Below are positions 1-64,000 of a stretch of DNA of 64,000 nt, piece by piece. This DNA is from Silvibacterium acidisoli (GTDB lineage: Bacteria; Acidobacteriota; Terriglobia; Terriglobales; Acidobacteriaceae). Within the stretch, counting starts at the first letter, position 1. Every line of letters begins with the position of its first letter. The stretch spans positions 744,001 through 808,000 of the forward strand of contig CP085323.1 of assembly GCA_022870745.1 (NCBI GenBank), given 5' to 3'. The notes under the pieces are model-generated. The model was not told the DNA's origin. It saw only the letters and a list, made by a program, of their open reading frames with translations, and searched no databases. The position numbers and the translations under genes are program-made.

Positions 1-2
1 CA

Positions 3-347
3 GAGCGCCTGCCGGCCATCAACGTTTTTCGGCAGAAAGATCAATTCACGCGGCGGGGCGTGGCTTTTGACGCCGCTGAAGCTACATTCCATGTGACCGT
101 GCGTGCGATGGTGAAAGCCACCTCGGAATCGGATGAAGCCGTAGATCCGCTTCTGGTATCCGCGTGGCAAGCAATCATGGCGGATGAATCCCTTGGCAGC
201 CTTGTGACGGATACCGAGATCACGGGCGTTGAGTACACGTACGTTCCGAAGGGTGAATGGGACATGCTGGCTGCAGATCTAACGGTTGCGGTAACTGTAC
301 AGGTGGGTCGGACGGATCCCTCGCAAAACAAAATCTATCTGAGCTGA
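3..347 (+). CDS. Phage tail terminator-like protein (5' truncated)
   Basis: The reading frame is open from the window edge, so the 5' end is missing. A GTG at 60 is only an internal valine codon, because the in-frame residues before it (ERLPAINVFR) continue the protein. About 114 residues are visible. Small proteins of this kind directly ahead of the tail tube gene in siphophages are usually tail terminator or completion proteins, which cap the tail tube and join it to the head. The assignment rests on position and general character, not on a diagnostic motif. The next gene starts 50 bases downstream. Confidence 0.55.
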   Translation, partial: ERLPAINVFRQKDQFTRRGVAFDAAEATFHVTVRAMVKATSESDEAVDPLLVSAWQAIMADESLGSLVTDTEITGVEYTYVPKGEWDMLAADLTVAVTVQVGRTDPSQNKIYLS

Positions 348-397
348 AAGGAGTAGGCGTAGCGAACAACAAGGACTGGTAAGAGGAGGATTTCACT

Positions 398-835
398 ATG
401 CCAACGCCCGTAGCCCAGAAGCTCCAGGGGTATAAAGGCCAGCTCCAGTACACGCCATCGGGCGGGGGCGCGGCCGCTCTCATTCTTGGGATCAAAGAGA
501 TTGAGATCGACATTAAGTCCGACAAGATCGACGATACAGACCACTCCACTCAGGGTTGGAAATCGAGTCTTCCGGGTCTTAAGGAGTGGTCGGGTACAGC
601 GAAACTCGACTACATCACTGGCGACACGTCCCAGCAAGCTCTCCGCACTGCGATCCTGACGGATGAGTTCATGACGCTTGCCTTCCTGCCTGTAGTGCAG
701 ACCGGATCCGGCATTGATGAATATACCGGGACATGTATCATCACCGATTTCAAAACGAGCGCGAACAATAACGACCTCCAGCCGATCGACATCAGCTTCT
801 CTGGCCGCGGCGCCCTGACTCTCGGGGTGCAATAA
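398..835 (+). CDS. Phage major tail tube protein
   Basis: A 145-residue protein with a strong AGAGGAGG ribosome site before its ATG. Its pattern (an early QLQYTP strand, a middle DDTDHSTQGWKSSLPGLKEWSGTA segment given here only in outline, and a C-terminal SFSGRGALTLG strand) fits a lambda gpV/TP901-type tube subunit, where a beta-sandwich stacks as hexamer rings. It sits between a tail terminator-like gene and the assembly chaperones, the normal place for the tube gene. It is followed at once by a terminator-like hairpin, which would help it be made in excess. Family assignment is by pattern and order. Confidence 0.75.
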   Translation: MPTPVAQKLQGYKGQLQYTPSGGGAAALILGIKEIEIDIKSDKIDDTDHSTQGWKSSLPGLKEWSGTAKLDYITGDTSQQALRTAILTDEFMTLAFLPVVQTGSGIDEYTGTCIITDFKTSANNNDLQPIDISFSGRGALTLGVQ

Positions 836-857
836 TCGCACCACGTGATCTTTGCTT

Positions 858-887
858 GGGCCGCCGCGAGCGGCCCCTTTCTTTTTT
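858..887 (+). terminator. Intrinsic terminator-like hairpin after tail tube gene
   Basis: GGGCCGC (858-864) pairs with GCGGCCC (870-876) across a 5-base loop and is followed by a T-rich run (878-887). It lies between the tail tube gene and the tail-assembly chaperone gene, where partial termination would lower the downstream genes relative to the abundant tube protein. Confidence 0.65.
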
Positions 888-921
888 GCCGCAAACTTCC
901 GGATGGCTGTACAGGTAAGCC

Positions 922-1305
922 ATGCCGATCCTGAAGAAGCCCATCTTTCTGAACCTCGACCGTCGCCGCGAGGTGATCTTTGACCTGAACACAGAGAAGC
1001 GTATACAGAGCCAGAGGAAGCTGGGCGTATCGCTGTGGGAAGAGGTTGGCGAATACGTTGACGCAGAGACCGGCGAGATCAAGAAGAAGCTGAATCTCAA
1101 CCTCGAGAACTTCGGCATTTACCTGTGGGCCGCGCTCTACGATGACGCGCACAAGCATGGCGAGTTGCTGACCGTGGCGGAAGTTGGTGCCCTGGTGGAC
1201 AAGAAGAAGAAGTTCGAGGCTGCATACGATGCGCTGAGCAGCGCTCTGCTCGTCTATTACGGGGATGACGAGGATGAACCGGGGGAAGACATCGCCCACG
1301 CGTAA
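922..1305 (+). CDS. Tail assembly chaperone, gpG-like
   Basis: A 127-residue acidic protein between the tail tube and tape measure genes, the position of lambda gene G. Such chaperones bind the tape measure protein and bring tube subunits to it. The C-terminus ends in an acidic DDEDEPGED segment just before the stop. A run of five G at 1281-1285 in the last codons could allow a -1 slip into the frame of the next gene, as in lambda G/GT. There is no enzyme motif. The function is inferred from order, size and the frame arrangement. Confidence 0.65.
   Translation: MPILKKPIFLNLDRRREVIFDLNTEKRIQSQRKLGVSLWEEVGEYVDAETGEIKKKLNLNLENFGIYLWAALYDDAHKHGELLTVAEVGALVDKKKKFEAAYDALSSALLVYYGDDEDEPGEDIAHA
1281..1287 (+). 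other. Candidate -1 ribosomal frameshift site
   Basis: The zero-frame codons are CCG GGG GAA. Five G at 1281-1285 let the GGG tRNA re-pair perfectly one base back, while the A-site would read GGA. The -1 frame is open from 1278 through the whole downstream gene to 1664, so a slip here would give a G-T fusion with a basic glycine-rich linker. It is not a canonical heptamer such as lambda's GGGAAAG, so slippage is only a candidate. Confidence 0.4.
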
Positions 1306-1337
1306 GGCGCGGCAGCGGGGGGCGGAAGAAGCGCAAG

Positions 1338-1664
1338 GTGATTACCTGGGATGACCTATACCGCATTGCATGCGGTGAAATGGGGTTGTCCCCAGACGTG
1401 TTTGGTCGAATGACCTATGCCGAGCTTCGCGTGTTTCTCGACGGCTGCTACGAGCGCCAGAAGCGCGAGATCAAGGTGCAGCGCGAGCTCGATGCTTGCC
1501 TGGCGGCTACGCTGATCAACCATCTCGGGATGTACAAAGAGCCCATCACGGCTGCTATGCTGCTCGGCCGCAAGTCGCGGCGCAAGGTGAAATCTCGCGA
1601 AGAGCAGATGGACGATGCGCTGAATGTGGCATTCAGCAAGTATGTGAGGACCGATGCCGAATAA
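1338..1664 (+). CDS. Tail assembly chaperone T-part (gpGT-like)
   Basis: Read alone, this is a 108-residue protein from a GTG at 1338 with only a weak GGAAG upstream. The frame is open from 1278, so it may be made mainly as the C-terminal part of a -1 frameshift product of the preceding chaperone. It begins ITWDDLYRIACGEMGLSP, a pattern common in the second chaperone frame of siphophages, and contains a basic KSRRKVKSREEQ stretch. It overlaps the tape measure start by 11 bases. In lambda the T part contacts tail tube subunits. The role here is inferred from position. Confidence 0.6.
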   Translation: MITWDDLYRIACGEMGLSPDVFGRMTYAELRVFLDGCYERQKREIKVQRELDACLAATLINHLGMYKEPITAAMLLGRKSRRKVKSREEQMDDALNVAFSKYVRTDAE

Positions 1665-3768
1665 TTCAGTAACGATCGTTGTCGCCGGCGAGGACCGCAG
1701 CGGCCAGGTACTCGATGTAGTTCAGAAGCACCTCGAGGATGTGCGCAAGAAGGCAGAGGCTACGGATCGGGCGCTATCCGGTATCGGCTCCCACATGGTT
1801 CCGCAGATGGCCGCGGCCAGCGCGTCGGTGCGGCTGCTTGATGGAGACTTCAGCCATCTGATGCGCGCCGAGGAGCGTTTCCTGTCGATGCTCCCTGGCG
1901 CCTCGGCGCTCTTCCAGGCAGCCTTCCCGGTTATCGGCGTTATCGCGGTGGCCACCGGAATCTATAAGGCGGCTGAAGCCACTGAGCAATACATCCAGAA
2001 GAACCGCGAGATGGGCCGCACGATCCAGCAGGCCTGGGGAGATGCGAACCTCGCGTATGAGAAATCGAATGACGAGCTTGCGGTCACAAACGACAAGCTC
2101 GAAGTTGCAATCGCGAAGCTCGAGAAGAAACCGGCCAACGGACTGAAGTTGGCTCTCGACGAGGCGAAGGTCTCCGCAGACAACCTCGCTCTTTCCCTGG
2201 AATCGGATAACAGCAAGCTTGCTGAGCTGATGAGTAAGAACTCAATTGGTTTTCTCGGCAATCTCGCTACGGGCATGCGGCCGACAAAAGACGCAGAGGA
2301 TCTCTTCAAGGGATATCGTGAGCAGGTGCGAGATATCACATACGCGGGCGACGAGCGTGCGCGCGCTGCCAAAACCGCAGAGGATGCCCAAGCAGCTCGC
2401 ACGCAGACCCAGAATCAACTTTATGCGGCCCAAACTCAATGGCTCGATCGCGTGAATCAGAAACTTAAAGAGGTAACTGCGCAGCGCGATGAGGAGAACG
2501 CTGAACTTGCCAAGCATGGGGTCAGTCCATCTGGCGGACATGATGCGCTCATTAATGACCTTAAGGGGATGCGCACCGCGATCTCAAGTCAGATGGATCG
2601 CACCGATCTCACGAATCAGAACGAGTCGCTGCAAAAACAAAAGGACCTTCTCGAGGCTAAAAAACAGACTGCTGACGTAGCTGAGGCGGAGCGCAAGCGT
2701 GAGGCGGAATGGCTCACGAAGGTGCAGAACCTCGGCATCGGGCCGACTCCGCAGGCGCAACAGGCGCGACTAAAGGATGCTGCCAAGCTGCAGGAGCAGA
2801 TGGACAAGCAGCAGCAGGAGTCTGTCGATCAACTCACGGAAAGCTATCTCAAAGCGGAAGAGACTAAGGCTCAGGCTGCCGTGAAGTCCAGCAAGGAAGA
2901 GATACAGGCGCTGCGCGAGGTGCAGGAAGAGCGCATTCGCACAGCATCGGATGACATGCAGATCGCCGCGCGTACGGCCGATTTCCAGATGCGCATGGGG
3001 CAGATCACTGCGGCGCAGCGAGTTGCGGCGATCAAGCAGGCGTCTGAAATTGAGTATCAGACCAAGCTGAACGCGCTTGAGCAGATGCGGTACCTTGATG
3101 CGCTCGACCCGGATAACCCTGAGAAGGTGCAGAAAGACCTCGATCAGATCAAAGAGCTTACCCAGCGGCATCAGGAAGAGATGCTCGAGATGGATCAGCA
3201 GGAGGCGCTCCGTAAGCGATCGATCGCGGCGGGATATCTGCATGACATCTTCGATCCGTTGATGGACCGGCCGAAGAGCATCAGCGACGCTTTCAAAAAG
3301 ATGGCCGACAACATCCTGCGCGACTTGTCCCGTGTGGCCGAAGACAAGATGATTAATGGGGTGCTCGACAGTTTTGCTTTCTCAGGTGGCCAGGGTAAGA
3401 GTGCGCCGGCACGCGCGGCAGCCGGTCAGGCGTCCGGCATCGGTGGATTCTTCAGCGGTATCGTCGGTAAGCTCACCGGCCGCGGCGCGCAGAAGGCGAG
3501 CAACGGCGGCCTTGCTTCTGGTGCCGGCACGCTGGCAGATGGAACTACCTCGCTCCTGCAGCAGGGTAGGAATGCCACGGGATCCGGCGGCGCGCCGGTG
3601 ATCAATATCATCAATACCGGCACGCCTCAGGCCGTGCAGTCTTCGGGATCATCGGGCGGCGGCCTTGAGCAGCAGATTATCTCGATCGTTCTGAAGGATG
3701 CCGACAGTCTCGGGCCGATGTCGCGCGGCATCGGTGGCGCAATTTCGCAGCTTGGGTCTTCGTCTTAG
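1654..3768 (+). CDS. Phage tail tape measure protein
   Basis: A 704-residue protein, the long helical protein expected after the assembly chaperones. A hydrophobic segment near residues 82-105 (LFQAAFPVIGVIAVATGIY) is followed by several hundred residues of charged coiled-coil sequence with repeated Gln, Lys and Glu. The C-terminus is glycine- and alanine-rich. Tape measure proteins set tail length and help DNA ejection; at 704 residues a moderate tail length is expected. The start codon lies inside the end of the previous gene, which suggests coupled translation. It ends overlapping a convergent minus-strand gene. Confidence 0.85.
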   Translation: MPNNSVTIVVAGEDRSGQVLDVVQKHLEDVRKKAEATDRALSGIGSHMVPQMAAASASVRLLDGDFSHLMRAEERFLSMLPGASALFQAAFPVIGVIAVATGIYKAAEATEQYIQKNREMGRTIQQAWGDANLAYEKSNDELAVTNDKLEVAIAKLEKKPANGLKLALDEAKVSADNLALSLESDNSKLAELMSKNSIGFLGNLATGMRPTKDAEDLFKGYREQVRDITYAGDERARAAKTAEDAQAARTQTQNQLYAAQTQWLDRVNQKLKEVTAQRDEENAELAKHGVSPSGGHDALINDLKGMRTAISSQMDRTDLTNQNESLQKQKDLLEAKKQTADVAEAERKREAEWLTKVQNLGIGPTPQAQQARLKDAAKLQEQMDKQQQESVDQLTESYLKAEETKAQAAVKSSKEEIQALREVQEERIRTASDDMQIAARTADFQMRMGQITAAQRVAAIKQASEIEYQTKLNALEQMRYLDALDPDNPEKVQKDLDQIKELTQRHQEEMLEMDQQEALRKRSIAAGYLHDIFDPLMDRPKSISDAFKKMADNILRDLSRVAEDKMINGVLDSFAFSGGQGKSAPARAAAGQASGIGGFFSGIVGKLTGRGAQKASNGGLASGAGTLADGTTSLLQQGRNATGSGGAPVINIINTGTPQAVQSSGSSGGGLEQQIISIVLKDADSLGPMSRGIGGAISQLGSSS

Positions 3769-4481
3769 CGGAAGCGAAGACCCTTCGCGCGCATGGCGCT
3801 CCACTGCTCATCCCAGGCCTTCTGGAAGTTCTGCTGGACGTAGGTCTCGACGGTCTTATCCATGGCGAGGCGCGGCTTTGTCCTCACGCTTCGCGCCAGG
3901 ATGTAGAAGGGATAGGCCTCGTGGTCGGTCCAATAGCGACCCATAATCATGGGCGTGCCGGAGCGGCTCTGCTGCACGAAAAAAACCATCCCCCGTACTG
4001 TCACCTGATTGCGAAGCGCCATCTGGCCTTTGCGTGTTCTGGTCGCATACCGGCCATTGACCGCGGTAAGAAGAGCCTTCGGCCGAAGCTCTGCTGGAAT
4101 CGGGCTACTCTCACCGATCATCTGCCGAAGGTACTTGGTCGGAATGGCGATGTGGGAGTGCCCCCCGAACGCCACACGCTCACCGCCGTCTTCCTGCTTG
4201 CCGAGATAGTCGGGCGCCCCAGTCTTACGGTTGGCTGTGTCGGTGTGCACATCGGCTTCGATGACGGCCGACTTCTTCTCTGCGGGCTTGATGCGGATGC
4301 CCTTCTGCGTGAAGTCGTTGCGCAAGGTGAACCTGCTGGGCAATTGTCCCTGAACTTCTCCCTGGGCACCCTTGACGACCTTCGTGAGCGTAGCCGCAAG
4401 CGCGAACGGGATGTGCTGCTTCTCGAGTTCATGCAATCCCTGCACGGCCGCAGTTACATCGACCTTCACGCGCACGCTCAT
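3765..4481 (-). CDS. Tail completion (gpZ-like) protein, antisense in tail operon
   Basis: A 238-residue protein on the minus strand while all neighbouring tail genes are on plus. It starts VRVKVDVTAAVQGLHELEK and has a basic, mixed alpha/beta sequence, which fits minor tail/completion proteins that fit between tube and head, but the match is by general pattern only. Its TAA stop overlaps the tape measure TAG by three bases. The start ATG has no clear ribosome site. The plus strand also has a 202-codon open frame across it, but its composition is not protein-like. Either the gene inverted during phage evolution or it is expressed separately. Confidence 0.5.
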   Translation of the reverse strand: MSVRVKVDVTAAVQGLHELEKQHIPFALAATLTKVVKGAQGEVQGQLPSRFTLRNDFTQKGIRIKPAEKKSAVIEADVHTDTANRKTGAPDYLGKQEDGGERVAFGGHSHIAIPTKYLRQMIGESSPIPAELRPKALLTAVNGRYATRTRKGQMALRNQVTVRGMVFFVQQSRSGTPMIMGRYWTDHEAYPFYILARSVRTKPRLAMDKTVETYVQQNFQKAWDEQWSAMRAKGLRFR

Positions 4482-4535
4482 GTCCGCATTGTCGCTGGAT
4501 TCGCCCGAATCGCGCGAAGTGCGGCATAAGGGGGC

Positions 4536-5516
4536 GTGGCCTCGCCGATTATCTTCCCATCTCTATCCCGCGCCCCGAGTCTCGACGTGAGCGTCAAGAC
4601 CGCAGACGACACGATCCGTGATGAGATGGACCTTGGCTACGTGGCGACGCGCCCTCGGTTCACGCGCGCTCGCCGTACATGGACAATCAACACGCGAAAT
4701 CTGAACCTTGAGGATGTTCGCGTATTGGATATCTTCGCGCAGCAGACCGTGAAGCGCGGCTCGCTTCCCTTCTACTATCCGAACCTCGCCCCGAACTGGA
4801 GCTTTGAACTTCCAGCTTCGAAGCCGTTCGAGATTGCGCAGGGATGGACGGTTCGCGAGGCTCAGCTATGCACCGTTGGACTGGCCTCGAGTGCTTCCGA
4901 TGGAAGCGTGGCGATGTCATTTGCCAGCGTCGCAGGTAGCTTGCCTTCTGGGGCATCGCTGATCGGATCTGTGCAGGCCCAGCAGAGCTTTCCAGTGAAA
5001 CCGGGTGAGACGTACGTCGGCTCCTTCCAGTGGAAGGCGAATGTGACAGGCCAGGCGTCGTTGGGTATTTATGTCTTCGCCTATATAGTGATCAGCCTCG
5101 AGTTCACCGATGGCTCGACTGCCCTGGTGAATCCCGCATACCTGCCCGGCATCACTGGTACTCAGGCTACTTATGTGGCGGAGCAGTTCTCGTTCGTTAT
5201 CCCATCGCCGCCGGCGAACCTTTCCATCAGCAGAGCCCGTGTGGTCCTCATGGTGACCGGTCAAAACGTCACGAACGCCACTCTTCCGGTCAGCGCGCCG
5301 GGCAGCGGCAACAGTCTCGCGGTCTGGTTGGACTGTATTGGTCTGGCGCTCTCGCAGGTGGCTTCCGGCCAGTCTATCTATGGCCGGATGGCGGGTGCTC
5401 AATCGCTGGGCGTACCCGTGCGCTTTGGCGCGAATCAGATTCCGCAGTTTTCGGATCTCGGACCAAGCGGTGGTCAGAAGCTGTATGGCACAACGTTTCA
5501 GCTTGAGGAGGTCTAG
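4536..5516 (+). CDS. Minor tail protein, gpM-like with inserted beta-sandwich
   Basis: A 326-residue protein from GTG 4536 after a G-rich ribosome site. Residues 1 to about 90 (sequences such as PRFTRARRTWTINTRNL and a PFYYPN segment) resemble the lambda gpM/distal-tail family. From about residue 88 an insertion begins with APNWSFE and runs to about 295. The NWSFE start is typical of carbohydrate-binding-like beta-sandwich modules. The C-terminus returns to a tail-type end. The insert may bind host surface sugar; this is inference. It overlaps the next gene by one base. Confidence 0.6.
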   Translation: MASPIIFPSLSRAPSLDVSVKTADDTIRDEMDLGYVATRPRFTRARRTWTINTRNLNLEDVRVLDIFAQQTVKRGSLPFYYPNLAPNWSFELPASKPFEIAQGWTVREAQLCTVGLASSASDGSVAMSFASVAGSLPSGASLIGSVQAQQSFPVKPGETYVGSFQWKANVTGQASLGIYVFAYIVISLEFTDGSTALVNPAYLPGITGTQATYVAEQFSFVIPSPPANLSISRARVVLMVTGQNVTNATLPVSAPGSGNSLAVWLDCIGLALSQVASGQSIYGRMAGAQSLGVPVRFGANQIPQFSDLGPSGGQKLYGTTFQLEEV

Positions 5517-6193
5517 TGGCCTCTTCTGCCCTGTTTCCGCCTGTGCTCTCCGTCCTTTCGCTTGCCGCTCAGGCAGACAAGTCCAAGCTGACATCGGCTG
5601 ATCCGTGGCTGATGCTTATCGACGTGGTGTGGCAGGGTCAGCATTTCCGTTTGGCGCGCAATGTCGATGACGTGCAGTTCGACGCCGGCGATGGATTTGG
5701 CGTTCAGGACTACACGAAGTCGGCTTTTGATCTGACCATCGAGCGCACTTCGGGTGGTCAGTTGCCGAGTATTCAGATCAAGATCTCGGATATTCAAGGA
5801 CTCTTACAGGGGCCAATCCAGGAGTACGCTGGCGTCGTCGGCGCCACGGTCAGTATGTACTTCGTCAACATGGCTCACCCGGCTGGTGAGCCCAGCATTG
5901 CGCTTACCTCGACTATCATGCGCACACAAAACGTCCCGCTGGAGAGCGTGACGTTTACGTTGGGCGCGCCGAAGCCTCAGCAGCAGCTCTTTCCGCGATA
6001 TCTGTACCGTGCTGACTTCTGCATCTGGGTGCCGACCTATAAAGGCAAGTGGTGTGGCTATACGGGGACGCTGCCAAACTGCGACGGAACATATAACGGA
6101 TCGAATGGTTGCGTGGCTCACGCGAATCAGCAGCGCTTCGGAGCGTTCCCCGGTATCGGGACCAACGGAGGATCGCTTGCCAGCCAGACCTAA
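5516..6193 (+). CDS. Minor tail protein L-like, four-cysteine cluster
   Basis: A 225-residue protein from a GTG that shares its G with the previous TAG stop. It contains four C-terminal cysteines, C169, C180, C189 and C199, spaced as in the lambda gpL family, whose C-terminal domain carries an iron-sulfur cluster. The N-terminal part has the usual beta-rich minor tail pattern. It lies between the M-like and K-like genes, as in lambda. A 4Fe-4S cluster is inferred by analogy to gpL. It overlaps the start of the next gene by 17 bases. Confidence 0.75.
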   Translation: MASSALFPPVLSVLSLAAQADKSKLTSADPWLMLIDVVWQGQHFRLARNVDDVQFDAGDGFGVQDYTKSAFDLTIERTSGGQLPSIQIKISDIQGLLQGPIQEYAGVVGATVSMYFVNMAHPAGEPSIALTSTIMRTQNVPLESVTFTLGAPKPQQQLFPRYLYRADFCIWVPTYKGKWCGYTGTLPNCDGTYNGSNGCVAHANQQRFGAFPGIGTNGGSLASQT

Positions 6194-6584
6194 CCGCATC
6201 CCGCAGTCGCTCTACCTGGATCTGCTGGCCATCCCGTATGTGGAGCATGGAAGGACGCTTGAGGGCATGGACTGTGTTGGATTGTTCATGGAGATTCAGC
6301 GTCGCCTTGGGCGGCACCTTCCCGTGTATGAAAGCGATCCGACAATACTTGCGGACTCTCTTATCGCGTGGGAGCGAGTCGAAACTCCTGAAGCTGGTGA
6401 TGGGGTACTTCTCTTCTCCAGCGACCCTCCGTGGCACCTTGCCACCGTTATTGGCCCAAACGAGATGATCCACGGTAAAGAGGGGGCAGGTATGGTGGTC
6501 GAACGCTTCGACACGCCGGCCCATCGCCGCTGCATCGAGGGATTCTACCGTTGGAAAAGTCAGGTGCCCGCCCCGTCCGTTTAG
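6177..6584 (+). CDS. Tail NlpC/P60 peptidase, gpK-like
   Basis: I place the start at TTG 6177, five bases after GGAGG (6167-6171). A longer frame reaching back to 6009 has no such site and would overlap the L-like gene more. The 135-residue protein has the NlpC/P60 catalytic pattern: C33 in GMDCVGLF, H87 in PPWHLATVIG and H99 in MIHGKEG. Such tail peptidases cut peptidoglycan peptides during DNA entry. The family place between L and the tip protein matches lambda gene K. It overlaps the next gene by 34 bases. Confidence 0.8.
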   Translation: MPARPNRIPQSLYLDLLAIPYVEHGRTLEGMDCVGLFMEIQRRLGRHLPVYESDPTILADSLIAWERVETPEAGDGVLLFSSDPPWHLATVIGPNEMIHGKEGAGMVVERFDTPAHRRCIEGFYRWKSQVPAPSV

Positions 6585-9500
6585 TCGAAATCGTCAATCC
6601 CTTTCAGGCTGATGCTCGGCTCGGCGAAGTCATACTTGCGCCTCACCGCGGGGAGTATCTTCCGGAGTGCGTGAAGCGCGCCGGATTGCATGCTGCCGAT
6701 TACGTCTTTCGCGTGAACGGGAAGCTGATCGAATCGGGCGAGGAGGATTTCGTCCCGGTGATGCCTGGTGATGAAATCCTCTGCTGCTGTGCTGCGGGCG
6801 GCGGCATTATGAAGAGCATAGCCATGATTGGCATCATGGTGGCTGCAACAGCTTTTACAGATGGGTTCGCTGCTTCGTTCTTCGGGGAGGCAATCGCCTG
6901 GGGTGGTCTCGGGCTTTCCACCTCAATGTCTGCGCTGGTTTCGACTGCCATCGCCATGGGTGGCAATATGCTCATCTCTGCGTTCATGGGGCCGAGCCTC
7001 GGCGGGACGAACGCAGCCAGTGTGACATATGATCCAACTGGGCCAAAGACCCTGGCCCAGCCCGGTACACCCATTCCAAAAGCCTATGGCACCTTTGGAT
7101 GGGGTGGAAACATCATTTCTTCCTTCGTCGATCAGGACGGCAAAGACGAATACTTAAACATTCTGGTGTGCTTCGGATTCGGCACGGCGAGTGGCGTGCA
7201 GAATGTAATGCTCAATCAGAAGCCCATCGCCGCGTATCCCGATTTGAGCTATCAGTTTCGCTACGGGACCAACGACCAGACTCCGATCCCTGGCTTTGAT
7301 ACCATTCGCAACGTCTATCCCCAGGAGATTGAACTGCTCGAGGCGCAGGGGCCAACTCTTGTGCCGGGCACCGGGACGAACACAACTGGTCTGCAGATCG
7401 CAGTGAAGTTTCCGGGCGGCTTGATGCGAACGGATTCGAGCGGGAATCCGAAAGAGTGCACTTTCGTCTACAAGGTTGAAGTGTCGCCAGGCGGCCAGAA
7501 TCAATGGACCACGCCGATTTTTCCGCGCACTACGACGGACGTGTACACGACGGACGCCAACGGCTTCAGGCATTACCCTTACTGGGTCGTGATGCCCACG
7601 GACCGCTATGCCGGCTCCGGCATTGTTTACTCCACTGACACGAATGAAGGCGCTCACTACCCCGGTGAATCCTGGACCGGCTCGCAGGGCGTCACGGTTT
7701 ACAACCCCGATAATTCGACATCCGGATATGAGGCTACCTTCACTGGTGAATGGCAGCCGACGACGGACATTGAACTTGATTTGCAGAGCGTTACGGACTG
7801 GTGGGGAGGCTGGCGCCTGGTCTCGAACATGACCAACCAATCCTTCTATGATGTAGTGAGCGTCTTCGGGTTGGCCGCGGGCAAGTGGGATGTAAGGGTG
7901 ACCAAGTGGGGTGCCGGCCCGCACAATGACCCGATCCCGCAGGGTGATGCAACGCTGACGGATCCGCACTATACGGCCGATGGCTGGCTTTGGGATGTCG
8001 CGGAAACGCAGTTTACCGATCTCGCTTATCCCAACATGATCTTGCTCGGCATCCGAGCGCTTGCCACGTCGCAGATCTCAGGTGCCGACATCACGGTGCA
8101 GGCGACCTGGACCCACGATATCGGAGCAGATACCGTTCTTCCGGCGGAGCTATCGACGTTCGAGCATGACAATCCTGCGATCGTGGCCTACGACGTGATT
8201 ATGAATCCGCTCTATGGCATGGCCTCATCGACGCCGAACCTCGCAGTGGATATTCCTGCCTTTGTGCGCTGGGCCGAGTTCTGCGATGAGCTGGTGCCGA
8301 CATCAACGGGAACGACGCAACGTCGGTTTGTCTTTGCTGGCGTCTTCGATCAGGGCGGCTCGAATGCATGGCAGTGCCTCCAGCAGGTTGCGCAGATGTC
8401 TCGGGCTCAGATCGTTAATGCCGGACTCACATACTCCGTAGCTGTCGATGCACCTACTGACATCACGCAGGTCTTCACGCAGGCGAACATCAAGAAAGGT
8501 TCCTATCAGGAAACCTTCGTCGCCTTCGATGACCGCGCCACTCTGGTCGAGGTGACGTTCGCTGATGCAGGGCGAAATTTCCGCACCGACCTTCCCGTTT
8601 CGGTGATGACCACGACGACCATCAACGGTGGCCAGCAGCCGAAGATCACCCGGACCAATCTGCTCGGTTGTACCGACCGCGATCAGGCCTGGCAGTGGGC
8701 GTACTTTCAACTCCTATCGACGGAGACGCTGCTGAAGACGGCGCAATGGAATGCCGCGCTTGAGGCGGTGAGCTGCCGGATCGGGAGCGTTGTAGGTGTG
8801 CAGCAGCCGATGTGGTCCCTGGGCGGACGTATCCAGAATGGATCGACAACGACGACGTTGATTATTGACCGTACGGACCTGCCCGCGTTCACGTCTGGCG
8901 CGGGTTGGACTGTTGGCGTCATTCATCCGGTATACACAGTCGGGCAGGCTACGATTCAGAGCGTTGCGGCGACCGGCACAAACAGCTACCTCGTCACGTT
9001 CACTGGCAATCTGCCTGCGGGCCGCATTGTCCGCATCTCGAATTCAAGTGGTTCGGAGGCCAGTGTTGGGTCAGTGAGTCAGTCGGGCGGTGCGAACTCG
9101 AACAGTATGGTGATCGGCAGCTTGCAGGGCAGCTTCTCCGCAGGGCAGGTTGTCAGCCTGTACGACTATGACCGCATCGAACTGCGAACCGTCAGTGCGA
9201 TAAATGGCGTGTCTCTATCTGTACCAGCGTTCTCGCAAACACCGACAGCGGATGCGGCGTGGTTCTATGGGCAGACATCGGGCGCAGCACCTTATAAGAC
9301 ATTTCGCGTGACGGGAATGAAGCAGGTGAGCGACTTCGACATGCAGATCTCCGCTCTCGAATACAATCCTTCGATCTACACAGACCCGACGCCGTCGTAT
9401 GGAGAGATTGTCTCCTTCCCTACCGTCAATGCGGCAGTGACCGGCCTGACCTTGGTGGAGAAATTGCAGAACACCACGAACCCGTCTAAGTCACCGACTC

Positions 9501-10261
9501 AATCTCTCATCTCTGTTGGTTGGGACAACGGCACAAATACCTCGACGGTGGATATCTGGGGTCAGGTCGATGGCGGTGCATGGAATCTTCTTGCGACCGG
9601 CACCAGTAAATCCGGCTATAGCTTCACAGCATCCACGGGTGACGTGTGGTCGATCCGTGTTGTCGGCAAAGATCAGTTCGGTGTGACCTCTGCATACAAT
9701 AGCGCGCCGATGGCAACGATTACGGTTCAGGGGACTGGGGCGGCTCCGGCGGATGTGGCTGGCGTGCACGGAACCACTTCAGGGTCGGTCTTTACGCTGG
9801 CTTGGACGGCCGCGACGAATCCGTCGGCATCTGGTAATGCCGCGACAGCGAGTTATGAGATCCGCATTGCGACATCAGGAAGCGATTGGAACTCAGCCAC
9901 GCAGGTGGCGACCGCTGTCACCACGAACAGCTATACAAGCTCCGGAGCGCTGTCTGGCACCTACCTGGTCAAAGCTCTGAGCGCGACAAGCGTTGAATCC
10001 ATCAATGCTGCAGCCTGGTCAACGGTGAGCGCGAATGCTGTCGTAACCGGCACGCTCGCGATTACGAACGGCGGCACGGGCGCTGCAAGTGCGGCCGCAG
10101 CTCTCACTGCGTTGTCCGCAGCAGGCCTTGGCGCGAACACCTATACGGACGCCCAGACACTTCCCAAAGCAGGCCTCATTGTGCCCGATACCACGAACGG
10201 CAAAACGTATCAGGTGCAGGTGATAAACGGGGTGGTGACCGCCTCAGAGCTGAACGGATAG
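6551..10261 (+). CDS. Central tail tip protein, J/TipJ-like
   Basis: A 1236-residue protein from TTG 6551. Residues 1-80 form a small ubiquitin-like domain with a PGDEI turn, as in TipJ/gpI-type N-termini. Hydrophobic stretches follow at about 88-150. The body carries the beta-rich J fold, then two fibronectin-type-III-like domains from about 960 to 1160 (GTGAAPADVAGVHG marks the second). Near the C-terminus, TNGGTGAASAAAALTAL is a motif common in phage fibers. The protein would form the tail tip and choose the host receptor. Similarity is by order, length and domain pattern. Confidence 0.8.
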   Translation: MEKSGARPVRLVEIVNPFQADARLGEVILAPHRGEYLPECVKRAGLHAADYVFRVNGKLIESGEEDFVPVMPGDEILCCCAAGGGIMKSIAMIGIMVAATAFTDGFAASFFGEAIAWGGLGLSTSMSALVSTAIAMGGNMLISAFMGPSLGGTNAASVTYDPTGPKTLAQPGTPIPKAYGTFGWGGNIISSFVDQDGKDEYLNILVCFGFGTASGVQNVMLNQKPIAAYPDLSYQFRYGTNDQTPIPGFDTIRNVYPQEIELLEAQGPTLVPGTGTNTTGLQIAVKFPGGLMRTDSSGNPKECTFVYKVEVSPGGQNQWTTPIFPRTTTDVYTTDANGFRHYPYWVVMPTDRYAGSGIVYSTDTNEGAHYPGESWTGSQGVTVYNPDNSTSGYEATFTGEWQPTTDIELDLQSVTDWWGGWRLVSNMTNQSFYDVVSVFGLAAGKWDVRVTKWGAGPHNDPIPQGDATLTDPHYTADGWLWDVAETQFTDLAYPNMILLGIRALATSQISGADITVQATWTHDIGADTVLPAELSTFEHDNPAIVAYDVIMNPLYGMASSTPNLAVDIPAFVRWAEFCDELVPTSTGTTQRRFVFAGVFDQGGSNAWQCLQQVAQMSRAQIVNAGLTYSVAVDAPTDITQVFTQANIKKGSYQETFVAFDDRATLVEVTFADAGRNFRTDLPVSVMTTTTINGGQQPKITRTNLLGCTDRDQAWQWAYFQLLSTETLLKTAQWNAALEAVSCRIGSVVGVQQPMWSLGGRIQNGSTTTTLIIDRTDLPAFTSGAGWTVGVIHPVYTVGQATIQSVAATGTNSYLVTFTGNLPAGRIVRISNSSGSEASVGSVSQSGGANSNSMVIGSLQGSFSAGQVVSLYDYDRIELRTVSAINGVSLSVPAFSQTPTADAAWFYGQTSGAAPYKTFRVTGMKQVSDFDMQISALEYNPSIYTDPTPSYGEIVSFPTVNAAVTGLTLVEKLQNTTNPSKSPTQSLISVGWDNGTNTSTVDIWGQVDGGAWNLLATGTSKSGYSFTASTGDVWSIRVVGKDQFGVTSAYNSAPMATITVQGTGAAPADVAGVHGTTSGSVFTLAWTAATNPSASGNAATASYEIRIATSGSDWNSATQVATAVTTNSYTSSGALSGTYLVKALSATSVESINAAAWSTVSANAVVTGTLAITNGGTGAASAAAALTALSAAGLGANTYTDAQTLPKAGLIVPDTTNGKTYQVQVINGVVTASELNG

Positions 10262-10313
10262 CGAACTTTGCTCGATTTTCTGATGTGACGCTACGGTGGC
10301 CGTGGAGAACTTC

Positions 10314-12788
10314 ATGGCCACTGGATACACGACCGTTTCCGCATCAGCGCTGACCGACCCGGCGGGTAATTCACTCAACGGGTGCACGATTCTATTCCGG
10401 CCGTGCAATAACAACGGGTCGTGGATCTCCTTCCAAGTGAACAACGCGGGGCAGGCTGTTTATCAGCCCGTCAAAGCCGTAGTGGTCAACGGCGGCTTCT
10501 CGGTTCAGCTTGCAGACACCGCCCTCACGAGCCCGGTGAATATCTTCTACCGTGTCGAGATTTACGACGCTCAGGGCGATCAGATCCTTGGCCCCGGCTA
10601 TCTGATTCAGCCGACGGGTGCCACCTGGGACTTCGATCTGTTTGTTCCCAATACACCTGGCTACGCTACGGTTCAGACGGGACCTGCGACCGCATTGAGT
10701 ATTGGAACGGTCACGACTGGCGCACCTGGTAGCCAGGCGAGCGTTACGATCACTGGCAATGCGCCCACGCAGCAGCTCAACCTTACGATCCCGCAGGGTC
10801 CCGCTGGTGGAACGGGCGGATCTTTTGGAACCAACACGCCGGCGATTGCGGCCGGAGCCGGCTCCGCTGGTGTTGCTACGACAAGCTCTCGCAGTGATCA
10901 CGCACATCCTTCTGAGCTGGCGAACGATCCCGTTGTCCCAGGCGCACTTGGTTTCGGCTCTACGGGGGCCATCCTTGCACTACCAAAGTATGGCGATGTC
11001 AACGCCGTCATTGCGCTATCCGACGCAAACGGAGATTCCCCGCTCTGGGTTGATCCTTTTGGTGCGGTGCACATCGAGGGTGGCGCTGTAATTGACGGTC
11101 CTCTCACGTTGCCGTTTGGTGAAGAATTCGCCGGTATCGAGATCGCCACGACGCTGCTTGAAAAGATTCCTTTGTACGGTGACTTGCCCGCAGGAACCGC
11201 ATTCGCGGAGGTGGATGGTTCTGGCTATGCCGATCGCTACGTCGATAGCACTGGATCGACGGGCTTTCCGGCCAATGTTTCGGTGCATGGATCGCTCACG
11301 GCCTCACTCGGTGCAATCGGGCGAATCAAGCTTACCCTTGGCGCGTCCGGCGCGATTACCGGACCGAATGGCATTAAGGGCTTCGTGCTCTCGTCGGGCG
11401 TCGCTATCGTGTGCGTTCCGTTCCTGGGCCGGACGAACATCTTCTCCGTCAACGGCGCAACGGTTACGCAGCTCACCCGAACGGGCAACAACTCCGTGAT
11501 AGGGCTCACGTCTGCCGGGCAAATCCTTTTCGCCACCGATCGGAGCGGCAAGCCTGAGTTGTGGACCATGAACACGGACGGCAGTTCGCCAGCGTTTCTG
11601 AAGGCTCTACCTGCGAACGAGGCGACCACTTACGGATTTCAGGGCGTCGGGCAAAGTCTCATCGACGGAGCATACGATACCGCGCTCGGTTGGCCTATAT
11701 CGAACCCGACCGCCGTCATGCTGAACGGTGGCACGCGCGCCCATCAAGCTGCAGGCGGCGCGGTCTTGGCTTCCGACATCGCATCGATACTCCCGCTCGT
11801 TGAATCTTCCGAAACGCTTGACGGTATTGGCGTTGGGGAAACGCTCGGCACTGCGATGACGGTCAACCTTGCCTCGTTCTTCCAGTCGTCGGGGCTCACT
11901 CCCACACTCTATTGGGGCGTCAACGGTTACCCGAATGAGCCCTACTCGGCGATGGCCAAGGGGACGCAGACCTACGCGAACGGCATCGCCATGATTACGG
12001 CGGCGTTCAACCTCACCAAAAATTATGTGCACCTGGCGATGGTCTGTGCCCTCGGCGAATCCGACGACCTCAACAACAACACCAACTTCGGCGCGAACAT
12101 CCTCACGATGCAGCAAAACTACGAAGCTGATGTTCAGGCGATCACCGGCCAGTGGCAAGGCATTCCGCTGCTCATCTTCCAGCCTTCGAGCTGGACGAAC
12201 TTTTCAAATAGGGCTACGCCGGTCGTGGCGCCACAGATCGACGCCGCCGCACAGGCCAATCCGGGAAAGATCATCGACGTTGGCCCGAGCTATTTCCTCG
12301 ACTATGCGAACGGTACGCACATCTCCACGAGGGGCCAGCGCCAGCGTGGTGAGTATGCGGCAAAGGCAATTAAGTCTTACATCCAGACGGGCGACTATCA
12401 GCCACTGCGCATACTCTCGTGGTCGCGCTCCGGAGCAGTCATTACCCTGACGCTGAATCCGGTCGGACAGCTCGTGATCGACACCACCACCGTTACTCAG
12501 CCGACCAACGTCGCCGGAAGCATGTACGGCTTCGAGTTTTACGACGGCTCGGGAAATTCCATTGCCATTAGCTCTGTGGCTATTGTCGGCACTAATCAGT
12601 TGCAAATCACGACCGCCTCCGCGACTGCCGGCACGCTTCGTTATGCATGGACTGGGGTGGCTGGTGCGTCCGCCGGCCCCACGACAGGCCCACGCGGCAA
12701 CATTCGCGATTCGGATCCGACGCCGAGCGAGTTCTTTCTCAATCCGCTCTGGAACTGGTTAATTCACTCATCTTTCACGGTTAGCTAA
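10314..12788 (+). CDS. Tail fiber with SGNH/acetylesterase-like domain
   Basis: I place the start at ATG 10314, five bases after GGAGA; an in-frame GTG at 10296 is possible. The 824-residue protein begins with a fiber attachment region, and a SDHAHP motif near residue 200 is of the trimerisation type seen in tail fibers. From about 440 an SGNH-type hydrolase pattern appears: GQS with S448, GESD at 581-584 and H669 in NGTHIS. The usual Asp three residues before the His is Asn, and D664 may serve instead. Such domains remove acyl groups from capsule or exopolysaccharide. A beta-rich region ends the protein. Confidence 0.7.
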   Translation: MATGYTTVSASALTDPAGNSLNGCTILFRPCNNNGSWISFQVNNAGQAVYQPVKAVVVNGGFSVQLADTALTSPVNIFYRVEIYDAQGDQILGPGYLIQPTGATWDFDLFVPNTPGYATVQTGPATALSIGTVTTGAPGSQASVTITGNAPTQQLNLTIPQGPAGGTGGSFGTNTPAIAAGAGSAGVATTSSRSDHAHPSELANDPVVPGALGFGSTGAILALPKYGDVNAVIALSDANGDSPLWVDPFGAVHIEGGAVIDGPLTLPFGEEFAGIEIATTLLEKIPLYGDLPAGTAFAEVDGSGYADRYVDSTGSTGFPANVSVHGSLTASLGAIGRIKLTLGASGAITGPNGIKGFVLSSGVAIVCVPFLGRTNIFSVNGATVTQLTRTGNNSVIGLTSAGQILFATDRSGKPELWTMNTDGSSPAFLKALPANEATTYGFQGVGQSLIDGAYDTALGWPISNPTAVMLNGGTRAHQAAGGAVLASDIASILPLVESSETLDGIGVGETLGTAMTVNLASFFQSSGLTPTLYWGVNGYPNEPYSAMAKGTQTYANGIAMITAAFNLTKNYVHLAMVCALGESDDLNNNTNFGANILTMQQNYEADVQAITGQWQGIPLLIFQPSSWTNFSNRATPVVAPQIDAAAQANPGKIIDVGPSYFLDYANGTHISTRGQRQRGEYAAKAIKSYIQTGDYQPLRILSWSRSGAVITLTLNPVGQLVIDTTTVTQPTNVAGSMYGFEFYDGSGNSIAISSVAIVGTNQLQITTASATAGTLRYAWTGVAGASAGPTTGPRGNIRDSDPTPSEFFLNPLWNWLIHSSFTVS

Positions 12789-12798
12789 AGGACTGCCC

Positions 12799-13638
12799 AT
12801 GCTCATCAAACGCACCGATCAGACATTTACTCCGCCGGCCGGGATTTCCCTTCCGAACGTACTTCCGTTCCCGATGCGACTGAACGCGAATCTGGTCGCA
12901 TGGTACGCGGCAGATCAGAGCGTTGTTCAGAGTGGCGGCAGCGTCTCGTCCTTGACGGACCTGTCTGGCAATGGCATCACGCTTACGAAGTCGGCTTCGG
13001 CGGTGGCGCCGATCGCTTATGTTGCGAATGGTCAGAATGGCCTTCCGTACATCCAGAATCAGCAGGCGAACAACACGAGCGCCACCGCCACCTGGTTGGA
13101 GTCGGCTGCGGATATCGCCGCGTTGAAGTGGGACTACACGCAGCCCTTCACGGCGGCCTTCGCCGTCGAGGTCATGAATTTTGCGACGGATGCAAGCCCC
13201 CACCTACTGATGGGCTTTAACGAGCCGTCGCATAGTGTCGGCTGGAACTTCTTCACCGAGTACGGATCAAGCTTCCAGTACACGGTCACCGAGACAAACG
13301 GTTCGGCCACAAGCAGCGTTAACAGCTCTCTCGGGACTCGCACAGCTAGCTCAGCCTGCTCTCTGATCTTCACCTACGACGGAAGCGGCAATACGAGTGG
13401 GTCAAAGCTGTATGTGAATGGTGCGCTCTTTGCAACGGGAACAAGCGGAGCGCTGAACGGTAGCGGCCAAACCCAACTGCTCACCGGGCAAAAACTTCAC
13501 CTGCTCGGCGGATTGCTAGCTACCGAGAATTGCCCCGACAAGTTCTTCGAAGGCTTCCTCGCAAACCGAGTGCTCACGGCGACTGAGGCTGGGTATCTGG
13601 ACCAGTATTTCAACAACAAGTGGGCGTTGCACCCCTAA
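12799..13638 (+). CDS. LamG-like phage virion-associated protein
   Basis: A 279-residue protein, 10 bases after the fiber gene. Its central part (NLVAWYAADQSVV, DLSGNG, FTYDGSGNTSGSKLYVNG) follows the pattern of concanavalin A-like/LamG folds, which bind sugars or proteins. The C-terminus EGFLANRVLTATEAGYLDQY is typical of such domains placed at the end of phage or secreted proteins. It is probably a second adhesin that adjoins or binds to the fiber. No catalytic residues are evident. Confidence 0.6.
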   Translation: MLIKRTDQTFTPPAGISLPNVLPFPMRLNANLVAWYAADQSVVQSGGSVSSLTDLSGNGITLTKSASAVAPIAYVANGQNGLPYIQNQQANNTSATATWLESAADIAALKWDYTQPFTAAFAVEVMNFATDASPHLLMGFNEPSHSVGWNFFTEYGSSFQYTVTETNGSATSSVNSSLGTRTASSACSLIFTYDGSGNTSGSKLYVNGALFATGTSGALNGSGQTQLLTGQKLHLLGGLLATENCPDKFFEGFLANRVLTATEAGYLDQYFNNKWALHP

Positions 13639-13641
13639 GCT

Positions 13642-14115
13642 ATGGCGCTAACCGACAATCAGCTCAACTTCCTGATCTCTGCTGCCCGCGCTGCGAAAGC
13701 GGCCGGGCATGTCTTTCCTTCAATGGCTGCGTGCGAAGCGGCGGTGGAGTCCGCGTGGGGGACATCGGAGCTTGCAATCAAGGCGAAGAATCTCTTCGGC
13801 ATGAAGCAGCATACGCATCCGATCCTCGGCACGCTTAATCTGCCGACGAACGAATTCCTGAATCACAAGTGGGTCGTCGTGAATGCGGAATGGGTAGAGT
13901 ATCCTGACCTGGCAAGTTGCTTCGCTGACCGCATGAGCACATTGAAGCGACTGAGCCCGAACTATCCGCACTATGCTGCAGCGCTCGCCGCTGCGATGCC
14001 GGAGCGTTACGTTCAGGAGGTTTCGCTCTCCTGGTCCACGGACCCGAACCGCGCGAAGATCTGCATTTCGATCTACCAAAATCACATCTCTACGCTTCAG
14101 GATGCGCTGAAGTAG
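13642..14115 (+). CDS. Phage endolysin, glucosaminidase family
   Basis: A 157-residue protein starting three bases after the previous stop. It contains AAVESAWGTSELA with the likely catalytic Glu E36, a NLFGMK motif, and WSTDPNRAK near the end. This is the endo-beta-N-acetylglucosaminidase/FlgJ pattern that cuts the glycan of peptidoglycan. It has no signal peptide, so release through a holin is expected; candidate small lysis genes follow it. The position after the fiber genes fits the lysis module. Confidence 0.85.
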   Translation: MALTDNQLNFLISAARAAKAAGHVFPSMAACEAAVESAWGTSELAIKAKNLFGMKQHTHPILGTLNLPTNEFLNHKWVVVNAEWVEYPDLASCFADRMSTLKRLSPNYPHYAAALAAAMPERYVQEVSLSWSTDPNRAKICISIYQNHISTLQDALK

Positions 14116-14173
14116 GCGTATTTGCTGGGTTTTTCGAATCGATGGGATAACACACTCACCGGAGGAAAGTGCA

Positions 14174-14557
14174 ATGAGTGTTGACGCTCCCGTTTACAGC
14201 AGCAATCCCGTTCTCAGCGGCATTGAGCATGTTGGCCATTGGCTGCACAAGGGCGAAGAGATCGTGGTCGATGAGCTGCCCAAGTTCATCAAGGTGAAGG
14301 ATGAGGTGGAGCAGCAGGCTCCCGATGTCGTGACGAAGGTTCAGGCCGTCGTGGGCGACGTGGTAAGCCTCAAGTCCCTCGTGGCCGCCGTGGTCCTCGC
14401 TGCTGCTGCGAAGGGTACGAATGTCTCCGCCGATGCGGGCGTGCTTGCCGCTCTCGAGGCGGCCGTGCCGACCTTCCAGAAGATCGCGGCTGACGTGCAG
14501 ACCCTGACTGACACCGTTACCGCCGACTTCAAGCAGGACGCTGCCGACCTGGCCTAA
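14174..14557 (+). CDS. Small helical protein, lysis region, function unknown
   Basis: A 127-residue protein with a good GGAGG ribosome site (8 bases before ATG). It has helical, Ala/Val-rich sequence with a hydrophobic stretch near residues 72-85 (LVAAVVLAAAAKG) flanked by charged helices and a KGEEIVVDELPKFIKVKDE region. I do not recognise it. It may be a helper of the neighbouring endolysin, a structural protein or a lysis accessory. No signal peptide or catalytic residues are evident. Confidence 0.55.
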   Translation: MSVDAPVYSSNPVLSGIEHVGHWLHKGEEIVVDELPKFIKVKDEVEQQAPDVVTKVQAVVGDVVSLKSLVAAVVLAAAAKGTNVSADAGVLAALEAAVPTFQKIAADVQTLTDTVTADFKQDAADLA

Positions 14558-14565
14558 GCCCCAAC

Positions 14566-14587
14566 CGCGGGGCCTTCGGGCTCCGCG
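14566..14587 (+). terminator. UUCG-loop hairpin after 14174-14557 gene
   Basis: CGCGGGGCC (14566-14574) and GGCTCCGCG (14579-14587) pair with one G-U across a TTCG tetraloop. There is no long T run, so it may stabilise the upstream transcript 3' end rather than terminate. Confidence 0.45.
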
Positions 14588-14616
14588 TATCTCTCCGCAG
14601 TACGCGAGCGGCAACT

Positions 14617-14991
14617 ATGAAAAGGATCCTTCGGACCATGGAAAAACTCACCCCGCGCGAAAGGTTCATGGTCTGGTTGCGTCTTGCATGCGCCTGTTTC
14701 TGTCTCTTGGCCTCGATCTCTCTGTTTGTTGTTCGTGTCTATGCGCAGGTTCAACCGGTCATCCCGACGATCACAATCGAGGATGCTCGTCAGGACATGA
14801 AGCTGGATGAGTTGAAAGAGTTCAAGAGCAATCAGGAGAACTACAACGCCGAGCAGGGCCGACGCTTGGGCGACCTCGAAAACAAGGCAGCCGCAATCGA
14901 GGGCATCGGCGGGTGCGTTGGAGTGATCCTCAGCATATTCAACGTCCTATTCGGCATCGCTCACTTCAAGAAGCCCGCTGAAACCGAGTAA
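14617..14991 (+). CDS. Membrane protein, holin/spanin-type candidate
   Basis: A 124-residue protein with two probable membrane segments, one near residues 22-44 (LRLACACFCLLASISLFVV) and one near 96-114 (GGCVGVILSIFNVLFGIAH). The segment between is charged and partly coiled (RRLGDLENKAAAIEG). An in-frame ATG at 14638, after AAGGATCC, could be the true start. Size, membrane segments and the position behind the endolysin suggest a lysis protein, but a specific holin or spanin family is not recognised. Confidence 0.5.
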   Translation: MKRILRTMEKLTPRERFMVWLRLACACFCLLASISLFVVRVYAQVQPVIPTITIEDARQDMKLDELKEFKSNQENYNAEQGRRLGDLENKAAAIEGIGGCVGVILSIFNVLFGIAHFKKPAETE

Positions 14992-15009
14992 TTCCCAGGA
15001 GAATCCATC

Positions 15010-16134
15010 GTGCCGCAACCTCCCATGTCAGAGGTAACGAAGTCCCGTATCCGTGAGGAGCTGCTAAAGGGCCTCAGCCATGAGCAGATTGCACGCAAGC
15101 TCAAAGTGAGCACTGGCTCGGTAGCGAAGGTAAAGCAAGCCATTCTTCCGGACCTCGCTGCGAAAAAGGCAGTGTCGGCTGACGACGTGAAGCGGTTGCT
15201 TCGCAAAGGGCCATTGGGTGCAAGCGAGATCGCTGGCGCGTTGGGATGTACTGAGAAAGCTGTACGGTCCCTGGTATCCGGCATGCGGAAGACCGGCGCC
15301 TTCGTCATGGAGACGATAGACGGACGCTATGATCTCACCTCAAGCGACAACCTCGAGACGCGTGTGCACGAGATCAAGGGGCATCGTGGCGACTGGACGC
15401 ACCACTTCGGCTTCGTAACAGACAACCACCTGTGTAACAAGCATTCCCGGCTGGATGTGCTACGCGCAGCGTATGAGCACTTCGCAGAGGTTGGCATTAA
15501 GACAGTCTTCAATGCCGGCAACTGGATCGATGGCGAGGCGCGATTCAACAAGAGCGAGCTTGTCACGGCGCCAGGGATGGACAAGCAGCTTGACTACATG
15601 ATCGACAACTACCCGGTGCGCCCCGGTATCACCACGCACTACATCGCCGGGGACGACCATGAGGGCTGGTATCAGCAGCGGGAAGGTATCGAAGTCGGTC
15701 ACTACCTCCAGATGCGCGCCGAAGAACAGGGCCGCAAGGACCTGAGATATCTCGGATATGCCGAGGCCGACATTCGCCTGCGATTCGGCACGGGTGAGGC
15801 TGTCATGCGCCTGGTGCACCCGGGCGGCGGATCGGCCTATGCCATCAGCTACACCGATCAGAAGCGCGCCGAGAGCTACCAAGGCGGTGAGAAGCCGCAC
15901 ATCGAGCTCGTCGGGCACTATCACAAGTTCAATCACGGCTATCCGCGTGAGATCCATACCCTGCAGGGTGGATGCACCTGCGACCAGACGATGTTTATGC
16001 GTAAGAAGCGCCTTCAGGCTCACGTCGGCTTCTCGACGGTGAAGATCAAGCAGGACATCAACGGCGCCGTGGAAAGGTTCGTGGTCGAGTGGTTTCCACA
16101 CTTCGACCGCGGCTATTACGAGAAGAGGTTTTAA
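15010..16134 (+). CDS. Phage HTH-metallophosphoesterase fusion
   Basis: A 374-residue protein from GTG 15010 after AGGAG. Residues 1-100 contain two helix-turn-helix-like segments (SHEQIARKLKVSTGSVAKV and ASEIAGALGCTEKAVRS). From residue 125 the calcineurin-like motifs appear in order: TDNH near 136, AGNWIDG near 171, GDDHE near 214, and GHYHK near 302. The first and third blocks differ from canonical DxH and GNHD. It may be a phage nuclease or phosphoesterase that binds DNA through the N-terminal part. The fusion is unusual, and the substrate is not known. Confidence 0.65.
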   Translation: MPQPPMSEVTKSRIREELLKGLSHEQIARKLKVSTGSVAKVKQAILPDLAAKKAVSADDVKRLLRKGPLGASEIAGALGCTEKAVRSLVSGMRKTGAFVMETIDGRYDLTSSDNLETRVHEIKGHRGDWTHHFGFVTDNHLCNKHSRLDVLRAAYEHFAEVGIKTVFNAGNWIDGEARFNKSELVTAPGMDKQLDYMIDNYPVRPGITTHYIAGDDHEGWYQQREGIEVGHYLQMRAEEQGRKDLRYLGYAEADIRLRFGTGEAVMRLVHPGGGSAYAISYTDQKRAESYQGGEKPHIELVGHYHKFNHGYPREIHTLQGGCTCDQTMFMRKKRLQAHVGFSTVKIKQDINGAVERFVVEWFPHFDRGYYEKRF

Positions 16135-16136
16135 CG

Positions 16137-16298
16137 ATGGCAGACAACACGCTGGCAAATTACACCCGTCAGTATCTGGTCGATTACGCGCGCATCCTCG
16201 AGGCTCAGGGGCATATCGGGGCCGCTTCGCAGGTGCTTGAACACGTGAACCGCCTGGCGCAGCAAGAGCAGGCCTCAAACGTTGTTCCCATTCGATGA
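16137..16298 (+). CDS. Small phage protein, unknown
   Basis: A 53-residue protein starting at ATG 16137, eight bases after AGAGG and directly after the phosphoesterase stop. A longer open frame to 16089 overlaps that gene without a ribosome site. The sequence is helical, with a Tyr-rich first half and the ending NVVPIR. Its stop overlaps the next start (ATGA). I do not recognise it. Confidence 0.5.
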   Translation: MADNTLANYTRQYLVDYARILEAQGHIGAASQVLEHVNRLAQQEQASNVVPIR

Positions 16299-16618
16299 GT
16301 CTCGCCCTATCCGACAGGCAACTGCGCCGCTGGTACCTCGATTTCAATCGAAGGTTCCACGGCGGAGATCTGCCGGATGATGTAGACGTGATTTACGCGC
16401 CGGCGACGGGATGCCTTGGCCGAATCGACTTCGACTATGCGGATGCGGCGACCATCACAATCAACCCGGCCTGCGCATTCGATATGTGCATGGTGAAGCT
16501 CACCCTGCATCACGAAATGGCCCACCTCAAGGTGGGAACAAAGCACAAGCACGGAAAGGTATTCCAGGCAGAGATGCTTCGTCTCGCGACGCTGGGAGCA
16601 TTCCGCGGCCTCTGGTGA
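16295..16618 (+). CDS. SprT-like zinc metallopeptidase
   Basis: A 107-residue protein starting in a 4-base ATGA overlap. The HHEMAH signature (H73, E74, H77) with a third histidine in KHKHGKVF (about H84/H86) gives an active zincin. An N-terminal RRWYLDFNRRFHGG region is typical of SprT/Wss1 proteins, which act on DNA-bound proteins. It has no SprT C-terminal zinc ribbon and so is a short, phage-type version. It lies with nucleotide and phosphoesterase genes in a phage accessory block. Confidence 0.8.
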   Translation: MSLALSDRQLRRWYLDFNRRFHGGDLPDDVDVIYAPATGCLGRIDFDYADAATITINPACAFDMCMVKLTLHHEMAHLKVGTKHKHGKVFQAEMLRLATLGAFRGLW

Positions 16619-16634
16619 AACGCGAAAGGTCAAA

Positions 16635-16970
16635 ATGTCGAACCTGCAAATAGCTCAGGATCAGTTTCCATTCCTTCTGAAGTCTTTTCTCGATGACATG
16701 AATGCGATCGGCCAATACGGCCACGAGAAGTACGGCGACTTCAGCTTTCATGCGCGGGCGCTGAAGGGGGACACGTCTCGCGGAGATCACCCGAGGACGA
16801 CGCCTGAGGCAATCGCTGAGCACGCGAAGGAGCATTTCGCGATGTTTTTGCGCGGCGAGTCACATGATCACTTCGGGACTCGCCGGCATCAGCTTGCGGC
16901 TGTGGCGTTTAACGCGATGATGGAATACTACTTTGCAGAGATGGAGCGGGAGCCTATTTCCCCTCAATAG
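16635..16970 (+). CDS. DUF5664-like nucleotide pyrophosphohydrolase domain
   Basis: A 111-residue protein with AAAGG before its ATG. The C-terminal half has GESHDHFGTRRHQLAAVAFN, a pattern that fits the small phage family annotated as dATP/dGTP diphosphohydrolase N-terminal (DUF5664). Such proteins are found with phage nucleotide-metabolism genes. The activity is inferred from family resemblance only. It converges with the minus-strand 16954-17364 gene and overlaps it by 17 bases. Confidence 0.6.
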   Translation: MSNLQIAQDQFPFLLKSFLDDMNAIGQYGHEKYGDFSFHARALKGDTSRGDHPRTTPEAIAEHAKEHFAMFLRGESHDHFGTRRHQLAAVAFNAMMEYYFAEMEREPISPQ

Positions 16971-17364
16971 CCTCGCGGAGGTGCTTCGCGCAAGCCTCAG
17001 CGGCGCTCTGCGGACCATGACGGGCAGCGGACTTATCCACTGAGTAAGCGTAGGCGATAGCCCCGTCTGATGCACGTTTCACCGTGATGCTCGCGTGCTC
17101 TGACGGCGCAGGACTGAAAAACACGGTCTTCGCCCAGCCAGCCTTCTGGTTGTCATTGTGGCCCTCTACGATGAGCGTGGCCTTGTCCTTGTCGCTCACC
17201 ATGATCAGCGGGACGTGCTTCCTGAGAAAAGCGGCCTGCAGGTCGTTTTCAAAGCCGTCCATCGGCGCGATGTAGACGGTGGAGTTGGGTTCGATCTTGA
17301 CTTGGGCACCAGCGGCCGCAGTCATCAGCAATACCAAGGCAAAAGCAGAAAATTTTGAGCGCAT
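16954..17364 (-). CDS. Exported protein of unknown function
   Basis: A 136-residue minus-strand protein with a clear signal peptide (RSKFSAFALVLLMTAAAGAQ). The mature part has a repeated pattern of beta-type segments (VYIAPMDGFENDL, ATLIVEGHND, SITVKRASDGAIAYAYSV). This looks like the kind of short periplasmic protein common in Acidobacteria, and no enzyme motif is visible. It opens the minus-strand cargo block at the prophage right end and may be a moron or lysogenic-conversion gene. Confidence 0.6.
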   Translation of the reverse strand: MRSKFSAFALVLLMTAAAGAQVKIEPNSTVYIAPMDGFENDLQAAFLRKHVPLIMVSDKDKATLIVEGHNDNQKAGWAKTVFFSPAPSEHASITVKRASDGAIAYAYSVDKSAARHGPQSAAEACAKHLREAIEGK

Positions 17365-17469
17365 ATCTCTCCTGTGCGCAACGCTCTTCAGATCTGGAAG
17401 TACTACAAGTCTTGGGGGATGTTCTGCTGATAGTAATCGAAAACGGAAGCCGGATGCCTTTCGGCAAAA

Positions 17470-17883
17470 CTAGAGATCTTCCGCTTCCCATTCCGCAAGA
17501 CCGATGACTGCGGTTGCAGATGTTTCTCCGCCACCCACTCTCCTAATGGGGGAGTCCTTTGGAATCGGACGTATGGCGTGATAGGCAATCGATGCGAGAA
17601 CGTTGGCTTTCGCTCGTGGATGCCCTATAAGCCAACCGCCGGCGACGATCGTGGCCGCAATAACCTCACCGGTGGCTGGATGGCCTATTTTTTGCAAGTA
17701 GGCAACCACGGCCTTGATCGCGTCCTTGTAGGCGGAGTATTCAGTGGATACATCCTCTTTGGCCAGGTTGTTGATGGCGAGCTCTAGTGCTTCCATCTCC
17801 GCCACCAACTCCGGCTCTCTAATACGCAGTTGTCCTCGAATCACTTCTAGCTGCTTTTCGAGGATTCTACGGGTGCTCGACAT
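17470..17883 (-). CDS. Hypothetical protein, cargo block
   Basis: I place the start at ATG 17883, eight bases after AGGAG; the longer frame to 17892 adds only a GTG triplet. The 137-residue protein has an N-terminal coiled helix (RRILEKQLEVIRGQLRIRE). A following region (AVVAYLQKIGHPATGEVIAATIV) looks like a winged-helix-type segment used in some HTH proteins, but a DNA-binding role is only a guess. It has no signal peptide. Confidence 0.55.
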   Translation of the reverse strand: MSSTRRILEKQLEVIRGQLRIREPELVAEMEALELAINNLAKEDVSTEYSAYKDAIKAVVAYLQKIGHPATGEVIAATIVAGGWLIGHPRAKANVLASIAYHAIRPIPKDSPIRRVGGGETSATAVIGLAEWEAEDL

Positions 17884-17928
17884 GAAAACCACTCCTGAGG
17901 CAGTATGGCATCCCTAGTATGGCACACG

Positions 17929-18414
17929 TCAGAGCACTTGTCTCGCTTTTTCAATGAGATGAGGGTTAGTCACCTCGAACAATACATGAACGGTAGCACA
18001 CATCTCGCTGTAGAGTGTCACAGCTAGACGAGGAAAGAACTGCGGCAAAGTTACAACAAAAGCCCGAGCTAAGGCCTCGAAGAGGCACCCAACGAAGCAG
18101 AATCGCAAAAGCAGGCACTGGCCCAAGAGTTGGTTAGCGGCTTCGTCCCCGTTCTCAGCGGCGAGGATCATGGCCAATGTTAAGAGAATTCGGCTGTCGC
18201 TACACATGAACCAGACCTTTTTGAGGTCGCTCCACGAGTTAGGGTCGAACGATGCCGATTGACTGTACCCCAAAAGAGGTTTCAAGTCCGAGGGTACAGG
18301 GTGAAGCTCCGCCAGAAGCTTCTCTGGGTCGCCCAGATGTCGTCTGCGAACGGTGCAGAGCCATGCAAGGACGGAGGCCGAAACAGCGATGATGAACAGG
18401 ATTAACAGTGACAT
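17929..18414 (-). CDS. Membrane-anchored protein, unknown
   Basis: A 161-residue minus-strand protein. A single N-terminal membrane segment (LLILFIIAVSASVLAWLCTV) is followed by a polar region and a Cys- and Leu-rich hydrophobic part near residues 95-125. It lies 7 bases after the larger membrane gene 18422-19195, suggesting one transcript and a partnership. I do not recognise the family. Confidence 0.5.
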   Translation of the reverse strand: MSLLILFIIAVSASVLAWLCTVRRRHLGDPEKLLAELHPVPSDLKPLLGYSQSASFDPNSWSDLKKVWFMCSDSRILLTLAMILAAENGDEAANQLLGQCLLLRFCFVGCLFEALARAFVVTLPQFFPRLAVTLYSEMCATVHVLFEVTNPHLIEKARQVL

Positions 18415-18421
18415 CGGATTC

Positions 18422-19195
18422 CTATCGAAAGGCTTCTAGGCCATCCTTTAAGCGCATAAGCGCGGATTCCAACGCGCGGGGGTTAATGGGGGAGTATGAG
18501 GTACTGTCGCTGGCAGCTCGGAGAAATACGGTGGCCCAGCTGATCAGGGTTACGAGGTAGAAACTACCGTTGAGGTTGAAAGCTATGTCCCAATGGGCCA
18601 TGCCGGTGGAAGAAACAAACCATGAGCAAAGCAATTGCGCTACAGCGTTCATCGCCCATCCAAAAGCAATGGTCAGCACTTCTCTGCGCCAATAGAGACC
18701 GGCAATCGCGGAGGAGCATGCAACGGCAAGGAACGCTAGGCACCATGCCAGCGAAAGGCCCGAATGGATGCTTAGGGCCTCTCTGGTGATCTGCAAGTAG
18801 AAAAGCGGTGAAGTGCGAGCAGCCATCATTCCAGAAGCGACCAAGGATATCGCGACTAGAACGCTGAACGCTCTAGCTAAGATCCCACGAACCCGTCGAT
18901 TTACCCCAGTCAATGAGCCGACGACGCTCCATAGGATAAAGATCGCTATCGCAGACGAGGCTAGTTCGCCAATCCAATACGAATAGAAGTAGACGCTAGC
19001 CCTGAGATTATGGTCGCGAGGCAGGAAGGTCGAAGCGCCCAGGAATATCGATTTTGCAGCGTTGAACGTTACATAAACCCATACCGCACGCCAGCGCTCC
19101 GCAGCACGAGTGCGAATCATTCCAACACTCAAACTTATTTCCACTATTAGGGTAATCGCCCACATGGCGACGTTTAGCGAATTAAAAACTGGCAT
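18422..19195 (-). CDS. Multi-pass membrane protein, unknown
   Basis: A 257-residue minus-strand protein with about seven hydrophobic segments spread through its length (LNVAMWAITLIVEISLSVG, ASSAIAIFILWSVVGSL and others). It has no transporter or enzyme motif that I recognise. The C-terminus is polar (ALMRLKDGLEAFR) and probably cytoplasmic. With the adjacent 17929-18414 gene it forms a two-gene membrane cassette in the prophage cargo region. Confidence 0.55.
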   Translation of the reverse strand: MPVFNSLNVAMWAITLIVEISLSVGMIRTRAAERWRAVWVYVTFNAAKSIFLGASTFLPRDHNLRASVYFYSYWIGELASSAIAIFILWSVVGSLTGVNRRVRGILARAFSVLVAISLVASGMMAARTSPLFYLQITREALSIHSGLSLAWCLAFLAVACSSAIAGLYWRREVLTIAFGWAMNAVAQLLCSWFVSSTGMAHWDIAFNLNGSFYLVTLISWATVFLRAASDSTSYSPINPRALESALMRLKDGLEAFR

Positions 19196-19231
19196 GCGGC
19201 CATCCTTGAGGACGAAGGTGACCGCGACCAG

Positions 19232-19396
19232 CTAGTTCGCGGGAGGCGGGGTCGTAGGGGGGCAGTGCTCTTGGGGACAAACGGGGGCTGGGGGTACTCC
19301 AAACGAAACGATTCTCGCTGGGTGGTGATGTGATGACGCAATCCCGAAGATGATTGCCCCGAGCAAAGAAATCGAGGCTAGTCGAACAAAACGCAT
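19232..19396 (-). CDS. Small exported or membrane protein
   Basis: A 54-residue protein starting at ATG 19396, six bases after AGGAGA; a longer frame to 19456 has no site. One hydrophobic segment (RLASISLLGAIIFGIASS) is followed by a short His/Pro/Cys-rich tail ending CPPTTPPPAN. It may be a membrane-anchored peptide. No family is recognised. It is the first gene of the minus block and divergent from the RHH gene. Confidence 0.45.
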   Translation of the reverse strand: MRFVRLASISLLGAIIFGIASSHHHPARIVSFGVPPAPVCPQEHCPPTTPPPAN

Positions 19397-19512
19397 AACT
19401 TGTCTCCTGGCGCCAGTGCGCAAGGTCAACGTAACGTTTGCTCGTGGTATCCGCAACTTTATTGAGAGCGTGCATGTGATTGGATAAAAAGTGAAGACAG
19501 AGTATCACCCTG

Positions 19513-19525
19513 TACTGTCACAGTA
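19513..19525. promoter_or_regulatory. Perfect 13-bp palindrome, operator candidate
   Basis: TACTGT and ACAGTA flank a central C. It lies between the divergent 19396 and 19591 starts, upstream of a ribbon-helix-helix protein gene, a usual place for an operator. Confidence 0.5.
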
Positions 19526-19537
19526 AACAGCGATTTT

Positions 19538-19555
19538 GTACACACAGGGTACACA
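19538..19555. promoter_or_regulatory. Direct GTACACA repeats, operator candidate
   Basis: GTACACA occurs at 19538-19544 and 19549-19555, an 11-base period that puts both copies on about the same face of the helix. RHH dimers often bind tandem half-sites spaced about a turn. It lies 36 bases before the RHH start. Confidence 0.4.
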
Positions 19556-19590
19556 AGTAATGCATACACGGTCCGCAATAGTATTCAGTA

Positions 19591-19776
19591 ATGCCCATCA
19601 AGCGCGTACAGATGAGACTCAGCGATGCGGTACTAAGAGATCTCGATTGGCTGGCCGAGAAACATGGGGGGCTCGACCGCACCAATACGGTCAGAGTGTT
19701 GATTACGGAAGCAAAAGCGAGAAAGCTCGAAGAAGAGAGGGCCGCCCGGCCCGACCGCCACAAGAAGAAGGATTAA
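19591..19776 (+). CDS. Ribbon-helix-helix DNA-binding protein
   Basis: A 61-residue protein. The N-terminal strand KRVQMRLSD is followed by helix-turn-helix segments with DWLAEKHGG and RTNTVRVLITEAKARKLEE, the CopG/MetJ-type RHH pattern. The C-terminus is basic (RPDRHKKKD) for DNA contact. No toxin gene follows directly. With the repeats upstream it may be autoregulated and may control the divergent cargo genes. Confidence 0.65.
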   Translation: MPIKRVQMRLSDAVLRDLDWLAEKHGGLDRTNTVRVLITEAKARKLEEERAARPDRHKKKD

Positions 19777-20069
19777 TCTGGCGGGATTTGTACGATAAAC
19801 GTACGGCGGAGGCGTTGGTCGTGGTGGTTTGCGATGACATGCTGATCGCGTAATCAGCAACTTACTGATAGCCCGTACCGCTTAAAAGATCACCATAATT
19901 TCTGGATACATGCTTTTGGTTCCTCCAGCCCTGCGGGGCCAATATCTCTCCTCATATTGTACGGAGCCGGGTGACTTACGCCAAGCCTTCCCGGTCTCTT
20001 GTTCGTGTAAGCTGGTGGTCTAAATTCATCGCCGATTCATGTCGATTTCTGTCTAAGGAGACGCTCGTT

Positions 20070-22223
20070 TTGCCCAGACGCCCTCAGTCGCTTCTTGGTC
20101 TTGCACTTGTATGCAGTGTTTCGCTCAGCGCCCAGGCACCTGCCGGACACACTGTTTTCGGCTATCGCGATTTTTCCGCACAGGCGAAAATCGACAGCCA
20201 GTTCCTTGCCATTCCCGACGCAAAGCTTGCGGGTGAAGCATTGAAGACCTTGACCGCCGAGCCCCACATGGCAGGAACGCCGGAGGATCATAAGACGGCC
20301 GAGTACGTGGCGGAGAAGTTCCGCGCGGCAGGACTCGAGACCACCATCGTTCCATACAAAATCTGGCTGAACTGGCCGAAAGAGATTCACATCTCCGCGG
20401 TCGATGCCAGCGGCAGGACGCTGATGAACGGACCGACACGCGAGCATGTGGACGGCGATCCCTATCAGGACGATCCCCGCGTGGTAATGCCGTTCAACGG
20501 GTCGTCGCCCTCGGCAGACGTGACCGCCGACGTGGTCTATGCAAACTACGGACGCCCGGAGGACTTTGCGCGCCTTGAACAGATGGGCGTCGACATCAAG
20601 GGCAAGATCGTCCTGGTGCGTTACGGCAATAACTTCCGCGGTGTGAAGGTTTACATCGCGCAGCAGAAGGGCGCGGCTGGTGTCGTGATCTACTCCGACC
20701 CGGCTGACGACGGCTACTACCGGGGAGACATGTATCCGCACGGCCCCTATCGGCCCGAGACCGGGGTACAGCGCGGCGCGGTGCAGTACCTCTTCAAATA
20801 TCCCGGCGATCCGACAACGCCTGGCGTGGCCTCTACAGCCGACCTGCCTGCGTCGAAGCGAATCGATCCGATGAAAGCGGAGAGCCAGCCGACGATTCCT
20901 TCGACTCCTATTTCCTATCACGACGCCTCGCCGATTCTGGCTGCGCTGAAAGGCGCTACCGCGCCTCATGGATGGCAGGGCGCATTGCCTTTTACGTATC
21001 ACCTGGGCGGCACGGGCGAGGTGAAGATGCACCTCGATCTCAAGCAGGACTACCAGTACCGCACCATCTGGGATGTGATCGGAAAAATCCCAGGTACGCA
21101 ATTGCCCGATGCATGGGTTGTTGCCGGAAATCATCGCGACGCCTGGGTTTATGGCGCCGTGGATCCGAACAGCGGAACCGCGGCAATGCTTGAAACCGTG
21201 CACGGCATTGGAGACCTTCTTAAGCAGGGATGGAAGCCGAAGCGCACCATCATCTTCGCCAGCTGGGATGCGGAAGAAGAAGGATTGATCGGCTCGACCG
21301 AATGGGCGGAGGGCCACGCCCAGGAACTCGCGCATGCGGTCGCTTACTTCAACACCGATGTCGGCGTCTCCGGCCCGAACTTCGATGCCTCGGCCGTGCC
21401 GTCGCTCAAGGAGTTCGTGCGGCAGGTGACGAAAACCGTTCCGAGCCCCAAGGGCGGCACAGTGTACGACCAGTGGAAAGCAACACAGGCGCAGGATGCT
21501 CACCAGCAGCAGGTAAACAACGGTTTCAACGCGCGCCGTCCCGCAACCAGCGGGGCCGATCAGGACCCGGTTGAGATAGGCGACCTCGGCAGTGGATCGG
21601 ACTACACACCTTTCATCCAGCACCTCGGCGTTCCATCGACCGATATCGGCTCAGATGGAGCTTACGGCGTGTATCACTCCGTCTTCGACAATTACAAATG
21701 GTTCACCATGAACGCAGACCCCACGTTCGTTTATGAGCAGGAGATGGCGCGTGTCTTCGGGCTTGAAATCCTGCACATGGCTGACACGGATGTGCTGCCG
21801 TATGACTACGGCAGCTACGGCAAGGAGATCGAAGAGTACATCCAGACCGCTACGGCAAAAGCTACCAGCGCGGGCGTGAATCTCGATTTCAGCGCAGCGG
21901 CCGCAGCGGCGAAGCACCTGTCCGCTGTCGGTGAAGCGGTGAAGCAGAAGCAGGAACATCCAAACGGCGATGACAACGCCTTGAATATAAAACTGCGCAA
22001 GGTGGAAAGCGATCTGCTTTCAAGCGAGGGATTGCCGCATCGGGGCTGGTTCAAGCACACCATCTACGCGCCCGGCGAGTACACAGGCTACGCGGCCGTG
22101 GTGATCCCCGGCGTCAACGAAGCCATCGACGCCAAGGACGCTTCGCTTGCACAGCAACAGTTGACGGCACTTACCGCCGCACTCAACCGGGCCGCAACCA
22201 CGCTCGAAGACGCAGCAAAATAA
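20070..22223 (+). CDS. Exported M28 carboxypeptidase (GCPII/PSMA-like)
   Basis: I place the start at TTG 20070, nine bases after AAGGAG, which gives a clean signal peptide (LPRRPQSLLGLALVCSVSL). An in-frame GTG at 19971 would add 33 odd residues. The protein of about 717 residues has a protease-associated insert at about 150-300 and the di-zinc M28 catalytic part: H/D in AGNHRDAWVYGAVDP, E/E in SWDAEEEGLIGSTEWAE, D in NTDVGVSG and H in YGVYHSVFDNY. A C-terminal helical dimerisation domain follows. It would trim acidic peptides outside the cell. The gene lies 7 bases before a convergent permease. Confidence 0.85.
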   Translation: MPRRPQSLLGLALVCSVSLSAQAPAGHTVFGYRDFSAQAKIDSQFLAIPDAKLAGEALKTLTAEPHMAGTPEDHKTAEYVAEKFRAAGLETTIVPYKIWLNWPKEIHISAVDASGRTLMNGPTREHVDGDPYQDDPRVVMPFNGSSPSADVTADVVYANYGRPEDFARLEQMGVDIKGKIVLVRYGNNFRGVKVYIAQQKGAAGVVIYSDPADDGYYRGDMYPHGPYRPETGVQRGAVQYLFKYPGDPTTPGVASTADLPASKRIDPMKAESQPTIPSTPISYHDASPILAALKGATAPHGWQGALPFTYHLGGTGEVKMHLDLKQDYQYRTIWDVIGKIPGTQLPDAWVVAGNHRDAWVYGAVDPNSGTAAMLETVHGIGDLLKQGWKPKRTIIFASWDAEEEGLIGSTEWAEGHAQELAHAVAYFNTDVGVSGPNFDASAVPSLKEFVRQVTKTVPSPKGGTVYDQWKATQAQDAHQQQVNNGFNARRPATSGADQDPVEIGDLGSGSDYTPFIQHLGVPSTDIGSDGAYGVYHSVFDNYKWFTMNADPTFVYEQEMARVFGLEILHMADTDVLPYDYGSYGKEIEEYIQTATAKATSAGVNLDFSAAAAAAKHLSAVGEAVKQKQEHPNGDDNALNIKLRKVESDLLSSEGLPHRGWFKHTIYAPGEYTGYAAVVIPGVNEAIDAKDASLAQQQLTALTAALNRAATTLEDAAK

Positions 22224-22230
22224 ACAGGGA

Positions 22231-23472
22231 CTACTCGTAGCGCAGGGCTTCGATCGGGTTCATGTTCGCAGCCTTGAGAGCGGGAATCATGCCGCTCACC
22301 AGTCCCACAACTACCAGGATGCCGGTAGCCAGCAGAACGATCGAAGGAGAGATCAGAAGCTGGATATCGGCATCTTTTGCATTTGAAGCGAGCGCGCTGT
22401 AGAAGGTGATGCGGCCTACGCCGATTGAAACAGCGTACGCCAGCGCGATGCCAGCCACGCCGCCCGCGCCGGTGATCACGAGCGACTCGGCAAGGAACTG
22501 AAAGAGGATGTGCCTGCGGCGAGCGCCGAGCGCTTTTTCAATGCCAATTTCCTTGGTGCGCTGCTGCACCGCAACCAGCATGATGTTCATCAGCCCGATG
22601 CCAGCAATGCCCAGCGTCAAAGCGCCAATGAACAAGAGCAATCCCTGCAGCGCGATGGTGATGATCTTGAATTGCGAAAGCTGCTGTTCGAGGTCGGCGA
22701 CGAAGACCGCCTGCCGGTCGGTCGGCGGAAAGTTGTGCGCTGCGGCCATCGACTCCCTCACAGCCTTCTGCACAGCGGCGTGATCGCCGTTGTAGTTCAG
22801 CCAGATGCCATCGAGATATTTCGGATCCTTCAGATCGCCCATCGCGCTGATCGGCAAATATATTTGCCGGTTCACGTCGCTGTTCTCGCCCTCCTGCATC
22901 TTGGGGCTCATCACACCGATGATTTCGAAGCTGATTCCGTTTAGGCGGATACGTTCGCCAACGGCATACATTCCGCCAAACAGCTTCTGCTTCGCCTCCG
23001 AACCGATCACCAGGACGTGATTGCGCTGCTCGTCATCGAGCGGCGTATAGAATCGTCCCGACCCGATATCGAGGCGCAGGATGTTCTGTATGTTCGAGCG
23101 CGTTCCATTGGCCGTCCACGTGTAGGTGTGAAGCTCATTCGAGACGGTCACATCCTTCTGCAGGAGAGGAGAAACATCGCGAACCCCTGGTACTGTGCGC
23201 TCCAGGCGATCGATGTCGTCCTGCGTAAAGCGAACGACCACACCGGCCTTGGAGCCGCCGACCTGCTCGGAGGTCTTGCCGGGAAAGACACCGATCAACT
23301 GCGTCCCCCACTCCGCGAAGATCGTCTCGATGGCGCGTCCGAAGCCCGATCCATAGGCGAGCAACAGCACAACCGTGGCTATACCCCACGCCATGCCCAC
23401 CATGGTGATGGTGGTACGGCGGCGGTTGTAGATCATCGCCTCCCATGCCTGCTTCCATAGATCGCGCAGCAT
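22231..23472 (-). CDS. MacB-type ABC permease
   Basis: A 413-residue minus-strand membrane protein with GAGGG before its ATG. It has one N-terminal membrane segment (TTITMVGMAWGIATVVLLLAYGSG), a large periplasmic domain (about 45-280), and three C-terminal membrane segments with QQRTKEIGIEKALGARRRHI between the first two. This is the MacB/FtsX (mechanotransmission) fold without its ATPase domain. It lies 19 bases downstream of a second permease, so both are cotranscribed. No ABC ATPase or fusion protein gene is adjacent. Confidence 0.8.
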   Translation of the reverse strand: MLRDLWKQAWEAMIYNRRRTTITMVGMAWGIATVVLLLAYGSGFGRAIETIFAEWGTQLIGVFPGKTSEQVGGSKAGVVVRFTQDDIDRLERTVPGVRDVSPLLQKDVTVSNELHTYTWTANGTRSNIQNILRLDIGSGRFYTPLDDEQRNHVLVIGSEAKQKLFGGMYAVGERIRLNGISFEIIGVMSPKMQEGENSDVNRQIYLPISAMGDLKDPKYLDGIWLNYNGDHAAVQKAVRESMAAAHNFPPTDRQAVFVADLEQQLSQFKIITIALQGLLLFIGALTLGIAGIGLMNIMLVAVQQRTKEIGIEKALGARRRHILFQFLAESLVITGAGGVAGIALAYAVSIGVGRITFYSALASNAKDADIQLLISPSIVLLATGILVVVGLVSGMIPALKAANMNPIEALRYE

Positions 23473-23491
23473 TTGTAACCCTCTCTGTTAC

Positions 23492-24748
23492 CTATTCCCG
23501 TCGCAGTGCCTCGACCGGTTCGAGCGCCGCTGCCTTGGCGGCTGGGTAAAGCCCGGCCAGGATGCCGCAAATACTCAACGAGCCCATCGCCAACGCCGCA
23601 GACCATGGCTGCAGGTGCGGAGGATCGAAGCCCTGTGCCGAATTTCCCACCACCTTCTGCAGCAGGAACATGAACAAAGCCGAGCCGCCGATGCCGATCA
23701 GCCCGCTGATGCCGGTCAGAATCAACCCCTCAAGAAAGAACTGGAAGAGGATGCTGCGGCTGGTAGCGCCAATCGCTTTGCGAAGGCCGATTTCGCGCGT
23801 GCGTTCGCTTACCGACACCAGCATGATGTTCACGATGCCGACCGCGCCCAGTGCCAGCGTGACAACGCCGACACCGCCGAGAAAGACATCCATGGCGGTG
23901 AAGATCTTCCCGACCATCTGCTCGCTCTCGATCGTGTCCCACTCGTTGAAGGCCTCGGTTGCTGAAGCATCGAAGCCGTGGCGGCGCGCAATGAGCTGGT
24001 GCACCTGCTGCTTGGCGATGACATTGTCACCATGCACGCGCGGCTGATACTGAACCGAGCTGACAGCGTCGCGCGGAACGTTGTCACCCTTCAGCGGAAA
24101 CATCTCAAGCATTGCCGAGATAGGAATGTAGATCTTCTGATTATCACCGTCGTTGTTGCCGTGGCCCATCTTGTCGGCGATGCCGATCACCTCAAAGCGC
24201 GTGCCGTTGAGGGTAATGTATTCGCCCATCGCGTTGCGCCCCGGGAACAGCATCTCCGCGCTCTTTTGCCCGAGAACCACCACGTGATTGCGATTGAGAA
24301 TGTCACCATCGTTCAGGAAACGCCCTTGCGTCAGGGGCATGAAGCGAACCGAGCTGAAACCTGGTTCGGTGCCGACGACCGTACCGCCAACTGTCTGGTA
24401 CTGGCTCTGCTGCTTGATGTCGTCGTTGTTCACGAGCGCAACGGCTGCGCGCACGTCCGGCAATTCGGTGCGCATCGCCTCGGCATCGCCCAATGTCAGG
24501 TAATAGGGACGCATGCCGGTGTGCTGATTTGGCACCGCGGGAATGTTGCCGCTCCACATCATGATCAGGTCGTTGCCGAAGCTCGCAAGCTGGCGATGAT
24601 TGCCCGACCGGAAGCCTTCGCCCACGGAAATGAGCAGCAGCATGGAGCCTACGCCCCACGCAATTCCAAACATGGTAAGGAATGAGCGAAGTTTATTCGC
24701 CCAGATGGCCCGGAAAACCTGACCGAAAGTGTCGCTAGGACTCTGCAT
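23492..24748 (-). CDS. MacB-type ABC permease, upstream copy
   Basis: A 418-residue homologue of the following gene, with the same plan: N-terminal segment (FLTMFGIAWGVGSMLLLISVGEG), periplasmic domain, and C-terminal segments with SERTREIGLRKAIGATSRSI. It opens the two-gene unit. Two permeases in tandem may act as a heterodimer with an ATPase encoded elsewhere. Their substrates are not evident from the sequence. Confidence 0.8.
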   Translation of the reverse strand: MQSPSDTFGQVFRAIWANKLRSFLTMFGIAWGVGSMLLLISVGEGFRSGNHRQLASFGNDLIMMWSGNIPAVPNQHTGMRPYYLTLGDAEAMRTELPDVRAAVALVNNDDIKQQSQYQTVGGTVVGTEPGFSSVRFMPLTQGRFLNDGDILNRNHVVVLGQKSAEMLFPGRNAMGEYITLNGTRFEVIGIADKMGHGNNDGDNQKIYIPISAMLEMFPLKGDNVPRDAVSSVQYQPRVHGDNVIAKQQVHQLIARRHGFDASATEAFNEWDTIESEQMVGKIFTAMDVFLGGVGVVTLALGAVGIVNIMLVSVSERTREIGLRKAIGATSRSILFQFFLEGLILTGISGLIGIGGSALFMFLLQKVVGNSAQGFDPPHLQPWSAALAMGSLSICGILAGLYPAAKAAALEPVEALRRE

Positions 24749-24817
24749 CTGGCTGCCAGTAACTACGCAGCGGCGCAGGAAAAGGTTCCCTCACGCCGCC
24801 GGCGTTCATAGCATCAA

Positions 24818-25000
24818 TTACTTGGCTTTGAGCGTGGTCTGAACCTGCTCGACATTTGGCTTCGACTCCGCCATGTATTCACTCACCCGCTGACGTTCCT
24901 CAGGGGTAAGCGAGGGAACCAGCGCAAGAATACGGCGAAGGGTAACCGAAACATCGTCAATGTAGTTCATCATGCGAATAGCTTCGCCGGAAAGCGGCAT
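24818..25000 (-). CDS. Small conserved hypothetical protein
   Basis: I place the start at ATG 25000, eight bases after AGGAG; the longer frame to 25069 has no site. The 60-residue protein has one helical domain (DDVSVTLRRILALVPSLTPEE) and a short Glu-rich tail. It lies upstream of the two permease genes on the same strand, 69 bases from them, and its role is not evident. Family not recognised. Confidence 0.5.
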   Translation of the reverse strand: MPLSGEAIRMMNYIDDVSVTLRRILALVPSLTPEERQRVSEYMAESKPNVEQVQTTLKAK

Positions 25001-25166
25001 AAAAGACACTCCTGAATAGGATCGAATAGAACTTTCTGCTTTCCCATTCTCCCCGAGCCGGGCCGTCAAGTAAAGCCGGGCCCAGTTGGAAACGCGCCAG
25101 CCAGATCCGGCATCTCAACGTGAGACTAACGCGGCACAATTCCTGTAAGAGTAACTCTCCCCACGT

Positions 25167-28139
25167 ATGACCATTGCATCGATTGAGTCCATGAAAGAGT
25201 GCATCGAACCTACACTGCACGCCGAGGCGCGCGCACCGCGCTCTACCTATCGCCTGCAGCTTCATGCCGGCTTTACCTTTGCTGACGCCAGGAAGATTCT
25301 GTCCTACCTGAAGCGGCTGGGGATTGGCGACTACTACCTGTCGCCCGTCTTCGAAGCACGCCCAGGCAGCATGCACGGGTACGACGTCACGCGCCACGAC
25401 CAGTTCAATCCCGAACTCGGCGGCGATGAGGAGTTCCAGCTGCTGGCAGCGTCGATCCGTGAGGCGGGCATGGGCCTGCTGCTCGACACCGTGCCAAACC
25501 ACATGGCCATCGGCAACGATTCCATCTGGTTCCAGGACGTGCTTGAGAATGGACGCGCCTCGGAATACTCCGGCTATTTCGATATCGACTGGTCGCCAGT
25601 CAAACCGGAAATGCGTGGCAAGCTGCTGCTGCCGATCCTCGGCAACCAGTATGGCGAGGCGCTTGAAAACAAGCAGATCCAGGTCACGGTCGACGATGGA
25701 GTTCCCCGCGTTCGTTATTACGACCACTCCATGCCGCTGGCTCCGCGCTCGCTTGCACTGCTATTTCCACAGGAAGAAGATCAGGCACTGGGCATCCCGC
25801 AGTCTTTCCGCGACCTGCTGCAGGACCTCATTCACATGCCGCCGCACGACACGGAAGACCCTGCGCTCGCCGCTCAGCGCCGCGAGCAATGGCGCAGCCT
25901 CAAGCCGCGCATGATCGAAGAGCTGCGCAGCCCGGCCATGCAGCCGATTCTCGAACGCGTGCTGCAGCAGGTAAACGGCGTTGAAGGCGACGCTGCCAGC
26001 TTCGATCAGCTGCATCGCATCCTCGAGGCGCAGCCTTATCGCCTCTCATACTGGCGCGTGTCGAGCGAGGAGATTAATTACCGCCGCTTCTTCGACGTCA
26101 ACGAGCTCGTCGGGCTCCGCATGGAGAATCCGGTCGTCTTCGCGGATACACACTGCCTGATCCGCCGTATTCTTGCGGATAAGCTCGTGACCGGCCTGCG
26201 CATCGACCATTGCGACGGCATGTTCGACCCGCGGCAATATCTTATCCGGCTGCAGTTGCTGTACGTCGCCAGCCAATGCGGCGGACCGACCCCGATTGGA
26301 CCGGTCGCTCCGAACGGCATTGAGGTTGAGATTCGTGAGGCAGTGCGCGGATACGACTGGACAACGGTGCAGGGCCCGCTATACGTCGTCGTCGAAAAAA
26401 TCCTCGAACCACGCGAAGCTCTGCCACGCGAATGGCCGGTTCAGGGCACCAGCGGTTACGTTTTCACCTACCTCGGCAACCAGGTCTTCATCCAGCAGCA
26501 GAACGAGAAGGCGTTCAACACCCTTTACACGCAGGTGCTGGGACGCAGCTCCGACCCTGTTGAGATCATCTATCGCGCCAAGCTTCAGGTGATGCAGAAT
26601 GCACTTTCGAGCGAGACCTATGTGCTCACGAATCTGTTGAGCCATCTTGCTTCGGAGAATCGGCGTGCGCGCGACTTCACCAACAATATTCTCGAGACAG
26701 TCATTCGCGAAACGATCGCCTGCTTCCCCGTCTATCGCACGTATATTGACGATCGAGGCCAGTACACGGAGCGCGACCGCGCCTTCATCCACCATGCGGT
26801 AGCGCGAGCGAAGCATTACAACTCCGACATTGACGCTTCAGCTTTCGACTTCCTCGAAGAGACACTTCTTCTGCATGGGCGCGAAGGCGAGGAGATCGAC
26901 CAGCGCGAGCTTTACTTTGCGTTGAAGTTCCAGCAGCTCACCGGACCGGTGATGGCAAAGGGCGTCGAAGACACAGCCTTCTACGTCTATAACCGGTTTA
27001 TCTCCTCGAACGAAGTGGGCAGCTCCATCCAATCCTTCGGGCTCTCGATCGAAACCTTCCACGCCGCGAATGCAGAACGCCTCGAGCGTTCGCCGGACAC
27101 GATGCTCGGCTCTTCCACGCACGATACCAAGCGCAGCGAAGATGTTCGTAATCGTCTGAATGTTTTGTCTGAGATTCCGCAACGCTGGGCTGCCTTCGTC
27201 CGCCGCGCGCAGCGCGCCAATGCGAAGTTCAAGCGCACGCTCGACGACGGACGCATCGCACCCGACGCCAACGAAGAGTACATGATCTACCAGACCATCC
27301 TCGGGGCGTGGCCCTGGTTGATGGACACAGACGAAGACCGCAAAAATTTCGTCACCCGGCTCAAGGACTACCTCGCGAAGGCGTTGAGCGAAGCCAAGGT
27401 CAATCTCAGCTGGATCAATCCAAATGAAGAATACCTCTCTGCCGTTCATGGATTCATCGAGGACATTCTTGTCACCAAGGGCATGCGTCCTGCAAAATTT
27501 GTGAAGCTGCTCGAGGATCTGCTTCCTGCAGCTCGCCTGTTTGGAGCGATGAACTCGCTTTCACAGGTCGTGCTGAAGGCGACCTCACCCGGCGTTCCTG
27601 ACTTCTACCAGGGTTCGGAGATGTGGGACCTGTCTCTCGTCGACCCAGACAACCGCCGTCCCATCGATTTTGAAGCGCGCGACTTCGCCCTCTCCACTCT
27701 CGAAAAGACGGCCGCCGAGCAGGGTGCCATCTGGGTTTGTAACGATGTCATGAACAATCTCGCCGATGGCCGCGTTAAGCTGTGGGCGACGGCGCGCACA
27801 CTGGCCGTTCGCAACCGCATGCCGGAGGCTTTCCGCCGGGGCAACTACACTGCCGTCTACAGCAATGAGAGCAGCGACCTCATTGCCTTCTTCCGCCAGA
27901 ATGGTAACGAAGTCGCGCTGATCGTGGCGCCGCGCTTCACCTGCACGCTCATGCAGGGCAAGCCGAATCTTCCTATCGGGGACGCGTGGGGCAATGCAAC
28001 CATCACGTTGCCAGGGCTTGAAAATGCCGAGTTGCAGAACACATTCACCGACGAACGCGTCACTGTGCCAGAAGATGGAAAAATGAAAGTGCGCGATCTT
28101 CTCGCGCACTTCCCGGTTGCTATTCTCTACAGTGTTTAA
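25167..28139 (+). CDS. treY: Maltooligosyl trehalose synthase
   Basis: A 990-residue GH13 family protein, long for TreY (usually 700-930). The catalytic barrel motifs are clear: SMHGYDVTRHDQFNPELGG early, DTVPNHMA, GLRIDHCDGMFDP with the nucleophile Asp, VVEKILEPREALP with the acid Glu, and GSSTHDTKRSEDVRNRL with the stabilising Asp. It turns the end of maltooligosaccharides into a trehalose-like linkage, which TreZ would cut. No treZ is in the window. It is convergent with malQ, which makes or uses the same oligosaccharides, with three bases between them. Confidence 0.9.
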   Translation: MTIASIESMKECIEPTLHAEARAPRSTYRLQLHAGFTFADARKILSYLKRLGIGDYYLSPVFEARPGSMHGYDVTRHDQFNPELGGDEEFQLLAASIREAGMGLLLDTVPNHMAIGNDSIWFQDVLENGRASEYSGYFDIDWSPVKPEMRGKLLLPILGNQYGEALENKQIQVTVDDGVPRVRYYDHSMPLAPRSLALLFPQEEDQALGIPQSFRDLLQDLIHMPPHDTEDPALAAQRREQWRSLKPRMIEELRSPAMQPILERVLQQVNGVEGDAASFDQLHRILEAQPYRLSYWRVSSEEINYRRFFDVNELVGLRMENPVVFADTHCLIRRILADKLVTGLRIDHCDGMFDPRQYLIRLQLLYVASQCGGPTPIGPVAPNGIEVEIREAVRGYDWTTVQGPLYVVVEKILEPREALPREWPVQGTSGYVFTYLGNQVFIQQQNEKAFNTLYTQVLGRSSDPVEIIYRAKLQVMQNALSSETYVLTNLLSHLASENRRARDFTNNILETVIRETIACFPVYRTYIDDRGQYTERDRAFIHHAVARAKHYNSDIDASAFDFLEETLLLHGREGEEIDQRELYFALKFQQLTGPVMAKGVEDTAFYVYNRFISSNEVGSSIQSFGLSIETFHAANAERLERSPDTMLGSSTHDTKRSEDVRNRLNVLSEIPQRWAAFVRRAQRANAKFKRTLDDGRIAPDANEEYMIYQTILGAWPWLMDTDEDRKNFVTRLKDYLAKALSEAKVNLSWINPNEEYLSAVHGFIEDILVTKGMRPAKFVKLLEDLLPAARLFGAMNSLSQVVLKATSPGVPDFYQGSEMWDLSLVDPDNRRPIDFEARDFALSTLEKTAAEQGAIWVCNDVMNNLADGRVKLWATARTLAVRNRMPEAFRRGNYTAVYSNESSDLIAFFRQNGNEVALIVAPRFTCTLMQGKPNLPIGDAWGNATITLPGLENAELQNTFTDERVTVPEDGKMKVRDLLAHFPVAILYSV

Positions 28140-28142
28140 CCC

Positions 28143-29669
28143 TTAGGAATTCTCGATCTCTTCGTTCATGCTTTCGGGCAGGTCGCGGTCGGTCACTTCG
28201 ACGAGCGCGGCCAGCTTCGCTGCCAATTGCTCCGTCAATGCTTTCTGCGAGACGCGCCAGTTCCAGTTTCCGCTTGGCCGTGAAGGCATGTTCATACGCG
28301 CTTCTTCGCCGAGGTTGAGCAGATCCTGCACAGGCACAATGCAGGTATCGGCGACTGACGTTTCTACGGCCCGAATCAGCGCCCATACCTCATCGCCCTT
28401 CGCAGGCGCTAGATAAGTAGTGAACTCCTGCTTCTCGACCTGCGATGCTTCCTTATCCCACCATGCGCGCGTCGTGTTGTTGTCGTGCGTGCCGGTGTAA
28501 ACCACGCAGTTCTGGATGTAGTGATGGGGTAGATAATTGTGCGCGTGACGGCTACCGAAGCCGAACTGCGAGATGCGCATGCCCGGTAGTTGGAACTGCT
28601 CGCGCAGCGCATCCACTTCCGCTGTAATAACTCCCAGATCCTCTGCAATGAATGGCAACTCGCCCAGATCGTCGCGCAGACGCTGGAAGAGCTTGGCGCC
28701 GGGCGCCTTGATCCACTCACCGTCTACCGCAGTGTCGTTCTCAGCGGGAATCGACCAGTAGGCTTCGAAGCCGCGGAAGTGATCGAGGCGAATGATGTCG
28801 TAGAGATACTGCGCACGGCGAACACGATCGACCCACCAGTAGTAATTCTGCTGGTCGAGCACATCCCACCGGTACAGCGGATTGCCCCAGCGCTGACCTG
28901 TGGCCGAGAAATAATCCGGCGGCACACCTGCTACGCGAATCGGCGAAAGATCTTCGTGCAGCTCAAACAGCTCGGGATGGGTCCACACATCGGCACTGTC
29001 GTAGTTCACAAAGATCGCAATGTCGCCGATCAGCTTGATCTTCCGTTCGCCGCAATAGGCGCGCAGTGCGCTCCACTGCTCATCGAAGGCGAACTGCAAG
29101 GCCTGCTGCACGGCCAGCGCCTCACCATTCTCGCGCTCGAACTCGGCCATGGCCTCGGCATCGCGGCGGGCAAGCTTCTCCGGCCATGTATTCCACGAGG
29201 CTCCGTGGAATTTATCGCGCAGAACCGCGTAGAAGGCATAGGAGTTAAGCCAGGTGCCGTTGGTGCTGCAGTAAGACTCGAAGCGCTTCCACTGCTCTTC
29301 GTCATGCTTGCGGATAAAGTTCAGCGCGGCCTCTTCAAGCAGCGGAACCTTCTTTGCGATAACCTTCTCAAAATCGACATCGCCTTCCGCGCCGGAAAGA
29401 CCCTTGAGCCTGCTCTTCTCGATCCAGCCCCAGTCAGCCAGGACCTCAAGCGAAATCAGCAGAGGATTCCCGGCAAACGCCGAAAGCGCGGCATAAGGAG
29501 AATTGCCATAACCCGTGGGGCTGAGCGGAAGCACCTGCCACAGCCTCTGCTTGCTTGCCGCAAGGAAATCTGCAAACGCAAATGCAGCGGGGCCGAGATC
29601 GCCAACGCCGCCCTGCGAGGGCAGCGATGTAATATGCAGCAAAAGTCCGGAAGATCTTTCAAAAGGCAT
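28143..29669 (-). CDS. malQ: 4-alpha-glucanotransferase (amylomaltase)
   Basis: A 508-residue GH77 protein of usual size for short MalQ. It has the motifs RSSGLLLHITSLPSQGGVGDLG near the start (written here only as landmark), RLDHFRGFEAYW with the nucleophile, IAEDLGVI with the acid, and TGTHDNNTTRAWW. It moves alpha-1,4-glucan segments between oligosaccharides. It faces treY, whose substrates it would shape. A terminator of the preceding minus-strand gene lies just before its start. Confidence 0.9.
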   Translation of the reverse strand: MPFERSSGLLLHITSLPSQGGVGDLGPAAFAFADFLAASKQRLWQVLPLSPTGYGNSPYAALSAFAGNPLLISLEVLADWGWIEKSRLKGLSGAEGDVDFEKVIAKKVPLLEEAALNFIRKHDEEQWKRFESYCSTNGTWLNSYAFYAVLRDKFHGASWNTWPEKLARRDAEAMAEFERENGEALAVQQALQFAFDEQWSALRAYCGERKIKLIGDIAIFVNYDSADVWTHPELFELHEDLSPIRVAGVPPDYFSATGQRWGNPLYRWDVLDQQNYYWWVDRVRRAQYLYDIIRLDHFRGFEAYWSIPAENDTAVDGEWIKAPGAKLFQRLRDDLGELPFIAEDLGVITAEVDALREQFQLPGMRISQFGFGSRHAHNYLPHHYIQNCVVYTGTHDNNTTRAWWDKEASQVEKQEFTTYLAPAKGDEVWALIRAVETSVADTCIVPVQDLLNLGEEARMNMPSRPSGNWNWRVSQKALTEQLAAKLAALVEVTDRDLPESMNEEIENS

Positions 29670-29695
29670 GAGGAGTCCTGAGCGGTAAAGGAAAA

Positions 29696-29730
29696 GGCCC
29701 GCGTTTCGAAAGATTCGAAAAACGCGGGCC
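29696..29730 (-). terminator. Terminator of the SurA/PpiD-like gene
   Basis: GGCCCGCGTTT (29696-29706) and AAACGCGGGCC (29720-29730) pair perfectly. Read on the minus strand the stem is followed by TTTTCC. It lies 53 bases downstream of the 29784-31775 gene and before malQ. Confidence 0.75.
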
Positions 29731-29783
29731 CCGTTGCTTCAGTCGGTAATGTTGCTTCAGTTCGTGGATTGATGCTGTTTCGT

Positions 29784-31775
29784 CTAGCGCGCGGGAGCGC
29801 CGCCACCAGCCGGAGCGCCGCCGCCCATCGCCTGCTGTGCGCGCTTGTTCAGGCGAATACGGCCTTCTTTCTGATACTTCTCCTGAAGGTTCGAGACGAA
29901 CACCGCAAACATCTCCTCACGGCGCTGGTCGAGAAGTGCTTCGCGCGTCTGCTCGAAGTTCTTCGCGATCTCATCGCTATTCGGTTCCTGCTTGTCGACG
30001 ATCTTCGCTACGATGCCGCTGGTTCCCGTGTTGATCGGCTGGCTGATCTGGTTCACGCCCAGATCGAACAGCTGCGGAGCAGCGGTCGCGATCGCGCCAA
30101 TCTCAGGCACCTGGGCCTCACGGCCAACCAGGTCGCTGGTCTTGAACTGTGCACCCGCAGCCTTCGCTGCCTTTGCCAGATCGTTCGAAGAGTGGGCATC
30201 GTTCGCCAGCTCGTTGGTCTTCTTCGACAGCAGCTGAGGCAGCTGCTGCTCGCGGTAGTCATCGAGAATATGCGATTTGTAATCGGCAAAACTCGGCGCA
30301 TGCGCGGGCTGGATGTCGAGCACCTGGTAGATCGCGTAGCCATCGCCGGTCGAAGCCACTGCCGGAGCAGCACCCTTCTTGGCGCCAAAAGCTGCGCCCA
30401 GAAGCGAGGTAGCATCCTGCACATTCGGCAATGTCGACTGCTGTGAAACGAACTCGGTCGTCTGCACCTGAAGGTGATGCGCGGAAGCTGTTGCGGCCAG
30501 ACCGTTCTTCGCCGCCTCGGTCGACAGCTGTGAAGCAAACGCCTGCTCCTGGGCCGCTTCCTTCTGACGAATCAGCGTCGCCTGGATCTGGTCCTTTACC
30601 TCTGAGAGCGGACGCGTGTGCGCCGTCTGCTTCTCTTCCACCTGGATGATGTGGTAACCGAACTTCGACTTCACAAGGCCTGATGTCTGGCCGGGCTGCA
30701 ACGAGAAGGCTGCCGCGTCGAACTCCGGCACGGTCGCGCCACGCTTGATGAAGCCAAGCTCACCGCCCTGGTCCTTGCTGCCCGGGTCATCGGAGTTCTT
30801 CTTGGCCAGGTCGGCAAAGTTGCCGCCCTTATGCAGCTCATCGAGGATGCCCTGCGCCTTCGCCTTGGCCGCCGCGTCCGACTTCGGATCGCTTGCGTCG
30901 ACCTTGATCAGAATGTGGCGAACCTTCACCTGGTCCTCGACCTGGTAATCCTTCTGGTGCGCGGTGTAATACTGCTGCATATCCGCATCGGAAACCTGCG
31001 GAGCGCCCTGCGGCAGATTCGACGCATTGAAGGCGATATAGGAAAGCTTGCGGGCCTCGGGCACAGCCTTGGCATAACGCGACGCATTCTGCTTGAAGAA
31101 GCCTTCGAGCACATCGTCGGTCGGATTGATCTGCTTGCGGATGTCGTCGGAGCTGATCACCGCGTAATCGAACTTGATCTTGGTGGCCTGCTGGCGATAG
31201 GCATCGCGAACCTCGTTGTCGGAGATGGTCACGCCGCCGGTCACCAGCGAGCGCAGGCGGGTCTCTTCAATCTCCTTCTTGATTTCGCCTTCGAACTTAT
31301 CGCGCGTCATGTTGAACTGCTGCGATACGAACTGCGCGTACTGCTCATCGCCGATGTACTTGCCACCTGGAAAGAGCGCCTCGCCCCACATACCTGTGTG
31401 CAGAAAGCGGCGAACGTCGTCATCGGTTGCCGTCAGGCCGAGGCGATGCGCTTCCATCAGCTCGATCTGCTGCTGGATCAGTCCCTGGCCTACGCGCTGC
31501 ATCATGAAAGGCAGCACGAAGTCCGGCATCTGCTGGCGCTGCAGCATGCGCTGGGCGAGCAGCTGTACATCCGCGGTCTGGATCTCTTCAGCAGCTGGAA
31601 GGAAGCGTCCCAGCGGGCCGCCATGTCCAATGCTGGCATAGACATCGGCACCTGCAACCTGGTCCTGGAAGATGCCTGGCACGAGCGTGATGACCATCGT
31701 GATGCAGGCCACCGAAATAATGACGATAAAGACGCCCTTCACTAAACGGCTGTCTTTTTGCAGGAAGCGAATCAT
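29784..31775 (-). CDS. Membrane-anchored peptidyl-prolyl isomerase, PpiD/SurA-like
   Basis: I choose ATG 31775 (MIRFLQKDSRLVKG) over an upstream start at 31817, because the hydrophobic anchor (VFIVIISVACITMVITLVPG) then sits at the usual N-terminal place. The 663-residue protein has a SurA_N-type helical region, a PpiC/parvulin domain (VKVRHILIKV to the SKFGYHIIQVEE motif, about residues 270-370) and a further C-terminal part. PpiD-type proteins aid folding of exported proteins. The terminal Gly/Pro/Ala-rich tail (GGAPAGGGAPAR) is not typical. Confidence 0.8.
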   Translation of the reverse strand: MIRFLQKDSRLVKGVFIVIISVACITMVITLVPGIFQDQVAGADVYASIGHGGPLGRFLPAAEEIQTADVQLLAQRMLQRQQMPDFVLPFMMQRVGQGLIQQQIELMEAHRLGLTATDDDVRRFLHTGMWGEALFPGGKYIGDEQYAQFVSQQFNMTRDKFEGEIKKEIEETRLRSLVTGGVTISDNEVRDAYRQQATKIKFDYAVISSDDIRKQINPTDDVLEGFFKQNASRYAKAVPEARKLSYIAFNASNLPQGAPQVSDADMQQYYTAHQKDYQVEDQVKVRHILIKVDASDPKSDAAAKAKAQGILDELHKGGNFADLAKKNSDDPGSKDQGGELGFIKRGATVPEFDAAAFSLQPGQTSGLVKSKFGYHIIQVEEKQTAHTRPLSEVKDQIQATLIRQKEAAQEQAFASQLSTEAAKNGLAATASAHHLQVQTTEFVSQQSTLPNVQDATSLLGAAFGAKKGAAPAVASTGDGYAIYQVLDIQPAHAPSFADYKSHILDDYREQQLPQLLSKKTNELANDAHSSNDLAKAAKAAGAQFKTSDLVGREAQVPEIGAIATAAPQLFDLGVNQISQPINTGTSGIVAKIVDKQEPNSDEIAKNFEQTREALLDQRREEMFAVFVSNLQEKYQKEGRIRLNKRAQQAMGGGAPAGGGAPAR

Positions 31776-31905
31776 GAATGAGTGACGACCTTTACTCGAA
31801 AGCGCCCGCACCAGCACCGACAGCTGGGGCCGGCACAGCGCGAGGAAGATTTTTCCTGTTTCGCAGGAAGCCTAATCAGTATAAATGACCCTGCTGCGAT
31901 GCACC

Positions 31906-32772
31906 TTAAGCGAGAGTAATGTGGGTAATCTCCGGCGGACAGTTCAGCCGGAAGGGCAGGTTCACGGTTCCGATGCCACGATTTACATAGAGTTGGGTCG
32001 CTCCCATCTGGTAGACGCCTTCTACGTAAACCTGGCCCATGCTGGGTAAGAACATCGGCGGAACGAACGGCAGGCGCACCTGCCCGCCATGGGTATGCCC
32101 GGAGAGCATCAGATCCACCTTCCACTTGAGCACCTCGGGCAGCACATCCGGTTCATGCACCAGAAAGACCACCGGTTCGCCTTCCGCCTGGGTCGCCCGA
32201 GGTAAGGCATGCTCCGGCCGGAAATGACCTGTCAGTGCGTCGCCGCTCCCAGCTATCCATAGCCGCTTGCCGTCGCGTTCGATGGGGAATGCGGAGTTTT
32301 CGAGCGCCGTAATGCCATGCGTCACCAGGGCGTCGATCATCGCCTCCGGACGCACCACGGCATCGTGATTACCTAAAACGCCAAAACGCAGCGGGCACTC
32401 GACATGGCTCAGGATTTCGGCGCATTCATATCCGAAACCCACCGTCTTCTCCGCTGACCAATAACCGTTCGTGATGAAGTCGCCGGTGAATACAACCGCA
32501 TCCGGCCTGAGGCGATTGATCTCACGAACGACCTCGCGCAGGAAAAACGCTTCGGTGAATTCTTTGTAGTGAAAGTCAGACACCTGCACGATACGGATAC
32601 CGCGGAATACATCGGGCAGCCGTGCCAGATGGAAAGTGCGGTCTTCCACTCGGAGTTCGTGCCGGGCGATCTCACCGGCGTAAAGCGGCAATCCTACAGC
32701 CGCTGCACCGGAAAGCTGCAGAAATCTGCGTCGGCTAAAGGTTTTCCGGCGTTCAGACGCAGTCACGACCAT
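31906..32772 (-). CDS. Tat-exported metallophosphoesterase (YaeI/YkuE-type)
   Basis: A 288-residue protein with a Tat signal (SRRRFLQLSGAAAVGLPL). All five calcineurin-like blocks are present: VSDFHYKEF, FTGDFITNG, VLGNHDAV, LVHEPD and LSGHTHGGQ. The GHTHGGQ form is typical of YaeI/YkuE-type phosphodiesterases, several of which act on UDP-2,3-diacylglucosamine or similar lipids; the substrate here is inferred only. A strong hairpin lies before the start of this gene and after the BON-domain gene. Confidence 0.85.
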   Translation of the reverse strand: MVVTASERRKTFSRRRFLQLSGAAAVGLPLYAGEIARHELRVEDRTFHLARLPDVFRGIRIVQVSDFHYKEFTEAFFLREVVREINRLRPDAVVFTGDFITNGYWSAEKTVGFGYECAEILSHVECPLRFGVLGNHDAVVRPEAMIDALVTHGITALENSAFPIERDGKRLWIAGSGDALTGHFRPEHALPRATQAEGEPVVFLVHEPDVLPEVLKWKVDLMLSGHTHGGQVRLPFVPPMFLPSMGQVYVEGVYQMGATQLYVNRGIGTVNLPFRLNCPPEITHITLA

Positions 32773-32832
32773 TCTTCCATCATAAACGGACGACTGACCA
32801 TAAACTTCTACGCCGGGGGTGAATCGATTGAA

Positions 32833-32867
32833 AATAAAGGCCCTGCCGCGCCGGCAGGGCCTTTATT
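32833..32867 (-). terminator. Strong terminator after BON-domain gene
   Basis: A perfect 16-base stem (32833-32848 and 32852-32867; GGCCCTGCCG and CGGCAGGGCC cores) has a 3-base CGC loop. The outer A-T pairs give T-rich ends on both strands. It lies 17 bases past the stop of the 32884-34143 gene. Confidence 0.85.
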
Positions 32868-32883
32868 AAAGCAATAAATCTGC

Positions 32884-34143
32884 TTAGTAAGGGTAAGGAT
32901 AGGGATATCCATAGTAAGGATATGGATACGGACGCGGCACCACGTACATCGGACGGCGCTGCAACTGAGGCTGCTGCGGCACGTTCGAGGCGAGACGCTG
33001 CGCTTCCTGCCAGGAGACAGGCTGTACAGTCACCGGGTTCAACAGGTGAAAGTCGACCGTCGACTCCACCGGCAGAATCAGCCGCGGACCCTTGGTTGCC
33101 GAAGAGGCAGCCAGTCCTGCTGCGCCGCCGACACCGGCTCCGATCGCCGCACCTGCGCCGCGGCCAAGAATGCCGCCGATAAGCGCGCCGACCGCCGCAC
33201 CGCCGACCGTGTTGCTGGTGGTGTAGCCGGCCTTGTTCGGACCCTTGCTCGACCAGATGTCGCTCTGCACCGGGAAGATCTTGCCTTCGAGGTTGACGTT
33301 GGTAATCTGCAGCTCCATGATCGCCGAGCCACCCAGGTCGCCCGCGCTCTTCGACTTCACTACGACGCCGGTCAAGGTAGCGCCGCGCGGAATCGCCAGC
33401 ACACCACCCTGGTAGACGTCAGCCGCAGCCGTCGCCTGGAAGTAGGTGCCGTCCTTGGTCTTTGCGGTATCAAGCTGTTCGCTCAGGCGAACACGCACCA
33501 GCGTACCCGCCGGCAGGGTAATCGGGCCGCTCGGCGGAGCCTGGGGCGGAGCGTTGTATCCCTGCTCCTGGCCGCCGTTATAGCCCATCCGGTAGCCACC
33601 CTGCTGCGAGTATCCGCCCTGCTGCGGCTGCTGCGATTCCTGGTCAGGCGGAGGAGGCGGAGGATTCTCGCCGTTCTGCTGCGCCTGGGGTTGATTCTGG
33701 TTCTGAGCCTCATCCTGCCCGTTGCCCTGGTCGGCGTTGTTCGCCTGGTCAAGCTGCGAAGGCCCGCTCGACGGCGGAGGAACCGGGGAGTTAGGGTCCG
33801 CAACAGTCAGATTATTCGCAATGCCGGTAATGCCGTTCACGTTGGCCGCAAGCGTCTCAACCTGCTGCCGCTGGGCGTTCGTCTGCACGCGTCCGGTCAG
33901 CGTAACCGTTCCCTGCTGGGTCGTAACTGTGATCTTCTGCCCGCGCAGCGTTGCGTCCTGCATCAGCGCATGGTTCACATCCGACTGGATATCCGCGTCC
34001 GTACGCGCTGCCGCCTGCTGGTTGCCGTTCTGCGCCATTGCTGACGGAGTTCCGTAGAAGCCGAGGGAAGCTGCCATCAGCACTGCCAGCGTCACCCGGG
34101 AGACATTACGGGAGGCCTTGCTTCCCGCCAAAACTCTGCTCAT
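32884..34143 (-). CDS. BON-domain exported protein with Tyr/Pro-rich tail
   Basis: I choose ATG 34143, seven bases after AGAGGTG. The 419-residue protein has a signal peptide (TLAVLMAASLGFYGTPSAMA), then a BON domain (about residues 45-115, with GTVTLTGRV) that binds phospholipid or sugar surfaces. A Gln/Pro-rich linker follows. The middle region (TLVRVRLSEQLDTAKTKDG) and a glycine-rich membrane-inserting stretch (GGAAVGALIGGILGRGAG) come next. The last 16 residues are nearly all Tyr and Pro. It may be an outer-membrane or envelope-anchored protein. The tail is unusual. Confidence 0.75.
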   Translation of the reverse strand: MSRVLAGSKASRNVSRVTLAVLMAASLGFYGTPSAMAQNGNQQAAARTDADIQSDVNHALMQDATLRGQKITVTTQQGTVTLTGRVQTNAQRQQVETLAANVNGITGIANNLTVADPNSPVPPPSSGPSQLDQANNADQGNGQDEAQNQNQPQAQQNGENPPPPPPDQESQQPQQGGYSQQGGYRMGYNGGQEQGYNAPPQAPPSGPITLPAGTLVRVRLSEQLDTAKTKDGTYFQATAAADVYQGGVLAIPRGATLTGVVVKSKSAGDLGGSAIMELQITNVNLEGKIFPVQSDIWSSKGPNKAGYTTSNTVGGAAVGALIGGILGRGAGAAIGAGVGGAAGLAASSATKGPRLILPVESTVDFHLLNPVTVQPVSWQEAQRLASNVPQQPQLQRRPMYVVPRPYPYPYYGYPYPYPY

Positions 34144-34252
34144 CTCATTGCACCTCTGCGCTTTGTGATCTATCTGCGCCCGCACATTTGTAATGGACGC
34201 AGCACCCGCTCAAAGCGCTACTTATTTTGAACACAGGCCGCCTAAAAAAGTT

Positions 34253-34281
34253 GTGGGACGAACCCTCAGGGCCCGTCCCAC
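34253..34281 (-). terminator. Terminator of pgi
   Basis: GTGGGACG (34253-34260) and CGTCCCAC (34274-34281) form a stem. Read on the minus strand it is followed by AACTTTTTT. It lies 24 bases past the pgi stop. Confidence 0.8.
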
Positions 34282-34304
34282 CTTTTTTCCAGGTCTTGAA
34301 GCAG

Positions 34305-35936
34305 TTACTTCTTCAGCTTCAGGTAGCGCGTAATCAACTCGTTGGTTGAGGCGTCGTGCTTCAGGCCTTCACCGTTCTTCTCGAGCTCGCCGATGATCTT
34401 CTTGGCCAGCACCTTGCCCAGTTCCACGCCCCACTGGTCGAACGAATCGATCTGCCAGATGATGCCCTGCACGAAAACACTGTGCTCATACAGAGCCACC
34501 AGCTTGCCGAGCGCTTCCGGGGTCAGGTTTTCCAGCAGCAGCGTGCTGCTCGGGCGGTTGCCCTCGAAGACGCGGTGCGGAACCAGGTCTGCCGCCGTTC
34601 CCTCGGCCGCAACCTCTTCGGCAGTCTTGCCGAAAGCCAGGGCCTCGGCCTGCGCGAAGACGTTCGCCATCAGGAAGTCGTGGTGCTCGCCGAGCGGGTT
34701 CAGCGTCTTGGCAAAGCCGATGAAGTCGCACGGAATCAGGTGCGTTCCCTGGTGAATGAGCTGGTAGAACGAGTGCTGGCCGTTCGTGCCGGGCTCGCCC
34801 CAGAAGATCGGGCCGGTCTCGTAGTTCACCTTCGCGCCGGAAAGCGTCACGTGCTTGCCGTTGCTCTCCATCGTCAGCTGCTGCAGGTAGGCCGGGAAGC
34901 GCTTCAGGTACTGGTCATAGGGCAGAACCGCAACCGTCTGCGCGTCGAAGAAATCGGCGTACCAGACGGTCAGTAGGCCCATCAGCACGGGCAGGTTCTT
35001 GTCAAAAGAAGTGTTCCGGAAGTGCTGGTCCATCGAGTGGAAACCGGCCAGCAGCTTCTTGAAGTTGTCCGGACCGATGGCCAGCATGGTCGAAAGACCG
35101 ATCGCCGAATCCATCGAGTAGCGGCCGCCGACCCAGTCCCAGAATCCGAACATGTTGGCGGTGTCGATGCCGAACTTGGTGACTTCCTTCTCCGCGGTCG
35201 AGACGGCTACAAAGTGCTTGGCAATCGCCTTCTCGTCCTTCAGCTTGGCCAGCGTCCACGAGCGCGCGGTGTGCGCGTTGGTCATGGTCTCGAGCGTGGT
35301 GAAGGTCTTCGACGCGATGATGAACAGCGTCTCTTCAGGATCGAGATCGATGGTGGCTTCGGCAAAGTCGGTGCCGTCGATGTTCGAGACGAAGCGGAAA
35401 GTCAGGTTGCGCTGCGAATAGTGCTTCAGCGCCTCGTAAGCCATGACCGGACCAAGATCCGAACCGCCGATGCCGATGTTGATGACATTCTTGATCGGCT
35501 TGCCGGTGAAGCCCTTCCACTCGCCCGAGCGGATGCGGTCCGAGAAGGCCGCCATCGCGTCGAGAACCTTATGCACTTCGGGAACGACATCTTCGCCATC
35601 GACCAGGACCTTGGCGCTCTTCGGAGCACGCAGGGCGGTGTGCAGCACGGCGCGGTTCTCGGTGATGTTGATCTTCTCGCCGGTGAACATGGCCTCGATG
35701 TGCGACTTCAGGCCGCTCTCTTCGGCAAGCTGCAGCAATAGCTTGATAGTTTCATCGGTGATGCGGTGCTTGGAGTAGTCGAAGTAGATGCCTTCGGCAT
35801 CGACGGCAAGGCGCGTGCCGCGCTCCGGGTCAACGGCGAACAGTTCGCGCAGATGCTTGGGCTTGATGGATTCTGCATGCGATTCGAGTGCCTTCCAAGC
35901 GGAAAGCTGCGTCAAGGGGGTAGCGGTCTTGCTCAT
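34305..35936 (-). CDS. pgi: Glucose-6-phosphate isomerase
   Basis: A 543-residue protein, the normal size for the long PGI type. It shows [48 protein letters not shown] and [13 protein letters not shown], the substrate and catalytic blocks of this family. It interconverts glucose-6-P and fructose-6-P, which would feed the GDP-mannose genes at 41-44 kb. Its own terminator follows, so it is probably transcribed alone. Confidence 0.95.
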
Positions 35937-36072
35937 AGAGTGCTCTCTTCTCCTTCGTGACTCAGTCTCTTAGATTCTTTCACAACCGCCGGGGGTCACA
36001 CCGAAGCTTGAAAAGCTGGTTATTTTGCGCAGGGATCACGGTGAGCAGCAGAAAACCGTGTGACGAAAAACT

Positions 36073-36111
36073 GGGTGCCCCATCCATGACAGGTTCATCG
36101 TCATGGGTGGG
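36073..36111 (+). repeat. REP-like palindrome A
   Basis: GGGTGCCCCATCC leads into a hairpin whose arms end CCATGAC (36084-36090) and GTCATGG (36100-36106), with one T-G mismatch in the outer stem. The same 39-base unit recurs as copies B to I. It is paired with copy B in inverted orientation 25 bases away, downstream of the membrane-protein gene 36228-37112 and upstream of pgi. Confidence 0.85.
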
Positions 36112-36136
36112 TTCTGTATCTCCCCAAACATCCAAT

Positions 36137-36175
36137 CCCACCCATGACCAAAAGACGGTCATGGATGGGGCACCC
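36137..36175 (-). repeat. REP-like palindrome B
   Basis: The inverted copy of A, ending in GGGGCACCC, with stem arms CCATGAC (36142-36148) and GTCATGG (36158-36164). A and B together form a BIME-like inverted pair. Confidence 0.85.
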
Positions 36176-36227
36176 GCACCCAACACCCGACAGAAAATAT
36201 CGATTCCAAAGACTTTTCGCTAAATTA

Positions 36228-37112
36228 CTATCGGGCTTTAGGCATTACTATCAAGGTGGTTTCCTCGCCCCATTCAGCAGATTTCGGGCTGGCTCTCAAT
36301 TGAGGCTTGAGATTGGCTGCCGTTAAGCAGTTCACTAATTCTGTCACGGTGGAGCTTCCTTGGAGCGCTGGCACTACTGCGAGGACCAGACCATAGCTGG
36401 GTAAATCAAGGTAACTACTTAAAAGAGCTTGCCTCTCTACCTTCCAACCACCGGCTTCAAGAGACTGTGAGATCAGTGCTGCGTAATGCTGGGCCTCTGA
36501 ATCACCACCAACTGCAACATTCACGCTTAAGTGAGGCGTCCGTTTAGCATAATCAATAAGCGCTTGCCGTTGTGCAAGACTCAACTGCCTCGGCTCATTA
36601 GCCTCGCTGATCAATCTCAATGCCTGCTGTTTAGCAAAAGCTTCAATTTGTGGTTGCAGGTTTGAGATTGCTTTCGCCGTCATTGCCGACGTTTCATCTC
36701 GAAGCTCCGGCGCCTGCTCGGTCAGGTGTTTTGTAATCGCCGATGCGACCTGCTTGTTGACCGCATTTGCAATCTGGTCCGCCGCATGTTCTCGAACGGC
36801 ATATTGGACAGCAGTATCAATATTTTTTTGCGTAAGCTCATCGGCGAGTCGTTCCTTCACCACATCTGTTGCCGTCTGAACAGCGACGTGTTTGAGATTC
36901 AAGTAGCCGATCCAACCGACACAGGAAAAAAGCAGGACGAAGCCGGCCAACGGAATGCTCAATGCCTTCAGAGCACGGTTATGCAAACGCTCAATCGAAT
37001 CTATTTCGTCTTTAGCAACGCGACGCGCAAACTCAAGCGACTTCTGAAGCGAATCATCGTTGCAAGCTATAGATTTTTCTGCGATCTCGTTCCGCCCTGT
37101 TTCGTTTTCCAT
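36228..37112 (-). CDS. Membrane coiled-coil protein with C-terminal sensor-like domain
   Basis: A 294-residue protein with a membrane segment near residues 48-72 (SIPLAGFVLLFSCVGWIGYL). Residues 75-165 are long charged helices (ADQIANAVNKQVASAITKHL). The C-terminal part (VNVAVGGDSEAQHYAALIS and QSLEAGGWKVERQALL) is an alpha/beta domain also found at the end of other bacterial membrane coiled-coil proteins; its role is not known to me. The gene is more AT-rich than its neighbours and lies in a REP-bordered island, so it is probably acquired. Confidence 0.6.
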   Translation of the reverse strand: MENETGRNEIAEKSIACNDDSLQKSLEFARRVAKDEIDSIERLHNRALKALSIPLAGFVLLFSCVGWIGYLNLKHVAVQTATDVVKERLADELTQKNIDTAVQYAVREHAADQIANAVNKQVASAITKHLTEQAPELRDETSAMTAKAISNLQPQIEAFAKQQALRLISEANEPRQLSLAQRQALIDYAKRTPHLSVNVAVGGDSEAQHYAALISQSLEAGGWKVERQALLSSYLDLPSYGLVLAVVPALQGSSTVTELVNCLTAANLKPQLRASPKSAEWGEETTLIVMPKAR

Positions 37113-37229
37113 AAAGATTCTACGAGGACACTCATCACAATACCGCTCGCGGCAGTTGCGATTTAAGGTGAATAAGATTGTGAACTTATCCCAGCCCGAA
37201 CATGTGAAACTTGCACTTAATTGAGATAG

Positions 37230-37493
37230 TTAACCATCTAACTTATAACTAGACGAATGCCCCCGTTGAGCTCTATGATCAGCATCTAGAATCGCCTGAA
37301 GTTCTTCTACACATTGCTGTTCAGTGGTGCGTGAACCATATATACGGTGCGGGCCCAAAGCAAATCTCTCGCCACAAACATCGCAAACGACAATTCCCCA
37401 TGTATTATGCTCTGGAGCATGAACGCCCTCTTGATCGAGCTTGATCGCTACAGGCGAAATCGCATTCACTTCTTCCTTGTAAGGTTCAGTCAT
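37230..37493 (-). CDS. Small CxxC protein, unknown
   Basis: An 87-residue protein with a single CDVCGERF segment, suggesting a metal- or thiol-type half-site, and a following helix region with RTTEQQCVEELQAILD. It follows the 84-residue gene by two bases on the same strand. No family was recognised. Both sit in the AT-richer island. Confidence 0.5.
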   Translation of the reverse strand: MTEPYKEEVNAISPVAIKLDQEGVHAPEHNTWGIVVCDVCGERFALGPHRIYGSRTTEQQCVEELQAILDADHRAQRGHSSSYKLDG

Positions 37494-37495
37494 AA

Positions 37496-37750
37496 TTAGA
37501 CCTTCTTAAAAATAAAGGTGATGTGTTCGCTTGGATCCGTTGTTTTGTGACGGCTACCATCTGGCTGCGCAACGTTGAGACCCACTGTGCCGGACGGAAA
37601 GCATCCGCATAGTTCCCATCCTTTTTCACCTGCACTTTCGAAAAATTCGTGAAACCCGCCATAGCATCCGTCCATCGGGGCCTTAACCTCAGAATCAACT
37701 GTTCCTGTCCATCTGTCATATGTTGCGATTCCATATTGCACTTTGGCCAT
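37496..37750 (-). CDS. Small protein with DUF4177-like C-terminus
   Basis: An 84-residue protein with a strong AGGAGAG ribosome site six bases before ATG 37750. The segment FFESAGEKGWELCGCFPSG and the end EHITFIFKKV follow the pattern of DUF4177-type small domains. An overlapping longer frame (37486-37893) is in another phase and reads into REP C, so I reject it. The function is unknown. It is the upstream member of a two-gene unit with 37230-37493. Confidence 0.6.
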   Translation of the reverse strand: MAKVQYGIATYDRWTGTVDSEVKAPMDGCYGGFHEFFESAGEKGWELCGCFPSGTVGLNVAQPDGSRHKTTDPSEHITFIFKKV

Positions 37751-37816
37751 TGCAGCTCTCCTACGTGGAAGTAAAGCATGGAAATTGCTGTGGATAAGCT
37801 AAACATGAGGTTGCCC

Positions 37817-37855
37817 GGGTGCCCCATCCATGACAGCTTCATCGTCATGGGTGGG
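37817..37855 (+). repeat. REP-like palindrome C, overlaps RAYT stop
   Basis: The same 39-base unit in the same sense as A. The last codons of the RAYT gene, including its TGA, lie inside this copy. Confidence 0.9.
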
Positions 37856-38360
37856 TTTCCACCGTTGCACGAGACCTCGTTCGGAGAGTCCATTCTGACT
37901 CAATCTCGACACGTCCTGCCTCTCCCGTAAAGTAATGGCGATAACTCGACCACGGCCAGTCTTGTGGCTTTGCGACGAGCCCGCGCTTGACCGGGTTGCG
38001 ATGGATATACTTCAGCTTCTCAGTGAACTTCTGGTGGCTGTAGACGTTGAAGTCGTAATACCGCCTCTGCCAGAAGCTTCCTCCGTCCAGCCCGCTAAGC
38101 TTCGAGACCTCTGTCTTCAAAGCACCAATGGTCAAAGCTAGAGAAAGCTTTTCGGGCTCCGAAAGAAGCAGGTGGACATGCTCAGGCATGAGCACATAAC
38201 CGAAGATACAGAAACGATGCCGCTGCCTCAGGCGTTCAAGGATTTCTTCAAACTGGGTGCGGAGCCTGTCGTTGTCCAGAAGCGGTTGGCGGTGGAAGCA
38301 ACTGAAGGTGATGAAGTGAAGCTGTCCGCTCTCCTGATAGCGCTTCAGGTTCGGAGGCAT
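37845..38360 (-). CDS. REP-associated tyrosine transposase (RAYT, TnpA_REP family)
   Basis: A 171-residue Y1 transposase, normal length for RAYTs. The HUH pair is H61-V62-H63 in MPEHVHLLL and the catalytic Tyr is Y118 in KLKYIHRNPVKRG. WPWSSYRHYFTGE near the C-terminus is the family hallmark. It would nick and join single-stranded REP hairpins. Its gene lies between inverted REP copies C and D: D begins 20 bases upstream of the ATG, and the stop codon is inside C. A fragment of a second copy lies at 39.5 kb. All catalytic residues are present, so it is probably active. Confidence 0.92.
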   Translation of the reverse strand: MPPNLKRYQESGQLHFITFSCFHRQPLLDNDRLRTQFEEILERLRQRHRFCIFGYVLMPEHVHLLLSEPEKLSLALTIGALKTEVSKLSGLDGGSFWQRRYYDFNVYSHQKFTEKLKYIHRNPVKRGLVAKPQDWPWSSYRHYFTGEAGRVEIESEWTLRTRSRATVETHP

Positions 38361-38380
38361 TGACGACGTTCCGTGGCAGA

Positions 38381-38419
38381 CCCACCCATGACGATAAAAC
38401 TGTCATGGATGGGGCACCC
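38381..38419 (-). repeat. REP-like palindrome D, upstream of RAYT
   Basis: The 39-base unit in inverted sense, starting CCCACCCATGAC and ending GGGGCACCC. With C it brackets the RAYT gene. Both foot sequences (GGGTG) face outward from the gene. Confidence 0.9.
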
Positions 38420-38628
38420 TGCACCCTGTCATCTCGATTCGCGCTTTACGCCAGTACCACGGTAATGAACCAAGAATTTTTCATCTCAGCGAGTCCATTG
38501 CAACTCCCGCAGGCTACGAATAACCGCGTTCCCAAAATAAGGATTGAAGGCTTTTCATCCTTTTTGTAGAGTACGGAAGCTATCCTCATCACGCATGGCT
38601 GCTCAATTCTTTCTCAGAGGGTATTTCG

Positions 38629-39453
38629 ATGCGGCGACTCGGATTTGTTCTGCTGTTGATCGGGAGTTCTCTTGGCGTGGCCCAGCAACCTGCGGCCTCA
38701 ACGTTGACGGCCGAACAACAGGCACTCTTTGACGCGGCGAGGAACGATTTCAGCGAGCATCATCCTGAGCTTGCGCTGGAGAAGATGAAGCGACTCCACG
38801 CGATGATCCCTGAGAACCCTACAATCACACACGGCGCCGCGGAAACCGCCGTCGTCGTGGGCGATCGCGACTATGCCATCTCGCTGCTGAAAGAACGTAC
38901 AACATCCGATCCGGATGACACATTTGCGCTGGAGTGGCTGGCACGTGCCTACGCCGAAAGCGGCAACGGGGCCGAGCGGGATAAGACCATTGCTGCCGTG
39001 CTCAAGTTACACGAGACGAGCAGCGACGAGCAGTTCCGGCGTGCAGACAGGTTTCTCGTTGAGCGCGTGAAGCTGGCGAATGGATATTTAGACATTTACT
39101 ACGCGCTCGTGCCCTTCAGCCCGTACCACGTATACATGCTTGGACGACAGGTCGACGCCGGCAACGCACTTCTTCAGCAGATCACGCTCGAAAGCAACGA
39201 CGGCGATCAGCCAGGATTTGCGAAACAACATCCCGACATGGCAGCGAAGGGAATGCGCCGCTTTTCAATGGACACCTACAGCGCCGACCGGACTAACCCG
39301 GACGGCACAATCACCCAAACTCAGGGACTCGTCGGGTTCATAGACGGGCAGCCGAGCTATGACGACACCAAGGCTCGAATGCTGAAAGTGGCGAACGGGG
39401 CCACTCCGCCACTCGCATCAAGGAGCGGACTGCCCGTTCCGAAGTCGAACTAA
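38629..39453 (+). CDS. Exported TPR-like protein
   Basis: A 274-residue protein starting at ATG 38629 with AGAGGG seven bases upstream. A signal peptide (RLGFVLLLIGSSLGVAQ) is followed by helix-turn-helix pairs of TPR type (about residues 28-130, LTAEQQALFDAARNDFSEHH and TFALEWLARAYAESG). The C-terminal part has no recognised domain. It would mediate protein contacts in the periplasm. No operon partner is evident; the downstream region holds the RAYT remnant. Confidence 0.65.
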   Translation: MRRLGFVLLLIGSSLGVAQQPAASTLTAEQQALFDAARNDFSEHHPELALEKMKRLHAMIPENPTITHGAAETAVVVGDRDYAISLLKERTTSDPDDTFALEWLARAYAESGNGAERDKTIAAVLKLHETSSDEQFRRADRFLVERVKLANGYLDIYYALVPFSPYHVYMLGRQVDAGNALLQQITLESNDGDQPGFAKQHPDMAAKGMRRFSMDTYSADRTNPDGTITQTQGLVGFIDGQPSYDDTKARMLKVANGATPPLASRSGLPVPKSN

Positions 39454-39473
39454 AACGCAGTGAAGTACCTGCC

Positions 39474-39545
39474 GGGTGCCCATCCGTACTGACTCACCCG
39501 TAAAGTAGTGGCGGTAGCTAGACCACGGCCAGACTTCCGGCCACG
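39474..39545 (-). pseudogene. RAYT C-terminal remnant with decayed REP E
   Basis: Plus-strand bases 39498-39536 match 37925-37963 of the intact RAYT gene with about five differences over 39. Read on the minus strand they encode WPWSSYRHYFTG. The rest of the gene is missing. The start of the REP unit (GGGTGCCCATCC at 39474) lies at the 3' side, as in the intact copy, but its palindrome is lost. This is a decayed second RAYT/REP unit. Confidence 0.75.
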
Positions 39546-39590
39546 TGCCGTCTTGAATGGGCCCTCCGTGGATGATTGAGCGTGGGTGGT

Positions 39591-40850
39591 TTACTCCATG
39601 GCATAGCGGCGGCAATGTTCGAGGTAGGCAACCTCGTGCTCGCCCATCAACTCGACGACACTTCGCCACAGCCAGCTTGGAGCATCCAGCGACTTCGACC
39701 GGTTTTTCTTCAGCTCGGCCATCCATTGCTTTCGTGTTGCCGCATTCATTTGCCGTGCGTGCGCCTTGCCGACGACAGCCGCCAGGAAGCGGGCCGCGCC
39801 CACGGCCTGGGCACGTGTGAGTGTATCGATCTCGAGCTTCAGATCCTGCGGCATCAGCTCGCGCATCACCACTGGCCGGCGCAGCAAGGTCGCCGCGAGC
39901 ATCCGCTCCCCGAGGAATGGCGAGAGCGCACGGGCGCCTGTTACTACGCGGTCGGCGAAGTTCTTCGGCTGCTCGATTCCCAGCTTTGCCAGGGCCTTTT
40001 TATCCGTCGCCGGAGCGGCCGCATCCACGGCTTCCTTGATGTCGATCAGACGATACTCCCGGTCATCGCCCTTGCCCACACCCAGCAACACGGCATATCG
40101 CAGCTTGCCGAGGGACGAACAGCCCTTCATCCAGTACGCGGCATCGATGACCTTCACCTTGCGCGGCTCCCGGTCGCCCGCGAGCTTGCGAATCATTGCC
40201 AGCGTGTTCTCTTCCTCCACGAGTGCATCGACCGAGGCGCGTTCTTCATCGGTCAGCGCCCAGAATCGCTTGCCCAGCGGAATGACCGGCTCAACGCCCT
40301 CGATGCGTTCTTCTGCAAGATGCCGCCAGCGCCGCTTGAGGGACGTTCGCAACGCCACCTGGATGGGTTCGAGGTCATCGCCCTTCGCATCGTCTGCGGC
40401 AGTGGCGTGCGGACGGTGCATCGCCGCGAGATAGCCTTCCACCATGTGTTCGAGCATGTAGGCCGTGGTTGCACCGGGCAGATCGTTGCCGCGTGCCGCC
40501 GATGCCAGGGACAGGCCGAGCCGCACGATGTCGTGCGCCGGATTTCCGATCACCGTCTGATCGACGTCGCGAATCTCAACCTCGACTTTGCCTTCATGGC
40601 TTGCCACCGGCCCCAGGTTCCCGAGATGGCAGTCGCCACAGATCCAGACCGGCGGCCCATCAGGCACAAGGTGGCTATGATCGCGCAGCAGCCATTCATA
40701 GAACTTCACCGTGCTTCCGCGAACATACCGGTGCGCGCTCTGCGCCATCTTGGTGCGCTGCGTATGCTGTAGTACCGCGCTGCGCTCCGTGTGCGGTACG
40801 CCATTTGCCTGCTTCTTCCGGGCAGGTCCTGGTTTCTTCTGTTGAGACAT
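39591..40850 (-). CDS. DUF2252 family protein
   Basis: A 419-residue protein with VWICGDCHLGNLG, the aminoglycoside-phosphotransferase-like catalytic motif of DUF2252, and VEIRDVDQTVIGNPAHDIVRLG after it. The N-terminus is basic (QQKKPGPARKKQ). The family has a kinase-like fold, but its substrate is not known. The gene is alone; the RAYT remnant lies 46 bases past its stop, and the manB terminator lies upstream. Confidence 0.8.
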   Translation of the reverse strand: MSQQKKPGPARKKQANGVPHTERSAVLQHTQRTKMAQSAHRYVRGSTVKFYEWLLRDHSHLVPDGPPVWICGDCHLGNLGPVASHEGKVEVEIRDVDQTVIGNPAHDIVRLGLSLASAARGNDLPGATTAYMLEHMVEGYLAAMHRPHATAADDAKGDDLEPIQVALRTSLKRRWRHLAEERIEGVEPVIPLGKRFWALTDEERASVDALVEEENTLAMIRKLAGDREPRKVKVIDAAYWMKGCSSLGKLRYAVLLGVGKGDDREYRLIDIKEAVDAAAPATDKKALAKLGIEQPKNFADRVVTGARALSPFLGERMLAATLLRRPVVMRELMPQDLKLEIDTLTRAQAVGAARFLAAVVGKAHARQMNAATRKQWMAELKKNRSKSLDAPSWLWRSVVELMGEHEVAYLEHCRRYAME

Positions 40851-40914
40851 AAGAGTTTATGAGACGAGCAGAATCCGAATGCAGTTGCCATGATCGCATC
40901 GAGCGAGCAAAGCG

Positions 40915-40947
40915 AAGGCCCGGCAGGATTTTCTCCTGCCGGGCCTT
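40915..40947 (-). terminator. Terminator of the GDP-mannose operon
   Basis: AAGGCCCGGCAGGA (40915-40928) and TCCTGCCGGGCCTT (40934-40947) pair perfectly with a 5-base loop. It lies 13 bases past the manB-type stop. Confidence 0.85.
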
Positions 40948-40960
40948 TGAGTAGGGTTCT

Positions 40961-42397
40961 TTAATTCAACGAGTTCATCGCAAACTCACGCGCCGCTTCG
41001 AGCAGCTTCTCGACCGACTCCTTCGAGGTCGACTCCGAGTAGATGCGCAGCAGTGGCTCTGTGCCTGAGGCGCGCAGCAGCAGCCAGGTCTTTGCCGCGT
41101 TCGGCTTCGACTTCGCTTCCGGGTTGTCGAGATAAAACTTGATGCCGTCGAGCGTTTCGACCTTCTGGACTGCCATGCCTCCGATCTCTTTCACGCCGGC
41201 CTTTGCCTTCGCAATGGTCGCGTTCTTGAGATCGTCGTTGATGTGCAGGTCGATGCGTCCGTACTGGTGTTCGCCGTACTTGGCCTGCAGACCGGCGACG
41301 AGCTGGCCTAGCGTCTTGCCTTCTTCGGCCATGATGTTTGCGAGCAGCAGGGCGTTGAGCAGGCCGTCGCGCTCGGGCAGGTGCTTCGAGATGCCGATGC
41401 CGCCCGACTCCTCGCCGCCGATCAGGATGTCTTCGGTCAGCATCAGGTCCACCACGTACTTGAAGCCGATACCGTGCTCGTGAATTTTGCGTCCGTAGGC
41501 AGCGCAGATGCGGTCGAGCATGCAGGTAGTGTTGAAGGCGCGCGTTACATCGCCCGGCCAGCCCTTGCGGGAGAGCAGCCACTCGAGAATCACCGAGTAG
41601 ATCTTGTGCGGATCGATGAAGTTGCCGTGCTCGTCGACTGCGCCGATGCGGTCGGCATCGCCATCGGTGACCAGGCCCGCCGCGCACTTCTCGCGGACGA
41701 CCGTGTCCTGCATCGCCTTGATGTGCGGCTCGATCGGCTCAGGATTGATATGCGGAAAGAGCGGGTTGTGCTCGGCGCGGATCTCGACGTAATCGACGCC
41801 AATCTTGTCGAAGATGGCCGCGAGGATGCCGCTGCCTGCGCCGTACATGCAGTCCACGCCAAACTTCAGTCCCGACTTCGCGATCTTGTCGAGGTCGGCA
41901 AACTTTTCGATGGCGGCGACGTAATCCGGCACAAAGTCGGTCTCGACGATCTCCGCGGGCTTGGCCGCAACCGGCAGGGGCTCACCGAGAAACGTCTCGA
42001 TCTGCCCGATGATCGCCGGGCTGCCCGATCCGCCGTAAGAGGCCTTGTACTTCACGCCGTTCCACTGGAAAGGGTTGTGGCTGGACGTGATCATCACTCC
42101 GCCTGCCGCCTTCTGCTCGCGCACCGCGAAGGAGAGCGCGGGCGTGGGCGTGACTCGGTTGGCCAGCTTGACTGGGATTCCTGCGCCAGCCAGGACCTCG
42201 GCCACCAGGCGCGCAAAGCGCGGCGAGCCGAAGCGCGTATCGTAGCCGATGCAGACACCCTGCTCCGGCTTCTCGTGTTTCAGAATGTAATGGCCGATGG
42301 CGGAAGCAGCCGCGCGAACATTCTCATAGGTAAAGTCGTCGGCGATGATTCCCCGCCAGCCGTCGGTGCCAAATTTAACCGGACTACGCTCTGCCAT
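40961..42397 (-). CDS. Phosphomannomutase/phosphoglucomutase
   Basis: I place the start at ATG 42397 (MAERSPVKFGTDGWRG). A frame extending to 42745 is antisense-type sequence inside the upstream gene. The 478-residue protein has the alpha-D-phosphohexomutase blocks: TSSHNPFQWNGVK with the active Ser, DGDADRIG for the metal, GGEESGGIG for sugar, and RASGTEPLLRIYSE for phosphate. It would make mannose-1-P (or glucose-1-P). It is the third gene of manA-manC-manB, so a mannose role is favoured. Confidence 0.85.
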   Translation of the reverse strand: MAERSPVKFGTDGWRGIIADDFTYENVRAAASAIGHYILKHEKPEQGVCIGYDTRFGSPRFARLVAEVLAGAGIPVKLANRVTPTPALSFAVREQKAAGGVMITSSHNPFQWNGVKYKASYGGSGSPAIIGQIETFLGEPLPVAAKPAEIVETDFVPDYVAAIEKFADLDKIAKSGLKFGVDCMYGAGSGILAAIFDKIGVDYVEIRAEHNPLFPHINPEPIEPHIKAMQDTVVREKCAAGLVTDGDADRIGAVDEHGNFIDPHKIYSVILEWLLSRKGWPGDVTRAFNTTCMLDRICAAYGRKIHEHGIGFKYVVDLMLTEDILIGGEESGGIGISKHLPERDGLLNALLLANIMAEEGKTLGQLVAGLQAKYGEHQYGRIDLHINDDLKNATIAKAKAGVKEIGGMAVQKVETLDGIKFYLDNPEAKSKPNAAKTWLLLRASGTEPLLRIYSESTSKESVEKLLEAAREFAMNSLN

Positions 42398-42438
42398 TTT
42401 TTTCCCAGACTCAAAAACAGAATTCTGTTTGATTTTTT

Positions 42439-43548
42439 TTAAACCAGGTCCTTGCGGCCGGACTCGATCAGTTCCTTGACCACCTTGCCCACTTCCTGCG
42501 AGTGGTTGCGCGTGGTGATGAGCAGCGCGTCGTCGGTTTCCACGACCACCAGGTCGCTTACACCGACCATGGCCACCAGCTTCTTCGGGCTGAAGACGTA
42601 GTTTCCGCGGGCGTCGAGCGCGACGCGCCCGGTGCACTCGGTCACGTTGCCGTGCTCGTCGGTGTTCGCCCTCAGGTCGTGCTGATGCTCGTAGAGCGCC
42701 GCCCATGAACCAAGGTCGTTCCAGCCGAACGATGCCGGAATGCAAAAGAGGTTAGAGCGCTGCTCGCCCTTGGCCGAACGAGGCTCAAGAATTGCATAGT
42801 CGACGCTGATGTTTTCGCACTTGGGATAGAGCTCGGCGAAAACCTTGCTGAACTCCGGAGTGCCATGCGCCGCGGCAATCTGCTCGAGCAGCGGAGCCAT
42901 CTCCGGCAGGTGCTCGCGCACGGCGTTGGCAAGCGTCTTCGCGCTCCAGATAAAGATGCCGCTGTTCCAGTGGTAATTGCCGGCGGCGACAAACTCTTCG
43001 GCGCGCTCCTGGTTCGGCTTTTCAGTAAAGCGGCGGACGCGCAGTACGCCTTCGCCGGTGGCCTCGCCGGTTTCGATGTATCCGTAGCCGGTTTCGGCAC
43101 GCGTGGGCTTGATGCCCAGCACGACCATGTTTTCTCCAGCGCCAGCCAGTTCGATTGCCTTTTCGATAGTGGCGATAAAGGCCGGTTCGTCAGAGATTAC
43201 GTGGTCGGCGGGAAACATGCCGAGCACCGCATCTGGTGCCAGCCGTTCGAGCAGGAAAGCGCCGAGCCCGGCAGCAGGAGCGGTATTGCGGGCCGCAGGC
43301 TCACAGACCACCTGCTCCTCGGGTACTTCTTCAAGCTGTCCGCAGATGGTTCCAGAGAGCAGGTCGTTGGTGATAACCCAGAAGTCTTCGGGTTGGGCAA
43401 GCGGCGCCAGGCGGTCCATTGTCCGCTGGATCATCGTCCGCTCGCCATCGAGCGCCAGCACCTGCTTGGCGCGCGCCTTGCGGCTGCGCGGCCAGAAGCG
43501 GGTTCCGCTGCCGCCCGCGAGAATAATAGGGCGAAAGTCTGCCTTCAA
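42439..43548 (-). CDS. manC: Mannose-1-phosphate guanylyltransferase
   Basis: A 369-residue protein from TTG 43548, seven bases after AGGAG. It has the nucleotidyltransferase signature LAGGSGTRFWPRSR and the later FTEKPN segment. It lacks the isomerase domain seen in long ManC proteins, consistent with a separate manA gene. It makes GDP-mannose from mannose-1-P and GTP. It lies 63 bases downstream of manA and 41 bases ahead of the mutase gene. Confidence 0.9.
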   Translation of the reverse strand: MKADFRPIILAGGSGTRFWPRSRKARAKQVLALDGERTMIQRTMDRLAPLAQPEDFWVITNDLLSGTICGQLEEVPEEQVVCEPAARNTAPAAGLGAFLLERLAPDAVLGMFPADHVISDEPAFIATIEKAIELAGAGENMVVLGIKPTRAETGYGYIETGEATGEGVLRVRRFTEKPNQERAEEFVAAGNYHWNSGIFIWSAKTLANAVREHLPEMAPLLEQIAAAHGTPEFSKVFAELYPKCENISVDYAILEPRSAKGEQRSNLFCIPASFGWNDLGSWAALYEHQHDLRANTDEHGNVTECTGRVALDARGNYVFSPKKLVAMVGVSDLVVVETDDALLITTRNHSQEVGKVVKELIESGRKDLV

Positions 43549-43611
43549 GGAGTTCTCCTAAATAGCACAAGTGACAGCAAAAAATTGACAAGCTGATTGC
43601 AGACCAGAGTA

Positions 43612-44559
43612 TCAGCCAACACGCGGCACGATGCGAATTACATCGGCAGCGTTCTGGACCTCAACCTTCACATGCTTCGAAGAGGCGGGAATGATCGCCA
43701 GTTCACAGCGGCCTACGTGGACCTGTTCTCCGCCCTCTGAGTGAATCATCAGGTCGCCCGACGACACAAAGAGAATCTGCACGCCCTCGTTCCGGGAAAC
43801 CACCGCGGTGCCATCGCCCGCAGCCAGAGGCCAGCGCTCGATCTCGAAATACTTCTCATCAAGCAGAACCGAGTGATCGCCTTCCTGCTTCGGAGCGACC
43901 TTGCCGGCCTTTGTCTTCAACCGCATGGCCTCGAATGACTTCTCCAGGTGCAGCTCGCGCGGACGGCCGTAGTCGTACATACGGTAGGTGCGGTCGCTGG
44001 TCTGCTGGGTTTCGAGGATCACCACGCCGGGGCCCATCGCGTGTACGGTTCCCGCGTCCACGAAAAGCATGTCACCTTTCTTGACCGGAACCATTTCCAG
44101 CAGGCCTTCGAGCGTTCCGGCCGGGATCGATTCCTTGATCTGATCGACGGTTGCGCCTTCCTTGATGCCGAGCGCTACCGCCGCGCCTTCCTGCGCGTCG
44201 AGCGCATACCAGCATTCGGTCTTGCCGCGGGGCTCGCCGTACTTCTGCGCCAGTTCGTCGTCAGGATGCACCTGCACGCTCAGCTTTTCCTTGGGAAAGA
44301 GCAGCTTGATCAGCAACGGAAACTCGCCGTCGCCATAGACGTTCCCGAGCAGTTCCTTGCCGTGCTCAGCCGTAACCTGCTGCAGCGACTGGCCCACGAA
44401 CGGACCGGAAGCCACCTTGCATTGCTCTTCGCCCGTCAGCCAGACTTCGCCGATCGGCTCTCCGTCGGTCTTGAAGTCATACCAGGGTGCGAGGTCATGG
44501 AATCCCCAGATACGGGTACGGAAGAACGGAGTCATGCGAAAAGGAGATAAGTGGCTCAT
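43612..44559 (-). CDS. manA: Mannose-6-phosphate isomerase, class I
   Basis: A 315-residue cupin-type isomerase. The zinc ligands are visible in LSVQVHPDDELA (Gln and His), KTECWYAL (Glu) and VDAGTVHAMG (His). The length matches the short Firmicutes-like class. It converts fructose-6-P to mannose-6-P, the first step to GDP-mannose. Its start faces the divergent epimerase gene across a repeat-filled region. Confidence 0.9.
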   Translation of the reverse strand: MSHLSPFRMTPFFRTRIWGFHDLAPWYDFKTDGEPIGEVWLTGEEQCKVASGPFVGQSLQQVTAEHGKELLGNVYGDGEFPLLIKLLFPKEKLSVQVHPDDELAQKYGEPRGKTECWYALDAQEGAAVALGIKEGATVDQIKESIPAGTLEGLLEMVPVKKGDMLFVDAGTVHAMGPGVVILETQQTSDRTYRMYDYGRPRELHLEKSFEAMRLKTKAGKVAPKQEGDHSVLLDEKYFEIERWPLAAGDGTAVVSRNEGVQILFVSSGDLMIHSEGGEQVHVGRCELAIIPASSKHVKVEVQNAADVIRIVPRVG

Positions 44560-44610
44560 GTTCTAACAGTATGCCTGATTGAGTTAAAAGGCCGAAGAAC
44601 TAGGTTCTTG

Positions 44611-44800
44611 TTCACCACGGAGAACAGAGAGGGATTCGTGGTTGGAAACAAATCGACAACGTTCACCGCGAAGGCGCAAAGGACGCAAAGAAAAGCCGCA
44701 AAGGTATTGCGTTCCATGTCGTCTTTTGCGTCTTTGCGGTGAAAAACCCTCTATACGAGGCCACAAATCCCTCTGTGTTCTCTGTGTCCTTTGTGGTGAA
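44611..44800. repeat. Nested inverted repeats between manA and epimerase
   Basis: An outer pair (44611-44642, 44761-44800; TTCACCAC and GTGGTGAA ends) encloses an inner pair (44662-44690, 44724-44743; TTCACCGC and GCGGTGAA ends). The inner arms share GCGCAAAGGACGCAAAG-type sequence and the outer arms share GAGAACAGAGAGGGATT-type sequence. It is not a CRISPR: the arms are inverted and the units differ. Members of such families occur widely in bacterial intergenic DNA. Confidence 0.7.
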
Positions 44801-44837
44801 AAACGATTCTTGATGAGTGCGGAAAAGAGAAAGCAGG

Positions 44838-44861
44838 TCCCTCACTGCGTTCGGGATGACA
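44838..44861 (+). repeat. Half-copy of TCACTGCGTTCGG repeat family
   Basis: The unit CTCACTGCGTTCGGGATGAC follows AAAGCAGG. It matches one arm of the inverted repeat at 58865-58953. The other arm is missing here. Confidence 0.6.
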
Positions 44862-44919
44862 AATCTATCGGATAGGCCGGGTGCGCCAGATTAGCCCCGG
44901 CTCTCCCGAACGAATTACG

Positions 44920-45906
44920 ATGAAAGACGATATGGCTCGTTACCTCGTTACCGGCTGTGCCGGCTTCATCGGATCCTGGATTATTGAAACCCTCCTCGAA
45001 AAACTGGCCGGCACCGGCGACACCGTTCGCGGTCTCGACAACTTCGAAACCGGCAAGCGTGAAAACTTCGCCCACCTGGAAGGCCTTTTCGAGTTCGTCG
45101 AATGCGACCTGCGCGACGCCGCAGCCACCGCCGCTGCCTGCGAAGGCGTGGACTACATCTTCCACACCGCCGCCCTGCCCTCGGTTCCGCGTTCGGTGAA
45201 AGACCCGCGCACCAGCCACGAGGCCAACATCGACGGCACCTTCAACCTGCTCGAGGGCGCTCGCGCCGCTGGCGTAAAACGCGTCGTCTATTCGGCTTCG
45301 TCCTCGGCTTACGGCAACCAGCCGGGTTTCCCGCGCGTGGAGACGATGGTTCCCATGCCGATTGCTCCCTACCCGGTGCAGAAACTGATGGGCGAGTTCT
45401 ACATGAAGAGCTACTGGCAGGTTTATGGCCTCGAAACCGTCTGCCTGCGCTACTTCAACATTTTTGGACCGCGCCAGGTTCCCGACTCGCAGTACAGCGG
45501 CGTGATGGCGCGCTTTACCCTGCAGATGATGCGCGGCGAACGCCCCACCATCTTCGGCGACGGCGAGCAGGGACGCGACTTTACCTATGTCGCCAATGCT
45601 GTGATGGCAAACCTCTTAGCCATGAAGGCCGCGCCCGAGAATGTCGCTGGCAAGGTCTTCAACGTGGCCTGCGGCGAGCGCCACACCCTGAACAAGACCT
45701 TCCACGTGCTGGCCGATCTGCTCGAATTCAAGGAGCAGCCGGTCTACGGACCGATCCGCGCCGGTGACATCCGCGATTCGCTGGCCGACATTTCCGCTGC
45801 CCGCGATGCCTTCGGCTATGAGCCGGATGTCAGCTTCGAAGAAGGACTTCGCCGCACCGTGGCCTGGTACAAGGAGCAGTACGCCGCCGAGACGACCACG
45901 AGGTAA
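44920..45906 (+). CDS. NAD-dependent sugar-nucleotide epimerase/dehydratase
   Basis: A 328-residue short-chain dehydrogenase-type protein. ATG 44920 is chosen; ATG 44932 and GTG 44881 are alternatives. The GCAGFIGS motif binds NAD, D54 or so is in the RGLDNFETG segment, and the catalytic Ser-Tyr-Lys is seen in SSSAYGNQ and PYPVQKLMGE. The pattern fits UDP-GlcNAc or UDP-glucose 4-epimerases. It is divergent from manA, so it probably serves surface polysaccharide synthesis with the GDP-mannose genes. Confidence 0.8.
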   Translation: MKDDMARYLVTGCAGFIGSWIIETLLEKLAGTGDTVRGLDNFETGKRENFAHLEGLFEFVECDLRDAAATAAACEGVDYIFHTAALPSVPRSVKDPRTSHEANIDGTFNLLEGARAAGVKRVVYSASSSAYGNQPGFPRVETMVPMPIAPYPVQKLMGEFYMKSYWQVYGLETVCLRYFNIFGPRQVPDSQYSGVMARFTLQMMRGERPTIFGDGEQGRDFTYVANAVMANLLAMKAAPENVAGKVFNVACGERHTLNKTFHVLADLLEFKEQPVYGPIRAGDIRDSLADISAARDAFGYEPDVSFEEGLRRTVAWYKEQYAAETTTR

Positions 45907-46004
45907 TCCCTCAGCCGGTCAACAAATTCTTACTTGTTCTCGGCCCCTGGAAACCGCGCTATAGTCGCTCCTGCCGTAAATACGGCGAACAAGGCAGGAG
46001 CGCT

Positions 46005-46766
46005 ATGAAGAAATATGCAGCAGAATGCATTGGGACCTTCGTACTCGTCTTCGGTGGAGTAGGCAGCGCCGTTCTGGCAGGCAGCCACATCGGGTTTCTC
46101 GGCGTCTCGTTCGCCTTTGGAATCTCCCTGCTGGCCATGGCCTACGCAGTAGGCCCCATCTCCGGTTGCCACATCAATCCCGCGGTCACGCTGGGCCTGC
46201 TCGTGGCAAAGAAAATCGACACCAAGAACGCAGCTCTATATATGGTGGCGCAGGTCATCGGCGCAATCATCGCCTCGGCTCTCATCCTGTTCATTGCGCA
46301 GGGGACGGCCGATGGATACATCGCCGCCACCAGTGGACTCGGAGCGAATGGCTTCGGTCTCCACTCACCGGGCGGCTATTCCATGGCCGCAGCCTTCACC
46401 GCAGAGGTGATTCTCACAGCCTTCCTCGTTCTCACCGTGCTCGGCTCCACTGACATCAAGGCACCGGTAGGCTTTGCTGGAATCCCCATTGGACTGGTGC
46501 TGGTACTGATTCACCTCGTCGGCATTCCCATCACCAATACCTCCGTGAATCCCGCGCGCAGCATCGGACCGGCTCTTTTTGTAGGCGGATGGGCGCTGCA
46601 ACAGCTCTGGCTGTTCATCCTCGCACCGTTTATCGGCGCTGTGATCGCAGCCCTTCTCTATGAAGTGATTCGCCCGGCTGCTCCGCTCATTCCTGTTGCC
46701 CAGGCCGAGCGTGCGCTGGCCAGCGAACAGCTCGAACGCAGCCAGACGATCACAACCACCGTCTAG
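46005..46766 (+). CDS. aqpZ: Aquaporin Z-like channel
   Basis: A 253-residue MIP family protein with six membrane segments and the two NPA boxes, HINPAVTLG and SVNPARSIGP. The second-half SVNPARSIGP with R is the typical water-channel selectivity Arg. The C-terminus carries an extended polar tail. A bidirectional terminator follows directly. Confidence 0.9.
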   Translation: MKKYAAECIGTFVLVFGGVGSAVLAGSHIGFLGVSFAFGISLLAMAYAVGPISGCHINPAVTLGLLVAKKIDTKNAALYMVAQVIGAIIASALILFIAQGTADGYIAATSGLGANGFGLHSPGGYSMAAAFTAEVILTAFLVLTVLGSTDIKAPVGFAGIPIGLVLVLIHLVGIPITNTSVNPARSIGPALFVGGWALQQLWLFILAPFIGAVIAALLYEVIRPAAPLIPVAQAERALASEQLERSQTITTTV

Positions 46767-46776
46767 CTCCAAGAGA

Positions 46777-46810
46777 AACGGCCCGTCCCATAACCGTGGG
46801 ACGGGCCGTT
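46777..46810. terminator. Bidirectional terminator between aqpZ and GH20 genes
   Basis: AACGGCCCGTCCCA (46777-46790) and TGGGACGGGCCGTT (46797-46810) pair perfectly around a 6-base loop. The genes on each side converge on it. Confidence 0.8.
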
Positions 46811-46825
46811 CTTGTTTGCATCGCG

Positions 46826-48898
46826 TTACTTCTGGCCGCCGGCTGCTTCCACCAGCTCCTTGATCGGATCGAGTACGGTGAAGCGCACCAGCCCGGCAGG
46901 CTTCTTCGCATCATCCAGCATGGCCAGCCGTGACTGTACCCAGTCGGCAGGAGCGGTCTTGCCCTTCTTGAGGTAGTCGAGCGCCTGCAGACCGGTTGTT
47001 CCCAGTTCACCCATCTGCTGAGCGCGCGGCTGTACTTCGGCTAGCAGCGGAGAATTGGCGATCAGCTGCTCAGCTTCCGGCGTGGCGGAGATCCATTGTT
47101 CGAACAACACCTCCAGATCCTCACCCGCTTCCGTGCCGCCCTGCTTCGACAGATACTGCTTCACCAGCAAAGGCAGCTCATGCTGCGATGGCGGATCAGG
47201 CCGGATCGCATCGATGAAGTGGTCGAGCGGCGTCACCTGGTCGGTGTGCTGCAGCTGGTAGCGGATATGAAATTGCACCGGCTGCATGATGCTCGCGAGC
47301 ACCTGCAGCGGAGCCGTATGCGGCGTGCCTGCAAGCTGGCGCAGCGCAACATCCTGGTGGCTGATGTGCGTCAGGCCAAGCTGTTCGAGACGAAGCGACT
47401 CCACCCACAGGCGGCGATACATGTCATCCACGTCACGCACATTCTGCGGAGACCACAGGCGTTCGGCGATGGCAGCGGTGCGCGGCCAGGTGCGCGAATC
47501 GATGGTGAGCGGACCGACATGCTCGCCCCAGATCGTGGCTTCGCCGCCGAGGATGTTCGCCGACTGCTCGGGCGTGAGGGTGGTATCTGCCGGCACCGGA
47601 TCGACGAGATAGTGCTTGCCTGCCGAGTCGATCTGGTCGAGATAATATCCAGCGGAAAGGATGCCGCGATAGCCATCCTTGGCCGTCGCCGCCAGCGAAT
47701 CGAAGCCGCGCCACGAGTGGATGACGGCATCCTTCTGCAGGCCGGGCGCGTAGATCTCATCCCAGCCGATCATGATCTTGTTGTGCTTCTTGAGGATGGG
47801 GCCGAGCTTCTGGTTGAAGTAGGTCTGCAGCGCTGCGGTTCCCTGAAGGTTATGCGCCTTCATGAACTCCTGGATCTTGGGATTCGAGGCCCATTCCTTG
47901 CCGTTGTTCTCATCGCCGCCGATGTGCATGTACGGATCGGGGAAGAGCGCGGCCATCTCTCCAATGAACTTGTCGAGGAACTTGTAGGTGCTTTCCTTCG
48001 TCGGGTCCATCACCGGATCGTTGACGCCGAAGTTGCGCATAACGTGGAATGGGCCATCGGCCGACGCCAGCTCCGGGTAGCCGGGGAACCAGGCATTGGT
48101 GTGTCCGGGGATATCGAACTCCGGCACTACACGGATGCCGCGGGCGCGTGCATACTCGATGACTTCGCGAGCCTGGTCCTGCGTGTAGTAGAGACCGTCC
48201 GAGCCCATGCTCGTCAGCTTGGGAAATACCTTGCTCTCGATGCGGACACCCTGGTCATCGGTCAGGTGCCAGTGGAAGACGTTCAGCTTGACCTCGGCCA
48301 TAGCGTCGAGATTGCGCTCGATTACGCTGACCGGCTCAAAGTGGCGGCTCACGTCGATCATCAGGCCGCGCCAGCGGAAGCGGGGCGAGTCGTTGATGGT
48401 GACAGCAGGCAGAAAATAGCCGCTCTTGCCCGGTTGAACCAGTTGGAGCAGCGTTTCAAGGCCATGCATGGCGCCCACGTCGGTCGTGGCCTTCAGATGA
48501 ACGGCGTTCGAACTTACTTCGAGGGAGTAGTCTTCGTTCTCGTCGAGGCTCTGGATCGCTTCGCCGGGGCCATCGACGGTAATGGTCAGCGTGCCGGTAC
48601 CGGTCGCGGCCGGCATGGTCGCAATCTCAAGGCCGGTCTTGTTCTTGAGGCGCATGAGAGCGCGGCTGATGGCGGCATCGAGGCGCTCGTCGTGCGACTT
48701 GTCGGTGACGGTGGTAAAGCCGGTCGAAAGGTCCAGTTCACCGCTGCCTGCCGAGAGGTGAGCGGGCTGCGGCATCAGCGTGTTCACAAAGCCCGGCGAC
48801 TCCTGCGCTTGCAATCCCATCGCCCCCAGTGTGAAAGCTGCCATGGCGAGTGCCGCCGATTTCGCGGCACGTTTTTTACTTGTCTTCAGCCTGCTCAA
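46826..48898 (-). CDS. Exported beta-N-acetylhexosaminidase (GH20)
   Basis: A 690-residue protein from TTG 48898, with GGAG six bases upstream. A signal peptide (AALAMAAFTLGAMGLQAQ) is followed by a GH20b-type N-domain and the GH20 barrel (about 150-500). HWHLTDDQG and the catalytic HIGGDENNG pair (Asp-Glu) are intact. It removes terminal GlcNAc from chitin or peptidoglycan pieces in the periplasm. It lies 36 bases downstream of the S9 peptidase on the same strand, so the two may share a transcript. Confidence 0.9.
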   Translation of the reverse strand: MSRLKTSKKRAAKSAALAMAAFTLGAMGLQAQESPGFVNTLMPQPAHLSAGSGELDLSTGFTTVTDKSHDERLDAAISRALMRLKNKTGLEIATMPAATGTGTLTITVDGPGEAIQSLDENEDYSLEVSSNAVHLKATTDVGAMHGLETLLQLVQPGKSGYFLPAVTINDSPRFRWRGLMIDVSRHFEPVSVIERNLDAMAEVKLNVFHWHLTDDQGVRIESKVFPKLTSMGSDGLYYTQDQAREVIEYARARGIRVVPEFDIPGHTNAWFPGYPELASADGPFHVMRNFGVNDPVMDPTKESTYKFLDKFIGEMAALFPDPYMHIGGDENNGKEWASNPKIQEFMKAHNLQGTAALQTYFNQKLGPILKKHNKIMIGWDEIYAPGLQKDAVIHSWRGFDSLAATAKDGYRGILSAGYYLDQIDSAGKHYLVDPVPADTTLTPEQSANILGGEATIWGEHVGPLTIDSRTWPRTAAIAERLWSPQNVRDVDDMYRRLWVESLRLEQLGLTHISHQDVALRQLAGTPHTAPLQVLASIMQPVQFHIRYQLQHTDQVTPLDHFIDAIRPDPPSQHELPLLVKQYLSKQGGTEAGEDLEVLFEQWISATPEAEQLIANSPLLAEVQPRAQQMGELGTTGLQALDYLKKGKTAPADWVQSRLAMLDDAKKPAGLVRFTVLDPIKELVEAAGGQK

Positions 48899-48934
48899 TT
48901 CTCTCTCCTTCGTTTACTTGCCAGGAAACAAAGC

Positions 48935-51043
48935 CTACTTGTTTCCGTATGTGTCGAGCCATTTCAGCTCTTCACGAACCTTGATGTACCCATGCCAGGG
49001 ATTCTTGCTGAGTGGATGGTTCTCTCCCGGGAACAGCAGCAGAGTATGCGGAACATTCAACCGCTGCAATGCCCGGTCGAGCACCACTTGTTCGAAATAG
49101 CTCACACGGTTGTCCGCATTGCCTGCGACGATGTGCGTGGGCGTCGTCACCTTGTTCATCTGGAAGAGCGCCGCTTCGCTCTGGTAAATCTCCGGCTTCT
49201 CCCACGGCGTGCCGGAGAGAAACCAGGCATCGTCGTAGGTCAGGTCGTCGAATCCCCAGTTGGCCGCGTGCTCAACCGCTCCGGCGCCGGTCGTCGCAGC
49301 TTTGAAGCGCGTGGTCTGGGTGATGAGCCAATTGGTCATGTAGCCGCCGTAGCTGTATCCGCCGACAGTCAGGTGATCCGGATCGGCTATACCGTCCTTC
49401 ACCAGCGCATCGACACCGGTGAGGATGTCCTTGCCGGGAACGGAGACGATATGCGGAACAATCTCCAGCATGAACTTGTCGCCGTAACCGGTCGATCCAC
49501 GATAGTTAGGGCGGAAGACGAGCCAGCCCTGTGAAGCGGCGTACGTCGCCCAGTCATACCAGTCGGCTCCGAAGCGATCGCCGTCCGCATCTTCCGGACC
49601 TCCGTGGATGAGCGTGAACATGTGCAGGTTCTTCGCGCCCTTCCTGCCCGGCGGATAGATCAGGACGCCCTCGACTTCTGTCCCGTCGAAAGACTTCCAC
49701 TTGTAGGGCTGCCACTCTACCTGCGCACGCTCAGCAAAGATGGGATTGAAGTTCGTTACCGGCTTCGTTGCATCGATACCTGAAGCGCTCTCGCTGACAT
49801 AAACCTGCGTCGGCACGCCGATCGCGGAGTGCATATAGATCAAGGCATCGCCGTGATGCGCCGCTTCAATGTGAGCGTAACTCCCGGCAACACTGCCGAT
49901 GGCCTTGAAATGAGCGCCTTCGACGCGGTAAAGCTTCTCCCCTGTGCCGAGCAGTCCGGTAGCCAGCAGTTTGCCGTCGCTGGTGACGGTGATGTCGTCC
50001 CATGAGCCGGTGAAATCGGCACCGTAGCGGGTGGTCTTGCCCGATTGCGGGTCGATCGAGTAAATCCGTCCCTGCAGATCCTGGTAATCGCCTTCGATGG
50101 CTCCGGCACCCGCACGCACACTGAAGTAGATCATTGCGTTGTCCGGCGACCAGGTCAGACTGCCTTCGAGACCCTGGTTGTGGGTCAACTGATGCGCTTC
50201 ACCGCCGTGCGCGGAAAGCAGGAAGATTTCGGTGTCTGCGGGATTTTCCAGGCGATGCCAGATGGGTCCGCTCATTAGCGCAATCTGCTGGCCATCGGGC
50301 GAGGGCGCAACTTCGCTGATCGCAAGCGAGAGGTGTGTCAGCACCTGCGATCCGGCGGGCAGCGCAGGCTTGTCGTCGGCAGGCTTCGCTTCGGCGTGTG
50401 CTGCCGGATTGGTTGTAGCCTCTGCGTAAGCCATCGAAACCGGGCGTTCCAGCAGCACATCGCCGCGCTCCTGTTCGCGCCAGCGAATCGTGTCTTTCCA
50501 CTGCTCCTTGCGCGCGTCCTCTTCGTTCTTCGAAAGCGGCTGAGTCACGGCAAAGTCGATACTGTTCGAGTCCTTCGACCAGGCGAAGGCGTGCGTGTCG
50601 AGCTTCTCGCGATACAACGGAAAGGCTTCACCACCTCCAACCGGAATGATCCAGATGCGGCTCGGCGCATCATCGTCATCCTTGTCTCCGCTCTTCTCGT
50701 CGCTGCTTTCTGCTCCTGCGATGGCGCGGTCGGAGAGAAATGCCACGTAGCGCCCGTCAGGCGAGATTTCGGGCGAAGAGTCGTGACCGGACTGCGTCAG
50801 CGGCAGCAGCTTGCCAGTCGCCTTCGACCAGAACCACAGGTTCCCCGCAAAGCGGTCCTGCTGCCAGTCGGGCTGGCTGGTCGCTATCACTGCCATGCTG
50901 CCGTCGGCCGAGATTTTTGCGTCTCGCACCTCGGTCGTATTGAGGAATTCGTCGAGCGTGATGGCGGGTTTTGTCTGGGCGTGAAGCGCAGCAGCAGAGA
51001 GAAGGAAAGGAAAGAGAAGCAATGTCGAGCGAATATGTTTCAT
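48935..51043 (-). CDS. Exported S9 family peptidase
   Basis: A 702-residue protein with signal peptide (LLLFPFLLSAAALHAQ). A seven-bladed beta-propeller-type region occupies about residues 30-420. The C-terminal alpha/beta hydrolase domain has the active Ser in GGYSYGGYM, the Asp in AGNADNRVSYFE and the His in PGENHPLSK. This is the acylaminoacyl/dipeptidyl-peptidase type. It would cut short peptides outside the inner membrane. Confidence 0.88.
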   Translation of the reverse strand: MKHIRSTLLLFPFLLSAAALHAQTKPAITLDEFLNTTEVRDAKISADGSMAVIATSQPDWQQDRFAGNLWFWSKATGKLLPLTQSGHDSSPEISPDGRYVAFLSDRAIAGAESSDEKSGDKDDDDAPSRIWIIPVGGGEAFPLYREKLDTHAFAWSKDSNSIDFAVTQPLSKNEEDARKEQWKDTIRWREQERGDVLLERPVSMAYAEATTNPAAHAEAKPADDKPALPAGSQVLTHLSLAISEVAPSPDGQQIALMSGPIWHRLENPADTEIFLLSAHGGEAHQLTHNQGLEGSLTWSPDNAMIYFSVRAGAGAIEGDYQDLQGRIYSIDPQSGKTTRYGADFTGSWDDITVTSDGKLLATGLLGTGEKLYRVEGAHFKAIGSVAGSYAHIEAAHHGDALIYMHSAIGVPTQVYVSESASGIDATKPVTNFNPIFAERAQVEWQPYKWKSFDGTEVEGVLIYPPGRKGAKNLHMFTLIHGGPEDADGDRFGADWYDWATYAASQGWLVFRPNYRGSTGYGDKFMLEIVPHIVSVPGKDILTGVDALVKDGIADPDHLTVGGYSYGGYMTNWLITQTTRFKAATTGAGAVEHAANWGFDDLTYDDAWFLSGTPWEKPEIYQSEAALFQMNKVTTPTHIVAGNADNRVSYFEQVVLDRALQRLNVPHTLLLFPGENHPLSKNPWHGYIKVREELKWLDTYGNK

Positions 51044-51106
51044 ATCGGGATGGAACCACTATAACCTCCACTCACGCGGTTGCATCAGAGCTTTCTTCTT
51101 CGCAAT

Positions 51107-51145
51107 GGGTGCCCCATCCATGACAGGTTTACCGTCATGGATGGG
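51107..51145 (+). repeat. REP-like palindrome F
   Basis: The 39-base unit with a perfect 12-base stem (CCCATCCATGAC and GTCATGGATGGG). It sits between divergent genes. A second hairpin follows (CTCAAGCC at 51188-51195 and GGCTTGAG at 51202-51209). Confidence 0.8.
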
Positions 51146-51312
51146 ATCGGAAGTTCGGGGAGACACGAGAACCCACCCAGTTTTCTTCTCAAGCCGCGTT
51201 TGGCTTGAGTAGGGAATCGCCAGCCCCAGGCACAAGAGCCGGAACATACAGTCGAAGAGAACCGCAGAGTCTGATAGGGTCGATCCCAACGATTTTTCGA
51301 AGGACTCTCTCG

Positions 51313-52746
51313 ATGCGACAACTTCTTTCCCTGCCCCTCCTCGGACTTCTTGCGCTGCCATCGGCTGCGCAATCCACGCCTCCGCTCGATCCGGCGACCC
51401 GCCAGCTTGCCCACGATGTCTTCAAGCAACTCATCGAGATCAACACAACGGACTCCGTCGGCAGCGTGACCGAGGCCTCGAAGGTTATTCGCGAAAGGCT
51501 GCTGGCCGCGGGCTTTGCTGAGTCGGACCTGTATCTGGGCGGCCCGAATGACCGCAAGCAGAACCTGGTTGTCACCTATCACGGCAGCGGTGAAAAAAAG
51601 CCCATTCTCTTCATCGGTCATCTCGACGTCGTCGAGGCGAAGCGCTCCGACTGGACGACCGACCCGTTTCAGTTCGTCGAGAAGGACGGCTTCTACTACG
51701 GGCGCGGCACACAGGACATGAAAGAGTCAGACGCCATCCTCGTGACCATGCTCATCGAGATGAAGAAGCATGGCTACAAGCCCGACCGAGACCTGATCGT
51801 TGCCTTTACCGCCGATGAAGAAGTTGGGAAATCGAACGGCGTCGACTGGCTGATCAAGAACCAGCCGGAGCGGATGAAGGGTGAGTTCGTGCTCAACTCC
51901 GACGGCGGCGGGGTAGATCTCGAGAAGGGTAAGCCGGTCTCGGTGAACCTGGACGCCACGGAAAAGCTGTACGGGGACTACCAACTGACAGTGACGAATC
52001 CCGGCGGTCACAGCTCACTGCCAGTGCCCGACAATGCCATTTACCACCTGGCCGACGCGCTGGGCCGGCTGGAACACTACCAGTTCCCTTTTGAGCTGAA
52101 TGCCGTCACGAAGGCCTACTTCGCCAAGATGGCCGAGCGCGAGACTGGCCAAAAGGCTGACGATCTGAAGAACATCGTCTCGGGCAATCCTGATCCGGCT
52201 GCAGTGAAGCGCCTCTCTGAAGGCAGCCCCGAATGGAACTCGATGATGCACACCACCTGCGTAGCCACGCGGCTTGAGGCCGGGCACGCCAATAACGCCC
52301 TGCCACAGCTGGCACAGGCCAACGTGAACTGCCGCATCCTGCCCGGCTATTCGCTGGAGCAGATCCGCCAGCAGCTGATCTCGATCTTCAACGACCCCAA
52401 GGTCACGGTGCGTTATATGAACGACGCGGGCGAGGTCTTCGACAAGGCTCCTGACCGCAAGCAGCTGCCTCCTCCGGCGGTAAACCCTGAAGTGATGGCT
52501 GCGATGGAAAAGCTTGCTGGCCAGATGTGGCCGGGAGCGCCGGTGATTCCGACCATGGCGACCGGCGCGTCCGATTCCGTCTACACCAACGCCGCCGGGA
52601 TTCCCAGCTACGGCATCAGCGGGATCGCGCTCGAGACGAACGATGTGCGCGCGCACGGGCAGGATGAACGGGTACCCGTCGAGGCGTATTACCGGGGAGT
52701 GGCGTTTTATCTGGAGTTTGTGAGGATGCTGACCGGCAAACAATAA
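51313..52746 (+). CDS. Exported M20 peptidase
   Basis: I place the start at ATG 51313, after AAGGA; a frame back to 51205 runs into unrelated sequence. The 477-residue protein has a signal peptide (RQLLSLPLLGLLALPSAAQ) and the di-zinc M20 residues: H in GHLDVVEA, D in GTQDMKESD, E-E in TADEEVG, D in NSDGGGVD and H in the C-terminal part. It is a carboxypeptidase or dipeptidase type. REP F lies between this gene and the divergent S9 gene. Confidence 0.85.
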   Translation: MRQLLSLPLLGLLALPSAAQSTPPLDPATRQLAHDVFKQLIEINTTDSVGSVTEASKVIRERLLAAGFAESDLYLGGPNDRKQNLVVTYHGSGEKKPILFIGHLDVVEAKRSDWTTDPFQFVEKDGFYYGRGTQDMKESDAILVTMLIEMKKHGYKPDRDLIVAFTADEEVGKSNGVDWLIKNQPERMKGEFVLNSDGGGVDLEKGKPVSVNLDATEKLYGDYQLTVTNPGGHSSLPVPDNAIYHLADALGRLEHYQFPFELNAVTKAYFAKMAERETGQKADDLKNIVSGNPDPAAVKRLSEGSPEWNSMMHTTCVATRLEAGHANNALPQLAQANVNCRILPGYSLEQIRQQLISIFNDPKVTVRYMNDAGEVFDKAPDRKQLPPPAVNPEVMAAMEKLAGQMWPGAPVIPTMATGASDSVYTNAAGIPSYGISGIALETNDVRAHGQDERVPVEAYYRGVAFYLEFVRMLTGKQ

Positions 52747-52766
52747 GAATTATTGAAGGATAACTC

Positions 52767-53930
52767 TTATTGCTCGACTGTTCTCTTGAGCTGCCCGCAG
52801 GCTGCGTAGATATCGCGGCCTCGCGGGCGGCGGATAAACGCCGGGATTCCGCGCTCGATGAGGTGCTGCTGGAAGCGGGCTACGTCATCCGGGTCGGGCA
52901 TGGTGTACGGGATGGACGGGCCGGGGTTCCAGGCGATCAGGTTGACCTTGGCCGGGAAGTTCGCCCTCCTCAGCAGCTTCACCACTTCGCCGGCATGTTC
53001 GAGCTGGTCGTTGACGCCGCCCAGCAGCACGTATTCGAAGGTCACGCGCTCGCGCGGGCGGAGCGGCACCTGCCGCACGGCTTCGATGAGGTCGCCGATA
53101 TCCCATTTGCGCGTGATCGGCATGACCTGCTCGCGAACGGTATTGTTCGACGCATTCAGCGAGATGGCCAGCTTGGGCCGGACTTTCTCCAGCGCAAATT
53201 TTTCGATGCCGGGGACAATTCCTGATGTAGAGACGGTCATACGCGACTCGGCGATACCAACTTCAGAAACCAGCAGCCGGACGGCATCCATAAAAGCGTC
53301 GTAGTTCAGGAAGGGCTCGCCCATTCCCATGAAGACCAGGTTGATGCGGTCGCGGCCGATCTTTACCTTGTGGCGGTCGAGCACGGCTACGACCTGCCCG
53401 GCGATCTCGCCTGCGCTCAAATTACGAATGATTCCCAGCTTCGCCGTCAGGCAGAACTGGCAGTTCACCGCGCAGCCGATCTGACTGGAGACGCAGATGG
53501 TCGCGTCGTGATGTCCTGCGAGTTCTTCTACCCCGGCTTCCGATCCATCTCCCTCTTCGCCATCGTCGCCTTCGGGCATCCAGACTGTTTCAACCGTCTG
53601 CCCGTCGCCGGTGGCGATGAGATAGCGTTCAGTACCGTCCACGGATCGGAAAGTCTCCGCGATGGTGGGTCTTCCGATGGAATATTCGGCTTCGAGGAGC
53701 TTTTCGCGGAGGTCTTTGGGGAGAGTCGATACGGCTGAAAGGTCGTTCTCCCAGCCCCGGTAAAGGGCTTCGGTGAGCTGCTTCGTCCTGTAGGCGGGGA
53801 CGGAAAACTGCTTCAGTAGATCCGTAAGCTGCTCATTTGAAAGGCCAAACAGCGAACGGAGAGCAATCGGAGTCGATGGCGGTGCTGGAGCGTCTAAAAT
53901 AGAGAGTAGGTTTTCCCTGCCAGACGTCAT
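52767..53930 (-). CDS. rlmN: 23S rRNA/tRNA adenine C2-methyltransferase RlmN
   Basis: I choose ATG 53930 (MTSGRENLLS); a frame to 54041 has no ribosome site. The 387-residue radical SAM protein has CVSSQIGCAVNCQFCLTA with the CxxxCxxC cluster and the methyl-carrying Cys in IYAACGQLK. It methylates C2 of A2503 in 23S rRNA. No strong Shine-Dalgarno is visible. It is divergent from the M16 gene. Confidence 0.92.
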   Translation of the reverse strand: MTSGRENLLSILDAPAPPSTPIALRSLFGLSNEQLTDLLKQFSVPAYRTKQLTEALYRGWENDLSAVSTLPKDLREKLLEAEYSIGRPTIAETFRSVDGTERYLIATGDGQTVETVWMPEGDDGEEGDGSEAGVEELAGHHDATICVSSQIGCAVNCQFCLTAKLGIIRNLSAGEIAGQVVAVLDRHKVKIGRDRINLVFMGMGEPFLNYDAFMDAVRLLVSEVGIAESRMTVSTSGIVPGIEKFALEKVRPKLAISLNASNNTVREQVMPITRKWDIGDLIEAVRQVPLRPRERVTFEYVLLGGVNDQLEHAGEVVKLLRRANFPAKVNLIAWNPGPSIPYTMPDPDDVARFQQHLIERGIPAFIRRPRGRDIYAACGQLKRTVEQ

Positions 53931-54045
53931 CGCTATACCGAATGTGGAGCCGTATCGCCAGCATAGCGCATGTAGCGCCACAGAGCGCGGCAGGCTCTTT
54001 TTCGAGCGCCGTGGCCCATAGAGAAGGGCACTTATCAACAAACTT

Positions 54046-55320
54046 ATGGATCAAGAAAGAAATATTCGTCGCACAATTCTGCCGAACGGCCTGACCATCC
54101 TCACAGAAAAGATGAACCACATCCGTTCGGTCTCGATGGGGATGTGGATCCGGGCTGGCTCCCGGCATGAGCTGCCGCAGGTCAACGGCATTTCCCATTT
54201 CGTGGAACACATGGTTTTCAAGGGCACCAAGTCCCGCTCGGCGCAGATGATTGCCCGCGAGGTGGACGCGATCGGGGGCAATCTAGACGCCTTCACCGGT
54301 AAAGAGACGGTGTGCTTCAACATGAAGGTCCTCGACGAGCACGTGCCGATCGCGCTGAACGTGCTGTCGGACCTGGTGATGCACCCGGTCTTCGCGAGCG
54401 AAGAGATCGACCGCGAACGCGGCGTCATTCTTGAAGAGATCAAGATGGACGAGGACAACCCGGATTACCTGGTCCACGAGATTTTTACCCAGAGCTTCTG
54501 GAAGGACCATCCGCTGGGCAAACCGATCCTGGGAACGAAAAAGACGGTGGGCAGCTTCGAGCGCAATACCCTGCTCGACTTCCACGGCAGCAAGTTCCTG
54601 GGCGGCAACATGATCTTTTCTGCTGCGGGAAACATCGAGCATGACGCCTTCGTCGAGCAGGTTACTCGCCGCTTTGAATCGCTTCCCTCGGGCAAGAGCG
54701 TGGTTCCGGAGGCTCCCCCCAAGGCGAGCGCGCGGATCAACATGCGCAACAAGAAGTCGCTCGAGCAGGTGCAGCTTTGCCTGGGCGTTCCGGCTCCGCG
54801 CATGGCCGACGACTCGCGTTACGTCACGCTGATCCTGAATACGGTGCTGGGCGGCGGCATGAGTTCGCGTCTCTTCCAGACGATTCGCGAAGAACGCGGG
54901 CTGGCCTATGCCATTTACAGCGACCTGAATCCCTACAGCGATACGGGATCGCTCTGCGTTTACGCCGGAACCTCTTCGGATAAGGCAGTTAAAGTGGTCG
55001 ACCTGGTCATGGCCGAGTTTGCCCGCCTGAAGAACGACCCGCTCCCGGAAGAGGAGCTGCGGCGTGCAAAGGATCAGCTGAAGGGCAACCTGCTGCTGTC
55101 GCTCGAAAGCTCGATGTCGCGCATGTCGAACCTGGCCCGTCAGGAGATGTACTTCCAGTACTTCTTCAGCCAGCAGGAGATCCTGGACCGCGTGGAGCAG
55201 GTGACCGCCGAACAGGTTCGAGAGGCGGCTAATACGCTCTTCCAGCCGGAAGTGGTGGCGGCGACGCTTCTGGGCAGGCTGGATGGGTTGAAGCTTACTC
55301 GCGATCACCTGGTTTGCTAG
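54046..55320 (+). CDS. M16 family zinc peptidase
   Basis: A 424-residue protein with the inverted zinc motif in HFVEHMVFKGT (HxxEH) and GKETVCF downstream; the third ligand is probably in a later Glu. This is the pitrilysin type with a single half. It may act in peptide turnover and is often paired with a second inactive half, not present here. It is divergent from rlmN. Confidence 0.9.
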   Translation: MDQERNIRRTILPNGLTILTEKMNHIRSVSMGMWIRAGSRHELPQVNGISHFVEHMVFKGTKSRSAQMIAREVDAIGGNLDAFTGKETVCFNMKVLDEHVPIALNVLSDLVMHPVFASEEIDRERGVILEEIKMDEDNPDYLVHEIFTQSFWKDHPLGKPILGTKKTVGSFERNTLLDFHGSKFLGGNMIFSAAGNIEHDAFVEQVTRRFESLPSGKSVVPEAPPKASARINMRNKKSLEQVQLCLGVPAPRMADDSRYVTLILNTVLGGGMSSRLFQTIREERGLAYAIYSDLNPYSDTGSLCVYAGTSSDKAVKVVDLVMAEFARLKNDPLPEEELRRAKDQLKGNLLLSLESSMSRMSNLARQEMYFQYFFSQQEILDRVEQVTAEQVREAANTLFQPEVVAATLLGRLDGLKLTRDHLVC

Positions 55321-55321
55321 G

Positions 55322-55349
55322 GGTTAGGAACCAGGAATTAGGGATTAGG
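55322..55349 (+). repeat. Short tandem 7-mer array after M16 gene
   Basis: Four 7-base units sharing NNNNAGG (GGTTAGG, AACCAGG, AATTAGG, GATTAGG) lie end to end. The rest of the 270-base gap holds REP G and a degenerate copy of the second repeat family. Confidence 0.5.
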
Positions 55350-55384
55350 ACCCGAACACCCCGTGGTTGTTTGGGTTCGTTCTT

Positions 55385-55415
55385 CCCACCCAAGCCAAGC
55401 TTGGATGGGGCACCC
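55385..55415 (-). repeat. REP-like palindrome G (short loop)
   Basis: A 31-base variant with arms CCCACCCAAGC and GCTTGGATGGG and the CACCC end, inverted sense. Its flanks from about 55376 to 55475 match the flanks of copy I. Confidence 0.8.
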
Positions 55416-55590
55416 ATTTTCGTGGCTGGTCTGGCGTTGTGAAAAGCAGGTTCCTCGCTTGGCTCGGACTGGAAAGCTTGCAGGGGAGCCAACGATACTC
55501 GTACCTTGCTCCCTGATCTATGTGCCCTGTTCCCTGTTCTTGAGCGTTTGGCTGGCATGCTGCGTCTTGATCCTTTAGGATTGCGTTGGG

Positions 55591-56124
55591 ATGGACTACA
55601 AAATGATGCTCTCGATTGTTCGTAAAGATACCCGGAAACGGCGTGAAGCTGGCTTTACGCTGATGGAACTGCTGATCGTTATCAGCATCATGCTCATCCT
55701 CATGCTGATTGCCATTCCGAACTTCGCCGGCATGAAGATGAATGCCAACGAGACGTCGGCGATTCAATCGCTGCGTGCCATCTACGAAGCCCAGATTCAA
55801 TTCCAGACCACCTACCCGGCCAATGGTTTTTCGTGCTCGCTGGCGGCGTTAGGCGGGGACCCGAAGAGTGGCGCTCCTACGCCGCAGTCGGCACAGATGC
55901 TTGAGGGCACGCTGGCTACCGGCCAGAAGAGCGGCTACACCTTCAACATCGTGAACTGCACCAAGGTCACGGTGAACAACCAGGATATGTACACGGGCTA
56001 CGAAGTAACGGCGGTTCCGCAGGCAGTGGGCAAGACCGGCCATCGCGGATTCTGCATCGACCAGCAGGGCGCGGTCACGGCTGACCCGGCTGGCGGCACG
56101 AGCTGCACCCAGCCCCTGCAGTGA
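55591..56124 (+). CDS. Type IV pilin/pseudopilin-like protein
   Basis: A 177-residue protein with the prepilin peptidase site REAGFTLMELLIVISIMLI, including Glu at the fifth position after cleavage. The hydrophobic helix continues to about residue 45. Cysteines at the C-terminal part may form disulfides (SFSCSLAAL, IVNCTKV, GFCIDQQ, TSCTQ). It fits a major or minor pseudopilin. The LolA-like gene follows in a 4-base overlap. Confidence 0.85.
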   Translation: MDYKMMLSIVRKDTRKRREAGFTLMELLIVISIMLILMLIAIPNFAGMKMNANETSAIQSLRAIYEAQIQFQTTYPANGFSCSLAALGGDPKSGAPTPQSAQMLEGTLATGQKSGYTFNIVNCTKVTVNNQDMYTGYEVTAVPQAVGKTGHRGFCIDQQGAVTADPAGGTSCTQPLQ

Positions 56125-56768
56125 AAAAGCGTCTCCTTCTCCTATTGGCTTGCGGGCTGGTCCGTTTCTCCGGACCGGCCCAGCAGCCCTCGGCGACCGA
56201 GCTGGCAGCGAAGGTCGACCATCACTACAATTCTCTCCACTCTCTCGAAGTCCACTTTACCCAGCAATACGAGGGCATGGGCATGAACCGCCGCGAAGAA
56301 GGCGTGCTCCTGCTCAAGAAGCCCGGACGCATGCGCTGGACCTATACCAGGCCAGACGGCAAGCTCTTCCTCGTGGACGGCAAGTTCGGGTACTTCTATT
56401 CGCCGGGAGACACCGAGGTGCAGCAGGTTCCGGTGAAGAAGCTGGACGACATGCGCTCGCCGCTCAGCCTGCTGCTGGGGCATACGCAGCTGTCAAAAGA
56501 ACTGACGGACCTGAGGATTGCTCCCGGAGCGGACGGCGCATACGCGCTGACTGGTATTCCGAAGGGCATGGAGAAGCGGGTGGCCTCGTTCGAGGTGACA
56601 GCGGCCGCGGATGGGACGATCCGCTCGATGCGCGTGGAAGAGACCGACGGCATCGTGAATACCTTCAGCTTTTCGGGTGAAGCGGTGAATCCCCCGGCGA
56701 AGGATTCGGATTTCGTTTTTCAGCTACCGGCGGGTGCGCACTTTGTTGAGGGGCTGCCTCCGGTTTAG
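56121..56768 (+). CDS. LolA-like outer membrane lipoprotein carrier
   Basis: A 215-residue protein from GTG 56121 overlapping the previous TGA. A signal peptide (KRLLLLLACGLVRFSGPAQ) is followed by the LolA pattern: HSLEVHFTQQYEG, KKPGRMRWTYTRPDGKLFLVDG and GYFYSPGDTEV. It would carry lipoproteins across the periplasm. The link to a pseudopilin gene is worth noting. It converges with the PIN toxin gene, overlapping it by four bases. Confidence 0.8.
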   Translation: MKKRLLLLLACGLVRFSGPAQQPSATELAAKVDHHYNSLHSLEVHFTQQYEGMGMNRREEGVLLLKKPGRMRWTYTRPDGKLFLVDGKFGYFYSPGDTEVQQVPVKKLDDMRSPLSLLLGHTQLSKELTDLRIAPGADGAYALTGIPKGMEKRVASFEVTAAADGTIRSMRVEETDGIVNTFSFSGEAVNPPAKDSDFVFQLPAGAHFVEGLPPV

Positions 56769-57169
56769 AGGATTGGCAGCGAGAGATACTCGGCTGGCGT
56801 CACGATCCGGATACCAGCGTACTCGCCGAGGGTGAGCAGGTCTTTATCGCCGGTGACGAGCAATGAGGCAGAGGCTGACTCGGCACATTCCAGGACTTTG
56901 TTGTCATCCGGGTCGCGGCAGATATCCACTGATCCGCGCAACTCGACTCGGATTGCATTGCCAAACAGTGCGGGCAGGATACGAGCGGTCTGTTCACGGG
57001 TCCAGTTAAAGCTGCGTTCGAGGACGTGCGTCAGTTCTTCTTCGAGTTCCGTTCCGATTGCCAGGGTGTCGGCTTCAAGGGCGCGCTTGACCGCCTGATA
57101 GACGGTTCCTTTCCCTTTCGAAAAGACGAGCGCGGGGATCAGGACATTCGTGTCGAGAACAACGATCAT
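56765..57169 (-). CDS. PIN-domain toxin, VapC-like
   Basis: A 134-residue PIN_3-type protein with acidic catalytic residues in VVLDTNVLIPAL, ELEEELTHVL, DPDDNKVLECAE and TGDKDLLTLG. It would cut RNA. Its ATG overlaps the antitoxin stop by four bases (ATGA). Confidence 0.8.
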   Translation of the reverse strand: MIVVLDTNVLIPALVFSKGKGTVYQAVKRALEADTLAIGTELEEELTHVLERSFNWTREQTARILPALFGNAIRVELRGSVDICRDPDDNKVLECAESASASLLVTGDKDLLTLGEYAGIRIVTPAEYLSLPIL

Positions 57170-57456
57170 CCAGCGGCCCGGACTTTATGCTCCTGTTTCG
57201 CATCTCGTTCCGCGCGAACTTCTTTGAGCAGCCGGGGAATGTCTTCTTCGGTGTAGCCGCGGGGATTTGCGCCAGCTCCGATTGCCACCGCAGCTTCCAA
57301 TGCTTTAACGGCCCGCGCGGCGCGATAGGTACGGAAGGCTTCGCGGAACAGGTCGCTCATGGTGCGGCTTTCGGCCTCCGCGATCGCCTCGGCTTCTTTC
57401 GCCAGTTCCGGCGGGAGGCTGATGGTGTAGACCCGGGATTTGCGCGTGGCTGGCAT
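57166..57456 (-). CDS. RHH antitoxin of the PIN toxin
   Basis: A 96-residue protein. The N-terminal strand SRVYTISLPPELA and helices with AEAESRTMSDLFREAFRTY give a ribbon-helix-helix fold. The C-terminus (TEEDIPRLLKEVRAERD) is the expected toxin-wrapping tail. It is the first gene of the TA unit, with a perfect operator palindrome upstream. Confidence 0.78.
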   Translation of the reverse strand: MPATRKSRVYTISLPPELAKEAEAIAEAESRTMSDLFREAFRTYRAARAVKALEAAVAIGAGANPRGYTEEDIPRLLKEVRAERDAKQEHKVRAAG

Positions 57457-57472
57457 TTGCTTGATTTTACGC

Positions 57473-57491
57473 TGTAATGGATTCCATTACA
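57473..57491. promoter_or_regulatory. Perfect 19-bp palindrome, TA operator candidate
   Basis: TGTAATGGA and TCCATTACA flank a central T. It is 17 bases before the antitoxin ATG and 12 bases before the divergent BNR gene, so one site could control both. Confidence 0.7.
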
Positions 57492-57502
57492 CTAACTTCG
57501 TT

Positions 57503-58684
57503 ATGAAGATCCTTTCTCTCGCTAAGTGCTGCGCCATATTTGCCTTGCTCGCGACAGGCTGTCGTTTTGCCGGGTATGCGCAGGAGCCGCATTCCGGTCC
57601 GTGGGTTTACCAGGACGGCCTGACGAAGGAGAACCTGCGCGGGATTGTGAATGTGGGCGGTGGGATCGTGTGGGCAAGCGGGGCGCATGGCATTGTCCGG
57701 CGGACTGAAGATGCCGGGTATATGTGGCAGTCGTGCTCAATGCCTGCTGGTGCGGAGGATTTGGATTTTCGTGGGATTCAGGCTTGGGATGAGAACAATG
57801 CCGTGGTTATGTCTTCGGGTCCGGGGGATCAGTCACGGATTTATAGGACTACGGATGGATGCCAGACCTGGAAGGTCGTTTTTACGAATCCCGATAAGGA
57901 CGGGTTCTGGGATGCGATGGCATTTTGGGATAAGCAGCATGGCGAAATCATCGGAGATCCTGTAACCCGACCGCAGCTTGAAGGAGGGGTGGTTACTGCC
58001 TCTTATCCTGATTCTCCTGGGAATTATCCGCAGGACAAAAGAGCACCTCTGTTGGAAAAGAAAACAGAAACCAGGTTTGCGGTATTTGTTACTTCGGACG
58101 GCGGTGCGACGTGGAAGGAAGATCAGGGAGCGTTTTTTCAAAGTGACCCTCACAGATCAGGTGCTTTCGCCGCCAGCAATTCTTCTCTAGTCCGGCGTGA
58201 GCAATCAGGCTGGTTTGGCATCGGTGGTCTGGATGGCAGCTTCATTTATCGCGGAGTAGATGCGACTGACGTAATGTCGTTCGACGGGCTCTTCTGGGAA
58301 AAGAAGCCTGTGCCCATTTCTGGTGGCACGGAATCGGCTGGAGTGTTCTCTGTCTCGTTCGCTGACGGGCAGCACGGCATCGCTGTCGGCGGGGATTACA
58401 AGAAGCCATCCGCGACTGCTGGCACGGCGGCCTGGACGGCGGATGGTGGCATGACGTGGACGGCTGCGGTGCGGCCTCCGCATGGGTATCGGTCTTCAGT
58501 TGCCTGGGATGCTGCGGCGAAGGCGTGGATTGCGGTTGGTACGAACGGGTCGGATATCAGTTATGACGATGGCCGGACCTGGGTTCGGCTCGATGACGGT
58601 AATTGGAATGCCTTGAGTCTGCCATGGGTGGTGGGTCCGGATGGGCGGGTGGCTCGGCTGGGTAATCTGCCTCGGCGGAAGTAG
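57503..58684 (+). CDS. Exported BNR-repeat (YCF48-like) protein
   Basis: I choose ATG 57503; a frame from 57440 runs through the TA operator. The 393-residue protein has an N-terminal export signal with a possible lipobox (FALLATGC, -3 Ala is not ideal) and at least four BNR-type motifs: TTDGCQTW, TSDGGATW, TADGGMTW and YDDGRTW. The repeats would form a beta-propeller. The function is unknown. Its promoter overlaps the TA operator. Confidence 0.65.
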   Translation: MKILSLAKCCAIFALLATGCRFAGYAQEPHSGPWVYQDGLTKENLRGIVNVGGGIVWASGAHGIVRRTEDAGYMWQSCSMPAGAEDLDFRGIQAWDENNAVVMSSGPGDQSRIYRTTDGCQTWKVVFTNPDKDGFWDAMAFWDKQHGEIIGDPVTRPQLEGGVVTASYPDSPGNYPQDKRAPLLEKKTETRFAVFVTSDGGATWKEDQGAFFQSDPHRSGAFAASNSSLVRREQSGWFGIGGLDGSFIYRGVDATDVMSFDGLFWEKKPVPISGGTESAGVFSVSFADGQHGIAVGGDYKKPSATAGTAAWTADGGMTWTAAVRPPHGYRSSVAWDAAAKAWIAVGTNGSDISYDDGRTWVRLDDGNWNALSLPWVVGPDGRVARLGNLPRRK

Positions 58685-58692
58685 TCTGCTCA

Positions 58693-58744
58693 GCGGCTGA
58701 AGCCGTTTCTTTCCTGCCTCTTTCGGCACGGCTGAAGCCGTGCC
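58693..58744 (+). repeat. Two GGCTGAAGCC hairpins after BNR gene
   Basis: CGGCTGAAGCCG (58693-58704) is followed by TTTCTTT. A longer perfect copy, GGCACGGC and GCCGTGCC around TGAA, lies at 58725-58744. The first may act as a terminator. Both share the GGCTGAAGCC core and look like members of one repeat family. Confidence 0.6.
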
Positions 58745-58804
58745 CTGTTACAAAACGGGCGGATTCGGCATTTCTCTTCTCTATACATTCGGAGTTGCCA
58801 TGCC

Positions 58805-58835
58805 GGGTGCCCCATCCGAGCTCCGCTTGGGTGGG
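58805..58835 (+). repeat. REP-like palindrome H (short loop)
   Basis: A 31-base variant with arms CCCATCCGAGC and GCTTGGGTGGG after GGGTG. It faces copy I in inverted sense 147 bases away. Confidence 0.8.
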
Positions 58836-58864
58836 GTATAACACCATACCCCATGCAAAACGCT

Positions 58865-58953
58865 TGTCATTCCGAGTGAAACGAGGAACCTCCTGTTGGA
58901 GGTATTGGCGGAAATGAAGAAAAAGCAGATTCCTCACTGCGTTCGGAATGACA
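58865..58953. repeat. Inverted repeat of the TGTCATTCCGA family
   Basis: TGTCATTCCGA and TCGGAATGACA form the outer ends of two 24-base arms (58865-58888, 58930-58953). A smaller hairpin (ACCTCC and GGAGGT) lies inside. Half-copies lie at 44838, 55441 and 59046. Confidence 0.7.
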
Positions 58954-58982
58954 ATTTCTGAAATAAGAGAAGAATCGTTCTT

Positions 58983-59021
58983 CCCACCCAAGACGATGAG
59001 ACTGTCTTGGATGGGGCACCC
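58983..59021 (-). repeat. REP-like palindrome I
   Basis: The 39-base unit in inverted sense, with AAGAC and GTCTT inner arms. The flanks match those of copy G, including TTTTCGTGGCTG after the CACCC end. The remaining sequence to 59236 shows no gene. Confidence 0.8.
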
Positions 59022-59236
59022 GTTTTCGTGGCTGATCCGGCATGGTGAAGGGCAGGTTCGTCGCTTGCCTGGATTGACAGGCGCGGGAGGATCGCGAATC
59101 GAGCTCCCTGCATCCGGCTGAATCGAGAGCCACCGCTGACGCCTCCGGGGCGTTTTTGGGGTTCGACTGCACTTGAACGGATCGCTGGTTGCCTGCGTCT
59201 ATCGATTGCCCCAAACTGGTAACCTGAAATAGACCC

Positions 59237-60433
59237 ATGGCGGAATTTGTTATCAAACTGGCCGACGAGCGCGGCCGCGTGCAGGAGCAGGTACACTCAG
59301 CGGCCACGGCCGAGGAGTTGCGGCACCGCTTCGTGCAGGGCGGCTACTATGTCTATTCGGTCAGGCCCAAGGGGCTGACGGGCGCGCGGCGTAAGGTGAA
59401 GCTGGAAACCTTCATCATCTTCAACCAGCAGCTGCTGACGCTGATCAAGGCCGGTCTGCCGATTCTTGGATCGCTGGAGATGCTGGCCAAGGGACAGAAG
59501 AATCCGGCGTTTTCGAGCCAGTTGCTGAACGTGGCGCAGCGGGTGCGCACCGGCGAGTCGATTTCGGCGGCCTTCGAGGCGCAGGGCGGCTTTCCGGTCA
59601 TTTACACGACGACGCTGCTGGCCGGCGAGCGAAGCGGCAACCTTGAAGAAGTGCTGGGACGTTTTCTTTCCTTCCAGCGCATTTCGCTGAGCTTTACCAA
59701 GAAGCTGAAGGCCTCGCTGATTTACCCGATGTTGCTGATCTCGCTGGTCTTCGCGCTGTTCATCTTCCTGATCACCTTTGTCGTGCCCCGTTTTGCCACG
59801 CTTTACGAACAGCTTGGAACGAAGCTGCCCAGCCTGACGCTGGCGCTGCTGGCGGTCGGCAATGGCGCGCAGCACTACTTCTTCTACGTGGTTCCGGCGC
59901 TGGCGTTGATCGTTTTCCTGATCTATCGGTGGAGCAAGACCGATCGCGGTGCTGATCGCATCGACGGCATCCGCATCAAGATGCCGCTGTTCGGCATGAT
60001 CTGGCTGAAATACCAGGTGGCTTTGTTCTCGCGTACGCTTTCGACGCTGCTCTCGGGCGGTTTGCCGCTGGTGCCTTCGCTCGAAACAGCGGCGCGGTCC
60101 ATTGCAAGCAAACGGATTGCGAAGGCGGTTTTTTCTTCGGTGACGAGCGTGCGCGAAGGCAAGGGCCTGTCTACGAGTCTTGAAGGCACGAAGGTTTTCC
60201 CCCCGCTTTCGGTCGAGATGATCGAGGTGGGTGAGTCGACCGGCGCGTTACCGCAGATGCTGAACTCGGTGGCTGAATTTTATGAAGAAGACGTTCAGAC
60301 CGCGCTGACTGCGGCCATGGCGCTGATCGAACCCGCCATCCTGATCGTGATGGGCGTGGTGGTCGTAGTTATTCTGATTGCGCTGTATCTACCGATTTTT
60401 TCTCTCGGAAGTGCGAGCAACTTCCAGCACTAG
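59237..60433 (+). CDS. Type IV pilus/T2SS inner-membrane protein (PilC/GspF)
   Basis: A 398-residue protein with two GspF-type cytoplasmic domains (about 70-190 and 270-380), each ended by a membrane helix pair. KTLETFIIFNQQLLTLIKAG-like and LFSRTLSTLLSGGLPL segments mark the two repeats (given here only as landmarks). It forms the inner-membrane platform that connects the pilin to the ATPase. It opens a cluster of overlapping genes. Confidence 0.88.
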   Translation: MAEFVIKLADERGRVQEQVHSAATAEELRHRFVQGGYYVYSVRPKGLTGARRKVKLETFIIFNQQLLTLIKAGLPILGSLEMLAKGQKNPAFSSQLLNVAQRVRTGESISAAFEAQGGFPVIYTTTLLAGERSGNLEEVLGRFLSFQRISLSFTKKLKASLIYPMLLISLVFALFIFLITFVVPRFATLYEQLGTKLPSLTLALLAVGNGAQHYFFYVVPALALIVFLIYRWSKTDRGADRIDGIRIKMPLFGMIWLKYQVALFSRTLSTLLSGGLPLVPSLETAARSIASKRIAKAVFSSVTSVREGKGLSTSLEGTKVFPPLSVEMIEVGESTGALPQMLNSVAEFYEEDVQTALTAAMALIEPAILIVMGVVVVVILIALYLPIFSLGSASNFQH

Positions 60434-60451
60434 ACGCAGGTTGAGGACTTT

Positions 60452-62080
60452 ATGGCACAAGCACCTTTATTAACGCTGCCAACGACGGAAGATGAGACAT
60501 CGCGGGCTATTTCCCTGGCGCAGCGCTATCGCTGCGAGTATGTGGACCTGAAGAACTTCCGCATTCAGCATGAGCTTTTCAAGAGCGTGCCAGTGGATAT
60601 GATGTTTCGCTACAACTTCGTTCCGCTGGAGCAGGACGAAGAGCGGCTGGTGATTGCGGTGAGCGATCCGAGCCGGCTGATGGTGATTGACGAGATCAGC
60701 GGACTGCTGGGACGCCGCATATCCACGCGGGTGGCGACGCTGACCCAGATCACCGACCTGCTGAAGAAGACGGAGCAGTCGCAGCGCGTACTCGATGAGG
60801 CGTCGGAAGGCATGACCTTCGACGTGGTGTCGTCGGAGGATAACCAGGACGAGACCATCTCCATCGAGAAGCTGACGATGGAAGAGGACATCAGCCCGAT
60901 CATTCGACTGGTGGACACGACCATCTTTACTGCTCTCGAACGGCGCGCCTCGGATATTCATATCGAGACCAACGACGACTCGCTGGTCGTCAAATACCGC
61001 ATCGACGGCGTGCTGCAGATGGCCATGGCGGCGATTGCGCGCGAGCACCACTCGACGATTCTTTCGCGTATCAAGGTTATGAGCGAGCTCGATATCGCCG
61101 AGCGCCGCGTGCCGCAGGACGGACGTTTCCGCGTGCGCTACAAGGGACGTCTGATCGACTTCCGTGTCTCGATCATGCCGACGGTGCATGGCGAAAACGC
61201 CGTGCTTCGTGTGCTCGATAAAGAGTCGATGAGCGAGAAGTTCCACAACCTCACACTCGATGTGGTCGGGTTCCACGAGGACGACCTGCGGCGCTTCCGC
61301 CGGTATATCCGCGAGCCTTATGGCATGGTGCTGGTGACGGGTCCGACGGGTTCGGGTAAGACGACGACGCTTTATGCGGCGCTGAACGAAATCAAGAGCT
61401 CGGAAGACAAGATCATCACCATCGAGGACCCTGTCGAGTACCAGATTCGCGGCATTACGCAGATTCCGGTGAACGAGAAGAAGGGCCTGACCTTTGCGCG
61501 CGGACTGCGCTCAATTCTGCGCCACGACCCGGACAAGATCCTGGTCGGTGAGATCCGCGACCAGGAGACGGCGCAGATCGCCATCAACTCGGCGCTGACC
61601 GGCCACCTTGTGTTCACGACCGTCCACGCGAACAACGTGGTCGACGTGCTGGGACGCTTTCTGAATATGGGCGTTGAGGCCTACAACTTCGTTTCGGCTC
61701 TAAACTGCATTCTGGCGCAACGCCTCGTCCGTACGATCTGCGAGCACTGCGTGCGGACGGTGCATTACGACGACGAGACCCTGAACCTGAGCGGCCTGAA
61801 TCCCGATGAATGGCGCGGCTTCGAGTTCCGCGAGGGCGTGGGATGCATCGAGTGCGGGGGAACGGGTTATCGGGGCCGTACGGCGATCCACGAATTGCTG
61901 GACCTGACCGATCCGATTCGTGAAATGATTCTGGAGAAGAAGCCCAGCTCGGAAGTTCGGCGGCTGGCACAGCAGGAAGGCATGCAGTTCCTGCGTGAAT
62001 CGGCGATTGACCGCGTGCGGCGCGGCTTTACGACACTCAAAGAGATCAACAAAGTTACCTTTATCGAGGCATCGCGCTAG
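60452..62080 (+). CDS. Type IV pilus/T2SS assembly ATPase (PilB/GspE)
   Basis: A 542-residue protein with an N-terminal GSPII_E domain, Walker A TGPTGSGKTTTLYAAL, Walker B region VGEIRDQETAQIAI and a four-Cys zinc site (CEHC and CIECGG, about 430-475). It powers pilin extrusion. It starts 18 bases after the GspF gene, and its stop base is the first base of the next GTG. Confidence 0.92.
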   Translation: MAQAPLLTLPTTEDETSRAISLAQRYRCEYVDLKNFRIQHELFKSVPVDMMFRYNFVPLEQDEERLVIAVSDPSRLMVIDEISGLLGRRISTRVATLTQITDLLKKTEQSQRVLDEASEGMTFDVVSSEDNQDETISIEKLTMEEDISPIIRLVDTTIFTALERRASDIHIETNDDSLVVKYRIDGVLQMAMAAIAREHHSTILSRIKVMSELDIAERRVPQDGRFRVRYKGRLIDFRVSIMPTVHGENAVLRVLDKESMSEKFHNLTLDVVGFHEDDLRRFRRYIREPYGMVLVTGPTGSGKTTTLYAALNEIKSSEDKIITIEDPVEYQIRGITQIPVNEKKGLTFARGLRSILRHDPDKILVGEIRDQETAQIAINSALTGHLVFTTVHANNVVDVLGRFLNMGVEAYNFVSALNCILAQRLVRTICEHCVRTVHYDDETLNLSGLNPDEWRGFEFREGVGCIECGGTGYRGRTAIHELLDLTDPIREMILEKKPSSEVRRLAQQEGMQFLRESAIDRVRRGFTTLKEINKVTFIEASR

Positions 62081-63003
62081 TGGCTATATCGCTGGGATTT
62101 CTGTCACCCAAAACGCAGCACCGACCGCAGCTGGCCTGCGAGATCATGCCCGAGGGCGTGATTGCGGCGCGGCAGACTGGCGTCGGAGAGGCGACTATGG
62201 CCTATGCATCGCTGCCGGCCGGCATGGTACGCGCGTCAGTGGGCGATGTGAACCTGCAACAGCCGGGCGCGGTAACGACAGCCATTCGGAAGGCCGTGGA
62301 CGAAGTCGTGACGGGACGCGAGAAGCAGCTGACGCTGATCGTTCCGGACGCGGCGGTACGCGTGCTAATTCTCGATTTCGATTCCCTGCCGGCGAAGGCG
62401 GCGGATGCGCTGCCGATTCTTCGCTTCCGCCTGCGCAAGCTGATGTCTTTCGAGATCGATGAGGCTGCAATCGGCTACCAGGTGATGCGGCAGACCAAGG
62501 AGCAGGCCAAGGTACTGGTGACGGTCATGCCCGGTCCGGTGCGCGCGGAATATGAAAGCGCCGTGAGAGCTGCCGGATATGAGCCCGGCGTGGTGCTGCC
62601 GGCTACGCTGGCTTCGCTGGCTGCCCTGAACTTCGAGCAGGCGGCGCTGGTCGTTCGCCGCAACGGGCTGACGCTTACCACGGCGATCACCCAGGGAGAT
62701 GAATTGCTGCTGTATCGCACCCTGGAGCTTCCCGAGTCCGATCGCGAGCATCATGACGAGCTGGCCCGCAGCCTGTCGGTCGCAGAAGCCTATTACGAAG
62801 ACACTTTGCAGGGTGCGCCTTCGGCGCTGTATTACGTGGGACCGGGGGGAGCCGAGGGGCTGGTGAATGAACTCCATAGCGGCGGCATGCCGGTCGATCA
62901 GTCACCACGGGTGGTCGATCTGGTTCCTGTAACGGTGGGGGCTCTCAATGCCATGCCGCGCGGTCTTTCCGCCGGGGTGATCGGAGCGCTGGCACAGGCA
63001 TGA
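62080..63003 (+). CDS. PilM/GspL-like actin-fold protein
   Basis: A 307-residue protein from GTG 62080. It has LTLIVPDAAVRVLILDFDSL and LRFRLRKLMSFEIDEAAIGY segments that fit the PilM/GspL actin-like fold, which binds the PilN N-terminus. No membrane segment is present, as for PilM. The next gene starts in an ATGA overlap. Confidence 0.75.
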   Translation: MAISLGFLSPKTQHRPQLACEIMPEGVIAARQTGVGEATMAYASLPAGMVRASVGDVNLQQPGAVTTAIRKAVDEVVTGREKQLTLIVPDAAVRVLILDFDSLPAKAADALPILRFRLRKLMSFEIDEAAIGYQVMRQTKEQAKVLVTVMPGPVRAEYESAVRAAGYEPGVVLPATLASLAALNFEQAALVVRRNGLTLTTAITQGDELLLYRTLELPESDREHHDELARSLSVAEAYYEDTLQGAPSALYYVGPGGAEGLVNELHSGGMPVDQSPRVVDLVPVTVGALNAMPRGLSAGVIGALAQA

Positions 63004-63656
63004 AGATTTCTATCAATCTCGCAAGTCAGCCGTACGTGGATGTGCGCTCCATTGTGAAGCGCTGCCGCATCCTGATGCTGATTTTTGTACTGATCACGAT
63101 TCCCTTGATGGTGATGCAGAAGTCGGCGGTTGCACGCGGACGCGATGCGATGGCCAGGGTGGCGTCTATGAATGCCCGGGTAGCGGGCCTGGAGCGCCAG
63201 CAGCAGAACTACGAAGCGATGATGCGCCAGCCGAACAACGCGGCAACGCTGACGCAGGCTGATTTTCTCAACAGCCTCTTTGCGCAGAAGTCGTTTTCCT
63301 GGACGGCAACCATGACCGACCTCGAGACCGTTCTACCCGGCGGCGTTCAGGTTCTGAGCCTCGATCCGGAGATTACCAAGAGCGGCGAGATCATCATTCG
63401 CCTGCGCGTGAGCGGCGCACGGGACCGCGGCATCGAACTGATCCACAACCTTGAGAAGTCCCGGCATTTCGCCTCGCCGCGACTGGCTGACGAAGCGCTT
63501 GCCCAGACATCCGGTCCGCAGAACGCCCTTCAGCCTATCAGCGCTTCGACGCTGGTGAACTTCGACATCCTGGCGGATTACAAGCCGCTAACCGAGAAAG
63601 ATACGGCGGAATCGGACAAAGCGCCCCATGCTGAAAGCAAGCGAGGTAAGAAGTGA
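63000..63656 (+). CDS. PilN-like inner-membrane protein
   Basis: A 218-residue protein. INLASQPYVDVR near the start is the typical PilN motif bound by PilM. A membrane segment lies near residues 25-43 (LMLIFVLITIPLMVMQK) and a coiled, periplasmic domain follows. The C-terminus is basic and acidic mixed. The next gene begins in a GTGA overlap. Confidence 0.8.
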   Translation: MKISINLASQPYVDVRSIVKRCRILMLIFVLITIPLMVMQKSAVARGRDAMARVASMNARVAGLERQQQNYEAMMRQPNNAATLTQADFLNSLFAQKSFSWTATMTDLETVLPGGVQVLSLDPEITKSGEIIIRLRVSGARDRGIELIHNLEKSRHFASPRLADEALAQTSGPQNALQPISASTLVNFDILADYKPLTEKDTAESDKAPHAESKRGKK

Positions 63657-64000
63657 AGGACTGGCGCAAGTACTTTAATACGCTCACCCTTCACATCGCC
63701 GGAGTGGTGATTCTCCTTGGCGTTGTAATCTTCCTCGGCGTGCGCGCACTGGTTGCCATTCACGAGGCCGGGGAACTGCAGTCGACCGAGTATCAGCAGG
63801 CACAGATCCGTTATACGCAGCTGCAGGCACAGATGGCTCACCTGCAGGGGCTTCCCCAAAAGGTAGACCAGTCGCGCAAGGATGCAGAGCGGTTCTTTGA
63901 CAAGCGCATTGCCGCGAACTACTCCACGGTTGTGGAACAGCTTGGCAATACCGCGATTAAGAACCAGGTACGGTTGACGCGCGCGCAGTACACACCGGCC
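63653..64000 (+). CDS. PilO-like protein (3' truncated)
   Basis: The frame from GTG 63653 is open to the window edge, 116 residues. It begins MKDWRKYFNTLTLHIAG, then has a membrane segment (VVILLGVVIFLGVRALVAI) and a coiled-coil region (QQAQIRYTQLQAQMAHLQG). This is the PilO plan, the partner of PilN. The C-terminus is outside the window. Confidence 0.7.
   Translation, partial: MKDWRKYFNTLTLHIAGVVILLGVVIFLGVRALVAIHEAGELQSTEYQQAQIRYTQLQAQMAHLQGLPQKVDQSRKDAERFFDKRIAANYSTVVEQLGNTAIKNQVRLTRAQYTPA

Follow-up and report, generated by a model that had tools for sequence, protein, structure and literature searches.

Is the small transposase gene at this locus, with a hairpin at each end, one half of a self-contained pair of enzyme and target repeats, as an earlier note on this DNA had claimed? 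The locus lies in a stretch of 64,000 nucleotides of the Silvibacterium acidisoli genome (CP085323.1, positions 744,001 to 808,000), here called the window, and the genome searched with it comprises 5,359,900 bases in one contig. The features on which the argument turns are the following, in window coordinates.

34305-35936: gpi (name from Pfam), one border of the 5.0-kb cargo
35937-40960, no strand: variable cargo of 5.0 kb, holding RAYT-A, a REPIN, a RAYT remnant and four or five other ORFs
36074-36174, no strand: REPIN, two type-A REPs in inverted orientation with feet outward, about 100 nt
37818-37857, plus strand: REP C, downstream of RAYT-A, foot GTGC outward, hairpin at 37823-37855
37845-38360, minus strand: RAYT-A gene, 171-aa REP-associated tyrosine transposase, ATG start, H61-V62-H63 and Y118
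38379-38418, minus strand: REP D, about 20 nt upstream of the RAYT-A start codon, foot GTGC outward
39481-39573, minus strand: remnant of a second RAYT with about 33 C-terminal residues, beside a degenerate foot at about 39474
40961-42745: pgm (name from Pfam), other border of the cargo
51108-51145, plus strand: single type-A REP
55385-55414, minus strand: REP with the same foot and stem base, short tip
58806-58836, plus strand: REP with the same foot and stem base, short tip
58983-59020, minus strand: REP with the same foot and a variant tip (CAAGAC)

The nature of the enzyme is clear from several directions. In a profile search RAYT-A matched NF047646 (REP_Tyr_transpos) with 111.9 bits, above the curated cut-off of 80, and Y1_Tnp was the sole domain found by Pfam at 1e-3. 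Its sole sequence match in the PDB is 4er8, E. coli TnpA_REP (6.9e-11), an entry titled 'REP associated tyrosine transposase bound to a REP hairpin'. The same entry is the top Foldseek match (5.7e-10, TM 0.68 by query length) of an AlphaFold model of RAYT-A that was built on 64 sequences and has a mean pLDDT of 88.6. The transposase identity assigned to the gene at the outset is thus upheld by profile, domain, sequence and fold. Its catalytic residues, an HUH motif at 61-63 and Tyr 118, also withstand alignment with 63 relatives, in which H61 never varies and 90% or more have H63 and Y118. The tyrosine motif reads Y118-IHR-N122-P123, which is the class 2 motif Y---NP as distinct from the class 1 motif Y---Q (PMC6006769, Table 1). 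Judged by these residues, we interpret RAYT-A as an intact REP-associated tyrosine transposase. The best identity is 64% among the 80 relatives kept of 242. The named ones are nearly all labelled Acidobacteria, which bears out the acidobacterial host that had been supposed. The nearest named relative (64%; L035, CAJCIP010000041.1) carries the label Verrucomicrobia; contig C41 of genome G284 has the L035 match at the same place, G284 is classed in the acidobacterial family of the window, and the label is probably wrong.

The gene is indeed bracketed by two REPs in inverted orientation. REP C and REP D form a 40-nt inverted repeat around RAYT-A with arms that are 95% complementary, and both feet are directed away from the gene. 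The outer ends of the unit read GGGTGCCCC (reverse complement GGGGCACCC), and the repeats consist of GGGTGCC followed by a hairpin, CCCATCCATGAC / GTCATGGGTGGG, whose fifth pair is a T-G wobble. Among 54 upstream REPs of acidobacterial RAYT loci the wobble recurs at stem pair 5 in 31, a strand asymmetry; the first two stem pairs are constant, the third differs in two REPs, and pairs 4 to 10 each occur as several pair types, a pattern that we read from the alignment as compensatory change. REP C holds the RAYT-A stop codon (TGA, 37845-37847), so that the last residues of the protein, THP, are encoded by the REP. Of 64 loci with matched REP pairs, 28 have the stop codon inside the downstream REP, 13 no more than 45 nt past it, 22 ahead of it and one far past it, and in 41 the RAYT frame enters the REP. 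That the repeat can overlap the end of the gene had been noted before (PMC2817692; '3'ov' in the legends of PMC3733652), and only the frequency of this in these loci is therefore added here.

How far have these hairpins spread? With the 18-base foot and arm as query, the window gives six matches at up to three mismatches, against a mean of 0.08 and a maximum of one in shuffled sequence. Six further hairpins with the RAYT-A foot lie in the window at 36074(+), 36174(-), 51108(+), 55414(-), 58806(+) and 59020(-). The earlier note had seen the same palindrome at six other sites; all six carry the foot, but those at 55414 and 58806 are not copies of its 39-base unit, because they have only the foot and stem base in common with it and their tips are shorter and different. 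In the genome GTGCCCCATCC occurs exactly 55 times and the same pattern reversed is absent, while the 17-base foot and arm GGTGCCCCATCCATGAC gives 25 exact and 15 one-mismatch copies against none for its reversed control. A genome-wide count had been proposed, with few copies as the outcome that would speak against a target family; these 40 near copies leave the claim of such a family standing, although in tens of copies rather than hundreds. The type-A REPs thus share with canonical REPs a palindrome of variable sequence in many copies. When 49 stretches around REP sites were read together with the window (sites 2439429 and 4016170 left out), 103 candidate feet were found, 75 of them with a hairpin. 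Neighbouring REPs within 250 nt form 19 pairs, of which nine are inverted with feet outward, one is inverted with feet inward and nine are direct. Four pairs elsewhere in the genome have the size of the pair at 36074-36174 and are 77-90% identical to it over the full length. These five inverted pairs of about 100 nt, each of two close REPs dispersed as a unit, are REPINs by sequence, and we presume them to be mobile. One foot is shared by several tip types, among them that of RAYT-A, a short one (CCATCCAAGCTCCGCTTGGGTGG) and the GTGG type that belongs to RAYT-B. Four REPs at 1666210-1666481 stand in direct orientation at steps of 84-85 nt, a tandem cluster rather than inverted pairs.

What might the enzyme do with its hairpins? 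We propose that RAYT-A and its REPs are, with high likelihood, a RAYT/REP pair (REPtron). By analogy with E. coli TnpA_REP and the IS200/IS605 enzymes, RAYT-A would be an HUH nuclease with a single tyrosine and would bind the REP hairpin, in single-stranded form, through the hairpin stem and the four 5' bases GTGC. Y118 would cleave beside the hairpin and the DNA would then be rejoined. Where two inverted REPs serve as substrate, the enzyme may cut out, copy or recombine the short unit that they enclose, the REPIN, during its single-stranded state, for which the lagging strand is the likeliest place, and REPs would in this way be seeded through the genome. The two REPs of RAYT-A itself would be the ends of a unit with REPIN layout.

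Alternatively, the whole REP-RAYT-REP unit might be an IS-like transposon that is still mobile, with the REPINs as its miniature derivatives, a reading that we regard as conceivable but unlikely. The inverted ends with outward feet that bracket RAYT-A fit such an element, as does a frame that so often runs into the REP, in the manner of a compact element. A second RAYT has left a remnant 1.1 kb from RAYT-A (tblastn 1.15e-7, 58%; 52 nt at 85% to RAYT-A DNA), genomes hold one to seven matching RAYTs, many of them broken or at contig ends, and none of the eight other genus genomes has a close copy of RAYT-A. Against it, the four RAYT matches of this genome, three of them above the family cut-off, are of different types, the genome has no second, near-identical RAYT-A, and neither a target duplication nor an empty site was seen. 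RAYT-B, at 1030199, is 52% identical to RAYT-A over 164 residues and is flanked by repeats GGTGGCCCATTCAAGCC; RAYT-C, at 1897040, is flanked by a 33-nt perfect inverted repeat with GGCACGGCTTCAGCCGTGCC; in both, the stop codon likewise lies within the downstream repeat. As the three RAYTs above the cut-off each have a repeat type of their own, RAYT-A with its REPs is one of several such pairs. One repeat of the RAYT-C type also lies in the window, at 58725-58744, as the perfect palindrome GGCACGGCTGAAGCCGTGCC.

The fourth match, RAYT-D at 1491605 (1491542-1492027, minus strand; L337), is below the cut-off, lacks a flanking REP and has lost the catalytic residues. It is present in nine genomes (eight of 120, and G120), and in the nine rows neither the two HUH histidines together nor the tyrosine occurs once. 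RAYT-D and its relatives L122 and L338-L344 have frames that look intact and are without REPs, and among ten loci RAYT-D adjoins purD in this genome only. From its sequence RAYT-D looks like a catalytically dead RAYT that has been retained. One further row (L345, 37%) is an ordinary RAYT, unlike RAYT-D.

The chromosomal setting was compared as well. RAYT-A lies in the interval between pgm and gpi, which in six genus loci with both genes in view is a spacer of 303-1335 nt of unrelated content; compared with nine genus genomes, window positions 35500-40900 find matches in relatives mainly at gpi. Since the interval varies with other cargo, an insertion hotspot is demonstrated here, not movement of the RAYT. 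A DUF2252 gene (39591-40850) is also part of this cargo. At a second REPIN, at 1480991 between two ORFs, the flanks match in relatives, but at separate places. In this comparison of genus species an empty site was thus found neither at RAYT-A, where the interval is variable, nor at the REPIN at 1480991, where gene order is not kept.

We return to the RAYT/REP pair and to the tag by which the enzyme would know its repeat. REPs have been defined by GT[AG]G 5' of a palindrome (PMC3686654). REP C, REP D and the other type-A REPs carry GTGC instead and fail this strict definition, and we therefore file the hairpins as REP-like, with a variant tag. To what extent is the variant a property of the group? 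We counted 8-mers without a preset motif in 250 nt on each side of 96 non-identical RAYT loci out of 110 acidobacterial ones. GGTGCCCC is found upstream in 62 and downstream in 55 of the 96, compared with 3 and 0 in the distal flanks and 7 and 10 on the other strand; GGTGGCCC is found in 29 and 29, compared with 2 and 2 in the distal flanks and 1 and 2 on the other strand. Both are top or near the top of the enriched 8-mers on either side, mostly with the foot outward. By a simple pattern, at least one GGTG[CG]CC lies near the gene in 92 of the 96 loci. The foot finder used for the remaining counts fixes pattern bases 1, 3, 4 and 6, a bias that the k-mer count alone escapes. Of 174 REPs, 143 have a C directly after GTG and 31 have a G.

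It could be argued that the tag is GGTG and that the next C is the first base of the stem, in which case the variant would concern stem length and not the tag. A G does stand opposite this C in 48 of the 143 REPs, but A, T or C does so in the other 95, the type-A REPs of the window among them, and where the fourth base is G the opposite base is also G in 30 of 31, unpaired too. This reading has little likelihood. As the C after GTG is mostly unpaired, we count it as the fourth tag base. Past the tag the hairpin differs strongly between RAYTs, and the two REPs of one gene are alike: tips score 22.5 within their own pair, a value inflated by the selection of pairs on similarity, and 7.8 when crossed. 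RAYT identity is correlated with REP-tip similarity (r 0.43, reached in 0 of 2000 permutations) over 61 loci whose pairs were likewise chosen by similarity. The foot is conserved while the hairpin diverges along with its RAYT, as read from these alignments. In the wider phylum (28 loci) a scored GTG[N] pair was found in L322 only, which belongs to the same family as the window, and GTAG hairpins were seen by eye outside the family at L309, L310, L316, L331, L332 and L336. Two loci (L015, L030) have tandem feet, GGTGGCC then GGTGCCC, on both sides of the RAYT, that is, nested or doubled REPs with two tag types.

Another possibility is that the hairpins are kept for a role in the host, such as transcription end or mRNA stability, with the RAYT as a bystander or former mobiliser. 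A hairpin right at the stop codon could act on mRNA, and some genomes hold REPs in number where an A- or B-type RAYT is missing. A match to RAYT-A at 1e-25 is present in 70 of 120 family genomes, with a best identity of 61%. The pattern GGTGCCCCRTYC occurs 2150 times in the 120 (reversed, 184), with at least ten copies in 66 genomes (reversed, none). Its median is 15 in the 70 genomes with a RAYT match and 5.5 in the 50 without, uncorrected for kinship and incomplete genomes; ten genomes with a match hold three copies or fewer. G066, a 99% complete genome of the same genus, holds 96 copies beside RAYTs of the C- and D-type only, and G034 has 82 copies and no RAYT-A match; their REPs are either orphans or served by another RAYT. 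Such REPs, the ten genomes with few copies, the single RAYT-A, the absent empty site and the departure of the foot from GT[AG]G also weigh against the RAYT/REP pair. Yet the conserved foot outside the hairpin, the outward pairing, the covariation of RAYT and REP and the T-G strand asymmetry would all be without use in termination, and we consider a host role improbable. That RAYT-A is an ordinary IS200/IS605 insertion sequence is highly improbable, since, for all the shared superfamily, its match to NF033573 (33.4 bits) is below the cut-off of 55 and its motif Y-I-H-R-N-P has N, not the Q of class 1, four residues past Y118 (PMC6006769).

If the RAYT/REP pair is accepted, which part of the enzyme might read the fourth tag base? 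We aligned 173 rows; 51 identical ones and 10 of types C or D had been removed beforehand, and 2 of the remaining 175 were too short. The 87 loci with matched REP pairs comprise 71 with both feet C, 15 with both G and one mixed. Residue 20 is Ser in all 71 with C; in the 15 with G it is Cys in ten, Gly in two, Thr in two and Ser in one (L220), and the mixed pair (L215) has Ser. The 86 unmatched rows give, as foot and residue, 35 without a foot, 31 C/Ser, 7 CC/Ser, 4 G/Cys, 1 G/Ala, 3 G/Ser and one each of C/Glu, CC/Asn, CG/Ser, GC/Ser and T/Ser. E. coli, with tag GTAG, has Asn19 in this column, and in the RAYT-A model residue 20 lies where the first strand (14-21) ends. Well-supported branches of the tree show three independent changes of the foot; residue 20 agrees in two, goes against none and is unchanged in one (sign test p 0.5). 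With so few events we treat the covariation of residue 20 and the fourth tag base in these sequences, although a strong pattern, as a lead. Position 107 (E. coli R104) was also considered as tag reader: Arg is found in 12 of 15 GTGG and 8 of 71 GTGC loci, and this candidate was rejected as a tree effect because none of the three independent foot changes shows it.

We tentatively suggest, as a possibility somewhat short of an even chance, that in Acidobacteriaceae the tag has moved from GT[AG]G to GTGC and that its fourth base alternates between C and G as residue 20 changes (Ser with C; Cys, Gly or Thr with G). If so, one side chain would decide on the REP family that a RAYT amplifies and would act as a natural switch of specificity, and several RAYT/REP populations could coexist in one genome, as here RAYT-A with GTGC and RAYT-B with GTGG. 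Tag reading and the origin of REP families would then be testable by single substitutions in an enzyme of 171 residues.

How does the system compare with those already known? The earlier note was right that such systems are little studied in Acidobacteria, but the kind is not new, since acidobacterial RAYT-like genes with repeats of their own were listed in 2013, when tyrosine transposases of Terriglobus, Koribacter, Acidobacterium and Granulicella were named TIRYTs (PMC3733652). TIRYTs and RAYT-A very probably belong to the same clade. As in RAYT-A, the inverted repeats of TIRYTs/TIRtrons are unrelated to GTAG REPs and some overlap the gene end, and one Koribacter TIRYT repeat is multicopy (PMC3733652). 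They are described as terminal inverted repeats, some partly self-complementary, in a text that names no GTGC foot; their commonest motif, GGGGWSAS, fits neither GGGTGCCCC nor its complement and is missing from the repeats that flank RAYT-A (PMC3733652). The C-terminal helix-turn-helix of subclass 2.1 is missing from RAYT-A as well, in which Pfam at 1e-3 found Y1_Tnp only. In the 2018 survey (PMC6006769) marginal groups a-c of TnpA_REP subclass 2.2 are GTGG-enriched and wrongly placed there, and groups a and b include four TIRYT examples; we infer that groups a or b are acidobacterial RAYTs. The automatic REP search of that survey, as its text has it, required GT[AG]G, and GTGC REPs were thus beyond its reach. 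Searches of this kind would miss most REPs beside these RAYTs, as GTGC stands on both sides in 71 of the 87 matched pairs. What is added here is the GTGC tag, which the texts of PMC3733652 and PMC6006769, figures aside, do not describe; 'RAYT' with 'GTGC' likewise retrieved no paper from the open-licence literature, figures excluded.

REPINs as described (PMC3686654) have, like the pairs found here, two inverted REPs about 100 nt apart in several related copies, but the copies here are few, five of the size type of 36074-36174. A further parallel is with RAYT/TnpA_REP, pairs of which have been known since 2010 (Nunvar 2010, PMC2817692). Both systems have a single-tyrosine HUH protein with Y---NP and two inverted REPs around the gene (PMC2817692; 4er8), REPs and REPINs elsewhere in the genome, and a RAYT and REP that diverge together (PMC2817692). 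They differ in the tag, which is GT[AG]G in RAYT/TnpA_REP and GTGC in the REPs of RAYT-A, while the RAYT-B REPs, with GTGG, fit GT[AG]G. The E. coli residues in contact with GTAG, which are W94, Q95, E100, H101 and R104 (PMC6006769), correspond to W97, Q98, D103, F104 and Y107 in RAYT-A. The unusual GTGC tag offers a way to ask how RAYT enzymes read their tag, and RAYT-A and RAYT-B of this one genome are a ready contrast for doing so on short oligonucleotides.
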